From Bryoerythrophyllum caledonicum (taxonomy: Eukaryota > Streptophyta > Bryopsida > Pottiales > Pottiaceae): a stretch of 64,000 nucleotides of DNA. This document shows positions 1 through 64,000 of the stretch, in pieces. The first letter of the stretch is position 1. Each line of letters opens with the position of its first letter. The stretch spans positions 16,250,187 through 16,314,186 of the forward strand of contig OZ020525.1 in NCBI GenBank assembly GCA_963971425.1, read 5' to 3'. The translations under genes were made by a program, and so were the position numbers. A model generated the notes under the pieces. It searched no databases, had not been told where the DNA came from, and worked only from the letters and a program-made list of their open reading frames with translations.

Positions 1-35
1 CAGCCAAGGGAGGTTTTGATCCCAACTGGAGGAGA

Positions 36-704
36 TTGGAGGAGTCAGTGAGCCTTATTGCCAAGCAGCAACGTGTAAAGGCTCGTGGAGTTATATCGAG
101 GGGTGATGCACCATTGATATCGTTTTCCAAGACTCCAGCATCTTCGGTATCTTCAACGCCATCAAGTTCGTCTAGTGGCAAAGTCCTTGATAATGACACT
201 CTTGAAGATCTTGTGAAAGGCCTCAAGGAACTGAAGGTGGAGATGAGTGCTCTGAAAAAAGGCCGTATGACGAACGACACCCGCTCTGCTGATGGCTCGA
301 GAGGATTTGTTGTGCGATGTATTTATTGTGATGACCCGAGTCACAAACGTGGAGACTGTAAGTTTTTTGCAGATGACTTGAAGGCGGGTATCATCATTTT
401 CAGAGAAGGGATGATCAGAGATGCTACATCAGGTGATCCATTGGCCACGAACTTTGGTAAAGGAGGGATGAAGAAATTGGTGGATGATAAGCTAGGTAGG
501 ACTAGCTCTATTCATCTCAGAGATGCTGAAATTTACAATATTCAAGCAGTACAGAATGGGGTGGAAGCATTATCAAATCCGAATCGAGAAGTTATGATTA
601 GGGGGGCTCAAATTATCAGAAGTCTAACGGGTTGGGATGATCCTGTGGACTCTAATACCATCAAAGCCTACTTGGGAAGTGAGAATGGAGAGAAAAAGCC
701 TTAG
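36..704 (+). pseudogene. Retrotransposon gag-like region with CCHC zinc knuckle
   Basis: About 220 codons are open. Near the middle lies CIYCDDPSHKRGDC, a C-x2-C-x4-H-x4-C zinc knuckle that in gag proteins binds the element's RNA. The N-terminal third is Ser-rich and followed by a short Lys/Glu helix. The frame is the same as that of the protease region downstream and is separated from it by a single TAG at 702-704. That TAG may be a nonsense mutation or a natural read-through stop; the other lesions in this copy make decay the simpler reading. The true gag start is probably outside the window. Confidence 0.75.
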
Positions 705-707
705 GAT

Positions 708-2051
708 GTGATTGTAGAAGTGAAGAGAGGTAGAAATACAGAAGATGAAGCTGAAGAACCTGCTAGCAAGAAGAAGACACCTGTTGGGAAGGAAAATGTT
801 CAGAATCAAGGCCCAGCAGGTCAAACACGACAGAGGCAAGAAGGACGACCTTCTACCTCTCATCCAGGAGGTGCACCACTTCCGAAGGAAAAGTGGGAGG
901 AAAGAATGAGTGGTGAGAAGAAAGCGAAGGAAGATGGAGTAAAGGGGAAGGACAAAGCACCGGCTTATAGACTTCAGTCTGATATTGAGACCTCTATCGA
1001 TATGAAAGGTATTCTAGAAGAGAGGATTTTGGATGCCAAGATAGAGTTTACTCTGAGGGAAGCCCTTGGCATAGCCAAAAAGGACTTTCATGAGCTCATC
1101 ATTAATGTCATCAAGAGGAAGAGACAGATCATTGTCGAAATAGTGATGACCAGAGCATTGGACACTCATATGACAGAAGATGAGGAGGAAGAAATTGGTC
1201 AAGTATTTGCATTGATGTATGACCATGTGGATATAGAAGGCCAAGAGAAGAAGATAGAGTGTGTCTTTATAAAGACTGATGAAGATGATGAAGGAATTGA
1301 AGAACTATTGAATGGAGAGATGGAGGATGAGGTTTTGAAGATGTTTGCTTGCAGCTGTAGTGTCAAGAATATGGTTGAAGCAAATTCTAACAAGAACCAA
1401 GAAGAGAGGGTGGTGGAAGAGAAAGACAAAGCACTTGTGGAGGACGATACACTACAGCAAGTCAGTGGAGAAGAGGCTTTTATAGAAGCCAATGTTTCTT
1501 GTTGCTTGCACAACAAGTCTCAAGTGATGCGTGGGAGTGAAGCAATGACAGCTTTTACTCATCCATTTTGGGCAAGAGCCACTACAGAGACACGTGTTAA
1601 ACTTGGAGACTTGGATGAGACTTTTTTAGCCCTTGTGGACCATGGTTCAGAAATTAATATCATATCCAGGAAGTTATATGAGAAAGGAAAATGGCCTATT
1701 GATATTAACCATGGATGGGTGATGCGGGCAACAAACAATGAGAAAGGCAAGTTGTATGGAGCATGTCCAGCGGTCAAGACCAAGATTGGAAATGTTGAGG
1801 TGGAACAAAACTACTTTGTTCAAAACTATCGATCTTATCCTATTATTCTTGGTCAGCCATATATTACAGCAACAAGGATGGAGACCAAGGTTTTGGATGA
1901 TGGCTCACACTATGCAAGAATTCGTAGTTTGGATGGGATGCAAGCTGTACAGTTTCTCACCGTGAAATCAAACAATGAGAGACATAGGGATCAGCTTAGA
2001 GATGAACCTATGGATTATGACCGTGGCAACGAAGACTTTCAGGATTTCTAG
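708..2051 (+). pseudogene. Retrotransposon acidic linker and aspartic protease region
   Basis: This 447-codon stretch continues the gag frame. The first two thirds are rich in Lys and Glu and probably form linker or coiled coil. Around residue 310 is the motif ALVDHGSEINIIS, the retropepsin active-site loop in which the usual D-T/S-G reads D-H-G. A hydrophobic PIILGQPYI follows, matching the second half of the retropepsin fold (I-L-G-x-P). A protease of this kind cuts the polyprotein. Replacement of the T/S after the catalytic Asp by His is unusual and may reflect decay or a lineage variant. Confidence 0.75.
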
Positions 2052-2161
2052 ATTGCACGCGTGGAGACTGGGGATCCACGGGTGCTAACAGATCATCGAA
2101 TACTACATTCCCCAGTGTAAAAAATGGTGGTTGTGGACTTTTAAGTTTAGCAAAGGATGGT

Positions 2162-3892
2162 TTGGTCAGCTTTACAAAAATTACAGAGTTGGACCGTGTA
2201 CATAAGAGATGGATTAGAAAGACTGAAGAAAAATTAAAAAGAGTGGGTGTGGTATTGAGTGATGAGTGTATTACAGGAGTTATAGAAGAGGAAGGTTTTT
2301 CAGACGATATAATAAGGACTTTGGAAGGAATGTTAGTTCAAAGCTCGGGACCAAGAGATGTTATAATCGAGATTCATTCAAGGGAACTTTATGACGAGGT
2401 ACTGGAAACAAGAACAACCATGGAGTCTACCGGAAGTTATGTTTCTCATCTTGAGGCTAGGGTTAATACCAAATACAAGACCGTGGCGAAGAAAGTGAGG
2501 CCGGTGGCAACTCAATTGCCACCAGACACTGAGGAACATATCAAGCAAGCTGAAAAGGAGCCACGGCTAAGAGAAACAAGGAAAATTGGGCACAAGTTTA
2601 CTGAGGAGTTATTGGCTGGACTAAAGATTGGAGGGGGTGATTTTTTACATGCAAAAGAGAAAAAAATGTTCCAAGATATGCTCTCTAAACATGGGAAATC
2701 ATTTTCTTCTTCACTAGAAGAAATTGGATGTGTCCATCCTAGTGTGGTTGTACCAATGGTGATTTTTACAGTTCCTCATGTGCCGTGGGACTTAAAGCCT
2801 ATACTAGTGCCAAGAGCATTACTTCCCAAGTTGGTGAATTTGTTGAAAGAGAAGATGCAGATGGGTATACTTGAGCCTTCAATGGCTCCATACTCCAACC
2901 GTTGGTTTACAGTGCCAAAGAAGTCTGGTGCACTTAGATTTATACAAGACATGCAGCCAGCCAATAAGGTTACTATTAGAAACAAAGGGTCAGGGCCAAT
3001 TGTGGATGAGGTTGCTGAAGCATTTGCAGGACATGCCATCTATTCCATTGGAGACTTATATTCTGGTTATGATCAGTTCCAACTTGCGAACGAAAGCAGA
3101 GATCTGACTACCATAAAAACTCCATTAGGACTTGTTAAAATGTGCACATTGCCCCAGGGAGCCACTAATTCGGTGGCGCATATGCAAAACGCGATGAACC
3201 AGATCCTCAAGGATTTTGTGCCTGAGAAAACTATACCCTTTGTAGATGATATTCCCATTAAAGGCTACAAAGAAGAAATCAAGGACTTGACTACGGATGA
3301 CGATGGTTGCAGAGTATTTGTCAAGAACCACATAAGAGATGTGGAAATGATCTTAAACAGACTTGGAGAGGTGGACTTGACATTATCCATAGAGAAGTCC
3401 AAGTTTGGTGTTGATGAGACTATTGTGGTTGGTCATTTGTGTGGAGTATACGGCAGAAAACCTAACCCTGAGAAAGTAGATGCTATCTCTAGGATGAAGC
3501 CATGTGGTAGCATCACTGAAGTAAGGAGGTTTTTAGGGGCTTGTGTCTTCTACCAAATATGGGTTCCACATTTTGCTCATCTTGCTAATCCGTTGTACAA
3601 GCTTTTGAGGAAAGGGATTAAATTCAAGTGGGGGCAAAAACAAGAGTTAGCCATGGAAGGCTTGAAGGAAACTTTAATGTCTCCACCAGTTTTGAAGCAA
3701 GTGGATTACAACTGTGGTAGACCAGTCATTATAACAATTGATACCAGTCCAATTGCCACAGGTTGGGCTGTTGGTCAAGATGATGCAGAAGGACGAATGT
3801 ATGCCATAAGATTTGGAGCAAGAATTCTCACAGAACGTCAAAGAGTGTATCCACAAGTGAAGAGAGAACTTTTAGGGCACTTACAACATTGA
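2162..3892 (+). pseudogene. Retrotransposon reverse transcriptase and start of RNase H
   Basis: The 576-codon frame holds the reverse transcriptase fingers and palm in order: the RFIQDMQPANK strand, GDLYSGYDQFQL with the first catalytic Asp, LPQGATNSV, and FVDDIPIKG in place of Y-x-D-D. A connection domain with RRFLGACVFY follows and then the first RNase H strand with ITIDTSPIATGWAVG. The enzyme copies element RNA into DNA. The frame differs from the protease region, and it loses register at about 3880 inside the RNase H domain, where one base appears to be missing; the RNase H reading continues in the next frame. Confidence 0.9.
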
Positions 3893-4470
3893 AGGCAGAA
3901 AGAAACTATTTGATTGGTGCTGATGTTGTGCTTGAGACTGATTGTTTACCATTACTCGGAATGGTGGCTAATTGCTCTACTCCAGATATTGCGATGCTGA
4001 GATGGATAGCATATATCAGATTACTGAATCCTGTGTTAACACATATTACTGGCAAGATGAATACAGTGGCAGATATGTTATCAAGAGCCAGATTTATGTG
4101 CGAGGAAGAGATGGTGGCACAAGAGATTGGAGAGGACTATGAGGAAAGGGATTATGGTTATGTTATGACACTTGATGGGTTGGACTTAAGTGATGGTGAT
4201 TTACCTTTCAAGGTAGATCTATTTGAAGGAAGGCTGAAGGATATTGGCTTATATCTCAGCATTCTGAAGAAACATAGAGACTGGTCAGACAAGACATATA
4301 AAGATATTAGATACCAGTCTTATGATTATCTTTTGAGAGATGGATTGTTATGGAAGAGGCCAAAGAGGAAAGATGGGGTGCCGTTAAGAGTGGTTGATGA
4401 TACTGATACCAAAAATCAAGTCCTCAAAAAATTTCATGACACACTTTGGGCAGGACATAGAGGGATTTGA
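3889..4470 (+). pseudogene. Retrotransposon RNase H end and integrase zinc-binding region
   Basis: The reading continues RNase H with LETDCLPLLGMV, then NTVADMLSRA, the typical C-terminal box of gypsy RNase H. The integrase N-terminal HHCC zinc site begins with KFHDTLWAGHRG. A single TGA at 4468-4470 stops the frame; the same frame carries on with the rest of the zinc site (CIDC near 4552). This is therefore one domain cut by a nonsense change. Confidence 0.85.
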
Positions 4471-4512
4471 GCCACTTACAACAAAATCAAAGAACGGTAT
4501 TGGTGGAAGGGT

Positions 4513-5610
4513 TTGTACAAGGATGTGGAAGAATTTGTAGCTTCATGCATTGATTGTCAACTCCAATTAAAAATTAGATACAGAGATGAGTTGCATCCAA
4601 CCTACCCACTTGCCATACATTTTCAATGGGTAATTGACTTAGTCGCGATGCCATCAGGTTTGTGGAGTATGAAGTACCTTGTTTTGGCAAGAGAAGAACT
4701 CTCAAATTTTGTAGAAGGTAGAGCCTTAAGAACTAAGTCTACCGAAGGAATTTGTAGGATCATCCTAGAAGACATTTTCAGCAGATATGGTAGTGTTGGC
4801 AGAATGAGAGCAGATCCTGGAGAATTAAATGCAGCTGAAGCTAGAAGTTTTTTCCAAAGGTATGGTGTGAAGCTGAGGCTAACTACCGCTTATAACCCTG
4901 AGGCTAATGGCAAGAGTGAACGAGGACATCCTCTAATCATCAACGCACTTGTCAAAGCCTGTAAAGGAAAACCAAAGCATTGGCCTAGACTTCTACCATT
5001 TGCATTGTGGGCAGACAGGACTTCACATAGTATTGTCACTGGCTATATGCCAATTGAGCTTATGATGGGACAAAAACCAATATTGCCTGTAGAAGACTCA
5101 TTGCCTACTTGGGTGTTTTTGGATTGGGAAGATAGAGTTAGCACAGAAAGATTATTAGAACTCCACATAAAGCAATTGGAAAGATTGTCTGAAGACCACA
5201 ACGTGGCCTTCGAAAGGATGAAGATAGCGCGGTTGAAGAACAAAGCCAGATTTGATAGAACTCATCGGTTGAGAACAAACCAGATTCGAGTTGAGGATTG
5301 GGTATTAGTGTTTGATAGCACTTTGGAGCATCAATATAGTACTTTCAAAAAATTTGCACGTAGATGGTTTGGACTATATGTAGTGGTGGAAGTACATGAT
5401 AATGCTACTTACACACTTCGTGAGTTAGATGGAACACTATTGAGAATTCCAGTGGCTGGCAAGAGAATCAAGGCATTCAAGAACAGAGATGGCACATATT
5501 GCTTTGAGGACATATCAGGAGATGATTCAAGCCTTAGCCAACAAGAAGACAATAATTCATACATTGAGGAAGAGGACGAAGGCATGGAAGATACATCGGA
5601 AACGGACTAA
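4513..5610 (+). pseudogene. Retrotransposon integrase core and C-terminal region
   Basis: It starts in the second half of the HHCC zinc site (CIDCQ) and contains the DDE core: the first Asp in WVIDLVAMP, the second in RADPGELNA and the Glu in YNPEANGKSERG. The integrase inserts element cDNA into the host chromosome. The C-terminal part has a chromo-like or SH3-like stretch (DWVLVFDS to the RRWFGLYVV strand) and an acidic tail rich in Asp, Glu and Ser. The stop at 5608-5610 lies 42 bases before the LTR, as expected for the last pol domain. Confidence 0.85.
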
Positions 5611-5638
5611 CTTGGCACATCACGGAGGATGTACAGGT

Positions 5639-5652
5639 TTAGAGGGGGTGGA
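5639..5652 (+). other. Polypurine tract of the gypsy element
   Basis: A purine run (AGAGGGGGTGGA) directly precedes the TGTCGTG start of the 3' LTR. In LTR retrotransposons such a tract primes plus-strand DNA synthesis. Confidence 0.7.
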
Positions 5653-5756
5653 TGTCGTGATGCAATACAGTTCATGATATAAAAAAATAAGATTGAGAAG
5701 AAAAATGGGGAATCTTGCTGGTTAAGGTAATTGTGGAGAATAAATGGTTTTTTTCC

Positions 5757-5975
5757 TCAATTACCCTACCAGGCCAGAAGCTTATCTTAGAGGATCTTTA
5801 CTGCATCTTGCCACTAGCTCAGGGCTTAGGAGCGTCCACCAGCTGGATTTGCTGCTGATTCCGGCAGTCCCCTGACCGCGTGAGCGCCAGCCGCTCTGAC
5901 AAGCCAAGGAATCGAACCCGGACCGGCGAGGTGCAACGAAAAGCTTAGCCAACCGAACTAAGCCGCGGTCGATGG
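5757..5975 (-). mobile_element. tRNA-derived SINE, copy 1
   Basis: Read on the minus strand, the head looks like a tRNA: an A-box region TTAGTTCGGTTGGCTAAG and a B box GGGTTCGATTCC about 35 bases later. The body holds GGACGCTCCTAAGCCC, an ACTAGTGGCAAGATGCAG-like stretch and then GATAAG. The same order of motifs occurs on the plus strand at 33650-33870, which makes this a dispersed family transcribed by RNA polymerase III and not a tRNA gene. It sits inside the gypsy LTR and is therefore younger than it. Confidence 0.75.
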
Positions 5976-6313
5976 CAGTACGTGGGCTCTAGTGATATTT
6001 AAGCTATTCTCTAACTCTTCTGAGATCAAAAAACTTAAACAGAGTGTTATGATATTATAGTTTGTAGTAGAAATAAGAAATGTTTAGTTTGGGGTTAGTT
6101 TAGGGGGAGAAATATAGTGCCAACTTGTAGTAGAGTTATAGGTTAGGAAATAAAAGTCAAGCTAGGCTTATGTGGGAAGATTTGGATAAGATTTGGAGGT
6201 AAATAGACTTTGGTGTCCAAGGGTGAGTCAAAAGGAAGGCTAGAGAAGCATGGGCTGATTTAGGCCCTTGACTTTTCTTCCCTCCTCCCTCGGCCTAAGC
6301 CTCCTCCATTTAG

Positions 6314-6321
6314 TATAAAAA
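6314..6321 (+). promoter_or_regulatory. TATA box in the LTR
   Basis: TATAAAAA in a moderately GC-rich context, about 660 bases into the LTR; the likely start region for element transcription. Confidence 0.5.
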
Positions 6322-6402
6322 GACGCTCGGGTTTTCCAGTGTGACAGGTAGAGTTTGGTGAGTTTTGATGTCAGTTTTTAGAGTGTTGTAGAACTTGTTA
6401 AT

Positions 6403-6971
6403 AGCTTTCCAACAAGCTATCACACACTCCAATCGGAGTTATGTAGAAGCTGTGGTGTGGATTTGAATAAACAAGGGTACTGCTGCCATGAATTTTCGAG
6501 AGCAGTAACTTTGATTCCATGTAGAAACTTGTATACAAAGAGTGAGATAATGAATCTTTGTGTGTATAGTGTTGATTGTATTAGCTTTCCAATGAGCTAT
6601 CATAAGCTCAAATCCGAGTTGTTATGGAGTCGTGGCACTTGATCTATTGAAGGAGTGTTCTCGGAGGAGCGGGTTGTTTTCCACAAGTTTCAAGCAGTGA
6701 CTTTGAGCAACTATAGTTCATTGTATATAGAGTCAGTAGGATTGAGAATTTTATCACTTGTTGATCTTGTTGTTAGCTTTTCAAAAAGCTATTACGTAAG
6801 TAGATTGGAGTTGGTTTGAGAGAGTTATGCTAGATTGAGTGGAAAGGAGTCAGCTGCCTTGAGCAAATTAGAGCAGTGACTTTGATTCCTCATAGAAGCA
6901 TTTGTATAGATCTTTTTATATTTAAATTTTGTACATATGAGCCTTACTGTATTAGCTTTCTAGGAAGCTAT
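6403..6971 (+). repeat. Four diverged modules of about 180 bp inside the LTR
   Basis: The motif TAGCTTTCCAACAAGCTAT and variants occur at 6403, 6583, 6774 and 6953, spaced 180, 191 and 179 bases. Each is followed by a related ACTCCAATCGGAGTT-like stretch. They lie downstream of the TATA box. The core AGCTTnnnnnAAGCT is a dyad, so each copy could form a short hairpin in RNA. Confidence 0.65.
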
Positions 6972-7813
6972 TGCATGCTCATATAAAGTTAAGTATGAAG
7001 TGGTAGAGCTTGATAGAATGAGAGAAGATTCTGCTGCCCCAAGTTCATTCAAACTACTTGTTTAATCACTTGCGAGGGTTTGTCAAGATGAGTCAAGAAG
7101 TTTACCTTTATTGAAGATCTAAGTCTTACTTTGTATTATTTCAAATTTATCACCAATGAAGATCGCCTTTATTACACCTCCCTTCTTCCTTTACTGAAAT
7201 TGGTAGCAGCCAAGAACCCTACGTTTTCCCAAGGCAAATTCTCTCTCCACGACAGCATCATCTATTGACACGTGGCAGAAGAAGATTAGTCTATCGGGAC
7301 GTGGAATCTTTGAGTACGTATGGGGAATCGGTGATAATTGGCGTCCCTACAAACGCGGAACGGCAAAACATTAGAGCAAGACCTCGGGATGGTGCATGCG
7401 GTGGTGCGATATTTTATAATTTAGGCAAAAAATGAGCAAATTTGTCGGCGCCCCAGGTTCCGTGCCCCGGTGGAGATGCTCTTAGGCATTGATATGGTGT
7501 GAAGTTTTCCTGGCATTTGGTATCCCTCATGCTAGATGGACTGCGAGGCTGGGACTGATTAGGGTATGCTTGTGAGGATCTGGGAGTTAATTGGTAGTGA
7601 GTTTGATTTGGACCCTGATCATGCTTAGAGTATACAATTCTTGAGGCACTACAATAGTCAACATCAAAAGGACTTTTTTGGCTCTCTAGGGGGAGATGAA
7701 CTGCTAGGGTGCTCTGTTTTTTCTGGTGAGGGGTTGCACGGAAGTTAGCTACTTATTTTGTTTGTAAGGGCAACAAGTATGGCTAGCCTTGTTGCGAGCT
7801 CCATAAACAACTT

Positions 7814-7927
7814 CAAATTTCTGGTTTGTAGTGATCTTGGGAATAGTATTAAAAGAAGCAAAGGAAAGTACAAATTTCTGGTTTGTAGTGATCTTGGGAA
7901 TAGTATTAAAAGAAGCAAAGGAAAGTA
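7814..7927 (+). repeat. Perfect 57-bp tandem duplication
   Basis: Two adjacent copies of a 57-base unit (start CAAATTTCTGGTTTG) appear identical. The length is a multiple of three and the surrounding frame is open, but the surrounding reading matches no family I know. Confidence 0.8.
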
Positions 7928-8659
7928 CAGATCTATTACTTACAAAAGAGGGTGGAGATAGAGAAGTTAGTACTAATGTAGATATGGTTGCAAGAGCTGG
8001 GGTCTATGTGTTGGAGGTTAGATTTGACCCTCAAAATTCCCTTCTCCGTATGCAAACGTGGAGATCTAGCCATTAGAGAGCTGGAAACGCCCAACTGACT
8101 AGAACTCCCCAGTGCAACCTTGACCCAGAATCATTCATACAATAGATGTGGAGGAAGGAAGCTCACAAGCATCTTGCAACCGTCTCACCACGCCAGATAC
8201 ACATCCTCTCAACCCCATCTTATACTTTCATTCTAATTTTTTTATTTTCAGCTTTCAAATCTTTATTACATGCCTTCACCTTTGCATAGAAATCACTAGC
8301 TTAAGCACCACACACGTGAGATCCAACACCTTATATAATAGTTCAAGTACCACACACATTAAATTTGACACTACACATCCACAATAAATAAGCACACACA
8401 ATACACCCCCTGCCCAAGTTGCATCTAATCGCACATCTATGCTCGGAAGTCCAGTACGTCATCACTATTTCTATTTCTAAACAACTCGTATTCAAACTTG
8501 TTCCAATCGGTACCTCCTCTTATTGTGTCGCTAGTAGTCATTGTATCAATGTTTTTCTCATATCTATTTTTTCTATATTTTTTTCCCTGTATTCTTTTTC
8601 TCTTCTTCTATGCACAAAGTGCTATGTTGGCAACTGGAGACAGTTTTGTCAAGTGGAGA

Positions 8660-8735
8660 CAGCATATCATAGCCAGGATTTGAACCCGCAACCATTCAAG
8701 TTGGAGAAAGTGGATATCTCCCACCATCACCTGGT
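8660..8735 (-). repeat. tRNA-like SINE head or decayed tRNA copy
   Basis: On the minus strand a B box (GGTTCAAATCC) lies about 35 bases after a weak A-box-like TGATGGTGGGAG, and the two ends can pair as a short acceptor stem (CCAGG with CCTGG). No body matching the other SINE family of this window was found. A functional tRNA is unlikely because the T arm does not fold. Confidence 0.3.
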
Positions 8736-10204
8736 ATTTTGGGGTCATCTCGGACTGTTGATATACTAGTAGAAACATCTTGTCATATTGCTTTGACAAA
8801 TATAATATCATACTCCACATGTGTCACTTCAGCACTTCCTTTGCATTCTAAGTTTTTACATTTTGGTTCTATGTATATGAGGCCCCAATAAATGTTATGT
8901 TTGAGAGAACGAATATTTAACAAAATATGGACAAATGAGAGTCCAAAAATAGTGGTCAGCTGCCAGCCGAGAGCTCCCAAAGCATCTTATCAATAATCTA
9001 AAGTGCCTATCTCACTCATTTTCTATCCAAATGGAGCATATGAGATGTTTTTTTGGCATCTACGAAAAATGTAGATGTCAAAAAACACCTTATATGCTTG
9101 ATTTGGACAAAATTTTAGTAAGTTATGACCGTTTGAAATTTTCATACGAAAATAAGCATCGGCTAGCAGCCGATAAGAATTCAGAGTCTAATCGATCCAC
9201 AAATGGTGATTTTGTCCAGATTTTGTTAAATATCCGTTAGAGGAAATAAATTACCAAAATTTATGATTACAATTCGAGTCCAGGAGAGAAGAAAGGGAAA
9301 AAAATTGCCAATGGTTGATGTATCCACGGCTATAGGATTCATTCTTAATTTAGAATATTTTCCAACCTTTGAGAGTCAAAATTTATATTCATACCATTAA
9401 TTTCCTTCAAAATCCAATTTTAAAAAAAAACTGCATTTTTTTCCGGTTTTCAGGCTTTTTTCTGCTCACCACTCACCGCTCACAGTGACCTTGCCGTCAT
9501 ATTGTTTACGTACATAGGTTTTTATTTTATTTTTCGTTTTTTGTGATCCAATTTTTGTTTTTTGAACTCTAGCATCTAGAGCTTATCCGGAAGGTAAATC
9601 ATCATCGGAACGAAGTATGTGTACTTAACATACATAAATAAACCAACGTATACAATAGTCAATACTCTATCATACATCATCTCGTATTTCCCTTCATAGC
9701 AATCATATGTGATATAAATTATGTATAAGATGTAAATTGTATGTAAGATAGAATTCTATATGTGTAAAATTGTATGTAAGATGCTCTCCACAACTAATGT
9801 TCTTACCCTGATCATTTGATGTCATTGCTCTAATCATTTAACGTCCCCGCCGTGATCACATAACGTCCATGCCCTGATCACTTAACCTCCCCGTCCTACA
9901 TCCTCCGTGGCAGCCAGGTGGCACCAACGTGGTAGGGAGGTGGCGCCAACGTGGCAGATGGGTTAACGTATGTTGCAAGTTGTAGAGTAAGTATTCCTCT
10001 GGATAGCACTTAGTTGTAGCTGAATGTATCCAAAGTATCTGCTCTAAGTTCGTTCCTACAGAGACCTATTGTTCCTTTTCTAATTGATAAGTAAAAACTA
10101 CACCGTTCACTGAATATAGTGTGGAGGTATAGGTAATGTGGATGAAAATTGAGGCGGACCACATCAATTCTAGTTTTGGATGAAAATTGAGGTGGACCAC
10201 ATCA

Positions 10205-10305
10205 ATTTTGGTTATTATATATAGTATTAATATGTTATTATTATATATAGTATTAATATTATAATATATGTTATTATGTTATTATTATATGTTATTATTA
10301 TGTTA
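10205..10305. repeat. AT-rich TTATTATG microsatellite
   Basis: Runs of TTATTATATATAG and TTATTATG directly left of a Helitron 3' end. A similar array lies at 13760-13925, so the two bracket the Helitron-derived section. Confidence 0.8.
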
Positions 10306-10333
10306 CTAGTGGGGTACCCTGTCCTTTGGACAC
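10306..10333 (-). other. Helitron 3' terminus (minus strand)
   Basis: Read on the minus strand: a hairpin TGTCC-AAA-GGACA, ten bases, then CTAG, followed by T. A hairpin about 10 bases before CTRR with insertion between A and T is the known signature of a Helitron 3' end. The helicase remnant on the same strand lies about 500 bases inside. Confidence 0.65.
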
Positions 10334-10802
10334 CTTTCTTGTTGGATAATTTTTGTTGGATGAATTTATTTATTGGGAACGGACGGACCGACATCAAGCT
10401 TAGCATATTGTATGGTTGTTAGTACCGCGGCAAGGACAATCATTAATATCTAGGTTTGCAAGGTACAATTGAGGTTAATGGACGATTATTTATACGTTCA
10501 CAAAATTTACTCTTGAAGCACAAAAAATGTATTAAAGTGAAGCAAAATAAACTTTTTAAAATAGAAGTACCACACCATACATGTCGATACAGTATAAGAC
10601 CATTTTTTATACATGTAGTAGGTGAAATAATGATATGAATTTGAAACACCATGTTTCATTGAGTTGGGTTCAATACAAATACAAAATTCTAACACTATTG
10701 TATACACCAATTCTTACACATTTGTATTTTATTAATGTTCTTTAAAATTTAATGCAATAGAAATGGGTTAATATTTATTCATCATAGGATCCTTTTACAT
10801 AT

Positions 10803-11075
10803 GTGCGGCCTTATCATTGTTCAGCGCAACGCCTCGTTGTATACCATGTTGCGCATGACTTGTTCATCGGCACGTTCAACTGACTCTGCATCAAGAAGAA
10901 CCGAAACATTTTCTGGAGCTATTGCACGCGAGAAAGCAACATACAATTGCCCGTGGGAAAATACATTCTTTGTAAGGCATATGCCGACCTTAGGTATTGT
11001 CTGCCCTTGTAACAGAATCAGAAGACCGAATTATACAAATTCTAGCGTCTTCATCTACTTGCATTGCGGGCAATC
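10803..11075 (-). pseudogene. Helitron helicase, C-terminal remnant
   Basis: The minus strand reads GQTIPKVGICLTKNVFSHG directly followed by QLYVAFSRAIAPENVSVLL. The GQLYVAxSR box is the hallmark last motif (motif VI) of the Pif1-type helicase at the C-terminus of Helitron RepHel proteins. Only this end is readable; upstream (11095-11320) the frame is broken and I cannot identify more. Its position near a Helitron 3' end on the same strand is where the helicase end is expected. Confidence 0.75.
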
Positions 11076-11529
11076 TAAATCGTTGAGCTAACCAATGCTA
11101 CAACTCGGAAGAAACTCCAACGCAAGACTTATTCCAAATTCAAAAAATTACAAACGGAGCTACACATCCTCCCTCAACGATTATGCTGGCAAAATCCCTA
11201 TCAACTCAGACATGTTATACAAACCTAATCGCCTACCTTGTACTCGCGCCGGTCGAGGTAGCACGGCTGCACGCCCGTGCCCTGTTAATTGGCTGCACGG
11301 TGCAGCATCATCTCCGTGAAATGGCAAAAGAACATTGCCTTGCTAGAGCTTGAAAATTGTAATCAACACCTCTAGCACCTTCTCTCTCAGGTCAGAGTAG
11401 CTCCACTGAGATTTAAGCTTCAAGGCATATCAAAACTGTTCAAAATTTTACCGAGGCCTTACGTACATGGGCTGGATAGTTTCATTTTGAAGTATTTATA
11501 TGCTTCAATTGTTTGAGATTACTGAAGGA

Positions 11530-12185
11530 AAGGGAGATCTAGGAATAGGCCGGAAGAGATGCCATGGAGCATCAGTCACGTGCTCAAGAGGATCGCAAAA
11601 CTTTAGAAGAAGCATTGTAAAGAGGGAAAGAAGAGGCACTTTTGTTGGCAAAGGCTCGTGACATGCGTGCACGGCTCATTGAGCAAATGCAAATCATGGC
11701 ACGTAGCAAGTATCTTCAAGCTACTCTTTGTGCTTGGCGGCACTTTTGCAACAAATCTAGGAGGAAAAGAATAAGGGTTTTTTCACATGCTTGGCCACGG
11801 GCTAATCTTCAAAACATTTGTTTCGTTTCAAGCCTGATGAATCGAGAGAGAAAACTCTATGAGCAACGTCTTTCAACAGTGTTATGAAGGGCGTCACCAA
11901 GTGTCGGATCTTATTTGCATGATTAATATTTCTGTTATGTGCAGGCTCTACGTAGGGCGGCCCGGATGTGGCATGCTCGAACAATGCTTAAGCTCTTCAC
12001 AACATTCGTAGAAAGATGCGATCATACCAAACATACAATTGGATTGAGACTGTATGCCACGCACCACCGAAGCCGAACCTTACTCTTGTATGCTATTCAG
12101 GTGTGGTGGCGAGGAGCAATTCTCCGGCGAGAAGCCAAAGTCAAACTTCATAATTTCGAAGTCAAAACCCCAGGCTGCGTGTATC
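11530..12185 (+). pseudogene. SFI1-like / centrin-binding-repeat gene fragment
   Basis: Two blocks join over a plausible intron whose acceptor TGTGCAG ends at 11943. The first block has a charged coiled coil (KEEALLLAKARDMRARLIEQ) and LQATLCAWRHFCNKSRRKR; the second has ALRRAARMWHARTMLKLF and LLLYAIQVWWRGAILRREAK. Spaced Leu/Trp-Arg patterns like these are typical of SFI1-type helices that bind centrin. Two in-frame stops occur in the first part (before and after RDAMEHQSRAQEDRKTLEEAL). I read it as a captured host gene fragment inside Helitron-derived DNA; the family assignment is by pattern only. Confidence 0.5.
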
Positions 12186-12524
12186 ATCGTCCGACTTCCA
12201 CCCCGACTTCCCGATGAACCCCTGCACGTAGTCGATCCCAAAGAACCCTATCAAGTAGATAAACGACCAGGGTTGTTCGGCCATCCGTCCGTCCGGTAGT
12301 GTCCGTCCGTCCGGCTGTCCGTCCGGTAGAGGCTGCTGTCCGTCCGATAAGGGTCAACCCTAGTTTGACCATGACTCGAGGTAAATCAATTTACCCACTG
12401 CCACGAAGGCGATTACGTGGCTGACACGTCGTCAACAGGGTCGCGCACGTGCAGACAGTGGGGCGGGCGCGTGAAGGGAGCGGGCGCGTCCGGAGATGGG
12501 CCGGGCGCACACTGAAGGGGCCGG

Positions 12525-12724
12525 NNNNNNNNNNNNNNNNNNNNNNNNNNNNNNNNNNNNNNNNNNNNNNNNNNNNNNNNNNNNNNNNNNNNNNNNNNNN
12601 NNNNNNNNNNNNNNNNNNNNNNNNNNNNNNNNNNNNNNNNNNNNNNNNNNNNNNNNNNNNNNNNNNNNNNNNNNNNNNNNNNNNNNNNNNNNNNNNNNNN
12701 NNNNNNNNNNNNNNNNNNNNNNNN
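12525..12724. other. Assembly gap (200 N)
   Basis: A run of exactly 200 unknown bases. It is bordered on the left by GGGCGCGT-rich and on the right by ACGCGCCCGGCCC-rich sequence, inverted copies of each other, so the assembly probably failed in a GC-rich palindrome; the length is a placeholder. Confidence 0.98.
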
Positions 12725-12845
12725 GTACGCGCCCGGCCCTAATTGGAACGCGCCCGGCCCTTCATGAACGCGCCCGGTCCAGATTGGTACGCGCCCGGCC
12801 CCAAATGCTGCGCGCGCGGTCCGAAGGCACGCGCCCGCCCCTTGA
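12725..12845. repeat. GC-rich tandem ACGCGCCCGGCCC array
   Basis: About six copies of a unit of roughly 20 bases, each starting ACGCGCCCGGCCC or a variant, follow the gap; the inverted form lies left of the gap at 12455-12524. Confidence 0.7.
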
Positions 12846-13390
12846 TGTGACGTGGAAAGCCGTCTGACGTGTCGTGCACACGTGTTTTACCAGGGAGTAA
12901 GTTGAAAATTTGATTTAGGGTTCGTAATTTTTTTTTACACGCAACTGTCCGCCAAAAAGTGCTGTCCGTCCTGTCCGTCCGTCCTACTGTCCGTCCGTCC
13001 GCTGTCTTTGGGCCCCTGTCCGTCTATGTAGACAACCCTGTAAACGACAAAAGCTGCACCACCAGCGCCACAATCTCCTTGAGGCTCAGTATGTAGTGGT
13101 GTCGAGCTCCGGATCTTCTCCCTCCACGACCGCAACAACAGCGCTTCAAAAATAAAAACGATACAATAAAAATCTTGTTCGTCAACCCCGCGGGCAACGG
13201 CTGCGCGTCCGACGCCAGTGCATTCCGCACCTTCTCCCGCCGCTTCACCATCGCTGGCGACATCTTCTCCTCGTACTCCCCCATCACGTTGTCGCAAACC
13301 CTAACTGCGACCGTGGATGAAAGCTCGTTTTTCATCGGCGCATTCATCGGCGCGTTCATCCATCGGTGCGTTCATTTGTCATCCTGTAAT

Positions 13391-13420
13391 CTAGTGGGGT
13401 ACCTGTGTCCTCCGGACACA
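13391..13420 (-). other. Second Helitron 3' terminus (minus strand)
   Basis: On the minus strand a perfect 7-bp hairpin (TGTGTCC-GGA-GGACACA) is followed nine bases later by CTAG. The AGGTACCCCACTAG tail matches the terminus at 10306. It is a second end of the same Helitron family in the same orientation. The base after CTAG is A and not T, so the insertion site is not textbook. Confidence 0.55.
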
Positions 13421-13562
13421 ACATTTTTTTTGTTGAGTCCCCACCTCCTCGTTCCCTAGCCTTTTCCCTCCAATCCATCGTCCTCCCGTCCTTGTTCCCC
13501 TGTCCTCCGTCCCGTCCCCGTCCCCCATCCCCATTCCCCGTTCCCGTCCTCGTCCCCGTCCT

Positions 13563-13675
13563 TTTATCCAAAACCCTAACTTTTAGCTTTTAGCTTTTCA
13601 TTTAATCCAAAACCCTAACTTTTAGCTTTTAGCTTTTCATTTTATCCAAAACCCTAACTTTTAGCTTTTCATGCA
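13563..13675 (+). repeat. Tandem repeat with CCAAAACCCTAACTTTTAGC units
   Basis: Three units of about 45 bases, each ATCCAAAACCCTAAC followed by one or two TTTTAGC copies and TTTTCAT. CCCTAA occurs once per unit, so this is not telomeric repeat. Confidence 0.8.
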
Positions 13676-13759
13676 AAAGTGTTTTTCATTGGCGTGTTCA
13701 TCCATCCAACGTGTTTATCATCCGACGCGTTCATCCAAAGGATCACCCTTCATCCAAGA

Positions 13760-13925
13760 TTCTTTTATAATAAGAGATTATGTTATTAGTATGTTATTAT
13801 TAAATTATTATGTTATATTCTTATGTTATAAAATAATATTATTATGTTATATTATTTTATTATGTTATATTATTTTATTATGTTATTATTTTATTATGTT
13901 ATTATGTTATTATTATGTTATTATA
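13760..13925. repeat. AT-rich TTATTATGTTA microsatellite
   Basis: An array of TTATTATG, TTATATTATTTTA and variants, matching the shorter array at 10205-10305. Confidence 0.85.
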
Positions 13926-14130
13926 CTATAATTTTGGTTTTGAGTACAACTTGTAAAAACTTATCTACATCAATTCCCGTGTCTTCTATTTTGAAACAAG
14001 CCACACTATTTCTAATGGACATGATTTGATGTCGTTGAAAAATTCAAGTGGACCACTTTAATTTGCGTTTAATGAAATTATTGTAGGAAATTTCAAATAG
14101 TCTAGTCTACACTATATTCAGGGAACGGTG

Positions 14131-15485
14131 TAACTAACTACTACACACTACTCCACTAGTTAGCTGTCCTATTCATTCCTTGATCTACTATCCGGATCCT
14201 TCCAGATTCCAGAGTTCTTACAATCAGTTTCCGGATCCTGGATAACTTCAGACGGAGTTCCTGCCAGAGTTTTTAAACGAGTGGTCGGGTGCTACTGATC
14301 CTATTTTGTGTAAGTGGCCGGATTCCCCACTCTCTTATGCTTTAAAGTGGTTAGACATCCACTGCCCCACACTTATAGTGGCTGGACACCCACTCTCCCT
14401 ACTCCGTTAACTGGTGGTTGATTTGTTGCTGCTAGATCCACACCTCACATCATCCGGATGGCCCTCCGGATGCGGTCACGCAAAGGTTGATCCGGACTAC
14501 AACGACATTCCGGTTGGTACTACGGTGGTTCTACTGAATGAGTGTTACTGTTTTGAAAATAGACTTCCTTCTAGACATACACACCGGACTTTTTCCTATC
14601 GTAAGGGAAAATTCCGGCCTCAACCAAAATCCGGGTTCACACGAGTATCGTGTGCCCTAGGAACTACGAGGCCGCAGTACATTCCTTCCTCCCTCCTGGC
14701 TACTTCCGATCCTTGCAAACAGCCAGGTCTGTACCTTATCTCTCCAACAACTCTTCCGGGCGATCTTCCAATGCAAGCCCCAACCGGTCGTTCTAAATGC
14801 AACTCGTGCAACACTCATACATAAGTACTTAAATCACAATACACCAACCACAAATGGATCTGTTCCCTCATAGGAAAGAAAACTTAATCATCACAAGTTC
14901 AAGAAGAGAAAATGCGATAGAGGGAAAATACTCTTCATGAGAGAAAACAAGATGATGAACTGACTAAAACTCATCTATTAAGTACTAACTAAACTCCTGA
15001 ATCTAAAAGCCTATCTTATCCGCTTAAAATCCGGGAAATCTTATCCCTAAAAGTAAAAAGATCTTATCCCTAAAAATCCGGATTTCAAATCTCAGATCCA
15101 AAATTTATGGATCTGAGATCCATTTTTTCTGCTTCTAACTAATAAATCAGTTCAGGGTATTCTTTAGCCTAGGGGTTGGTAGCCGGGTGCAACCTTGAGC
15201 TCCATCGTTAATCGCTGCTAAACCTAGATGAGTGAAAACCCTAACTATGGAATAATCTGGTTCTTCTTCCTAAGGCTCCTACGCCTAAGAGTTATCTCTT
15301 ATACGGTTGTACTAGCCTACGGCTGCTCCAAAGAAGACGCTGGCGGCTTCGGCGTAGACTCGGGCTCCTCGTCCTTTTGTCCGGAAAAAGTTTCCGTATC
15401 TCCCGCTCTTGGTGTGCCGGTCTGTGGTGAAGGTGGTCGGACTCGAGGGTTGGGTAGGTCTCAAAACTTCCGTTTGGGGCTGACA
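14131..15485. other. No gene recognised; CCGGAT-rich retroelement flank
   Basis: No reading frame here matches a family. TCCGGAT and related words recur, as they do at 20280-20440, and may be parts of the same retroelement that carries the minus-strand frames between 15490 and 20165. Confidence 0.5.
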
Positions 15486-15489
15486 TCCA

Positions 15490-16010
15490 TGTCAGTCACT
15501 GCTTGGCTCTGAAGTGGAAGAGTCGCCCGCAGTTGAACTGGAGAGGGAGACTCTGACGGAATCCGGAAGAGCAGAGGGGATTCCTGGCGGAGGCCTTCCG
15601 GCATAACACTCAGCCACTTCTGGAGGGTCTCTGTGCTTAGAAAGGGTGCCAATGACGTCATTGAAATCTTTGACCGGTATCTGTAGTGTTTCGGCTACAG
15701 GTCCGGGTGGAGTTCCGGATGGCCCGCCTTTGGCCGGTGTCGCAAGTATTGCCTCTGGAATTGGAACCTCGGGTGCCTTTGGAGCTGCGGGGGTCAGGTT
15801 TTTTACCAACTCCTAGATCTTTTTCCAAGTCTCCTCCATCTTCTAGATGAGGTCCAAGAGAAACCGGATGATTTGCTCTCTGTTGAGCTTCTCATCCATC
15901 TCCAGGTTCTCAGAGTAGAGGAGAGCCCGGTTGATGGTATCTTCCGGAAAGTCGAGGGCGGCGCTGTCGAATAGAGATGAGCACGCTTTGAGAATACGCA
16001 AGGTATCTGG
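15490..16010 (-). pseudogene. Gag-like Pro-rich fragment of a decayed retroelement
   Basis: On the minus strand the reading runs LDFPEDTINRALLYSENLEM and LNREQIIRFLLDLI, then after two stops a Pro/Ala-rich tail (VKNLTPAAPKAPEVPIPEAI). A helical block followed by a Pro-rich tail fits the gag-like proteins of plant non-autonomous LTR elements. No catalytic domain is visible. The same strand carries a related frame at 18990-20165. Confidence 0.35.
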
Positions 16011-16099
16011 CTGCGACTTTTAACAGTCTGTTGTGCAGTTCTGTCAAATCTTGTAATCTTCAATCTTCAGTCTTCAGTGTTTAAACTCTTTTCTATTGG

Positions 16100-17330
16100 C
16101 CTATCCTGTGGTGGCTCTAAATGGGTTAAAGATAAAGGTAAGGTGATAAGAACTCACGGCCTCGGACGACTAAAACGGGACGGCCGGACCACGAGTTGAA
16201 ATCGCCCGAAAGATTGGCTCCTAAATTTGAAACCCAGGGTGATCAGCAATCGCACTTCACCGGTGGGAACAATATAAATACGACCGTGTGGGTGATCAAC
16301 CTCACTTCGCTGCAACAAAATTTACGAAGTAGAATTGAAAACAACTAGCCTCCAAATCCGGCTGGGAATAACAAAATAAAGACAACAAGCCTCGAAATCC
16401 GGCTAGGAATAACATGCCACAAGCCACAACACACAAGTCTTCATGTCTTCTTGTCTTCAAATCTTGAAGTGTTCAAAAATACAAAGAAACTCTAAAGAAG
16501 TGTTCAAAAACACAATGTAAAAGCTTCCACCAAGGTTGTAATCTTCAAACAGATGCCATAGATGACTCAAAACTCCAAATATTAAGTGTAGTAATTCATT
16601 GGAAAGCTAATACAAATACCTAACACTCTTTTAAATTTCAAGCCATTTTAAATTACTGTCCAAAAGTTATATGAGTTCAAAGTTCCACCCTTTCTAGATA
16701 TTCAGTCGCTTGTAATTTCTTTTTTAAAACTCCAAATCTCAATTGTAATATTTTTTTGAAGATCTGTGATAATAGGACACACACTTTCCAAATTTCAAAC
16801 CATTATAAACTACTGTCCAAAAGTTATGGCTTGTTGAAACCTCTGACCTCTCAATGGATGGCCTCGGGTTTTCACAATTTCAAACCTTCATAACTTTTGC
16901 AATACAATTCCAATCAACTTCAATGATAAGTTTTGGAAAGCTAAAAAAAAGTTTTACAACTTCTAAAATTCTCAAAGAGAGACGCAAAAACTACGAACTT
17001 TGGTGGTCGCCTGAATCTCTGCTTCTCTTTGTTAGGTGGCAGCAAACCCTCTTCCATTCACACGCTTGTAACTTTTTGTCCACAATTCTAAATAAATAAA
17101 AAATAATTTCTATGAAAGCATATCTCAAGAGAAAGAAATCCTCAAAATTTCATTCCAAAATGTTTTTCACAATCCGAGTTATCGCTTATCAAACCCTGAG
17201 CTCTCTACACTCACACATATTTTACTCTAAAAGCACACTAACCCTTTTTCCTTCAAAAATCCGACTAAGAGGGGGAGAGAAGATGCCTACCTACCCTGTA
17301 GACCTCTAAGGTGAATGAGATCAACCCATG
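16100..17330. repeat. Possible LTR-like repeat region
   Basis: Repeated words such as CTGTCCAAAAGTTATGG (about 16660 and 16815), TTGGAAAGCTAA (about 16600 and 16935) and CAAATTTCAAACCA recur, a texture I also see in the gypsy LTR at the left. Two CCTCxAAATCCGGCTxGGAA copies occur at about 16350 and 16390. No LTR ends were defined. Confidence 0.3.
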
Positions 17331-18558
17331 TGTATATTACATGGGCCTCAAAACATCCATTGGCTTTAGAAAAACTCAAAAGATAAATACATATTTATCT
17401 TTTAAGGTCAACAAACCTCTAGAGTTCTAACTAAGAGGTAAACTATCCTCTATCTACTATCTTTTAATTTTTAACATTCAAATGGAACACAAAATACTTA
17501 TATTTAGTACAAAGCTTCAATCAAAATCAAGTAGAGGTAAAAATTAAAGTCAAAGAAGAATGCTACTCCATCTGTAAGAACTTGAGGATGTGTTTCAGAG
17601 TGATTGCGATGTAATCTGCATGTTGAGTCTTTGTCAAACGATTCACTGGCCCTTCTAACCAACGATGGTGGTCAACGTTTACCTCGATTGGCCTTGGTAT
17701 ATAAAAGTAATGGTTTTTGTTCAGGCCCTCGAAACTTCCTTCAAATGTCACTTCAGGGGTGCCTGATTCAACACATCTAGTTTGAAATAAGATTACTAAA
17801 ACACGAGTGTCCCTTTAGAGATTATCATGCCAACGCCGCACAATACGAGGCAGCTTCAACGGACGAGAAGATCCAACTTCATCTTGTGGGTGGAATGTCA
17901 ATGGTGGGATGAAAGCACACTACGGTTGTACGAATTTGTAGTCACGGCACAATTTCAGGGCCTGGTACAAGTTTGGATTCAATTTTAGACTAGATTTTTT
18001 AATATTTTGGAGAAATTTTTTAGCAGGTATAGTCCTACATCTTGCATACATTGAAGAATAGAAATAAAAATAATCATTGCATAAAATAAAACCCTCAAAA
18101 TGAATACAAACATAAAACGTTGGTACTGTCACAGTTTAGGTTTCACATGTTTGTACTCAGTATGATGATTTTTAGTTATCATTTTTACATTTTAAATAAC
18201 TATATATGATCCCCTATTCTTTGGCTACCACGCCTTGCTATTTGTATAGATAAAATGATAGCCAATAAATAATAAATGTAATAGATGTGTTTTTTTTTGG
18301 GATCTAAAACATGAGTTTAAAGTCTTTTTTTTCCATTTTTTTTAAAGATTACCGTTTAGGGACTATATGTCTAGGGCGGCCAACAATTGAATTTTGAAAA
18401 AAACAAATTATTTCTCCTCATTTCTTGCATTGAAGATTATACTCCCTATTTTGCCATAGTTTTGTTAAAATTCTCAATGTGTGAATTGAAATTGGATGTC
18501 AGTAGGTACAGCAAATCCACCATGTGCACGATAGGAAAGATATCCATAAACCCAATTT
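17331..18558. other. No gene recognised
   Basis: AT-rich sequence with short open frames only; none resembles a known family on either strand. Confidence 0.5.
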
Positions 18559-18765
18559 TTATTTGGAGACTTTAAATATTGTACAATTTGTACATGTTGT
18601 ACAATTTGTACAACGGCCAGGGGTCGACCGTAGTGTGCGATTAACCGGTGTAGAAACCGGCGGCTGGGATGGTTGAACTGGCAACTGAGACAAGGAAAGT
18701 TGTAAATCTGCCTTCGGTTCAGACTCTAGATCTAGTGACTCCATAAAAACCTTCCAGTTCGACAT
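18559..18765 (-). pseudogene. Short Pro/Ser-rich frame, likely retroelement remnant
   Basis: A 68-codon minus-strand frame with SLSQLPVQPSQPPVSTPVN and a small tandem of TGTACAA words near its end. It lies just downstream, in the direction of transcription, of the gag-like frame at 18990-20165 and could be its C-terminal part. No domain recognised. Confidence 0.25.
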
Positions 18766-18989
18766 ATTAGTTCGAACTTCAAATCCAAATACAAAGTCTA
18801 AGAACGTAAAAGAATTCTTTGAATTGGTGAATATTGTTTACGGCTTTCGCCTTTTAAATAATTCCATGAGCAATAACCGTCACCTTGAAGCTACTGGAAG
18901 CGTTATCAATAAGTTTCATCCTTCTAATCAAAGATTTTATTAAAATGAAAAAAGATATATGTTTTAGACACTATAGATATTTACAGTAG

Positions 18990-20165
18990 GACAATGCGTA
19001 CTTCCATTAAGGCCTGAGCGGAGGCAACGACCTTTGCTTCCGCCTCGGCCCTTGCTTGTTGGGCCTCCTCTTGAGCAGCCTCCGCCTTCTCCACCTTCTT
19101 CCAGAGCCGGACATTGGTCTGAGTGATGATGGTTTGTTGCTGCTCCTATTGTCGGACCAAGGCTTCCTTGGTCATAAGCTCCTTAAGTCGTGGGATGAAA
19201 TCCACGGAGTCGTTCGTCCCCACCTCTTCCATGATGGCCATTATCATAGCGGTCCGCTCCCTGATATCTCCATTTTGAATCATTGCCTACCAGATCACAT
19301 GCTAGCACAGCTCCGCTACGTCCCCCGGAATGCGGCCGGTCATTGTTGGAGGAAAAGTTGGTCCCGACTCTACTCCGTTGTTGTAGGGTTCGGCTGGTGG
19401 TGCTCCGGAGGGTGGTACCTCGGTCGGGCTCTGGGTCTCCATCTCTTTCGGAGGCTGGCTCGGACCGGTGGGTTCCAGAGTCTTCTGGACTGACCTGCTC
19501 TGCTTCCGGGATCTCTTGGTGACGAGTGGGGATGATGATGTCTGCGACTTTGAATCCTCCGAGGCCTCCTTCTCGTCGTCCGTCTCCCACCCACCGTAAG
19601 ACCGGATACTTAGCAGTTTGTCGAACTCGTCATGTTCCTCTAGACTCAACATCTTCTTCTTGGCGTACATGTGCGCCACATAAGCTGAGAGGAGTATTGC
19701 TGTCTTTCGGGCCTTAGGAAGGTTCTTGACCATCCGGTTGATCTGGTCTCCCATCACGGCCACCCAATCCACCGTATGCTTTCCTCTCATCGCTCCTAGG
19801 ATCAAACTAGCTAACTTCGCCACTACCCTCTTCGGCTTCTCTAGATGGAAGATAGGGTTTAGGAAGTCGATGACTAACCTGGCGTCCGGATCCGTAAGGT
19901 CGCCAAAGACGTACCCGTCCTTAGAGTTGGCCTTCTACATGAACTCTTCCTTCAGCAGATCGTCGTTGCGCTCTGCCACCTTGACAACCCCGTATCGGAA
20001 GCCGTAGATATCCCTCTAGACCGCTGCACTCCATTCTTCCGGATGCGCCCGAATGCGTCCCTCGTACTGGTTCGGCGGCGTCCCTACGAGCTCCATCACC
20101 ATCGCTTCACTCAGGAATGCCCACGGCACTCCGACTTATCCTACGTTGTGGGAAGGCATTCCTAC
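18990..20165 (-). pseudogene. Gag-like coiled-coil protein of a decayed retroelement
   Basis: The minus-strand reading starts near 20165 and includes MVMELVGTPPNQYEGRIRAH, VFGDLTDPDARLVIDFLNPI, AKLASLILGAMRGKHTVDW and AYVAHMYAKKKMLSLEEHDE. A Ser/Pro-rich linker follows, then an Ala/Glu coiled coil (KVEKAEAAQEEAQQARAEAE). Stops interrupt it near 20015, 19937 and 19148. A helical domain, linker and coiled coil without enzyme motifs resembles the gag-like proteins of large non-autonomous plant LTR elements. Family not certain. Confidence 0.4.
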
Positions 20166-20613
20166 TCACTTCCAGACACTAGCAATAAATCCGGAAAGAA
20201 ATGGGAGAAAATTAAAACAAATAGGTAGTACGCTTTGTTTTAATAGCATAAATAGGCCCTAGGAAGGAATAAGCTTTCGCTACTAAACCGGCATCCTTAA
20301 ACATGACAGTTCCGGTGCTTTTCTGGAAGTCCAGAAACCGGGGTACGGAGGAGTCCAGAACCGGTCGTAACGATCCGGACGATATTTGGATCCGGAACCA
20401 TCATTATGACCCCAACGGTATCCGTACATCGTGCTAAATATATAATGCGTCCGCCAGCAGAGGGCGCCATCATTCTCGTTTGTCGTTTCCTGCGCTCTCT
20501 GCTCTCTTCTGCTTTCCTATGCCTTTAGTCTTCTGATTCTCTAGTAGAGAAGTAGTCTAGAAACAAGGGCTAGTTTTTAACGTCTCTAATATAGAAGTAG
20601 TCTAGAAACAAGG

Positions 20614-20952
20614 TTAAAAAGAATGCAACTGGCGGCCTTGTCTTCCACGTTCATCAATTTTGTCAACTGATGGTGCAACCAGTGATACTAAAAGCCAACT
20701 TCCAGCTATTAATGGTTTTTTGGACCCTAATCTTGGAAGCTTGTGATCTTTGCACATCACATTCCTAAGAGGTTTAAGCCCATTAGTAGGATTTGCCTCT
20801 GAATCCTCTGTAGTATTGTCTGGTGCATTAGGAAAGCACAAAATGATGTGGCCTTCAACAATGTTTGGTGGTCTAAACAGAAGCTCCACGCTAAACTTTG
20901 GCTCGGTCTCATCGATTATGGTAGGGTTGCTTGGTCCAAGAGTCCAAGACAC
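20614..20952 (-). CDS. Hypothetical 112-residue frame
   Basis: Open minus-strand frame containing SWTLGPSNPTIIDETEPKFS and FSVELLFRPPNIVEGHIILC. I do not recognise it. Frames on the plus strand overlap it and none is clearly better. It could be an exon or a transposon remnant; the region borders the duplicated vWA upstream segment that starts at about 21145. Confidence 0.2.
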   Translation of the reverse strand: MSWTLGPSNPTIIDETEPKFSVELLFRPPNIVEGHIILCFPNAPDNTTEDSEANPTNGLKPLRNVMCKDHKLPRLGSKKPLIAGSWLLVSLVAPSVDKIDERGRQGRQLHSF

Positions 20953-21863
20953 AAGCCAAGAGTGGTCAAGCTTTGGAGAATGAAAAGCTCAGGAAATGCT
21001 TCAAGGATTTGTGGTGCTTCAACGAGGTGCTTGCCTTGTGGGTGGATGAACACTCTCACTAGGAACTTTGTGACAATAGCTGTCATAGTGATAACCCTAA
21101 CTCTACACCCTTTTAGTGTAATGGTACAAATTAGCAAATCTCGTTGCTGATCTGGCCCACTGACAGGTGCCTACTGAGAATTTCTTGCAGACCATGGGGC
21201 TCTGTTCATAGGTCTCATTGGCTGTGAATCTGCAGGCATACTCCAGTCTAACTCACACGATACTCGGTACCGACACTGCCTTTGTTCAATTTTTAAATGA
21301 GACCTTGTATGGTACGATACCTAGCAAAAATCTAAGGAAACAGCGGTTACTTATCAGAGGAAATTCTGCTAACCTGCTTCAGAACCTCATATGACCAGGG
21401 TTGTCTGCAAGTGTCTGCACCGTTCCTCAGCGTGTCTGCCCGATACGCCCCATGTCTACCACGTCGTTAATACTATTCGAGCATCTTTGGGCATATTCAA
21501 AGAACTACCATAAAATCTTGAGGAATAATACACCAAGAGTGTGGATACGTCCGTCATGTCCGTTAGGGACAACTGAAGGTCCATGTCGACTCTCCTGCAT
21601 ATGGCCCACGACACTATTAAGCACATGTCTCTGAAATCTATCTGTACAAGCATCACTGTTCAGGTCGGGAAAAGGAGTCATGTCGAGAGTTTTGTGATTT
21701 TCCTGGAATTTGAACGAACAGTTCCAAGCTCCCGAGCCGTGTACTACAGACAATCTACAGTCTGTACGATTACAAGTTACTACAGACAATCTGCAGTCTG
21801 TATGATGACAAGGTTGTAATTTTATCAAACTTTATATTGTGACGGTAATTTGCTTCATGCTGA

Positions 21864-22534
21864 CACAAGGGGCCGCAGGAGGTATTACCACTTGAAGACA
21901 CAGTAAACACCACACTTTTCCTAGGTCTGCCTAATGAGCATGTGGTAACTTGCATTCCTTGAGCAAAAAAAAGGCTTCTTTTACTACTTCTAAGATCCAC
22001 TAAGAAAGTAATTGCTTGTGTTTTGACATATCACATTACCATGAGTGCAAATCATGTGTGAAAGTCATGTGAGAAAGTCATGTGTCAATGTTCCATGTGT
22101 GAAATCATGGTTGCTTCTTTATTCCATATCGTTTGTCTCGGGCAAGTGAAGGGAGGGGTATAAGTAGGGGAGGTGGCTTCAAGAGAGTTACTTGCGTGGA
22201 CATGGTTAATTCTAGCTATCCACTTGTTAGGATTAATTTGAGTTCATATTTTGTGGGCATGGCTTGCTAAGTTCTGAAGTCATGGACTGAAACTGTTTAG
22301 TTGAAATTAGAAGATTGACATGGAACCCTATGTGTGAATATTGAAGAAATTATCATATGTGAAAACAAACCAATTTACCATGTGAAAATTCCTTGAAGAT
22401 TCCCAGAAATCATGTGGTACTGTCGCATTTTTCCCACATGGGGTGACTTTACCACATTAGTGTTATTCTTTGTTAAATAAGGAGAGAAAAACAATTGGTT
22501 TACCATGTGGTAATGCCTCCTGCAGCCCCTTGTG
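21864..22534 (+). mobile_element. 671-bp non-autonomous element, copy 1
   Basis: Ends are CACAAGGGGCCGCAGGAGG on the left and the inverted form on the right (GCAGCCCCTTGTG). It is flanked by TGA (21861-21863 and 22535-22537). The empty site is visible in the paralogue near 51590, where the same flank reads CATGCTGAAGCTACA without the insert. Inner parts are rich in ACCACATG / CATGTGGT and CACATGTGAA words. A 3-bp duplication and CAC-starting ends fit the CACTA (EnSpm) group in the broad sense. No protein is encoded. Confidence 0.9.
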
Positions 22535-22770
22535 TGAAGCTACAAGTATGACCAGTTAAGTTATCAACTTGTCTGCAGAACTCCTTGAGTCTGCAACTTT
22601 ATGATACTAGCGCATAGTTACTTCAAGCAAGGTTCTAAAAAACAATTGATATGAATTCTATTTACTTCTGTGACTTGTCATAATATTCAGTGCAATTCGG
22701 TAATTCCTTGAATTTTGTTTCGAAACTAGTCTCGAGCGCCGAGAATTGATTATAGTGAGAAGTCATCACC

Positions 22771-22893
22771 ATGTCAGGCTCAATTTGTAGTTTCAGACCA
22801 ATGTTCATGACAGGCTTCAAGGCGGAGGCGACGAACGCGCGCGGGGAGCGCGCTTTGGCCGAGTATACAGTGATGCGCCCGAGCGGTCAACCC
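22771..22893 (+). pseudogene. Broken vWA gene A, first coding part
   Basis: Starts MSGSICSF and continues FMTGFKAEATNARGERALAE, aligning to residues 1-60 of the intact vWA protein at 51811 but lacking about 20 residues near the N-terminus. The reading is cut by a 671-bp insertion after the codons for PSGQP. Confidence 0.85.
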
Positions 22894-22896
22894 GGA

Positions 22897-23567
22897 CACA
22901 AGGGGCTGCAGGAGGCATTACCACATGGTAAACCAATTGTTTTTCTCTCCTTATTTAACAAAGAATAACACTAATGTGGTAAAGTCACCCCATGTGGGAA
23001 AAATGCGACAGTACCACATGATTTCCGGGAATCTTCAAGGAATTTTCACATGGTAAATTGGTTTGTTTTCACATATGATAATTTCTTCAATATTCACACA
23101 TAGGGTTCCATGTCAATCTTCTAATTTCAACTAAACAGTTTCAGTCCATGACTTCAGAACTTAGCAAGCCATGCCCACAAAATATGAACTCAAATTAATC
23201 CTAACAAGTGGATAGCTAGAATTAACCATGTCCACGCAAGTAACTCTCTTGAAGCCACCTCCCCTACTTATACCCCTCCCTTCACTTGCCCGAGACAAAC
23301 GATATGGGATAAAGAAGCAACCATGATTTCACACATGGAACATTGACACATGACTTTCTCACATGACTTTCACACATGATTTGCACTCATGGTAATGTGA
23401 TATGTCAAAACACAAGCAATTACTTTCTTAGTGGATCTTAGAAGTAGTAAAAGAAGCCTTTTTTTTGCTCAAGGAATGCAAGTTACCACATGCTCATTAG
23501 GCAGACCTAGGAAAAGTGTGGTGTTTACTGTGTCTTCAAGTGGTAATGCCTCCTGCGGCCCCTTGTG
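22897..23567 (-). mobile_element. 671-bp non-autonomous element, copy 2 (inverted)
   Basis: Exactly the same length as the copy at 21864 but in the opposite orientation, with very few visible differences. It is flanked by GGA (22894-22896 and 23568-23570). Removing it with one GGA gives a stretch of the same length as the intact gene at 51990-52010, so the borders are secure. It splits vWA gene A. Confidence 0.9.
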
Positions 23568-23570
23568 GGA

Positions 23571-23727
23571 CACCTCCATTTTCTGCTGGATGCATCCGGG
23601 AGCACATACAAGAGAGAATGGAGGGGGACAAGAAGCGCATGTACAAGCACCTGCTGAGGAATTTCGAGCACCTCGTGGAGTACGAGGACACCCTGCGGCT
23701 GCACGACGTGATCTACGTGTGGACGTT
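23571..23727 (+). pseudogene. Broken vWA gene A, second coding part
   Basis: Contains the metal-binding motif region (DASGSTYK, D-x-S-x-S) and HLLRNFEHLVEYEDTLRLHD then VIYVWTF, matching residues 65-117 of the intact protein. One base is missing about 30 bases after the motif, so the frame shifts. It ends at the 23.5-kb insertion. Confidence 0.85.
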
Positions 23728-23999
23728 CACAAGGGGCCCAGGTGGCATTACCACTTGAGGGACCTGGTAAAAACCACACTTTCCTTAGGTCCGTGTACTG
23801 AGTATGTGGTAAATTTCATTCCATGGGCAAAAAAGATTGTTGTTACTACTTCTAACATCCGGAAACAAGGTAATTGCATTCGTTTTGACATATAAGAATT
23901 ATTGAATGCATTCCATGTGTGAAAGTTGGCTATTTTCCCATGTGTGGAAGTCGGCTATTTTCACATATGTGAATGCCTTGAGAGGCTCCTTGTGTAATG

Positions 24000-25720
24000 T
24001 ACGTATGTGGTACGAACATTCACCAATTCCACAAATCCACAAATCCACAAATCATGGTTGCTTGTATATCCCATATGGTTTGTCACAGGAAATGGAAAGA
24101 CAAGTAAAGATGTAGAGGTGAATTAAAACTTTCATGGAAATGGCATAGTCAATCCATGGAATGGAGTGTGGACACCTACAAGTCTCCCCCATTTTAAAAC
24201 AAGAAAATGCATGTTAGAGTTAGATTGAAAACATGGAGATGTCCTTGGTTCAAATGTGCATTTTTACCGTATACTTTCAAATGATAGATAACATTTAAAA
24301 ACAATGAAATTAACATATGTGAAAACCAGCCCAAAATAATTTGGCTAAAATGGGCCAAAATGCTATGACGAAAACTTGGCTACTATAAACCTTTTGTTAA
24401 AAAGTCAAAAAATACGAGAAAAACGGCCAAAATTCGATGCGGTGAGGCTGGAGGATAGCAACTTGGCGACGGGGTGGGGCCGCATCGCGCCAAAAAAATC
24501 AAGAAGCACGCTCCCCATTGCCATGCACGGACAATACATGCAAGCCAACCTGCTACTGTAGCATGCCTTGTGTAGCCGTCTCTAACATGGCTTTTGTTGG
24601 AAATTAGCCACAGGAAGGGCCACTCCCACGCATTCATCGCTTGCTACGCCTGTCGTTGAGCACATGTTGTCGCCAGTGTGTCTAGATGCCGCCACTTCCT
24701 CATCGCCTGACATCTCTGCGAAGTTTGGTGGGCTGCATTCGCCTAGGGTTTTCAAACTCTTTTAGTCTTTCCCACCTTCAGACACCTTGATGGGCCGCCC
24801 ATTGCCTTGAATCTGAGAGTTTAAGGTGCGTAGAGCAGTTGTTGGGGAGATCTCTAGTGGGGTGTTGCAATTAGTAAAGATTATGGCATATCGCTGATAG
24901 AAGATTCTGATGTTCTGGGAAGGTGGAGGTGGAGTGGGGCGGCGACGGCGGAAACCTGGAGCTTTCATATCATATTTGGAGGTAGAGGTTGTGCGCATTG
25001 TAGATCTATTGTGTTTGACATGTGTGTGCTTGCAAGAGAGTCTCACTTTTGCTACGTCTATGTTTGTGACGCTCCTGTAGGTGGATGGCGTCGAATTCTA
25101 TCATGGAGAATGCTAGTAGTGGTGGTGATGTCAAGGTTGAGGACGGTGCTGCTGCATTTGAAGGAGATCTATCTAACTCACTGATTCCATCAATGATGGG
25201 GAGAGCGCTTTTCGGCGATTTGTGGTCACTTGAAGGCGGTACGAGGAGGCGCGGCGTGGTGGAAGCGCCCAAAGAAGGCGTTGCAAGCACAACGTCAGTA
25301 GGTGCTGGATCTACCAAAGCACGTGGGCAAGCGTTGTAGGTGCGAGAACTGAAGATGGGTATTTTGGAGCAAGCGAAGTTGGCGTTGGCGGTGTTGGTGA
25401 TACTAGAGCAAGCGATGGCCGCATTGTTGGGAGTCTTGCTAGTACAAGCGATGGTGTCGGTGGTGAGAGCCGCCCTCGAGCCACTTTATCACAACAGGTG
25501 CAGTGGTTGTGAGTTTTAGTCGGTCATGTGTTGTAGGAAGTATGAGGCCGTTTGGTTTGAGTAAATCCACATTTGTTTCTGAGGAGCCGCAGATCTATGC
25601 CAGCAAGATTATAAGTTTGGAGTCTTGTCATATTCTCTGCATTGCGTTGCTGATTCCGGATTTTGAGTTTACTATGGCGTTTTAGTAGGCCTGGAATTCA
25701 TTGTGGTATGTATTGGTGTA
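24000..25720. other. No gene recognised (left interior of the large element)
   Basis: Short frames only. An open frame at 25085-25339 (MASNSIMENASSGG) precedes the PRP40 exons and could be a captured 5' exon, but I cannot match it. A stretch at 25478-25560 recurs at 27237-27317, marking a small internal duplication. Confidence 0.4.
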
Positions 25721-25721
25721 C

Positions 25722-27443
25722 AAAAAGCAAAGAATGCATTCAAGGAGTTGATAGAGTCTGTCCATGTGGAGGCAGACTGGACATGGGAGCAGGTTGAGCT
25801 TCTGCTTGGAAATTTCTAAGGATTTGTATTAGTGGTCTTTTTTTTCTGGTTATAGTTTGTGAGAGGTTTAGATTTGATTATTTTGTCGGTATGTTGAGCA
25901 CAGAAAAACCCCATAGACCTATCAGCTTTAGCAAGTGTAGGAAAACATTGCTTACAAACGGTGGTTGGTAATTTGCTGGCAATGCGAGTGATAAAAAATG
26001 ATAAGAGATACGGTGCCCTGAAAACCCTGGGAGAGCGGAAGTAGGCATTCAATGAGGCACGTTTTATGTGCGAGTGTTATATGAACTGTTTTTGTTTAGA
26101 AAAAGTAATGTACTTGTGTGATGCGTGGTTATGGTGGTCACTAACGTTGCGGGCCGGTGGCGATTTTTGCAGTATCTTGCTCAGCGAAGGAAGCATGAGA
26201 GCGAAGAGAAGTGGGTGAAACAAAAGGTTGCAAGAGAGAAGTTCCTTGTGATGTTGGAGGTATAGCTACTCCGTTCTGACAAAAAATGTTTTTGATACGC
26301 TTTGTGGGAAATGACTTGAAGTGCTCAGCTTTCTCTGGTGACGAGAGTTATCTTTGGAACTAACTCTGTGTGGGCTTCTATCAGGAATCGAAGAGCTTGA
26401 ATTCATCTATGCGCTAGAGGTTTGTCTTTGTCTTACGCACGCTTCGATTTGCAGTTGTTGGGGTTTACTTCTGATCGCATGCGTTTTCACCCCTATTTGA
26501 TTTAGGCTTTTTTGTTGCATGAGGCTTACCTGTACGGATTTGAAGTGGGTTCCGAGCTGATGTCCTTATTTGTTTATGTGCACTGTATTGTCTGGTGGTC
26601 ATCATTCTTGGAAGCAGCAAGGCTCTGTCAATGTTTGGACAATGGGGACGATCCGAGGTTTTTAGCTATTGAAAAAGACCGAGAGCGAGAGGAACTGTTC
26701 AAGGATTATATGGTAGACCTGGAGTAAAAGGTACGTCCGTTTGATTTGAGTATGCGGAAGTGCGGTGCTCTGCTGAATCTAGGTGTCACAAGCGATAGTT
26801 TATGACTTTCGATTAAATGCTCGAGGGTATGCTTCAAGAAGATTTAACAGGAGTATGGTTTTGATGCATGTCAGGAGCGTGAGAAGGCCCGAGAAGAAAG
26901 GAAGAAGTATATTGTGGAGTGCAGAGCTTTTCTAGAGAGCTGTGACTTCATAAAGGTGTGTCTCTGCGTCTGCAAATATCTTTCAACTAGACCAGCTCTT
27001 GGATTGCTTTTCGACTACTGCATGATAGTCTCCAGTGCTTTTGGTTCTGTTTTTAATTTTCAGGAGGTCGAGACTGACTAACTTTGGTGGTATATGCATA
27101 GGTTACCACTCAGTGGAGGAAGGTACAGGATCGGCTGGAGGACAATGAGTGGTGTTCTCGATTGGACAAATTGGACCGGTTGGAGGTTTTTCAGGTGCGC
27201 AGCTGGGATTAATTCTCAATATAGGGAAGCAATAATTTCAGCCACTTTATCACAGCAGGTGCAGTGGGTGTGAGTTTTAGTAAGTCATGTGTCATTGTGT
27301 TGTAGGAAGTATGAGGCATGGTGCGGATCAGCATGTTGACTAGGATTGAGAAGTGCATGGTTTGACGGGACAGCGGGTTTGTCTTGGCAGGAGTACATCT
27401 GAGACCTTGAGAAGGAAGAAGGGGAGAGAAGAGAATACAAAAG
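25722..27443 (+). pseudogene. PRP40: Captured PRP40-like FF-domain gene fragment with introns
   Basis: A chain of exons reads like the FF region of plant PRP40, a U1 snRNP-associated splicing factor. Pieces: KNAFKELIESVHVEADWTWE (to 25790), VIKNDKRYGALKTLGERK (about 25990-26045), YLAQRRKHESEEKWVKQK (26173-26259), ESKSLNSSMR (from 26385), DDPRFLAIEKDREREELFK (to 26730), AREERKKYIVECRAFLESCD (26875-26955), [20 protein letters not shown] (27102-27194), DLEKEEGE (27391-27443). Most exons keep AG and GT borders. Stops sit at 26043, 26726 and 27400, and the WW domains are absent. A later stretch near 28085 (TTWTFDKFKTAYAEASDL) may be the next FF domain. Confidence 0.85.
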
Positions 27444-27551
27444 GTAACGATGCGGAGAAATATTCCCGACAAACGTATATTTGGTGCTATGGTTATTTGG
27501 GCAATGGTGTTGAAATGAATGTCAAATTTGACGTGAAAGTTATATCAAGTA

Positions 27552-27758
27552 ATGGAAGATCGTGGTTGCTTAACCATTCCAAGGTCGGTGGACAAATTTA
27601 ATGACAATGTGTATGAAATGCTCGATTCCTTTCTGAATTCTGCTAGTGAGATCCATCTCGTGAAGTGCTTGTATACTTTATGGAAGTCCTGGTGCCAAGA
27701 GGAGGATATCCTTGATGCGCTGAAGAATAGGCATTTGTCACAACTTGTTTTCCATTGA
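27552..27758 (+). CDS. Unrecognised 68-residue frame
   Basis: Reads VDKFNDNVYEMLDSFLNSAS and CLYTLWKSWCQEEDILDALK, an amphipathic helical look. It lies between the PRP40 exons and could be an exon of another captured gene. I do not recognise it. Confidence 0.25.
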   Translation: MEDRGCLTIPRSVDKFNDNVYEMLDSFLNSASEIHLVKCLYTLWKSWCQEEDILDALKNRHLSQLVFH

Positions 27759-27942
27759 CGTGAGGAATTTGCATGGTGCAGTATCACAACGACAAGGCGT
27801 GCGCAAAGGACATGATGAAAGTTGGAAAGGTGGGAACTTGGCTTGCGACGCTTTGTGCTATATTCATGTGTGTTTTTCATTTGCATAGCGAGTTCAGAGT
27901 GGCAGGTTACTTGCTGAGATTTGTGTTCTGCATTGCCATTCG

Positions 27943-28485
27943 ATGTGTGTGCTCTGTCTTCTTCTTGGTGTGCTTGATTGTGCAAGTTGGTGTGACCAGT
28001 GGCCGTATGGGTTGGACCTTGTTGTGAATTCTGAAGTATATGCTGATGGGAGTAGAATGTGGACGCAGGTAAGCGTGGGAACGACATGGACGTTCGACAA
28101 ATTCAAGACTGCATATGCTGAAGCAAGTGACTTGACGGCGATCGCAGGCGATGGTGGTGGTTGTGGTAGCCGCACTGGAGCCGGCGATGCTGGCTTAGCT
28201 CAGAGTCTCGGTGTAATGGAGTCGAGTCGATTGAGAGAGCCGTGTGAACGTTGTAGCGTTGAAGCAGGCAACTCTAGCAGAGTGGACGATAAACCAGCTC
28301 ACTCCCGTAGCGCTGACGATGTCGAAGTGCCACCTGTCAGAGCAGCCAACGTTGGCGGTACAACACCAAAATCAGCTGCAGCCAACACTCGAGTTGTGCC
28401 TACAGCGTCGATAGAAGGTGATTTTTTTAAATTTTTGTTTTTTAATGCTCAAAGTCTTGTGTGTGATATCATTTGTCTTGTTTGA
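27943..28485 (+). CDS. Frame with possible PRP40 FF-like stretch and disordered tail
   Basis: An open frame of 180 codons. Around residue 47 it reads TTWTFDKFKTAYAEASDL, which resembles the start of a late FF domain of PRP40 (TWTF-x-x-FK). The rest is Ser/Ala/Val-rich and looks disordered. It probably mixes exon and intron sequence of the captured fragment. Confidence 0.3.
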   Translation: MCVLCLLLGVLDCASWCDQWPYGLDLVVNSEVYADGSRMWTQVSVGTTWTFDKFKTAYAEASDLTAIAGDGGGCGSRTGAGDAGLAQSLGVMESSRLREPCERCSVEAGNSSRVDDKPAHSRSADDVEVPPVRAANVGGTTPKSAAANTRVVPTASIEGDFFKFLFFNAQSLVCDIICLV

Positions 28486-28529
28486 TGCATTAGTTTTTAA
28501 ATTTTTTTGAAGCCTTCACACGATTTTGG

Positions 28530-28905
28530 TTCTCTATGTCATGTTGAGACGCCTTGTGCTCATGTTGTGGTATTTTGAATTCTTTGGAAGTTTTGAAAGC
28601 TTTCCATGTTTCATCCTCTCTTTCTCATTTGTGAATTCCTTGTGGTGCTATCAGCTACCTTGTGTTGATGTTGTGGTTTATAAAAAAAATATTAAGCTCC
28701 AAACTCTAAAATGTTTCAGCCTCTCTTTTTCATGTGTGGATGCCTTGTAGTGCTGTGAGTTGTCTTGTGTTGGTGATGTAGTTTTAAAAAAAAATCCATG
28801 GCTGCCAACGTCAAGTCTAGTTATGTTGTGTGTGAATGCCATGTAGTGCTATTAGCTGCCTTGTGTTGATGTTGTGGTTTTCAAAATACTTTTCTAAATT
28901 TCAAA
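28530..28905 (+). repeat. Diverged tandem repeat of about 115 bp
   Basis: Three to four units each hold GCCTTGTxxTGxTGTxxG and a TGTTGTGGTTT-like end (for example near 28545, 28660, 28755 and 28860). Confidence 0.55.
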
Positions 28906-29808
28906 GTCTAGATATGTTGTGGAGGTGTCTTGTATGTGAGCGGTGAGCGGTGAGCAAAAAATTCAGCTGTAGAGAGCAGAGAATATTCGAATATTCCAAG
29001 AGTATTTGTGGTATAATCGAATATTCTTAGACTATTTGATTTATTTTTAGAAACTTTAACATTTTTACTTTTAAAAGCAATATTTGGGACCTAAGACCGT
29101 GGAACCATTTTTGCTAGGATTTTTGAAGTTCCTAGTACTTCCTCCCCTCTTTGCCTTAAATGTTTATTTTCATGGGCATACATGACTACATTTTTTGAAT
29201 TTGAAAATCCATAATGATTGTCTCTCTCTGTCAATGATGCTTAGTTTTTAGAAATTGGAAAGACATTGGCTATTACAATTGTCGGGATAGCTAACACTAG
29301 TGAAGATGAGATTGTGTCCTCAGAATATGTCTACATACTATCAGGATTGATAGAAGTTGAGATTGATAGGGAAGAAGTGGTTGTTGTGTCTGCTATAGAA
29401 GACTCCCATGATACAGATTGTGGTACCTTAATCAAGCTTAAGAGGGCATGAGCGGTGATGATTGATTTGAAAGACGCAGAGTCTATTGTGGAGGAAGGAG
29501 ATGAGGATATAGAAGTTCATCCCAAGATACTCACGGCATACCATAGAGCTATTCTTCCTCCACCAAACATTGCTTAGTTGATGATTCCATTACAAGAGAG
29601 GAAGAAAGACTACTCATGCCCATATTCTACAATGTGTATTCCAGAATCACAGCATATTACTAGATAGTATGCAGAAACTCCCTCATGGTGTCCACTTAAG
29701 GGCCTTGTGCCATCTAAAAAGAGGCCAAGGAAGTAGAAATAAAAAAATAATCAAAATTAATGCTCGATACTAATGTAGCTCCCATCTAAATCCCACTTCA
29801 CGATAATA
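28906..29808. other. No recognised gene; one short open frame
   Basis: An open frame at 29266-29451 reads TIVGIANTSEDEIVSSEYVY and GLIEVEIDREEVVVV, possibly a protein fragment with beta structure, but I cannot place it. A GTGAGCGGTGAGCGG repeat lies near 28940 and GAATATTCGAATATTC near 28985. Confidence 0.4.
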
Positions 29809-29814
29809 ATGCAA

Positions 29815-30170
29815 CTTCTAGAAATAATTCTTCTTCTTCTTCTTAAGAACCTTCTATTCTTCCTCTTCTATTCTTCTATTCTTCTATTCTTCTTCTACTT
29901 TTCTTCTTCTTCTTCTTCTTCTTCTTCATCTACTTCTTCTTCTCCATCTGCTTCTTCTTCATCTTCCTCTTCTTCATCTTCCTCTTCTTCGTCTTCCTCT
30001 TCATCTTCTTCTTCATCTTCCTCTTCTTCATCTTCCTCTTCTTCGTCTTCCTCTTCATCTTCTTCTTCATCTTCCTCTTCTTCATCTTCCTCTTCATCGT
30101 CTTCCTCTTCTTCTTCCTCATCTTCTTCTTCTTCCTCTTCTTCCTCTTCTTCATCTTCGTCTTCTTATTG
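29815..30170 (+). repeat. TCTTCT/TCTTCATCTTCC minisatellite
   Basis: A pyrimidine-only array of TCT, TCC and TCA triplets; longer units of 33 and 66 bases (with TCTTCGTCTTCC) repeat inside it. The long poly-Ser frame that it creates, and the Lys/Arg-rich frame on the other strand, are by-products of the repeat. Confidence 0.9.
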
Positions 30171-30204
30171 TTCAACTCTTCCACTTCTACTCCAATTTTT
30201 CTAC

Positions 30205-31680
30205 TCCCGACAAATGACCCTCTCGGAAACGAGACGTACACATCCAAAAATACTTGGAAGACAAATACAAACAATTTTTTTAATTCTCACCAAAAATCCC
30301 GTTGCCTCTAACTTCCAAAATAGGACTCCAATTCCAAATCCAAGGATAGATTTGGATTCACAAGTGCCAAATTAGTTGGTTTTGATATGTGATGCCAAAA
30401 TTTTTGATAAAAATAAAAAATAAAAAATTGGTCGAAGCTCCACAAATGACCCTCTCGGAAACGAGACGTACACATCCAAAAATACTTGGAAGACAAATAC
30501 AAACAATTTTTTTAATTCTCACCAAAAATCCCGTTGCAACTAACTTCCAAAACAGAACTCCGATTCCAAATCCAATGATAGATTTAGATTCAAAAGTGCC
30601 TAATTAGTTGGTTTTGATATGTGATGCCAAAAAATTTGGAAAAAAATAAAATAAAAAAATTCGAGAGGAACACTATGGGACAAGACCTCATTGCGGCCCA
30701 ACTCTGGGGAATGACTCTCTCGGAACAAGAGGATTACTTTCGTGAAGTTGGGCCGCAATGGAGCCCAACCCATCAGCGGACGTCTTGGAAAGAAGAAGGT
30801 CACCATGAGTTGGTTCGGATTGCGGCCTAACTCTTGGGAATGCCCTTCTCGGAACGAGAGGTTTTCTCCTTTGGAGTTTGGTTGCAATGGGGTCTAACTG
30901 CAAGATGTGCAAATTATGAGACATGCACATAATGAAGATGAGCCCCATTGCGGCCCAACTCCATGAAAATCACCGTCTCGTTCCGAGAGGAAAACTCTCT
31001 AGAGTATGGCCGCAATGGAAGTGGTATATATGTCAGATTAGTTTGAAGAACTACCATGTTTTTGCTGAAAATGGTTAGGATTTACTGTGATATTAGTATT
31101 TGACTTGTAAAAATGACTTCTTATAAAGTGCATGTCTCATATTGTATTCATCTTGGGTTAGTGCTCATTGTGGTCCAGCTCTTGAGGAGTGAACGTCTCG
31201 TTCCGAGAGAGGTATTCTCCAAAGTTGGGCCGCAATGGGGCCCAACTCTATAGTGACCCTCTTGTACCCGAGGAGAGCACCGTGAGGTGGAGCCCCATTG
31301 CGGCCTAACTTCAAGGATGTCACCCTCTCGTTCCGAGAGGGTCATTCCCCAGAGTTGGGCCGCAATGAGGTCCTGTCCCATAGCATTCCTCTCGAATTTT
31401 TTTATTTTATTTTATTTCAAAAAATTTGGCATCACATATCAAAACCAACTAATTGGGCACTTCTGAATCCAAATCTATCCTTGGATTTGGAATCGGAGTC
31501 CTATTTTGGAAGTTAGAGGCAACGGGATTTTTGGTGAGAATTAAAAAAATTGTTTGTATTTGTCTTCCAAGTATTTTTGGATGTGTACGTCTCGTTTCCA
31601 AGAGGATCATTTTTGGAGCTTTGGCCGACTTACTTTACTTTTATTTTTTTAACATCACATATCAAAACCAACTAATAAAG
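30205..31680. repeat. Mixed tandem and palindromic repeat block with CTCTCGGAACGAGAGG dyads
   Basis: A unit of about 230 bases (start AAATGACCCTCTCGGAAACG) occurs twice in tandem at 30210-30660 and once inverted at 31385-31660. Between them, GGCCGCAATGGGG / CCCCATTGCGGCC words alternate with CTCTCGGAACGAGAGG and CCTCTCGTTCCGAGAGG, which are themselves palindromes, in both orientations at least eight times. Most copies keep the pair (TTGGGCCGCAATG, then the dyad 25-30 bases away). The block could fold back on itself. No protein frame fits it. Confidence 0.85.
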
Positions 31681-31752
31681 CACATTTGAAGTCAAATACT
31701 TTTGTAGTTTTCGAATCGAATTTATAGTTCAAAAGTTTTAGGCAATTTTGTT

Positions 31753-32307
31753 TTGGATGGCAATTTGGAATATGTTTGTTTATGTCTCTCTATTGAGCAA
31801 GAGAGGATTGTCATACGTGAGCAACGGAGGATCCAAAAGCGTTTAGAGAAGGAGGCGGCTGACAAGCGGAGGAACCTCAGGAAGCCAGAGGCAGTTGCAA
31901 GATTGGCTGCAAAGGTCGGTGTTACCATTCAGCTCTTCTTCCAATCCTCTAGAAATGCCATAGGTAAAGTTCCTATCTTGTGGCCAAGCACGTTGAAGGA
32001 CATTGGAGCAGATACATCAACAAAAATGTTGGATGCAAAGGCAACTTCTAATTCAGCATCAGATACAGTGTTGGTGTCAATTACACCTCCGCGTAGCAAT
32101 CCTGTAGTGCAAGTGTTGGACACCAAAGGAAAAGGGAAGCAACAAGTGGTGGATGTTTGCAAGAAGGGTAAACGGCCTTTGGCAGTTGCAAAAGCTGCCC
32201 CTATGCACAAGAGTGTTGGACCGTCTTCACGGTGTCGTGGTAGAGAGTTTATGTTCCAAGAAAATACTGGATTTCTGGCTGCCACTTTTAGTCAATCAAG
32301 TTCTTGA
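31753..32307 (+). CDS. Hypothetical 184-residue protein frame
   Basis: The N-terminal part is a charged helix (REQRRIQKRLEKEAADKRRN followed by LRKPEAVARLAAKVG); the C-terminal part is basic and low in complexity (DTKGKGKQQVVDVCKKGKRP). No domain recognised. It may be a captured gene fragment or a small protein of the transposon. Confidence 0.35.
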   Translation: MDGNLEYVCLCLSIEQERIVIREQRRIQKRLEKEAADKRRNLRKPEAVARLAAKVGVTIQLFFQSSRNAIGKVPILWPSTLKDIGADTSTKMLDAKATSNSASDTVLVSITPPRSNPVVQVLDTKGKGKQQVVDVCKKGKRPLAVAKAAPMHKSVGPSSRCRGREFMFQENTGFLAATFSQSSS

Positions 32308-33645
32308 TAAGAGAAACTCCAAATATATATGAAGATTGTCTTTTTCAAGAGACAATCACTTCAATACACAAGTCCTTATAGGACAAAGGAATCCAATTAT
32401 CTAAGAAAACTATATAATTTTACAAGCCTTAGAAAAAGAAACTAACCCGAACCCTAAGAGCTTGTGTCTCTTAATCCAACCGTCTAAATAGATCCAAACT
32501 TCAGCAGTAGAACTGATATACTATTAAAAATAGTTACACAAAGTTTCAACTGTAGATACCTCACGGATCTTACGATATCACCGAAATACCTACAGCCTCT
32601 CTAAAACCTTGTTTACAAACACCCGCGCACCAAAATCTTCATAACTCCCACGAAAATGCTCCAAACGCTATGAAACTTAAGATACACCTTGACAGCATAA
32701 TAAACCACCTCCTTGAAAAATCTTAGCCAAAAATTTGTTTAGAAGCCAAAGATATGGCCAAAACCGCCACCAACATCAAAGTGATATACTTACAGCCTTT
32801 GAAAATATTTGTGCGCTGTTTAGCTCCAAATATCTCCTGCATAAAAGCTCCAAATCCTTCAATTCTTCCGCGCAAAAGGTAGAGCTTAAAAACACCTTTG
32901 CAGCCGCTTCTCCCGATCTCCAAAAATTTTCTTGAAACTCCGGGGATGTTCAAAAGAATGGCAATAGGTTCCCAAATCGCCCCCTAACTTCTAACGCTTA
33001 TAACTTCTTAACTCCAACTCCAAATCCTATGTTTTTTGTACCCAAAGTATAGCCCGAAATCCAATCTACTCGAATATGGCCTCCCTCAATCGAATGCCCC
33101 CTTCAAAGTTGCTGAAACGCTTGATAAGGCCGCGGACAGCCCCCTTGATTCTCATTGGACATGAGAATCGGCGAATGGGAGGAGGACTTTCATCCAAAAC
33201 CCATCCCCTCCATCCCTTGCCACCTCCTTCTATCCTTTGCCACTTCCTCCTATCCTTTGCCACCTCCTTTAATCCTTTGTCACCTCCTTCTTATCCTTCT
33301 ATCCCTTGCCATATCATTCTATATTTTTTTACACTATCTTTTGCATATTCAATTCTATCTTTTCTATTTAAACATATAGAACTAAACTCTAAACTTTAAG
33401 CCCAAAACTTAATCTAAAAGCTTAACATCAAACATTTAAGTCCTAAATAATCCAAAGACTTCAACTAATTTAACAAAACGTATGAATTAACCCTTTCATA
33501 TCAACTTTCAAACTAATTTACCAACTATTATAACATACCTCAAACTTATAAACATATTACCAATCGTGATTGGTTTTTTACATATTTTGGGTAATCCTAA
33601 TATAACAAAGTCTTTATATACTACTGGATGATATCTTCGCACATC
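32308..33645. other. No gene recognised
   Basis: Contains a short tandem of TATCCTTTGCCACCTCCT units at about 33215-33310 and otherwise only short frames without family resemblance. Confidence 0.5.
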
Positions 33646-33649
33646 GATC

Positions 33650-33870
33650 ACGACTTAGCGGGCTGGCTGAGCGTTCCGCCATACTAAACTGGTTCAGAGT
33701 TCGATTCTCGTAGACTGCCTGAACAGTTAGTGTGACGCGTGGTCCTGGGGATTGCTAAAACTTTAGCAGTGTGACAACCGGTTGACGCTCCTAAAGCCTA
33801 AACTAGTGACAAGATGCAGGAAAATAATTTCCAAGATAAGGCTCGCCCCGGTAAAGTATGACCGTGTGGT
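33650..33870 (+). mobile_element. tRNA-derived SINE, copy 2
   Basis: Starts with an A-box-like GGCTGGCTGAGCGTTCC and a B box GGTTCAGAGTTCGATTC, then GGTTGACGCTCCTAAAGCC, ACTAGTGACAAGATGCAGG and AAGATAAGGCT. The body matches the SINE inverted at 5757-5975 in the same order of motifs. Confidence 0.75.
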
Positions 33871-34251
33871 TGAGGATGAATCTACTAGTCATATCTTTAC
33901 TGTTGGCCTAGACCATTCAATACCCCCTATTTTTCTATACTTATATATGTTTTCACATCATGTACGCAATCACTTCACAACAACGGCTTCCAGGATCTTT
34001 GAGGCTTGGTGCGTCATCCGGAGGGTCAGCATCTTGTGTTCAAGCTCCCGTTCAGGTGTGTGCTTTATTTAAGTCTTTCTCAACTTCAGATGAAGTTGCC
34101 ATGTTCAAGTCTTTTTTTATAAATTATTTTTTGTGTTTGAGTTGTTCTTTGTGGTTTTAGTCTCATGTATGTTTGGTAATGTCAACTCCTTTCATAATGT
34201 TTGAGTCTTTTTTATATTGATCTTAGATGGTTGTTGCTATATTGCTTAGGT

Positions 34252-36332
34252 GATTTCGACTAGCGGTGACAACGAATCTAGCGACTCCGATTTTGAGTGC
34301 ACACCGCAGGTGAAGCAGACATCTCGTAAATATGACCTAAAGCGCCGTTACCACCCTAAGTGGGCTGTGGGATTTCCGTGGTCTGTTTATATTGTAGTGA
34401 ATGGGAAAGACCATGTCAAGTGCATAATTTGTACCACCATCAGTGGAAAGAGAAACTCCTTAAGCCTAAGACCAATAACCTCCTCAAGCATGAGGGCCAA
34501 AGCAAGGTACTTTTAGTTTTTATGTCTAATGTCTTTTTGAATTTTCTTATATTATTGAGTTCTTGTACTTTGTTCTATCTCTTGAATCAATTTTGACCAT
34601 GATTTCCGTGCAATCCTCCTCTGCAGGCTAAGAAGGATGGTGAAGTGAAGGGTGTGAAAGGATGCGACATCTACATCAAAAATAAGTGCACACATCACAG
34701 AATTGCTGGTGATTTTGCCAGGCGACCACCCGCGACGGTCCTTCAACAAGTCAATTTCATGACCACAAGCAACCGTCTGAAGAAGTTAACCCAATTTGCC
34801 ACAATTTTTCAAGTGCTCCAGAGTAGCAGACCGATGCTAGAATTTCAAGATCGATAGAGGTTATATATCTTTTTGAAATTTTCAAATGTCCCAAGAATGC
34901 ATTGGTCGACATCCTTTGGGTGGATCATGGCAAAGGCCATGTATGATGTTGTAAGTTCTTGAATAATCTCACTTTTTCATTTTTCTTGTATGTTGAAGTA
35001 TATAGGTTGTTACTCATCATAGGTTGGGAGTCTTGAATGTCTACAGCCTTTTCTTATTTTGAGAGGGGCTACATTGATGCATGGGCTGATGGATAGTGGA
35101 TTGTCTTCACTCATAGGGAGGACGTTTGAATAGCTGAAATGTATGGCTGCCTTGATTGAATGGAACGCAACCTTGATCTAGTGCATACCGGTGTTGGGGC
35201 TTGAGTGTAGAGTTGCTAGAAGTGCTTTTCAATTATAGGAACATTCTTAATCTACTAACAATGTGTAGTGTGCCTTGTATAGCTTAAAGATCATTTGAAG
35301 GCGAAGGTTGAGGGTGCAAACTTCATTGCAATCTCTTGTGATGAGGGCACGGCAGTCGATAATTTATCATGGATTTTCATCCATGCTTACGTGGTGGAGA
35401 ATTGGCGTCGTGTGCCTTAGCTTCTGAAGGTGCACAAAATCACTGATGGCTCAAAGGCTGATGATATTCACATGGTGCTGATTCAGGTCTTGAAAGAACG
35501 TGAACGACTTAATGCCATTCACATTCGGTAGCGACTTGTGAGCTTTGGAGCTCACGGACATGCGATTTTCCAAGGCCACATCAACAGGGTCTCCAAGCAA
35601 CTTAAGGAGAAGCATGCTCTTTTTTCTCAGAGCGTTCATTGTTTTGCTCACAGACGTAACTTGGCATTCAAGGTCTTAAGTAAGATGGCAATCATGGAAG
35701 CAATCGAGCCCTTATTGGCAACGATTTACAACTACTTCAACAAGAGTCCTAAACGTACGCAGGAGTTCAAGGAATTGGTTGAGGTAATGGAGTGTCGTGG
35801 GCTGAAGTTGCTCCGTATAGTGACCACACGTTGGATTAGCCTCGTGGACCCTATGCAGCGGTTGATTTCTCAATATCGACCAGTGCATGCTAAAATGAAC
35901 AACTCTAGGGGGACTAAAGCTATTGCAGAGCTTAGTGCAAATGTTAACTTTTTTACATGGTCAATACTTTTCTCTTCTACATGTTGTGTAGAATTATTTA
36001 GGATGCGTATTCTTCTGTTCTAATTGTCTCCCTAAACTTACCTCTTCATGTGGACATCGTAGGCTTGCTTTGTAGAGATGGTTGACCCAATCGTTTTGTT
36101 AGGGATGCTTGCGGTAATCTCCATGGTAGAGACCTTGGATGTATTCATCACATTTGCGCAAAACCAAGATGTTTTCATTGGCGATTTTGTTGCAGCCCTC
36201 TCCGCATACGACGGTCAACTTTTTAAACATTATGTTGACCATGCCACTTCGTATTGCACGGATGAGTTCACCAATTTCGGGGCGTTGTTGGAACTTTCCC
36301 ACTTCAATATCTTTTTCAAGTGGGATGTTAAC
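34252..36332 (+). pseudogene. hAT transposase gene, 5' part (decayed)
   Basis: Exon 1 holds a BED-type zinc-finger region (HPKWAVGFPWSVYIVV, HVKCIICTTISGK) and, after a frameshift near 34445, LLKPKTNNLLKHEGQSK with the zinc-binding His. Later exons read CTHHRIAGDFARRPPATVLQ, the RNase-H-like core with ISCDEGTAVDNLSWIFIHAY, VHCFAHRRNLAFKVL and TTRWISLVDPMQRLISQYRP. Introns have GT-AG borders (34507, 34626, 34949). Stops interrupt it at 34857, 35418 and 35529. The gene is cut at 36332 by the 9.4-kb element and continues at 45758. Confidence 0.85.
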
Positions 36333-36364
36333 CAGGGTTACCAATCCGACATCCTTGGGGGTCT

Positions 36365-36840
36365 GAGAGCGTCCTAGGGCGTCCTAGGACGAGGACGTCC
36401 TGACGTCACGTCGGACGCAGCGTCCGGGGGGGGTAAAATGCATTTACGGAAGGCCATAGTAAGTTTTCTGAACCGTCAGATTCGACGAAGTGCCACGCGG
36501 CGAGATCTCAGCCGTCGAAATGCGTCAGGTCGTCCGACCGGACCCCGCTGTCGGAAAGATCGGACGGCACCTCGGCCGTCCGCGTGATCGGACGACCGAT
36601 GGACAGATCGTACGGCCCCGATTTCATCGCTGGGGCGCACGACGGCCGTCCGATTAGGCCGACGGCTTTAGGGCCGATCGATCGGGCGGACGGCCGCCCA
36701 TCCGCTCGGCCGTCCGATCCGCGAACGGCTGTCTGATTGGAGGACGGCCGGCCGGCCGTCCGATCAAACGGCCATGGTGGCAGTCGGCCTCATGGCCGTC
36801 CGCCACCCTATAAAAGGCCGTCCGCCAACCTCTCTCTCAC
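36365..36840. repeat. GC-rich GGACGGCCGTCC subterminal repeats, left
   Basis: Many overlapping copies of GACGGCCGTCCG-like words in both orientations; GGACGGCCGTCC is a perfect palindrome. Matching sequence lies near the right end at 45440-45740. Such arrays usually serve as transposase binding sites; that role is inferred. Confidence 0.8.
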
Positions 36841-36964
36841 TTTTTCCTTCCCCTCTCGAAAATTGAAATATATTTTTGAGTGGATGCGGAGTGGCTTTGG
36901 CTGGCATTTTTCCATCCATTGGCTCCTCATCTTTGGGAGGGAGAAAGTGATTCACATTTGGGGG

Positions 36965-37275
36965 GGAGTTTTTGCGGTTTTTTTTAAGTTTTTTTAAAAA
37001 CTTGTTCATAAAATGCTTTTTTCATAGTTTTTTTATAGAACTTGTTCCAAACTAGTTTTTCTCTTCAAGTTTTTTTTAAAACTTGCTCTTAGAAGTTTTT
37101 TCTCATAGTTTTTTTTTTTTACTTGTTCCAAACTAGTTTTTTCTTGAACTTTTTTTTAAAACTTGTTGTAAGAAGTTTTTTCTCTTAGTTTTTTTTAGAA
37201 CTTGTTCCCATCTAGTTTTTTTCTTGAAGTTTTTTTAAAAACTTGTTCTAAAAAGTTTTTTTTTAAAACTTCGAA
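36965..37275 (+). repeat. T-rich tandem repeat upstream of the kinase-like gene
   Basis: About three units of roughly 95 bases, each with CTTGTTCCAAACTAGTTTTT and AAAACTTGTTxTxAGAAG. The array runs to within 20 bases of the kinase-like start codon and probably lies in its 5' untranslated region. Confidence 0.75.
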
Positions 37276-37294
37276 CGGCGGCGGGTTCAAGAAG

Positions 37295-38779
37295 ATGCCG
37301 AAGGACAAGAAGAAGCAGAAGGTTGCGGACTTCGGAGTGAAGCTTCATCCAATCCACGACATTCCATCTGAGGCTTGCAAGAATTTCCTCATAGAACTAA
37401 CCGTCAGATTCTATGAGGAAAATTCTATCCGATCATTGGAGAGCAAGTACGTTCGATATAGAGATGAAGGCCTCGAGAAGTTCCGGACGGGCATGCGGCA
37501 ACACATGATGGACGCGCTTCAAGCCCCGATGTGGAATACGGAGACCCAGAAGCGCGGGTTTTTGAAGTTCTTGGATGCCAGAGTGCACGATTCACTCTGG
37601 AATGCCAGGAACTTGTTGACCAAGTTTGGGAGGTTCGATCGGGCGGCGGATGAAGTTTTCAACGACGTGCTGTTGAAGGCGGATTTGTTCGTGGCCCAGA
37701 TGAAGCCATTCGCCAAGAATCGAAATCGGCGTGGCTCCGTGGGATGGTGGAACTCGATAGAGGGGCACCAAGAAGACCTCTTGCGTAAAGCCCATCTCAT
37801 TGCCATTCCGCCAACAGCTGCGGTTATACGAATGGACAATGCGAACAGGAGAGGTGGATACGCCACCATTCGCAAAGTCCGCATTGAGGGTGCTCCGGGC
37901 ATTGAACCATTCTGGGAATTTGCCGCCAAGTTGTCCAACCAATCGGAGACACGGCCGGATTTGGCAAAAGTTGAGCATCAGAATGAGTCGATGGCGGTGA
38001 GGATTCCACATCTGGGTGTCATCCGTTTCGTGGCCATTCATCCGGACAAATACGAAGGCTATGCGTATTGGTGGAATGGCGGGACAATTCGAGAGATGTT
38101 GAACCGGGATATCAAGTTTGGTGACGATGTCCTCACACATTTGAACTATGGGAGATTCCCCGATGATGAGATTATTCGAGTTCAACAGTTGGTTCGTTTT
38201 CGCAAAAAACGGACCGAGCTTGCGTGGGCGTTGTTGCGCATCATGAACGAGGTCCACAAGAGCAACAATCTCCACAATGACTTGTCTCCGGACAATATCC
38301 TCCTCCACTTCCCTCCAGATGAATCGCGAGTGTATATTGGAGTATGCGATTGGGGCATGACCACGAAGGTTAACGAACCAATGCAGTCTCTTTATACGTT
38401 CACAAAGCGTGAAGACATGGCCGAGACTCTGCGAAAGCGATGGTGGGTCGATCCACGGGTTGCGTATTTGCACAAACCAGATGCGGATGTGCAAATGATT
38501 CCGAAGTTATCAATGGCTTCGGAGGAGTTCGCTACGGCCCGAATAGCGCAACGAATCAACGGGCGGACAATGTCCATAGACTACGAGAATCTGCAACGGG
38601 AATCTCGGAGTTCCGTAGTATTTTCAAATCAAGAATTTGCGGATACATTTCATATGTACATGGAGAGAGTCTGCAACGAAAACCGAGAAAGCGCTGGAGG
38701 ATTGTTTCATATCATTACACGCTTCAACGACACATACAACTGGCCCACGCCTCATGAGCATTATCGGTCAACGTATTAG
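37295..38779 (+). CDS. Protein-kinase-like protein, intact, cargo of the 9.4-kb element
   Basis: A single uninterrupted 494-codon frame. I chose the ATG at 37295 (MPKDKKKQ) because the upstream in-frame ATG at 37202 lies in the T-rich tandem repeat. The C-terminal half is kinase-like: a Gly-containing strand near residue 190 (RRGGYATIRKV), a Lys at about 212 (EFAAKLS, place of the VAIK lysine), HNDLSPDNILL at 327-337 (catalytic Asp 329, metal-binding Asn 334) and DWG at 352-354 in place of DFG. No clear APE motif follows. The first 180 residues are helical and unlike known domains. No signal peptide or membrane segment. The intact frame beside many broken ones suggests recent arrival or use. 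Active kinase or pseudokinase cannot be decided. Confidence 0.8.
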   Translation: MPKDKKKQKVADFGVKLHPIHDIPSEACKNFLIELTVRFYEENSIRSLESKYVRYRDEGLEKFRTGMRQHMMDALQAPMWNTETQKRGFLKFLDARVHDSLWNARNLLTKFGRFDRAADEVFNDVLLKADLFVAQMKPFAKNRNRRGSVGWWNSIEGHQEDLLRKAHLIAIPPTAAVIRMDNANRRGGYATIRKVRIEGAPGIEPFWEFAAKLSNQSETRPDLAKVEHQNESMAVRIPHLGVIRFVAIHPDKYEGYAYWWNGGTIREMLNRDIKFGDDVLTHLNYGRFPDDEIIRVQQLVRFRKKRTELAWALLRIMNEVHKSNNLHNDLSPDNILLHFPPDESRVYIGVCDWGMTTKVNEPMQSLYTFTKREDMAETLRKRWWVDPRVAYLHKPDADVQMIPKLSMASEEFATARIAQRINGRTMSIDYENLQRESRSSVVFSNQEFADTFHMYMERVCNENRESAGGLFHIITRFNDTYNWPTPHEHYRSTY

Positions 38780-39064
38780 TAATACATAGATTTTACTTTA
38801 TTCCTTTCGGCATTATTAGACTATACTAGATAGCATGCACATTTTGAAGTGACCATAGCAATAGTCTTAGATTAATATGTATTACATGCCTTTAAAATTT
38901 GGGCACAAGAAGTAAAAAAACCTTATTTCATATAGCCGTGCAAAGAGCGACATTTTTTGAATTTTATATGGTTTAGGTTGTGGCATAGTTCCGATTTTTT
39001 AACTTATCAATGTGTTCTATTTCAAAATTCTTGTATTTCAGAATTTTTGTTAAAATTACCTCAA
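38780..39064. other. 3' flank of the kinase-like gene
   Basis: AT-rich, with no gene; probably the 3' untranslated region and spacer. Confidence 0.4.
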
Positions 39065-39400
39065 AATATCCTAATCCAACCATATGATGAGATTTTCCTA
39101 CACACCAATTTTTAGAGGTAGAAAAGAACTGTAGCATATTCAAATCAAGCGCGCAAATACTGGAGTTTAAAAATTGCCATTCCATGTTTTATTTTTTAGT
39201 AAACTGAATAAGATTTCAAATGATAATCCAAACCCAGGTTTAGGAAGGTTTTCAGTGTTCACTACATGTTGTTGAAAAGGCAAAATGTGTAAAATATGAT
39301 GATCTCTAGGTTTTATGTAGAGAAGACGTATATCAAATTTTACGAGTTTGAGTTCGAACTTTTGGGATAGATCATAGTGCCCATGGCACAAAATCATACA
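39065..39400 (+). mobile_element. Degenerate fragment of the TTAA element family
   Basis: Matches the middle of the 953-bp element at 41293 (CACACCAATTTTTAGAGGTAG, GTAGCATATTCAAA, GATCTCTAGGTTTTATGT) but lacks both ends. Confidence 0.7.
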
Positions 39401-39509
39401 TAACCTCAACCATTTTATGTTTCTTGAATACAATTTAGCATTTATAGGAATTACCCCCATTTGAAACGCCTCCTCATGCCCGACTCCCTACTCATACAAC
39501 ATGTCTCCT

Positions 39510-40210
39510 ATATCCCTAAAAATATCGTGGCAGTTTTGATCTGGAAACACTTCAAAGTTGTTGGATTCTAGTGCAATGACCATAGAAGGAAACCAAAAGT
39601 TTGATTTCTAGTTGTGACCGTTGGATCTCAATTAAGACTTATTAAAAAATATGTTTACAAAATTTCAGAAACTTTGACCGCACAGATTGAAAGATTATAG
39701 TGTATGAAGTGAAGCAAATGGTTTAGGGTCTTCACTGCGTTTAGTGGATCCGCAGACTTTGACTTTACCTGGCGTCAAAATTTTGAACTAGGCAAGGTCT
39801 AAATCCACTACCTTAAACATGATGGTAGTTCCTTAGACAACAATTTCTTGAGGTAGAGGACAGGTGTAGCGTATTCAAAACAACCATGGAAGTAGTGGAG
39901 GTTCAAACTTTGCCAATTCAAACTTCTTTTTCTTGTGAACTTCATGTGTTTTGAATTACTAATCCGAATGGTCAATAAGAAGGTTTACACCACATATTAA
40001 TGTAGAGAAAATAAAATGTAAGAAATACAAAGATATGTAGGTTTTATGTGAAAATTCATAAGATCTTTTGGTACCTCGCCCGACAATGAGTGACAATGTG
40101 TGAAAATGTTTGACTTGGGTTCGTATGCTATTTTTAAAAATTTCAATAAAGAGAAGACTTGTTTTTTCAAGGGAACGGTGAAATACATCGTTTCTCATAA
40201 GGTTTTCCAT
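39510..40210 (+). mobile_element. Partial copy of the TTAA element family
   Basis: Runs parallel to 41310-41950 (AACACTTCAAAGTTGTTGG, GACCGCACAGATTGAAAGATT, GCCCGACAATGAGTGACAATG), with substitutions and small gaps. The terminal repeats are missing. Confidence 0.8.
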
Positions 40211-40734
40211 GACATTGTCATGTACATTCTTCTAAATATTTACACCTGAATTAGATGCATAGAAAAGTTAAAAGTTTGATTCAAACTTTGCATGTTTAGG
40301 GTTCATGCACGCTTTGACGACGTCCCCTTCCATCCAATTGTATTCTTTCCGTGTCCATCATCATATTATTGTTTCAAATGAGATTTCAAACGAGACACCT
40401 TACATGTCTTGTAAATGAATATCGCCATATATAACAAATTTGAAAACACAACCAACACTAACACACAAAAAACATGCATGAGATCGAATGTGATGAACAT
40501 ATTCTCTAGCCATAATCTACATCCAAAGTTTAGTCCCTAAAATGTTATTTTTAAGTACACTCCAAAATGTCAAATTTTCAAAACTTTTATAACAATCTTT
40601 TTGCTTACTTACTAGATGAATTCGCACCTAAGCAGCCCAAACCCGAAGTCGGAATTGAAAAAAAAAACATTTTGGAAGTTATTAAGTCGCTGTTATGTTA
40701 ATTCTGCCCAAAAAAGTTAATTCTGCCCAAAAAA

Positions 40735-40985
40735 ATAGTTTCATCCACTGTGGATGAAATTCTATGCGGTGGAAGAAAAATCCTGCAGCGGATGAAAATT
40801 TCCGCAGCGGATGAAAATGTCCGCAACGGATGAAAAACAACGCAACGAATTAAAAACAAGCTGCGGATGGAAAAAAAACTGCGGATGAAAAATCACCATG
40901 CGGAGGAAAATCAAAGTCCGGTTTAAATGTTTGCAGCGGATGAAAACATTCGCAGCGGATGAAAAGTAGACTGCAGATGAAATTT
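40735..40985 (+). repeat. Array of GCAGCGGATGAAAA units
   Basis: About a dozen irregular copies of an 18-20 base unit. It opens with CATCCACTGTGGATGAAATT, which also occurs, with one change, at 42360-42380 on the far side of the 953-bp element. Confidence 0.75.
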
Positions 40986-41292
40986 TTAAAACCTCATTAT
41001 AATATTAAACTACATTACAATGGTTGGACTTATGCGTTGCAAAGCAAGCGCCAACCGCTAATTTGCATCTATAGAAGTTTGGTAGTGGTTCGCACTTGTT
41101 TTGCAACGCATTATAACAACCACTTTAATGAATTCTCTATATTATTTAATATTAAGAAAAACATTCATTTCAAAATTACTTTTAAAAAACTGGAAGACTA
41201 GAGAAGGAGCGGGTTACAAACATTAAGTGTTTCTTAATAGTGTTCGTGATGATTCTTAACACTTTGCCATAGTCATTCGCGGACGATTTTCA

Positions 41293-42245
41293 TTAACCCC
41301 TAAGGTACCAAGGCAATTTTACACCAAAAACACTTCAAAATTAATGGATTCTAGTGCAATGAATAAAGAAGGTAACAAAAAATTTATTTTTAGTTCTGAC
41401 CGTAGGATCTCAATAAAGGCTTATTAAGTAATACATGAACAAAATTTCATAAACTTTGACCGCACGGATTGAAAGATTATAGTGTTTGAAGTCAAGCAAA
41501 TGGTTCATTTTCTTCCCTGCGTTTAGTGGATCAGCAGACTTTGACTTCAGTTGGTGTCAAAAAATTTCACTACAAAAGGTCTAAATCTATTACCATCTTG
41601 TTAAGCATGATGTTAGCTCCTTACACACCAATTTTTAGAGGTAGAGACAGGGTGTAGCATATTCAAAACAAGTGTGCAAGGAGTAGAGGCTCGAAATTTG
41701 TTAATTCACACTTTAATTTTTTTTGAACTTAATATGTTTTTGATTGATAATCCGAATGGTTAATAAGAAGGTTTACATTACATCTTGTTGTGGAAAAAAT
41801 AAAAAGTGAAAAATATGAAGATCTCTAGGTTTTATGTGGAAAAGAAGAAGTTTTTTTGGTACCTTGCCCGACAATGAGTGACAATGTGTGAAAATGTTTG
41901 ACTTGGGTTGGTATGCTATTTTTCACTAAAGACAAGAACTTTTTTTTGACAACATGAAGGGAAATAATATTACTTGCGAGTACTGAAAATCTCACTTTCA
42001 ATAGAGTGTCCTATCAAAAGTTTTTGGAGGTGCTCGAGGTGCCCGCCCTCCCCATTTGAAATTAAAAACCCTATAACTATTTCATCAAATGTCCAATTTA
42101 GGAAAAAAATTGTTTTCCCACTAAGGTCTTGGTAATGCCCTTCTATGGTAAGAATTTCAAAGATGAATGTTTGAAATTGACAGCATAGGAACCTGACCAA
42201 ATTTTCCAAAAGCCCGTTTTGGACACTTGGTCCTTTAAGGGTTAA
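41293..42245 (+). mobile_element. 953-bp TTAA-flanked piggyBac-like MITE
   Basis: Begins TTAA-CCCCTAAGGTACCAAG and ends CTTGGTCCTTTAAGGG-TTAA, so the inverted ends start CCC and sit between TTAA sequences. PiggyBac elements are known for TTAA duplication and CCC-starting ends. Its reverse complement at 48510-49463 is 954 bp and closely similar throughout. It has no protein frame of note and is non-autonomous. Confidence 0.75.
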
Positions 42246-44545
42246 AGTGCGCCTGTGCGCACATACCTGTGCGACTGGCCCGCGTAGCTTCTGAAGACTG
42301 TTTTTCGTCCAGAGATTGTTTTTTCAACCAAGGACTGTTTTTCCATCCTCTGACTATTTTCATCCACAGTGGATGAAATTATAATTTGGCCACATTATAT
42401 TAATAGTGGATATTGGCTCTCTAAGTAGGGTTATATTTAGTAGAAAAAATAAATTGTGTAGGAGGTTTTCCAAAAACCACATTCTTGTGTGTGTTAATAA
42501 AGCATTTTAAGGAAGTTCAATGCCTAACTCCATAGGTAGATTGCTACAACATATTTACTCGGACATCTAGAATCATAACAATTTAAAGCAATGAAGTATA
42601 TGCAATCATTAATACAAACATGCATACATTAAATTGTAGAGGCATTCAAATATGAATAGCAAAAATGCTTGTAGGAAGATTTTGTTGTATTCATTGATAT
42701 TGTATAATGTATTTGGTATACCATTTCGTGTACTCTATAGAGTAATTTCCACACACTAAAATATCCTTAGAGCATAACTTATGGCCATACACAAAACATG
42801 ACAAATCATCACAACACAGTACAACAACTAACCCGCACACATATTCACTGACTGTATCAATGCACTTTATCTACTAAACATCCAAATAACAAACCCTATC
42901 CTCTACAATAGCCATCTCGACCAAACCATTTTAATGTCGTTGATCCACATGTTACAAAACAGAACACATATAACAATCCTTCACAAAGTTCTGCGCAAGC
43001 AAATATCGATGGAAACAAACAAGCAAATAAACTTGGAAAAGAGGTCCGCAAAAAAACGCATGAAAATGCCAAAGACTTGTACGAACATCCACATGCTACC
43101 CCATACCACTTCCAAAAAGAATATTGGCCTCCTAAAGAGGATACCCTCATTAAGGTTCCGGTTTTATTCTTGAACAAATATCTCAAGAAAGAAGACCTCT
43201 ATAACAACCTTGACACAATCAAATAAAACTTCCCTAATATAGAATAATGGGTTCGCAACAACAAAATAGACTATGAACTCTCTACAAATGCTTCGAAAAA
43301 TTCCATCATCCCGAACTCACAAATAACATGCGTCATCAAATTCCGTAATAGTCGATATTTGGAAACACCGGAAAACAACTCTTATTTGGAATAGAAAAAT
43401 TCCCATATGTAACATGCCCCATATGCACTTTCTCAGACGCCGACAAATCACTCCATGTTCTACCAAAAATGCCAAAACCATCACATACACTCCTTAATTG
43501 TCACAAGACATAACAAAGCAGTACGAGAAATTCGAAAACTATTTACCTCCCATAACAAATCACGATGATTTATCCTCATGAATGCCGGCACCTTTAATAA
43601 CAAGTTACAACCCACAAGGAAATACGGTCCCCCCTTGGCTACTCCCGAGTCCCATGTACATGCGCAACATAGCGTTGTCTTTGTAACGCTAGACTCAAAG
43701 CCGACATACTTTGCATTCGGGGCCTACCATACAATGACCCACCATCGACCACATTAACCAAGAGTATACCATTCAATTCATCGAATTCACATATTGTAAT
43801 GATAGATTCTCCCCGGAAACAATTGAAAACAGAATAAATGAATACCAACCCAGCAACCCCTTATTAATGACATCGTTGCCCTCGGATGGAAAATGGACCC
43901 GCTTATTGTAATCACTGTCGATGCTCATGCCTCCACCTTTATCCCATATATAAATATCCTTTTGAGATACCTTTAAAATCTCTATCGAAACTATTTCACA
44001 CACTTTCAATATTATTAATACTGTTGCCATTCAACAGGCCATGTCCATTCTACTACACCAACGCAAAATGGAAAAGAAACCAAGCCCTCCTTGACAGGGT
44101 GTCTGGTGGGTATGGTCTTAGTGATGGAACGAACAGATTCTTTATTCACGCCGGCTCCTTTGCGGAGCGGCGTTTCTCTTCTTGCTTTAACTTCTGGATC
44201 AGAAATAGTCAAGGAACTTTAGAGGTACAGGTTGAAAAAAAATTTATTTAACATGTAATGATATGAAATACTCTTTAACTTTTATGAGGTGAATGAAAAG
44301 TTGGAATGTATAAAAATTTCTCATTCCACACATCCACTTATACTAAAAAATTATCAATAAAATTCATTTGGAAACATGTAGCATGCATTGTACATTCATC
44401 ATCCACATTGACATGGCCGCAACGTAGAAATATTTAACAAATGTCGATTTGAAGATCTTAAAGAATGACCTTCTAAATGTACAAAATAGTCAACATTGTT
44501 CTCACATGAAGACATTATCCACATGGATTACATTACACAGAGACC
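42246..44545. other. No gene recognised
   Basis: Mostly AT-rich with short frames that match nothing I know on either strand. Confidence 0.5.
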
Positions 44546-44551
44546 ATGTAT

Positions 44552-45179
44552 GATTAATCGGAATCTGAGTCAGTATCACGTCTTTGACTTGGCCCAGCGC
44601 CACTTGAGTACAACCCGCTTGAATAAACATCATACAAGTTATTGTATTGCCTGTTCATGTAGCGAGATTCATCTTCGAGCTTGCGGATGTACTCGTTCTG
44701 GCTTTGTATTGTGGCTTCATGCATTTGTCTTTCAAACTCAGCATCTTCGTTCTGACGAGGTGGAAACGTTGATGGAGGTGTGTTGTCTCTTCCATCTAAT
44801 CTCCGGCCATATCCATCGTAAGGATGGCCATATACGTCGTAATAGACGTGTCCAGGGTTTGGAGTGTCGTGTTCTTCCTCTTTTCTGGGGGAATTACGAC
44901 CAGACTCGTACGTATCCCTTGGATGCGTTCGCGTATAGCTCTGAGGGGTGTTGGTCCCTGTACCACATTGGCCGCCATCCAATGAACGGCCATATCCATG
45001 GTAAGAACCGCCTTATCCTTGGTAATAGATAGGTGCAGAGTTTGGGGTGGTATGTTCTTCCTCTTCTCCCGGGCAATTACGACCAGACTCGTACGTACCC
45101 TTTGGATGCGTTGGCGTATACCTCTGAGGGGTGTTGGTCCCTGTACCACATTGGTCGCCTTCATAGTAATGGCTGCCAC
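44552..45179 (-). pseudogene. C-terminal part of an unknown protein with tandem 60-residue repeats
   Basis: The minus-strand frame ends at 44554 with SQRRDTDSDSD after a helical stretch (NEYIRKLEDESRYMNRQYNN). Upstream are two units with QCGTGTNTPQ, THPxxTYESGRN, EEEEH and TPN, ending YY and YDGYGRRLDG; the DNA unit is about 186 bases. A single TAA near 45013 splits the frame. The upstream part is lost in the gap. Gly/Tyr/Arg-rich repeats before an acidic coiled tail resemble C-terminal tails of some plant hAT-like transposases; this is only an impression, and it could be what remains of the element's own transposase. Confidence 0.35.
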
Positions 45180-45379
45180 NNNNNNNNNNNNNNNNNNNNN
45201 NNNNNNNNNNNNNNNNNNNNNNNNNNNNNNNNNNNNNNNNNNNNNNNNNNNNNNNNNNNNNNNNNNNNNNNNNNNNNNNNNNNNNNNNNNNNNNNNNNNN
45301 NNNNNNNNNNNNNNNNNNNNNNNNNNNNNNNNNNNNNNNNNNNNNNNNNNNNNNNNNNNNNNNNNNNNNNNNNNNNNNN
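45180..45379. other. Assembly gap (200 N)
   Basis: Exactly 200 unknown bases, between a tandem repeat on the left and GC-rich subterminal repeats on the right; true length unknown. Confidence 0.98.
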
Positions 45380-45429
45380 ATACTCACGGTGATTCAGACC
45401 GTTGGGAGACGATTCATTGTCAATCTAAT

Positions 45430-45745
45430 AGGGGACGGGGGAGCTGTACTGAGAAGGCCGTCCGCCGCGGCGGTCGGCCTTGGCGGATGGCCCTGGCGGA
45501 CGGCGGTCGGCCGTGGCGGTCGGCCATGGCGTACGGCCACGCGGACGGCGGACGCCGGTCACTTGAAGCGGACGGCCGTGCCGTCCGCCCAAGCGAACGG
45601 AATGGGCGGTCGGCCGGGACTGTGGACGGCTATTTACCCCCGGGTAAATTGACAAAACTGGTTATGTCACCGGACGTCCTGATAGATCGGAGGACGTCCT
45701 CCGTCCTGACGTCCGGACGTCAGGGACATCGAGCGTCCTGACAAC
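45430..45745. repeat. GC-rich GGCCGTCCGC subterminal repeats, right
   Basis: Copies of GACGGCCGTCCGCC, GGCGGTCGGCC and GGACGTCC in both orientations, mirroring 36365-36840 at the other end of the 9.4-kb element. Confidence 0.8.
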
Positions 45746-45757
45746 CCTGATGTTAAC

Positions 45758-46587
45758 CTAAACACTCAATGGGAGCAGCTGATGTAGAAGTTGGATGGTG
45801 TGGAGGTACCTGCTCTCCACGAAAACAAACCCATTGATCGTATGGTCTTTCAATCCATGGCTGCCAACGTTAAGGTGCAATGCACGGATGCGTCTTCTAT
45901 CTTTTGTATTTTTGTATTTTATTATTGTGGTTCATTGCTCACCTTAGTTGTTTGTACCATTTTTTGTATGCAGAGGCTGCAATGGCCTTGAGGATTGAAT
46001 TGAAGGAGCGCTTTCCCTCGGTGGAGACGTTGAACGCGATGGAGATGTTCTATCCCCAGTATTGGATATAAGAATATTCTCTCAGCACTTTCCCAGCTCA
46101 TTTGGAGATTCTCAAACGCCAGCTCTGCGAGAGTAGGGAGATAAAGGTTGTTGGGGCCGCGTGGCAAAAGGTTGTGGTTCCCTCTTTGCTGAATGGCTTT
46201 GATCTTGACTCCGAGTAGTCAATGTTCAAGCTTTTTATGGCTAATAATTGTGTGCGTGCTTGCACTAAGCCTTTTGATGGGAATCCTTTGACAAAGATAT
46301 GGCGTGTTGTCCAAGCCAACACACCTCTTGTAGGCCGATTTCCGACGTACCTCAAATTGGCGGAGATCGCCGTGGTGATGGTTTTGGGCTCAATTGAAGA
46401 TGAAAGAACCTTCAGTTCTCTCACATTCTTGAAGTCCCGTCTTTGTAACGCTCTTGATGATCACTTGGGGTTGGTAGTTGGTATGTTTTCTCAGAGACTT
46501 TTTGAGTTGGAGATGTTTCCATATGAAGAAGCATTTCAGCTGTGGATTAAGACCACGGAGGGATTTCGTTATGGGTCTGAGGAGTAG
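45758..46587 (+). pseudogene. hAT transposase gene, 3' part with hATC dimerisation region
   Basis: The frame continues from 36332: LNTQWEQLM, a stop, then KLDGVEVPALHENKPIDRMV; after an intron (acceptor near 45972) it reads ALRIELKERFPSVETLNAME. The C-terminal hATC region has RFPTYLKLAEIAVVMVLGSI and EDERTFSSLTFLKSRLCNAL, the dimerisation box typical of hAT transposases. Two further stops occur at 46069 and 46219. The protein ends at 46585-46587. Confidence 0.85.
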
Positions 46588-46589
46588 GA

Positions 46590-47090
46590 TGATCGTGTAG
46601 AAGATTTTCTGCCTTTATTTCTTTGTGTTTTAATTTTTGGGTAGTGGACCCAAATGTTGAGCTTTTATGCATCTTAGTATTTTTTCATCACTTGCATTTT
46701 CAAGTTCTGTGCATTGTATTTGAATTATAAATAACAGTATTTGTGTTGCAGTTGTTGGTGGCATGAATACATTACTCAACATTATGGATGGGCATAGGTG
46801 GGTGATGTATTTTTGTGGGTGGGGTGGGCTGTGGGCACACAAGATTGCTGGAGCTCTAGAAAGGCTTGTATCACATGAGTTGGATGAGTTGGGAGTGGGC
46901 ATGTCTGGGGTAGTATTGCTCATTTTGTGGAATGCTTATACTGTAGATTGCTCATGTTGTGGGTTTAGAATGTTGTGGATTTAGAATGTGAGGCACCTTC
47001 ATGTTGTCTTTTGTAGCTTGAATTCCCTTGGAAATTTATAATTCCATTGTAGCTATCTACTCAAAATGAAAAAAAGGGCTAGTGAAAACA
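46590..47090. other. No gene recognised (right interior of the large element)
   Basis: GT-rich sequence with one 73-codon frame (46763-46984) without recognisable domain. Confidence 0.5.
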
Positions 47091-47252
47091 TTGTGATTTA
47101 CCATGTCAAATTACCATATGGTAAAATTCAATGTGTGAAAGTTGCATTTTTACTATATGGAATGAGATTACCCGATTAGTGTTATTAACCTAGTAAACCA
47201 TGTGGTAAAATTGGCTATTTTCACTTATGTGAATGCCTCTTGGGCCTCTTGT

Positions 47253-47900
47253 GGTTCAACACGCACATGGCGCTACTGTGCCCTGCGGAGCGCCGTAGCC
47301 TCCGCGCGCACCTTTCCTGACATCTGCGCCGCATACAAGCACGAGTTCGACAACACCACGAAGTACTACCAACAGGCGCTCATGTATGACGCGATTGGCG
47401 CCGTGGTGGCGACGATCCGGGAGGAGTACATTAGGCACAAGGAGGCGGACTACTTCCTGGTGCCATTCAAGGACGGCGAGGACATTGGGAGCGAGACGAA
47501 GACCCTGAACTCCATGATGAACGACGTGAACAACTCCATCGGTGGCAGGCTGCACACGATCTTCATCACGGCCAACATGGCGCCCACGTTGGAGGTCTAC
47601 CAGCGGCTGGAGAGTCAGCAGAACAAGATCAATGTCGTGGACTGCGAGAAGACAAAGCCACACAACATCAGCAGGGCTTTCAAGTTTCAACACGCTGCAC
47701 GAGCTCATCAAGGTGCTGCTCGTGGTGATCCACCAGCGCGGGGGCGAGGTCTACATGACGAGAGTGGCCAACTATGGACACAACACCCTCGACGTGGCAG
47801 AGAGGATGATGCTCACGCTGTAGTCCTTGCCCAAAGTAACCTCCATGTTGGATAACTTCAGCGCCCAGATGAAAGGAAAGTCCATAGCTTATACACCGCG
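47253..47900 (+). pseudogene. Broken vWA gene A, third coding part
   Basis: Resumes exactly where 23727 stops. It reads PAERRSLRAHL, then after one extra base DICAAYKHEFDNTTKYYQQ, LMYDAIGAVVATIREEYIRH and FKDGEDIGSETKTLNSMMND. A four-base insertion near 47680 shifts the frame again; DVAERMMLTL and a stop follow. It aligns to residues 118-331 of the intact protein at 51811. The 3' flank matches the other locus too, with an insertion at 48035. Confidence 0.9.
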
Positions 47901-48034
47901 TAGGAATTGATCGCTTCCAAATCTTCAGGTTGAGGAGGCTGAATCGTGAACTAGAATTTTTGACTAGTTTAATGGTTGAGTTTCGGATTTCATACAACGA
48001 GTTTATTCGGGTCAATAGCAGTTTATTCAAGCTA

Positions 48035-48345
48035 CACCGTTCTCCGAATATAGTGTGGACCAGAGAAATACGACATTTTGCACTAATTAGAAATTTACAC
48101 GCAATTGGTGACTGGCACCCACTTCCTTGGATATGAATGCCCAATTGGTGCACGGTTTCCCGGTGACCGCCCTAGTTAATGATTGGTCGACTGGCAACTG
48201 GCCAGACGCTGCCTTGGTCGCTTAGCGAGTCAGCAACTAGGTCCTAAGGGGGGGGGGTAAATTGGACATCACCCAATTTACCCATGTCCGGACAACATCT
48301 CGGACTGGATTGACGTCCAAGATGTTTGAGGCCGTGGATTTGGAC
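48035..48345. mobile_element. 0.3-kb insertion with CACCGTTC end in the duplicate's 3' flank
   Basis: Compared with 52900-52960, this locus has about 300 extra bases after AAGCTA. The insert starts CACCGTTCTCCGAATATAG, the end sequence of the block at 10101-14130. The right border, near 48336-48345, is blurred, so a target duplication cannot be stated with certainty beyond the flanking TA on the left. Confidence 0.5.
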
Positions 48346-48509
48346 GTATGTGATCATGTATTAGATGTTCCTAGTTTGAAGATTTAACCATGATGGTTCA
48401 TTTTTCACCTCTCATATTTTGTCTACATATTGCACGATGAGCTTGCCTCCTTATTTTAATCTGGACAGAACCTACCCCTTTATTTTTATTTTAGACACGG
48501 GGGCCTAAT

Positions 48510-49463
48510 TTAACCCCTAAGGTACCAAGTGTCCAAAAAGGGCTTTTTGAAAGTTCGGTCAGGTTCCTATGGTGTCAATTTCCAACATTCTTCTTTGAAA
48601 TTTTTACTGTAGAAAGACATTACCAAGACCATAGTGGGAAAACAATTTTTTCCTAAATTGGACATTTGATGAAAAAGTTATAGGGTTTTGAATTTTAAAT
48701 GGGGACGGCGGGCACCTCTGGCACCTCCAAAAACTTTTGATAGGACACTCTACTGAATGTGAGATTTTCAGTACTTGCAAGTAATATTATTTCCCTTCAT
48801 ATTGTCAAAAAAAAGTTCTTGTCTTTAGTGAAAAATAGCATACCAACCCAAGTCAAACATTTTCACACATTGTCACTCATTGTCGGGCAAGGTACCAAAA
48901 AAACTTCTTCTTTTCCACATAAAACCTAGAGATCTTCATATTTTTCACTTTTTATTTTTTCCACATCAATATGTAATGTAAACCTTCATATTGACCATTC
49001 GGATTATCAATCAAAAACATATTAAGTTCACAAAAAAAATAAAGTGTGACTTAACAAATTTCGAGCCTCCACTCCTTGCACACTTGTTTTAAATATGCTA
49101 CACCCCGTCTCTACCTCTAAAAATTGGTGTGTAAGAAGCTAACATCATGCTTAACAAGATGGTAATAGATTTAGACCTTTTGTAGTGAAATTTTTTGACA
49201 CCAACTGAAGTCAAAGTCTGCTGATCCACTGAACGCAGGGAAGAAAATGAACCATTTTCTTGACTTCAAACACTATAATCTTTTAATCCTTGCGGTCAAA
49301 GTTTATGAAATGTTGTTTACGTAGTACTTAATAAGCCTTTATTGAGATCCTACGGTCAGAACTAAAAATCAAAGTTTTTGTTACCTTCTTTATTCGTTGC
49401 ACTAGAATCCATTTAGTTTGAAGTGTTTCGGGTGTAAAACTGTCACGGTAGCAAAGGGGTTAA
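48510..49463 (-). mobile_element. 954-bp TTAA-flanked piggyBac-like MITE, inverted copy
   Basis: TTAA-CCCCTAAGGTACCAAG at the left and AAAGGGG-TTAA at the right; the whole sequence is the reverse complement of 41293-42245 with scattered changes. No coding capacity. Confidence 0.75.
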
Positions 49464-49834
49464 TCATGGTGGGATTTTAAGAGTAAGTGCATCCCTGCAA
49501 CTTGCACTCAAAGCACGCTCGACCAGACGTTTGCAGAGGCTAAATAAAGCATCCGTGAGGGAGTTTTCGGTTGGTGCCTCAGCATTCCATGGTGCTCTCG
49601 CTTCCGCCTTTCGCTTCGAGCTCTTTGCTTCGATTCCTGCAATGGAATTCCGCGGATACAGACAAACGTGAACCTCCTTTGCGCATACACAAACAAAAGT
49701 GTGCTTGACTTTCGGGGATATTGTCAAGAGGACAAGGATTTTCGGGATGAGCCAGGGAAAACTAGACGGAAAATGGGAAATTCCTGTGGAGAGAGCTGTC
49801 GAGGGAGCTGCAGGGGATGCTCTGACATGGCGCG
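49464..49834. other. No gene recognised
   Basis: A plus-strand frame from 49699 (GKLDGKWEIPVERAVEGAAG) is open but has no recognisable family. Confidence 0.4.
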
Positions 49835-50104
49835 GACAGGAAACCCCCCAAGCTCAGGCTTACCCGAGGTGGGGGCCCGTCTTAATTGCATGGGCTCATT
49901 TTTCTGGCCCTCCCATTTTGGGGGCGGTCAGTGGCTTTTTTTGGCTTTTTATTCTACAAAATTGGGGCCTACGGCCTCAGTTTAGTCTCTAGGTTCCCCT
50001 TTGGCTAAATTTAGGGCCCCATCCAAAAACAGAATAGGGGCCAGGTTTTGGCCCCACCACCTCCTCCCCCACCTGGTAAGTCTGAGCGTGGGGGGTTTCC
50101 TGTC
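49835..50104. mobile_element. 270-bp GC-rich MITE
   Basis: Inverted ends GACAGGAAACCCCCC and GGGGGGTTTCCTGTC, continuing as related CTTACCxGAGGTGGGGGCC words inside. GCTCTGACATGG stands a few bases outside both ends (about 49818 and 50110) and could be a target duplication. The inside matches 62894-63161 in the opposite direction (CCCATCCAAAAACA, CTAATTGCATGGG-like). Confidence 0.65.
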
Positions 50105-50179
50105 AAATCGCTCTGACATGGGGACCCAAGCCCCAAATCTGATAAAAACAAATATAAAAACAAATAGAATGAAGTTATT

Positions 50180-50320
50180 AGATCCCAAAATAAGAGGTCA
50201 GAATATGACCCCCTGCAATTAAGACAAGGGCCCACCCTCCGAAATAAGCTCGTGCCTCCAAAATATGGGCGTCTCACTCAAAAAGTAATGCCCTTCATTC
50301 ACACAAAATGTGGAAAAGCT
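50180..50320. repeat. Repeat shared with 57700-57860
   Basis: CCCAAAATAAGAGGxCAGAA, GACAAGGGCCCACC and a following CACTCAAAAAGT-like stretch recur in the same order at 57700-57860. The last part overlaps the degenerate CACTA-like MITE. Confidence 0.55.
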
Positions 50321-50412
50321 TGTTTATTCTAGTCATTTGTGACCGGATTGACTCACTTCCAAAATGGTTTAAATAGTAAATGAGGAGCGACAGGGTTGCT
50401 AGTGCTGTTGTG
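50240..50412. mobile_element. Degenerate copy of the short CACTA-like MITE
   Basis: Contains CTCACTCAAAAAGT, TGTGGAAAAG and GGAGCGACAGGGTTGCTAGT as in 51082-51243, but its left end is eroded. Confidence 0.55.
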
Positions 50413-51081
50413 AGATACTTGTTCCAGCGACTAGGGTTGGTTTTCATCGCAAGAGCTCGACCGACGTATTTCACGATACGCTGTAAGCGCGACATATCCT
50501 TATTCGCAGGACTATAACCCTGAATTCAACTCAAAATTGCTGCAAGAGGTGCTTCATGGCAAGAGCAAGGCCGCTCACATCTTTCAACCAAGAGGGATAA
50601 TGGAGATTTTGATATTGGACGTCCTCATACCTGCAGCCATGCCAGGCGTCGGCCCAAATGAGGTGAGAGGGGCGACGTCGGCTTCTTCACAAATCTTTGT
50701 CAGGAAGGAGACGCTAGAGCAAATGTCGTTGCTGATCTGGCCCACTGACAGGTGCCCACTGAGAATTCCTGGCAGATCATGGGGCTCTGTTCACGGGTCT
50801 CATTGGCTGTGAATCTGCAGGATCTCTCCAGAACTCGCATGATACGCGGTACCGACACTGCTTTTATTCAATATTTAATGAAGACCCTATATTGTACGAT
50901 TCCTAACAGAAATCTTAGGAAACATCGGTTACTTATCAGTGGAAATTCTGCTAACTTGCTTCAGAACCTCATGTGACCAGGGTTGTCTGCAATTGTCTGC
51001 ACCGTTCCTCTGCGTGTCTGTCCGATACGCCCCATGTCTACTATGATTGTAAAGATTTGATTAAATTTGGGCATATTCAAA

Positions 51082-51243
51082 CACTACAAGCAACCCTGTC
51101 GCTCGTCACTCAAAAAGTGTCGTCCTTCACTTACGTAGAATGTGGAAAAGGATTATTTTTCTTGTCCTTTGTGATTCGAGTGACTCACCCACTTCTAAAA
51201 TGCTTGAATTAGTAACTAAGGAGCGACAGGGTTGCTAGTAGTG
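51082..51243. mobile_element. 162-bp CACTA-like MITE
   Basis: Ends CACTACAAGCAACCCTGTCG and the inverted form (CAGGGTTGCTAGTAGTG), flanked by AAA (51079-51081 and 51244-51246). The duplicate at about 21495 shows the empty site (CATATTCAAAGAACTACCAT). CACTA ends with a 3-bp duplication are the rule for the CACTA superfamily. No coding capacity. Confidence 0.9.
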
Positions 51244-51810
51244 AAAGAGCATCCATAAGATTTTGAGGTATACACTAAGAGATGGTACATCCGTCATGGC
51301 CGTTAGGGATAGCTGAAGGGCCAGTTCCTTCGTCTAAGTAGACTCTCCTGCATATGGCCCACGACACTGTTGAGACGTGTGTAAAATCTGTCTGTACAAG
51401 CATCACTGTTCAGGTCGAGAGAGGGAATCATGTCGAGAGTTTTGTGATTTACCTGGAATTTGACCCAACACTACCAGGCTCCCAAGCCGTGTATAAGACA
51501 CGGTCAGGGTACTACAGACAATTATCTGAAGTCTGTATGATCACAAGGTGATAAATCAATCCTACTTTACATTGTGACGGTGATTTGCGTCATGCTGAAG
51601 CTACAAAATATATAACTTAAATGTAGTTCCGTGAATTTGCAACTGTATGATCCTTGCGCGCTACTTCAAGCAAGGATATAAAATTTAATGTACTGATATC
51701 GTTTCTAGTTACTCCTGTGACTTGTCCTAGTATTCAGTGCAACTCTGTAGTTTCTTGATTTCGGTTTCGGAACTAGTCTCGCCGAGAATTGATTGTGAGA
51801 GGGAATTGGG

Positions 51811-52806
51811 ATGTCCGCGCCTAATAGTTTCGGACCGCTGTCCACGAGGTCGACGAATGCGACATACCGTGGAGCGAGTCCCTTCCAGTCCGTGCTCAGT
51901 CTGTCGACGTTCATGACAGGATTCAAGGCGGAGGGGACGAACGTGTTCGGGGAGCGAGCTGCGGCCGAGTATTCAGTGCTGCCCCCGAGCGGTGAACCCG
52001 CATACTTTCATTTTCTGCTGGACGGGTCCGGGAGCACATACGAGAGAGTAAAGACGGGCGACAAGAAGCGCGTGTACAAGCACCTGCTGAGGAATCTCGA
52101 GCACCTCGTGGAGTGCAGGGACACCCTGCGGCCGCACGACGTGATCTACGTGTGGACGTTCAACACGCGCGTGCAGCTGCTGTGCCGCGCGGAGCGCCGT
52201 AGCCTCCGCGCGCACCTTCCCGACATCCGCGCCGCATACAAGCGCGAGTTCGACGACGCCACGAAGTACTACCGACAGACGCGCCTGTATGACGCGATCG
52301 GCGCCGTGATGGCGACGATCCGGGAGGAGTACATTAGGCACAAGAAGGCCGACTACTTCCTGGTGCCATTCACGGACGGCGAGGACATTGGGAGCGAGAC
52401 GAAGACCCTGAACTCCATGATGAACGACGTGAACAACTCCATCGGCGGCAGGCTGCACACGATCTTCATCACGGCCAACATGGCGCCCACGTCGGAGCTC
52501 TACCAGCGGCTGGAGAGTCAGCAGAACGAGATCATGCATGTGGACTGCGAGAAGACGGAGCCGCACGACATCAGCAGGGCTTTCAACACGCTGCGTGGGC
52601 TCATCAAGGTGAAGCTCGTGGTGATCCACCAGCGTGGGGACGAGATCCACGTGACGAGCGTGGCCAACTATGGGTACAACACCCTCGACGCGGCGGAGAG
52701 GATGATGCTCACGCTGCAGTCGTTGCCCAGAGAAACTTCCATGTTGGATGGCTTGAGCCAGATGAGAGGTGGGAACTCCATAGCTCATGCACCGCATAAG
52801 TACTGA
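51811..52806 (+). CDS. von Willebrand factor A domain protein, intact
   Basis: 331 residues with one vWA domain from about residue 64 to 285. The metal-ion-dependent adhesion site looks complete: DGSGS at 71-75 (D-x-S-x-S), Thr 157 (QTRLYDAIG) and Asp 189 (FTDGEDIGS). Strands YFHFLL and VIYVWTFN and the segment RLHTIFITANM fit the Rossmann-like fold. No signal peptide or membrane helix is seen, so an intracellular, protein-binding role is likely; the partner is unknown. No intron is needed. GC at third positions is much higher than in the surroundings. Another vWA paralogue starts at 63605 and a broken one lies at 22771-47900. The start codon is the first ATG of the aligned family start. Confidence 0.9.
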   Translation: MSAPNSFGPLSTRSTNATYRGASPFQSVLSLSTFMTGFKAEGTNVFGERAAAEYSVLPPSGEPAYFHFLLDGSGSTYERVKTGDKKRVYKHLLRNLEHLVECRDTLRPHDVIYVWTFNTRVQLLCRAERRSLRAHLPDIRAAYKREFDDATKYYRQTRLYDAIGAVMATIREEYIRHKKADYFLVPFTDGEDIGSETKTLNSMMNDVNNSIGGRLHTIFITANMAPTSELYQRLESQQNEIMHVDCEKTEPHDISRAFNTLRGLIKVKLVVIHQRGDEIHVTSVANYGYNTLDAAERMMLTLQSLPRETSMLDGLSQMRGGNSIAHAPHKY

Positions 52807-53020
52807 TCTTCGCCTCTACATCTTCAGGCTGTGGAGGCTCAACCTTGTTACTATTGTTTCTTTGAGTTTTGGATTTCATGCATCGAGTTGATCCGGGTCA
52901 TTTGAAGTTTATGGAAGCTAGCCCATTTGTACATAATTAGATGTTCCCGATGTGAAGATTTTCACGGTGATGATTCGGTTTTCTCCTCTCATGTTTAATC
53001 TGAAAATGATTTCCGACGAT

Positions 53021-53424
53021 TCTGCTTCAGAAGACCGGGTTTATGATAGGTGTAAGTTGATGGGGTTGGCCACATGAAGTTTTCTAGACATGCAAATGTT
53101 GGCAGACAGTACATGTACAGGCTAAGGGCTATTTTTACTGGCTATTTATCGCCATTTTTTTGTGAGCTAGAGGCATATTTTATGGTTGCTTCCCCGTCTG
53201 GTAAGTGTTCGATGTCACGGCTATTCCAGTATAATATACGGACTTGCACCTGAGGGTGCATATGAATCTGGTGTGTGTGCCGTGGTATTCTAAGATGACC
53301 TAACTGGGGTCAGTGGTATCTAGCTGCATCAGAATGCGTGTGATGTATGACTGAATAGTATCAGGGAATCGAGCCACCGCCGAAGGGGGTTGGTGAGTGA
53401 GCCGGTGCAAACATAATTTTAGAC
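53021..53424. other. No gene recognised
   Basis: 3' flank of the vWA locus with only short open frames. Confidence 0.4.
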
Positions 53425-53560
53425 CACTACAATTTCAAGTATTTAAGACGTTGGTGAGTCAGTCGGGTCACAGAAAACAAGAAAAAGCACCCTTTTCCAC
53501 ATTCTAAGTAAGTGAAAGGCGACACTTTTTGAGTGAGGAGCGACAGGGTTGCTTGTGGTG
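53425..53560. mobile_element. 136-bp CACTA-like MITE, related copy
   Basis: Starts CACTACAATTTCAAG and ends GGTTGCTTGTGGTG, flanked by GAC (53422-53424 and 53561-53563). The inside is the inverted counterpart of 51082-51243 (GTGAGTCAGTCGGGTCACA, GACACTTTTTGAGTGAGGAG). Confidence 0.8.
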
Positions 53561-53879
53561 GACGGTAACGATGACTTCTACCCTCCAAAGCTCTAACATC
53601 TTGTAATTAGGCCCAGTTGATATTAAGCGGGCTCTTCTCTTACTAACAGCAACAGATCATCATACTCCTAACCTTTAAGTGGGAAAGACCCAATCACAAA
53701 CAAAACCGGTCATGATCTGTGCTCCTGTGATAAAAATGAATCTCTTCAATGCACATCCATGTCTAAATGGTAGCACACCTGCATTGGTCAAGGTTGGAGA
53801 GAAATGAATGCAATTAGATGTTGGACCATAAGCACGCACTTTCCTTCGTTTTTAATCATCTAGTTCCCTGCACGAAGGC

Positions 53880-53887
53880 TATAAAAG
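53880..53887 (+). promoter_or_regulatory. TATA box of the lipid-transfer-like pseudogene
   Basis: TATAAAAG, 115 bases before the ATG at 53995, a usual distance for a plant gene with a short leader. Confidence 0.6.
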
Positions 53888-53994
53888 CATCTCACGCCAG
53901 TTGTGGTCATTCTTCAACCAGCACTCTAGCTCTCGCAGCTTTAGCCGAATCCTCCAGCTCTGATATCATCTGTCTGCTAGTTTCCAGCTACACG

Positions 53995-54270
53995 ATGAAG
54001 CTCCGGGTGACGGTTGCGTGATTGGTGGTGCTGCTCGTTGGTGTCGGAGACGGTGGTCACCTCCTCGGCGGCAGGCTGCGACATCTACCAGATGCTGCCC
54101 TGCACCAACAGCGCGCGCCAACATGTGCAAGGGGCTGGCCGGAGCCAAGTGCCTGTGCTCTCTGCTCAACCACCGGCTGGCAAAGTCCAACCGCGTGGTG
54201 CCCTGCATCGCCATCGGCATCCCCCAAAAGTGCCGCATTGCGATGCCCAAGGGATTCTGCCAAGGTACAC
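53995..54270 (+). pseudogene. Non-specific lipid-transfer-protein-like gene, broken
   Basis: The start MKLRVTVA is followed by TGA at 54019 and then a hydrophobic LVVLLVGV, so a signal peptide is cut by a nonsense codon. In another frame follow SSAAGCDIYQMLPCTNSA and, after a one-base shift, ANMCKGLAGAKCLCSLLNHR and VVPCIAIGIPQKCRIAMPKG. The Cys spacing with C-x-C (CLCSLL) is that of small secreted lipid-transfer proteins of the AAI/LTP group; the usual CC pair is reduced. A GT donor-like CAAGGTACACC follows the last Cys, where LTP genes often have an intron. At least one stop and two shifts mark it as dead. Confidence 0.7.
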
Positions 54271-54290
54271 CATCACTAGCTCCATATGTA

Positions 54291-54969
54291 GTAAGTACTT
54301 AATGACCACGCCCAATTTTGGACCACATTAATCCCTTAAGGACCACGCCCAATTTTGGACCACATTAATCCCTTAAGGACCACGCCCAATTTTGCTCACA
54401 AATTAGTCCAAAACTGCCACTGTCAAAAAGAGGCATGAAAATTACATTTTTAAAGTGAAATTTTGGACTTTTAACGGTAAGATCTTAAAAATACTCCTAT
54501 ATGTACGCACCACTTAGTTTTGGTTACAATCCACCGCACGGATATGAAGATTATAGCGTTTGAAGTTTAAGAAAATGCTCTTAAATTCCCCCTTGCCCAA
54601 CGATGTGTGAAATTGTTTTGACTTGTTAAAATGCTTTTTTACACTAAAAACAAAATTTTATTTTTGACATCTTCAAAGATAGTAATATTCTTTATATGTA
54701 TGAAAAATCTTAATCTGAATGGAAACTTCTAGCAATTTTTTGGAGCTGCCTAGAGTCCCCAATTTTGCACCTAGAATAATACAACTTTCTCTTTAAAGGT
54801 CCATTGTTAAAAAAATGTCGCATTGGTTGGAAGCGTATTCGTTGGAAGCGCAAGGATCCAAGGAACTTAGATTAGGCCGCGGATCAAACAAAGATGAAGT
54901 ATTGGTTCACCAATTCACAAAATACTCCTAAAGTGACCACCTGTGGGCCGCTTGTCCTTAAAGGGTTAA
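54291..54969 (+). mobile_element. Deleted copy of the TTAA family with tandem end repeats
   Basis: Right end GTCCTTAAAGGG-TTAA (54966-54969). The left end TTAA-TCCCTTAAGGACCACG is present twice in full (54328, 54365) and once in part (about 54298) as a 37-bp tandem. The inside matches the family (CCGCACGGATATGAAGATTATAG, in two short pieces), with an inner deletion relative to the 953-bp copies. Confidence 0.65.
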
Positions 54970-55155
54970 ATAAGCAATGAGCTTGAGCTTGGGATGAGTC
55001 CATGCCAAAATACTCAAGAATCTATACACATGAGCTTTCACACTGGGGACCGGAGTTCTTCTTCTTCTTCTTGTACATGAGCTTTAAAGAGCGGTAAACC
55101 GATCATATTTTGCTAGTCAACTATAGCCACAAGGTAAAAGTTGGCATATATGGTA

Positions 55156-55494
55156 CACTAAAAATTATATTTAGTGTTGGATGACAATTGGTGTATTTAC
55201 CACCATCATGCCCCAACACTATTTGTCAACTTGTGGACAATTAGTGTATTGGGGCCACCATTTCTTAATGGCAGCCTCCCTTTTAGCCGCCAAAGTTGCA
55301 AGTTGCATAATTAATGTATATTTCAAAATCTAACACTAAATGTCAACTTCTTCATTTTTCAATTCTTTAAATCTTACTATTGTTCACAATTGGTGTTGGA
55401 ATTGACAATTAGAGTTGCTACAATTCTACCCTTGTTGACAATTGGTGTTGTTGTTCGTGTTTAGTGTTGCCAACACTAAATATAATTTTTAGTG
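55156..55494. mobile_element. 339-bp TA-flanked MITE with 25-bp inverted ends
   Basis: Ends CACTAAAAATTATATTTAG and CTAAATATAATTTTTAGTG, perfect inverted repeats of about 25 bases, flanked by TA. GACAATTGGTGT words repeat inside on both strands. The flank (GTAAAAGTTGGCATATATGGTA) occurs again at 55546-55570 without an insert, and comparison gives TA as the duplication. A TA duplication favours the Tc1/mariner group in spite of the CACTA-like first bases. Confidence 0.8.
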
Positions 55495-56335
55495 TAGCAA
55501 ATGTGGGCCTCATATGTCTCATGTGGTTGTAATTATCCACATGGTAAAAGTTGGCATATATGGTAACATATGTGGGTCTCATATGCCCCATGTGAGAGGC
55601 CTCAATGATGTGATGGTAGCGACAATCAAAAGATCACAATTCTCCTGTAATTGATGTGTGGACTTGGTGTTGAAAGTTACCTCTGCCATCCTGTCAATGT
55701 GAGGTTTCCTAAAGTATTAACAATTGGTTGATCATCTTATTTTACTTTGAGGCCATGGAGCTAGAGAGAGAATAAAACCATTTTCCTTGCAAGACTGAGG
55801 AATACTTGAGGATTAGAGCTTTGATTAAATTTAAATACTTCATAATTTAACATAATAAGAACTATGTTTATGGAATATGAACTTTGAAAACTATCATTTG
55901 TAGTATCAAAATAATAAATTGACTAATAATGATTTCAAACCAATTCTAAACATAGAATCATATTTTACACTATTAGAACATATTAAAAAAAATGACCGCA
56001 AAAAATGGAGGATTATAGCATTTAAGATAGGTTCAACGGCGTTTTTGCACCTTGATTTCACAAGGGCAACACTCTATAATTTTATGACCTTGTGATCTTG
56101 ATTTGATAATCCAAACAATGAAACTAAAAATTACTATACCCTCTTGAGGCAAAAAAAGATTAAAAAAAGTGAATCATCCCAAAATTAAATGTCCATCTAT
56201 GTTGAAGATTTTGTTTTTGCACAAAGTCTAGAAATTGTAACCTTTCTTGGTGTGAATTTTTTGCCATGTAGCATGTTTTTTGGTAATATCCGAAGATGAG
56301 TATGTTGATTAGTGGTATGTAGAATCTCAAATTCT
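55495..56335. other. No gene recognised
   Basis: Holds the repeated flank of the MITE (55537-55600) and AT-rich sequence; a GACCGCAAAAAATGGAGG stretch near 55995 may be a relic of the TTAA family. Confidence 0.45.
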
Positions 56336-57272
56336 TTAACCTCTAAAGGACCAAATCTCCTTCGGGGGGATTTCTGATTTTGGGCAGGTTCTTAAAATTC
56401 AAAAAAAATCCTTTTACTCTGAAATTTTTATTCTAGATTGCCTCTGATAAGAGCTTCGTGGAGATATTTTTATTTTATTTTTTGGATTTGTGGTTTGAAG
56501 GTTAGGACCACTTAAAGCCAAAAGTGGGGACTCCGGGCACCTCCAAAATTTTTGACAAAAGTTTCTATTGACATTGAGATTTTTCTCACTTGTAAAGAAT
56601 ATTTCCTTCTTTGGAAATCTTCAAAAAAAATCTTGTCTTTAGTGTAAAAAGGCATTTTATTCCAAGTCAAACATTTTCACACATTGTCGGGCAACGGGGG
56701 AAAAAAAATTCATCTTTTCTACATAAAACCTAGAGATCTTCATATTTTTCACTTTTTAATTTTTCAACAATAATATGTGGTGAAAACCTTCTTATTGACC
56801 GTTTGGATTATCATTCAAATACATACGTAGTTCACAAAAAAATAAAACGTGAAATGGCAATTTTTGAACCTCCACTCCTTGCACACTTGTTTTGAATATG
56901 CTACACCCCTTTTTTACCTATAAAAATTGGTGTACAAGGAAATAACATCATGCTTAAGACAATGGTAAAAGATTTAGACCTTGTACAATGCAAAAATCTG
57001 ATACAAAGTGAAGTCAAAGTCTGCTTATCTACTCAACGTAGGGAAGAAAATGAACCATTGTTTTGACTTTTAAGTTTTAAATCTAAAAAATATCAATCCG
57101 TGTAGTGATTGCAACCAAAATTTAATGGCATGTTTATGTAGAAGTCTATTTTAAGATCTTATGGTTGAAAATCCGAAATTCACTTTAAAATGTGATTTTC
57201 ATGTCTCTTTTTGGCAGTGGCAGTTTTGGACTGGTTTTAGAGCGAAAGTGGTCGTGGTCCTTTAGGGGTTGA
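56336..57272 (-). mobile_element. 937-bp copy of the TTAA family
   Basis: Left TTAA-CCTCTAAAGGACCA, right TGGTCCTTTAGGGG-TTGA, the last site having one change from TTAA. Inner words match the 954-bp copy at 48510 in the same orientation (CACCTCCAAAA, CATTTTCACACATTG, CTAGAGATCTTCATA, CTCCTTGCACACTTG). Older than the two longest copies by its number of changes. Confidence 0.75.
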
Positions 57273-58174
57273 AGTAACTTCGTAAACTACCTAAACTGCC
57301 TACTATCACACAGAAAGAAACATTGTCAATTAGTGAAGTCATTTCAACTTGCCCAACAATCACAAGAGAACCTTGGTCCATTGAGGAGCAAATATATTGC
57401 TATGATGCTTGTTGTATTGGCGGTTTTCACAATTTTGTTGAGAACTGTGTTCTTTCCTTTTTACCAATTTGTATTCTTTTTTCCTATACTCATGCAACAA
57501 TTCTAACAATCCTACTTCATCTAAATAATAGAGCTTGTTCAAGTTAGAAATATGCTGTCAAAAAATAATAATGCTTGATTCACACTTCAGATTTGCATCT
57601 AGAAATTTCTCTACAAAATTGCCAATAGTTAGGTAAAAGACACTATTCCTATTAGCATAAGCCATGGAACACATGCTTTGGCATTTGGCATAAAATTTTC
57701 CCAAAGCCTATAGACCTCCCAAAATAAGAGGGCCAAAAAATGATCCCCATGGACCCCATTGCCAGTAAGACAAGGCCCATCTCCAAAAAAAAAGTTCATA
57801 GCACCAAGGTACAGACATCCCATCACCCAACGTAAAAGAATATTCTTCAAGCTGAGCCAATAAAAAATGTTTGTACTCCTGATCACCAAACAATTTCCAT
57901 CATCTAGTTAATTTGCATTCTTTGGTTTCCATGCTCCAATTTGGATTTTCCCTACAATGCAACATGGGACCAACTATCATGAATTGTTTTATGTGCTTTT
58001 CCACCCCTTACCAAATAGCCCTGCTTCAACACCCTGCAATTTATTCATTCTGAAAATTATGGTTCTATTTGCACTAAAATATTCTGATTCCAGCTGCGGT
58101 TACATTCAAGGCTCAAGTTGTACAGTCTAACAATATTGAAGAGAGTACCAGCAGCACAAAAGTTGAAGAGAATA
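57273..58174. other. No gene recognised
   Basis: Contains the repeat shared with 50180-50320 (57700-57860); short frames without resemblance to known families. Confidence 0.45.
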
Positions 58175-58507
58175 GAGTTTTCCTGAAAGTGCTTCCCGAA
58201 TGGGCAAGTCAGGAGGAATATGGTGCCACAGAGTATGAGATGTACAAACGGAAAGAAAGAGAGCATGAGGAAATTTCATTTTGCCTTTTTCTGCACCAAT
58301 GAAATGCTTTACAATCAATATTTTTGGTCCCTACCCCATGCAAGCTAAAGCTCCCCCATAGTACCCTAAGTTCACAGGGTTGACCAATAGTTCCCCCAAA
58401 CCTTTCCCAAGCCAAGACACCATGTGCATGTGGTCCCGGTTACTAACATAAGACCCTTAGATTTGGGGTACCTATCCAGTGTATTTTGGTGACTTTTAGG
58501 AAAACTC
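58175..58507 (+). mobile_element. Twin MITE 1 (about 333 bp)
   Basis: Ends GAGTTTTCCTGAAAGT and ACTTTTAGGAAAACTC, inserted in the sequence AGAGAATACCAAC with AATA on both sides. Its inverted twin is at 58621. No coding capacity. Confidence 0.7.
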
Positions 58508-58620
58508 AAATACCAACAACACAAAAGTTGAAGAGAATACCAACAGCACAAAAGTTGAAGAGAATACCAGCAGGACAAAGGTTGAAGAGAATACCAGCAC
58601 AACAAAGGTTGAAGAGAATA
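58508..58620 (+). repeat. 27-bp minisatellite
   Basis: About four units of AATACCAACAGCACAAAAGT plus TGAAGAG, continuing as single units outside both twin MITEs (about 58145-58174 and 58956-58990). Confidence 0.8.
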
Positions 58621-58955
58621 GAGTTTTCCTGAAAGTCATCAAAATACACCAGATAGATACCCCAAATCTTAGGGTCTTATGTTAGTAACCGGGACCACAT
58701 GCACATGGTGTCTTGGCTTGGGAAAGGTTTGGAGGAACTATTGGTCAATCCTTTGAGAACTCAGGGTACTATGGGGGAGCTTTAGCTTGCATGGGGTAGG
58801 GTCCAAGAACATTAATTGCAAAACATTTCATTGGTGCAGAAAAAGGCAATATGAAATTTCCTCATGCTCTCTTTCTTTCCGTTTATACATCTCATACTAC
58901 CTGGCACCATATTCCTCCTGACTTGCCTTTTCCGGAAGCACTTTCAGGAAAACTC
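58621..58955 (-). mobile_element. Twin MITE 2 (about 335 bp, inverted)
   Basis: Reverse-complement copy of 58175-58507 with scattered changes, inserted at the same position of another 27-bp unit (AGAGAATA before, AATACCAAC after). Confidence 0.7.
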
Positions 58956-58990
58956 TAATACCAACAGGACAAAGGTTGAACAGAATACCA

Positions 58991-59290
58991 CCAGCACAAA
59001 TGAATGATGGAAAAGAATCATAGATTTGCATGGCCACACAGCCTATTGGCCGCGCCACCATGTGAAACCGAATCGTCGCCATGCAGGTCAAACCAAACGA
59101 ATCAGCATTGTATGCCACCCCGGGGTCCTGCCGAACCCAGCCAGCGAGGAATGGAGTTGATTTGTGAACAAACTAATTCTCTTCTTCAATATCCAATAAC
59201 ATTTTAGGGTTAAATTTTGATTTAGGGTTAGGTGGATAGGGCCAAGGTTCTTTCAATGTAGGGTTCTACATATTTCTTGCATATATTCCT
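58991..59290. other. No gene recognised
   Basis: Short frames only; probably upstream sequence of the MULE gene. Confidence 0.4.
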
Positions 59291-59359
59291 TTAAAGTGTG
59301 TGTGTCGATATGTGTGTATTTTATTCTAGATTTTTTCATGGAAATTTGAGAACTTTGAG

Positions 59360-62300
59360 TATGGAGACCAATGAGGAGCTTCCAGATGGAGATGTATTCT
59401 ATTCCTCTAATTTTGAAGATGATGTAGAAAATTTGCTTGGAGTAGAGGAGTTCCTTATTGGTGTGCATGAAGATGGTGGTTTATCTTCCTTTAATGCAAC
59501 ATTCTAAGACTCCTATTTTGAACCTCCGGAATATGATGAGAGTGCAAAGTATGAGAGGCAATGGGAGGAATGACAATGTGATGAAAATCAAGGGCATGAG
59601 GGGCATTGTTGAGAAGGCACTTATCAATGCCGATGACAAACATTTATTATTAACTACAACCGTTAATGCAATTTGAACTCGGTAGAACACAAATATTCAT
59701 GTGGGTGGGATACATTCATCATTTATACAAAATTGCCTTCAATATTCTCAAAAATGTCAAGTATCCAAATGGTGGGATTAAATTTATACTATTCCCCATG
59801 AGGATTTAAACGCCACTCTTGATGCACTATGTTTGCAATACATTGTACTTAGAAGGCGTTCTAAGTGCTTTAAGTTCAAACGGCATACAGTGACATTCTA
59901 TCGGTTTCATAGAGGTGGAAACAAAAACCGTGCTCACAATTAGAGAGTTGATGCACAACCATTGCAAGATAAAAATTCCAAACGGGAGAGGAAATCTAGG
60001 CTATGCAATTGTTGTTTTCAAAATTAAGACATTGGAATCTAGAATGGTATAGGAAATTTCAAGTGATGAGCTAAAAATCAAAGTGCATGTTTCCATGTAT
60101 GTGCACACAAAACACAATGGGCATCAACCGGGTTTTGATGCTAATAGTTTCCCTTTACCCGTTCACCGCTATATTATATCTTGGGCCATGGAAAATTTGA
60201 AGTATATGTACTCTACAGCAGCGGTGGCGACAACATCAGAATGAGATCAAGAGCTGTTTCGTCAGAGTGTTAGGGAATTAGAATGCACCACTCACCGATT
60301 TCATATTATCAAGACTGAAGTCCAAGTACTTGCGTATTCAATGAGAATAAATGGTAAGTGATATTATATTCTTTTTTACTTTTTGTGAAAGTGATTTAAG
60401 ATTTGAACATCATTCTTATTGAATTTTATTCATGTGCACTGTATTTTGTAAAGACTCTCTTTGCAAAAACGATTGGGAGGCTGCTTAAGTTGAGATCACT
60501 AGATTATAAGCTTAAGGGAGAGATATTTATTATCAACCTTATGCGCCAACAGAGATTGACCCGAGGAAAAGGCCATTTGTAGTTCTTATTCAATTTGAGT
60601 TTATGAAATCAATCGTAGAAAGATTTTCTCCAAATAATTCATGGGCCCTGGGGCCTGGATTCCACATTCAAAATAAACCAATATGGGTTGCGTCTTTATG
60701 CCGCACTTGTTCCAAACCAAGATGGAAAAGGGCTTCCAATTTTCTATATGTTATGTAGCAACAATGTTTAAGATGGTCATGAGGGAATTGCTTTAGAGTT
60801 AGCTCTAAAGCATGTGTTTACTTCAATTGGTGAAGTACGCCTGTCCGCAATTGTCATTGACAAATTTAACATGTGGTTAACCGCAATCACCAATGTGGTT
60901 GATAACAATCTTTATTGTTGGACTATGGAAGGGGAAAATAGAGTGCAAATAGCGGGAAGAGTTCTTTAATGTCACTTCCATGTTATAAAAGCATCGAGTG
61001 AGAATCTTTTCACACAAGTTCCAATGGCAGATAAAGACCGAGTTGGTAGGCGTGAAATGTTTTGATGAACTGTCTAGATGAAAATCATTTTGATGAAAAT
61101 TTGACCAGCTTTGTAAAGGAATTTGAGCACATACCTTTTTTCAGACCATACATATTTACAGGTTGGCTGGTTTAAGTGTGCCTTGGTGAAGATTATGGCC
61201 AAAGTTTGGCAGACTTTTTTCTTATGGTGGTATGTATACCACTAATCACGTCAAACGCCATTGGGAATTGATAAAATACACTTTGTTACAGGCAAGGTCA
61301 ACTAGTCTCTTTGAGACCTCATTGTAGCCATTGTTGGGATTGCAAAAGATGACACCCGCATTGGGCAACTGGCTGTCTTGAATCAATTCAAGATGACACA
61401 ACGCATCAGTGATTATTTTTGTTATTTTATATCTTTCAAATAATCTTTCATTTCTTGTTTGATGTTGATATATAACTAATATCTTTGACATATAGGTGAT
61501 TTGGAGAGGTTTTCAAGAAAGGGGAATGATAGACGACATTGACGTCATTTGAAAGGAGGAGAGAGGATTTTTATAGCTTATGTATTGGCTGCTTTTAATG
61601 TGTTACAAGTGGTGGATGAGGCACATTTATTATTCCATATTCAAAGTGAGAGTAATGATGGCATGTGGTATAATGTGTCTTTAAACACACACTTTTGTGA
61701 TTGTCCGGATCAAAATTCTACTTGCAAACATATTTTGGAGGTGCAATGCATTGTTAAAGAATATTTTAAAATGTCAAGGGAGAATGAAGTTGTAGAGGAG
61801 ATGATGCCAATGGAAAACAATATTATTATGTAGCACCAATCTCTCCAACAATCATGGGAGTAGAGGTTGGTGGACATTCAAAATCAGATGATACAAGTGT
61901 GAAATTGTTGGGTGCAATTAAAGAAACAGAGACTTTGTTACAAAGTGTGAAAGCTTCTATTGGAGACTATACCGAGGATGAGGAGAAACACAAGGTACAT
62001 AGTCTTCAAAGTTTTTGTAGTTCATTTTTTGAGCCTTTTACGTACCAGAGGCTTGCCACTTAATCTATTGATCTTCCTCGCCATATATCTATCTTTGTTA
62101 TACAAGAGAATGTTAAACGCACAAGGATGGGACATGGGAAAAAGATTGTGGCATCAGAGAGTGTTAAAAGAGGTGCTTCACAACCTCCTTTCAAGCGGCC
62201 CTCCCATATGCTTAATATATTACATTCAAAACAAAAGAGAGCCATCTTTTGCAAACTTCCAAAAATTACTTGTGAGATTTGTGCTACAAAGACTCTAGTG

Positions 62301-62360
62301 GAAGGAGGTGCAACATCGGTTTCTTGCAAAAACTGTGACCATCAAAAGTTCGTGCAATAA
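59360..62360 (+). pseudogene. MULE (Mutator-like) transposase gene, decayed
   Basis: The start may be METNEELPDGDVFY near 59361. Further pieces in shifting frames: HTVTFYRFHRGGNKNRAHN, NGHQPGFDANSFPLPVHRYI, an intron with donor at 60353 and acceptor near 60450, then YGLRLYAALVPNQDGKGLPI and SAIVIDKFNMWLTAITNV with an Asp of the DDE core, CHFHVIKASSENLF, and the SWIM zinc finger FCDCPDQNSTCKHILE (C-x-C...C-x-H) at 61690-61740. The C-terminal part has CEICATKTLVEGG and SCKNC near 62280. This order (core, then SWIM) is that of MuDR/FAR1-related transposases. More than ten stops or shifts show it is dead. Terminal repeats were not found. Confidence 0.8.
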
Positions 62361-62519
62361 ATTTGAAGTTGTGTTGATTTTATATAGCATTGAAGTCCAT
62401 GATTAATTAGAATTACAATGTCATGTGCAATAATTATACACTTGAATGATGTTATTGAGGTTTCCTTTCTTTATTTATAGACCTATGTAATTCATAAGTA
62501 TTTGTTTAATTGCTAGCTT

Positions 62520-62700
62520 ATAAAGGACCAAGGAATTTAACAGGAATTTCTACTCCTTTGATTAAAAACTACCAAGACTAGATTTTTTGAGAAAGTAACC
62601 GTAGGATCTTCTTCAAAACTTATATGAGAGGATGTAGTAAAAAAATTGTGAATTTAGACCGTACGGATTGAAAGATAATGGTAATCAAAGTAAGATGTCC
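62520..62700 (+). mobile_element. Short fragment of the TTAA family
   Basis: AAAGGACCAAGGAATTTAAC at the left, then AACCGTAGGATCTTC and GACCGTACGGATTGAAAGAT match the family in the right order; the rest is missing. Confidence 0.5.
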
Positions 62701-62893
62701 TTTGGGGGTTTGAGTTGGTGGTGAGGTTTGGACATTTGGACTCAATGTTCTAGAGCCGATGAGTTCTGGAGTCCCTACTAACCCTGCCATAGGCAAAGGC
62801 GGCGGCTAAGACCTGGATAGGGAGCCCGGGTATCGGGCAAGAAGCGCGTACCTGGGAGGTAGGGCGAGAAGGGAGCTGGTCAAAAGGAGGCTA

Positions 62894-63161
62894 GGGAGAA
62901 TTGACCCCCTCGCTCATCTTTACCCGAGAGGGCCACGAGGTGGTGGGGCCAAACTTGGCCCCTATTTTGTTTTTGGATGGGGACCTATTTATAGCATGAG
63001 GAGATTCCGTAGGATATACAATGGCCGTAGGCCCCAAATTTGTCAAAAAAAAATCCTAAAAATTCCTCTAAACCCCCAAAATAAGAGGGCCAGAAAAATG
63101 ACCCCATGCAATTATGACGGGGCCCACCTCGGGTAAGGATGAGCGAGGGGTCAATTCTCCC
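62894..63161. mobile_element. 268-bp GC-rich MITE, second copy
   Basis: Inverted ends of about 33 bases (GGGAGAATTGACCCC, then TCGCTCATC and TTACCCGAG) at both sides. The inside matches 49835-50104 in the opposite direction, and the lengths (268 and 270) agree. No clear target duplication was found. Confidence 0.75.
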
Positions 63162-63604
63162 TGGCCGTCGAAAGGAGGCGACCCGCCCTTCGTGGCGAGG
63201 GTGGACCGCCCCAACGTGGCATGCGCCAGACCGGGAAAGGTCCAATACGGTATCTCGTTCCCAGGATCCGAGTGGGCAGACTTCTGCGTCAACTCCTGGA
63301 ACCTGCAAGTGGGCCGCTCCAGTGGGAGGCGCTCACCATGCCGACACTGGCCGACACCTTCGCGAGGAGCTCACTAGAGTATAATTTCATGTGCACTGAT
63401 GCATCGATGTAGACATCCAGATCTATCACGAGGGAGCCGGATTTGAATGTGACGTTCCTTTTGTTCACTTACACGCGGTTTCATGGATTTTGAGCGGTTG
63501 TTCTAGTACTTTCAGACCAGGCTTCGGAGTGATTGATAATTGTACGCAGAGAGAGATTCAGGGGGTGTTGGATAGTTGGCGTAGTTTCTGTGGATTTCAC
63601 CGCG

Positions 63605-64000
63605 ATGGCGTCGAAGCGGAAAAATTTCGGAGTGGTTGCATTGGCTGGAACGTCTAGCAGCGCGTCGGTGTCCAAGTCGGTTTTGGACCCATCGGTGTTT
63701 TACAGCAGCTGGAAGGCTACTGCGACCAACAGCAACGGCGACGTCGTGGTGGCGCAGCACAGCATCCTGCACCCAAGCGGCGGCATCGCGTTCTTTCACA
63801 TGATGCTGGACGCGTCGTTCAGCACAAAGTCAAATGTGATGACGGGCGACAAGAAGCCCGTGTTCGAGTACTTGTTGAACAATTTCGAGCAGCTGGTGAC
63901 GGGCGCAGACACGCCCATGCTGCCGGATGACATCATCTACGTGTGGACGTTCAACAGGAAGACGACGCTGCTGTGCCGGGTGGAGAAGAAGAGCTTTCAT
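63605..64000 (+). CDS. vWA domain paralogue, N-terminal part (runs off the window)
   Basis: Starts MASKRKNFGVVALAG and continues open for 132 codons to the window edge. LDASFS in the place of LDGSGS keeps D-x-S-x-S of the metal site; VMTGDKKPVFEYLLNNFEQL and DDIIYVWTFNRKTTLLCRVE follow the intact protein at 51811 in order. The N-terminus and many positions differ, so it is an older paralogue, not part of the recent duplication. Third positions are GC-rich as in the other vWA gene. The Thr and second Asp of the metal site lie outside the window. Confidence 0.85.
   Translation, partial: MASKRKNFGVVALAGTSSSASVSKSVLDPSVFYSSWKATATNSNGDVVVAQHSILHPSGGIAFFHMMLDASFSTKSNVMTGDKKPVFEYLLNNFEQLVTGADTPMLPDDIIYVWTFNRKTTLLCRVEKKSFH

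Follow-up and report, generated by a model that had tools for sequence, protein, structure and literature searches.

The question raised by the locus described here is whether an intact kinase-like gene lying between the ends of a hAT-type transposon is merely carried by this element or whether it serves the element in some way. The locus lies in a stretch of 64,000 nucleotides from the moss Bryoerythrophyllum caledonicum, which as a whole is referred to as the window, and its features are listed in Table 1. CAGGGTT/AACCCTG ends with an exact 8-bp duplication were claimed by the initial annotation, and both are present: the element at 36333-45749 is bounded by these tips, which form a 7-bp exact inverted repeat, and ATGTTAAC is found on either side of it. 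The window contains 351 CAGGG..CCCTG pairs that are 0.1-20 kb apart, and 2 of these have an exact 8-bp duplication, the number expected by chance being 0.006 (based on base composition) or 0.019 (based on a shifted control). The coordinates of the element thus hold, but its size of 9.4 kb should not be interpreted as the true length of this copy, as a run of exactly 200 N (an assembly gap at 45180-45379) lies inside it, and due to this gap the true content of the copy is also not fixed by the assembly. The dense repeats reported at both ends are seen at the left end in shorter versions, where the first 520 bp contain GGACGGCC or its complement 8 times (4 times at most in shuffles). At the right end, however, the commonest 8-mer has 5 occurrences as against up to 6 in shuffles, so that by this count the right-end repeats are not above chance, and the exact 11-mer GACGGCCGTCC has a single occurrence in the window. 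It was further proposed that the element is inserted within another hAT transposase gene, whose frame is restored upon its removal. Although a frame does run through the rejoined flanks, it meets a stop soon after, and Pfam calls a hAT transposase in none of the three flanking-gene pieces; due to the early stop and the lack of a Pfam call, the flanking gene is unproven as a hAT transposase.

Table 1. Features of the kinase-bearing element and of a second element in the window (positions are those of the window)
Feature	Position	Strand	Remark
Target-site duplication, left copy ATGTTAAC	36325..36332	.	
Left end: CAGGGTT tip, GGACGTCC-type zone, GGTAAA..TTTAC palindrome, then GGACGGCC/GGCCGTCC array	36333..36832	+	Left tip common to 18/20 other copies
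Candidate TATA box CTATAAA of kinase gene, 487 bp 5' of ATG	36808..36814	+	Putative promoter role
Gene 1: kinase-like protein, 494 aa, intact	37295..38779	+	
Interior without long genes: dispersed repeats and decayed LINE-type RNase H fragment (spotted by eye)	38780..44550	.	
Gene 2, limited to its 3' portion: tandem 61-aa repeats with one in-frame stop, and a tail with DTDSDSD at its end	44551..45179	-	Full gene is L019:8143-9375
200-N assembly gap	45180..45379	.	Three-gene copy has gene 2 start and hAT transposase gene here
Remnant of sequence just upstream of hAT transposase start (frame residues 1-15 of L047:1-2397:-)	45380..45424	-	93% in tblastn (15 residues) and in blastn (122 bp)
Right end: GC-rich array, TTTACC..GGTAAA palindrome, GGACGTCC zone, tip AACCCTG	45425..45749	-	
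Target-site duplication, right copy ATGTTAAC	45750..45757	.	
Second element of like build: CAGGGTTGT ends, duplication TAAACGAC, inside masked by the window's other 200-N gap	12268..13040	.	

The same 437-Mb assembly from which the window derives was searched for other copies, and the family has dozens of recent ones. The best 87 of 2120 candidate kinase loci were scored (93-100% identity), and 31 of these show no stop while 56 have at least one. Of 20 copies that were fetched, 18 have the CAGGGTT left end, 17 can be aligned co-linearly with most of the window element, and 18 have a CTATAAA upstream of the kinase, which lies at -488 to -492 in 17 cases and at -408 in one. If the kinase gene were an older resident of this locus beside which hAT-like ends occurred by coincidence, the same left end would not be found in these 18 copies at unrelated sites; the 18 left-end copies and the window have 19 distinct 8-bp flanks between them, which refutes this possibility and leaves it a negligible probability. 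Both ends were found in 8 elements including that of the window, and short CAGGGTT tips at both ends thus recur in other copies. Seven of these elements (viz. the window, L012, L013, L014, L019, C1:57881340-57896373 and C1:13548916-13565461) are flanked by exact duplications, and in the eighth (L026) the duplication has one mismatch. The claim of a hAT family that carries a kinase-like gene is therefore upheld by many more copies, in which the kinase lies inside the same ends next to differing target-site flanks.

However, the kinase is not the only gene which the family carries, as other copies also contain a second gene and a hAT transposase gene of their own. Gene 2 is convergent to the kinase and encodes 410 residues, with a zinc-finger-like conserved domain and tyrosine-rich repeats. 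It was scored nearby in 55 of the best 87 kinase loci, convergent in 54 of these 55 and with a spacing of 7.79-7.90 kb in 25 of them. No scored gene 2 was nearby in the other 32 kinase loci and no scored kinase in 48 of the best 102 gene 2 loci, and kinase sequence was found in two of four 3-kb pieces taken at the guessed partner positions of four gene 2 loci. The transposase (frame L047:1-2397:-), which lies inside an element with an exact duplication, matches DUF659 (1e-33) and Dimer_Tnp_hAT (7.4e-9) in Pfam, and in a PDB search it gave nothing convincing (best E 0.4). In other copies it is located to the right of gene 2 on the same strand. In the 30 kb lying 5' of gene 2 loci, 11 hAT dimerisation matches were seen, each sharing the strand of its gene 2, and the 3' side had none; the transposase is on the same strand as a nearby gene 2 in 8 of 8 cases and convergent to a nearby kinase in 8 of 9. 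These 8 convergent transposase-kinase pairs may represent 6 independent ones, as some loci resemble duplicate contigs (the score and the stop pattern are identical in C6:2172814, C19 and C126, and likewise in two loci on C14). Based on the 8-bp duplications, the CAGGG-type tips and the transposase with its dimerisation domain, the family belongs to the hAT superfamily. Further, two three-gene elements, of 15.0 and 16.5 kb, are each bounded by an exact duplication, the one at C1:13.5 Mb having stops in all three genes.

In the copy present in the window the kinase is intact, gene 2 shows at least partial damage, and the transposase was not seen outside the 200-N gap, so that it is either in the gap or lost; due to this, the copy may depend on other copies. 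A transposase was likewise not seen in nine other pieces (L012, L013, L014, L019, L022, L023, L025, L037 and L038). In some of these, viz. L012, L013/L037, L014 and L019/L038, both ends are present together with a 200-N gap, and they would be transposase-less copies unless the gap hides more than 200 N.

The kinase frame itself was found, as claimed, to have 494 codons and to be unbroken (37295-38776). Its protein is predicted to adopt a kinase fold and it keeps all six catalytic landmarks, the glycine loop, Lys, Glu, HxD Asp, Asn and DxG Asp being invariant in the 34 aligned members of the family. Its Pfam Pkinase score is 24.2 bits, under the cut-off of 31.7; a PDB sequence search gave weak matches only (best E 0.004), and no relative was detected in the GTDB genome contigs, viral contigs or plasmids that were scanned. 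A dN/dS check, which the initial annotation had suggested, gave 0.34, 0.40 and 0.33 in three stretches for the window kinase against two older copies (i.e. 0.33-0.40), but 0.79 over 120 codons for the two older copies against each other. The latter value, together with the relaxed constraint among recent copies (dN/dS 0.73 for singleton changes) and the stops noted above in 56 of the best 87 scored copies, is what would be expected if a host kinase gene had been captured once and were riding without function in a successful transposon family, and plant DNA transposons do capture gene pieces. However, such a passenger would not be expected to show the constraint seen between the window kinase and the older copies, nor to retain unchanged all 48 columns that are conserved in distant relatives when 70 of 281 have changed elsewhere, and the kinase has relatives down to 25% identity as well as an older lineage surviving as fossils. 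The passenger explanation is thus improbable.

For the conserved domain of gene 2, five copies were compared and each of the 10 pairs has a dN/dS within 0.10-0.41, while in recent copies of the gene the constraint is relaxed (0.67 for singletons, 1.18 for shared changes). In most comparisons of older with younger copies, both companion genes are under purifying selection. The presence of gene 2 and the transposase in other copies, the bounded three-gene elements and the selection on both companions indicate a hAT transposon whose accessory module comprises two genes, rather than one with a lone captured kinase, and a kinase-only family is ruled out by the genes found within its copies. Gene 2 was also considered as a truncated transposase, and this was rejected, as it has its own family of 23 homologues (371-543 residues, E <= 0.01) and no hAT Pfam domain is present in the 24 members. 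Gene 2 has no convincing match in Pfam or PDB (none in PDB by sequence), Foldseek gave nothing at E <= 0.001, and its tail searched alone had no match whereas the whole gene did find homologues.

We therefore interpret the family as a three-gene hAT element in which the kinase is read from the left, and the transposase and the zinc-finger-like, tyrosine-rich-repeat protein are read from the right, the kinase being a likely accessory regulator of the element's own transposition; to this reading we assign a probability of roughly 0.6. The transposase would cut and paste the element, and the gene 2 protein, by means of its conserved Cys/His domain, may bind the CpG-rich arrays of the ends. The kinase would phosphorylate a partner of the element or of the host, viz. 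the transposase, the repeat tail of gene 2, or a factor of repair or silencing in the host, and this may determine the timing or efficiency of the element's movement. The gene 2 tail is a weak candidate for such a substrate, and S/T-P sites are more numerous than in shuffles in only 7 of the 24 members of the gene 2 family. As the search for an element-borne substrate motif gave no clear candidate, a host target is conceivable, and the two companion genes could instead act entirely against the host, for example on cell-cycle factors, on silencing or on DNA methylation, and thereby allow a CpG-rich element to escape repression while transposition itself is untouched. The CpG observed/expected ratio is 1.15-1.32 at four ends versus 0.74 in 48001-52000, and C>T or G>A accounts for 117 of the 169 changes seen between kinase copies, as expected if the copies are methylated. 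However, a host target has no direct support and gene 2, as noted, lacks a convincing match, and we consider an exclusively host-directed role to be unlikely, although less so than a mere passenger. The proposed regulatory role of the kinase in transposition is also compatible with a broader but more tentative view, to which we give somewhat less than even odds, that this is a hAT lineage with the kinase and its zinc-domain, tyrosine-rich partner as standing machinery, regulating itself by phosphorylation, old enough to have extinct relatives and spread among mosses.

In comparison with known systems, the family shares with the hAT superfamily (the Ac/Ds, Tam3 and hobo lineage) the 8-bp duplication, CAGGG-type tips, subterminal repeats and a transposase with DUF659 and a C-terminal dimerisation domain. 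However, it has three genes in 15-16.5 kb, two of which are not transposases, whereas the hAT elements known to us have a single transposase gene and a length of a few kb. En/Spm (TnpA) and Mutator (MURB) similarly combine a transposase with a separate element-encoded accessory protein and short end repeats, but they differ in superfamily (En/Spm being CACTA), duplication length and proteins, and to our knowledge neither encodes a kinase. Pack-type elements and transduplicated host genes likewise place a cellular-type gene between transposon ends; in the present family, in contrast, this gene is often intact, is under purifying selection in most comparisons, and is accompanied by a transposase in two bounded elements. 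A parallel for the kinase is FunK1 (Pkinase_fungal), which is also divergent and expanded and also has a serine where the catalytic loop normally has a lysine (HNDLSPDN in the window kinase). The window protein is nevertheless not a FunK1 kinase, as it has no match to PF17667 at E up to 0.1, and this profile touches 3 of 34 family members (best E 0.011). In the portions consulted, FunK1 is described as a fungal family with lineage-specific expansions and this catalytic-loop serine (PMC3203195), and kinase-term genes of Coccidioides are reported to lie preferentially near transposable elements (PMC5872316); in contrast to the present family, these portions report no hAT structure around FunK1 genes. 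The survey of PMC6027215 is reported to have detected no hAT sequences in mosses, and the titles and abstract openings of the literature searched gave no description of a hAT element with a kinase gene.

DNA transposons are usually pictured as one transposase between two ends. If the interpretation given here is true, this family would be the first candidate known to us for a phosphorylation switch in transposition that is encoded by the element itself, and it would provide a young, multi-copy system in which such a switch can be tested. Further, the family described here may explain a large kinase family without a name, whose members have been annotated as ordinary protein-kinase genes in at least one moss (P0033); if these members also lie in such elements, then genes of transposons are being counted among the host kinases in annotations.

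The initial annotation had described a 9.4-kb hAT-type element bearing a kinase-like gene. A bounded element is indeed present at positions 36333-45749, with the tips CAGGGTT and AACCCTG and with ATGTTAAC flanking it on each side; among the 351 CAGGG..CCCTG pairs found 0.1-20 kb apart in the whole window, 2 show an exact 8-bp duplication, against 0.006-0.019 expected. However, the indicated span is not its true length, as a run of 200 Ns lies inside it. The window contains only two N runs, each exactly 200 long and one located inside each of its two duplication-bounded elements; we take these for assembly placeholders, due to which the apparent spans of both elements are not their true lengths. 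With the C1:57.9-Mb element (on contig C1 of the same genome) as the reference, we estimate that about 5 kb would be missing from the window copy, either hidden behind the placeholder or deleted. The gene into which the element inserted (34900-36332 and 45758-46590) was not recognized by Pfam and contains several stops, and its assignment as a hAT transposase is unconfirmed; by eye, its end looks like a hAT dimerisation region. Within the element, a 0.95-kb stretch (41292-42246) matches the outside segment 48509-49464 in inverted orientation with 93.7% identity, and most other copies hold just about 0.4 kb in its place. A decayed LINE-type RNase H fragment was also noted by eye in the interior (42400-44250), and a 648-aa open version of it directly follows the kinase gene in one fetched copy (L009:3103-5046).

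Bounded elements and partial features flanking the gap of the window copy
Feature	Location	Length	Ends and flanks	Remark
Three-gene element	C1:57881340-57896373	15,034 bp	left flank AGTTCAAT; right end AACCCTG, then AGTTCAAT	
Second three-gene element	C1:13548916-13565461	16,546 bp	GATTTAAG flanking each side	
Second window element	12268-13040		CAGGGTTGT ends, exact duplication TAAACGAC, 9-bp inverted repeat	interior hidden by a 200-N gap
Gene 2, 3' part	window copy, left of gap			one in-frame stop
Sequence just upstream of transposase start	window copy, begins right of gap			

The second window element is built like the first, with GTCCGTCC zones and GCGCCCGGCCC arrays, and all four ends run from the tip through a zone of short GGAC-type repeats and a GTAA/TTAC palindrome, which begins at 100-141 bp, to a GC-rich array. 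The sequence of this array is not the same in the two elements, and the second probably represents a separate subfamily that has arrays of its own. The palindrome pattern occurs at four further places in the window and thus proves little alone.

When the genome (437 Mb, 894 contigs) was searched for the kinase, the best 87 of 2120 first-look candidates were scored, with the window's own locus showing 100% identity and the others 93-97%. Stops numbered 0 in 31 loci, 1 in 31, 2 in 19 and 3 in 6; some loci (viz. C6:2172814, C19 and C126, which share score and stops, and likewise two on C14) appear to lie on duplicate contigs. Further copies with the left end of the window element do exist: in 18 of 20 additional copies (10 kb each, the best-scoring from large contigs), the left-end CAGGGTT is found 0.6-1.1 kb upstream of the kinase ATG, and it is absent there in L009 and L017. 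Together with the window, these 18 copies show 19 distinct 8-bp left flanks. Seventeen of the 20 align co-linearly with most of the window element, in stretches whose identity is mostly 95-97% (range 90-97%); in L009, L018 and L028 the alignment is interrupted. In 250-bp bins, 16 copies diverge from copy L019 by 0.3-3.9%, mostly about 1%, equally in genes and interior, as would follow if a single unit had recently multiplied in a burst. The kinase frames of 21 copies (the 20 and the window), a sample skewed towards good kinases, are 97.2-99.8% identical without indels, and 7 contain an inner stop. An older lineage, resembling the kinase relative P0049 (53-68% identity), is represented among the scored hits by stop-bearing fossils only (19 loci), 13 of them on C1, a contig that makes up 15% of the genome (p = 2e-7) and is possibly a chromosome with low recombination.

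A second accessory gene (gene 2), encoding 410 residues from the first ATG, lies on the strand opposite to the kinase (L019:8143-9375, including the stop) and is also seen in other copies. It is spanned end to end in 14 of the 20 fetched copies, two of which are one repeat short and some of which carry stops or small indels, is partial in 3 (in L020 the fetched piece stops there) and wholly absent in 3; L016 and L022 lack exactly one 183-bp repeat unit. Of 2327 candidates in the genome, the best 102 were scored, and 55 of the 87 scored kinase loci each have one of these in their neighbourhood, convergent in 54 cases and spaced 7.79-7.90 kb away in 25. In a set of 5.8 billion proteins, 23 relatives were found at E <= 0.01. 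Their first ~160 residues are conserved (WTCTxCKxYVKMKHL, C..HF..RY, MAMVWAEIVLHK and PSDC; the start is missing in two members) and are followed by a variable tail with 19-38 tyrosines. Inspection by eye suggests that C43, C46, H54, C78 and H82 form a zinc site. The domain is predicted well (pLDDT >= 84 in 12 of 14 ten-residue blocks, residues 11-150), matches no PDB structure at E <= 0.001, and gave no convincing family in Pfam. Subfamilies vary in tail length and repeats, with some loci (L039 and L042) encoding 455-462 aa.

The hAT transposase was seen neither in the window copy nor in nine fetched pieces from other copies, the majority of which likewise stop at a gap or where the fetched DNA ends. 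When the best 150 of 1150 genomic candidates for the hAT dimerisation domain (Pfam) were scored, 11 proved to lie 5' of one of the 102 gene 2 loci at a distance below 30 kb (1.9-24.8 kb), each of them on the gene 2 strand (p = 0.001), and none on the 3' side; about 2.1 are expected on both sides together. The first three-gene element in the table contains an open transposase frame (DUF659 and Dimer_Tnp_hAT) just inside its right end, and according to the search tables its kinase, gene 2 and transposase have zero stops; the sequence read covers its two outer parts, on either side of 57890742-57893599. The second, of which the ends alone were read, covers loci of all three genes, each with stops. 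In a search with the transposase itself (best 56 of 3038 candidates scored), the loci near a gene 2 are on its strand in 8 of 8 cases and those near a kinase are convergent to it in 8 of 9, at 11.4-19.7 kb; three of these 8 pairs perhaps represent a single locus on contigs that duplicate each other. The remaining one (C8:7230827-7233133) is on the kinase strand, just outside the expected left end of a kinase-bearing element (kinase 7228368-7229849), an arrangement that would fit insertion of one copy next to or within another.

Most comparisons between older and younger copies indicate purifying selection on the kinase. Between the window copy and two older copies, which were located through gene 2 and hence not chosen by kinase quality, dN/dS is 0.34 (305 codons), 0.40 (184) and 0.33 (266), and the window copy retains all 48 columns that distant relatives conserve, with differences at 70 of 281 variable columns (p = 5e-6). 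The two older copies give 0.79 between themselves over 120 codons, and constraint among recent copies is weak (0.73 for singletons, 0.45 for shared changes), as expected if copies decay after insertion. Among the 21 copies, C>T or G>A accounts for 117 of 169 changes (50 of the 117 at CpG), and most stops in the scored copies are TGA or TAG, a pattern that methylated copies would be expected to show. For gene 2, five copies were taken from different subfamilies, and each of their 10 pairs gives 0.10-0.41 in the conserved domain, with 0.56-0.94 in the tail; constraint among its recent copies is likewise weak, at 0.67 for singletons and 1.18 for shared changes (12 changes).

A hAT transposase excises and reinserts its element, leaving the 8-bp duplication. 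In this family, the gene 2 protein would bind the end arrays and the kinase would tune transposition. S/T-P sites in the gene 2 tail (in excess of shuffled sequences in 7 of 24 members) are weakly suggestive of a possible kinase substrate. The kinase promoter is probably within the left end; CTATAAA lies about 490 bp upstream of the kinase ATG in 17 of 20 copies and at -408 in one more, and is absent in 2. The portions of the literature covered by our search list no hAT element that carries a kinase, and one survey reports that it detected no moss hAT sequences (PMC6027215). The known part of this family is its hAT ends, duplication and transposase; its new part is the two-gene accessory module.
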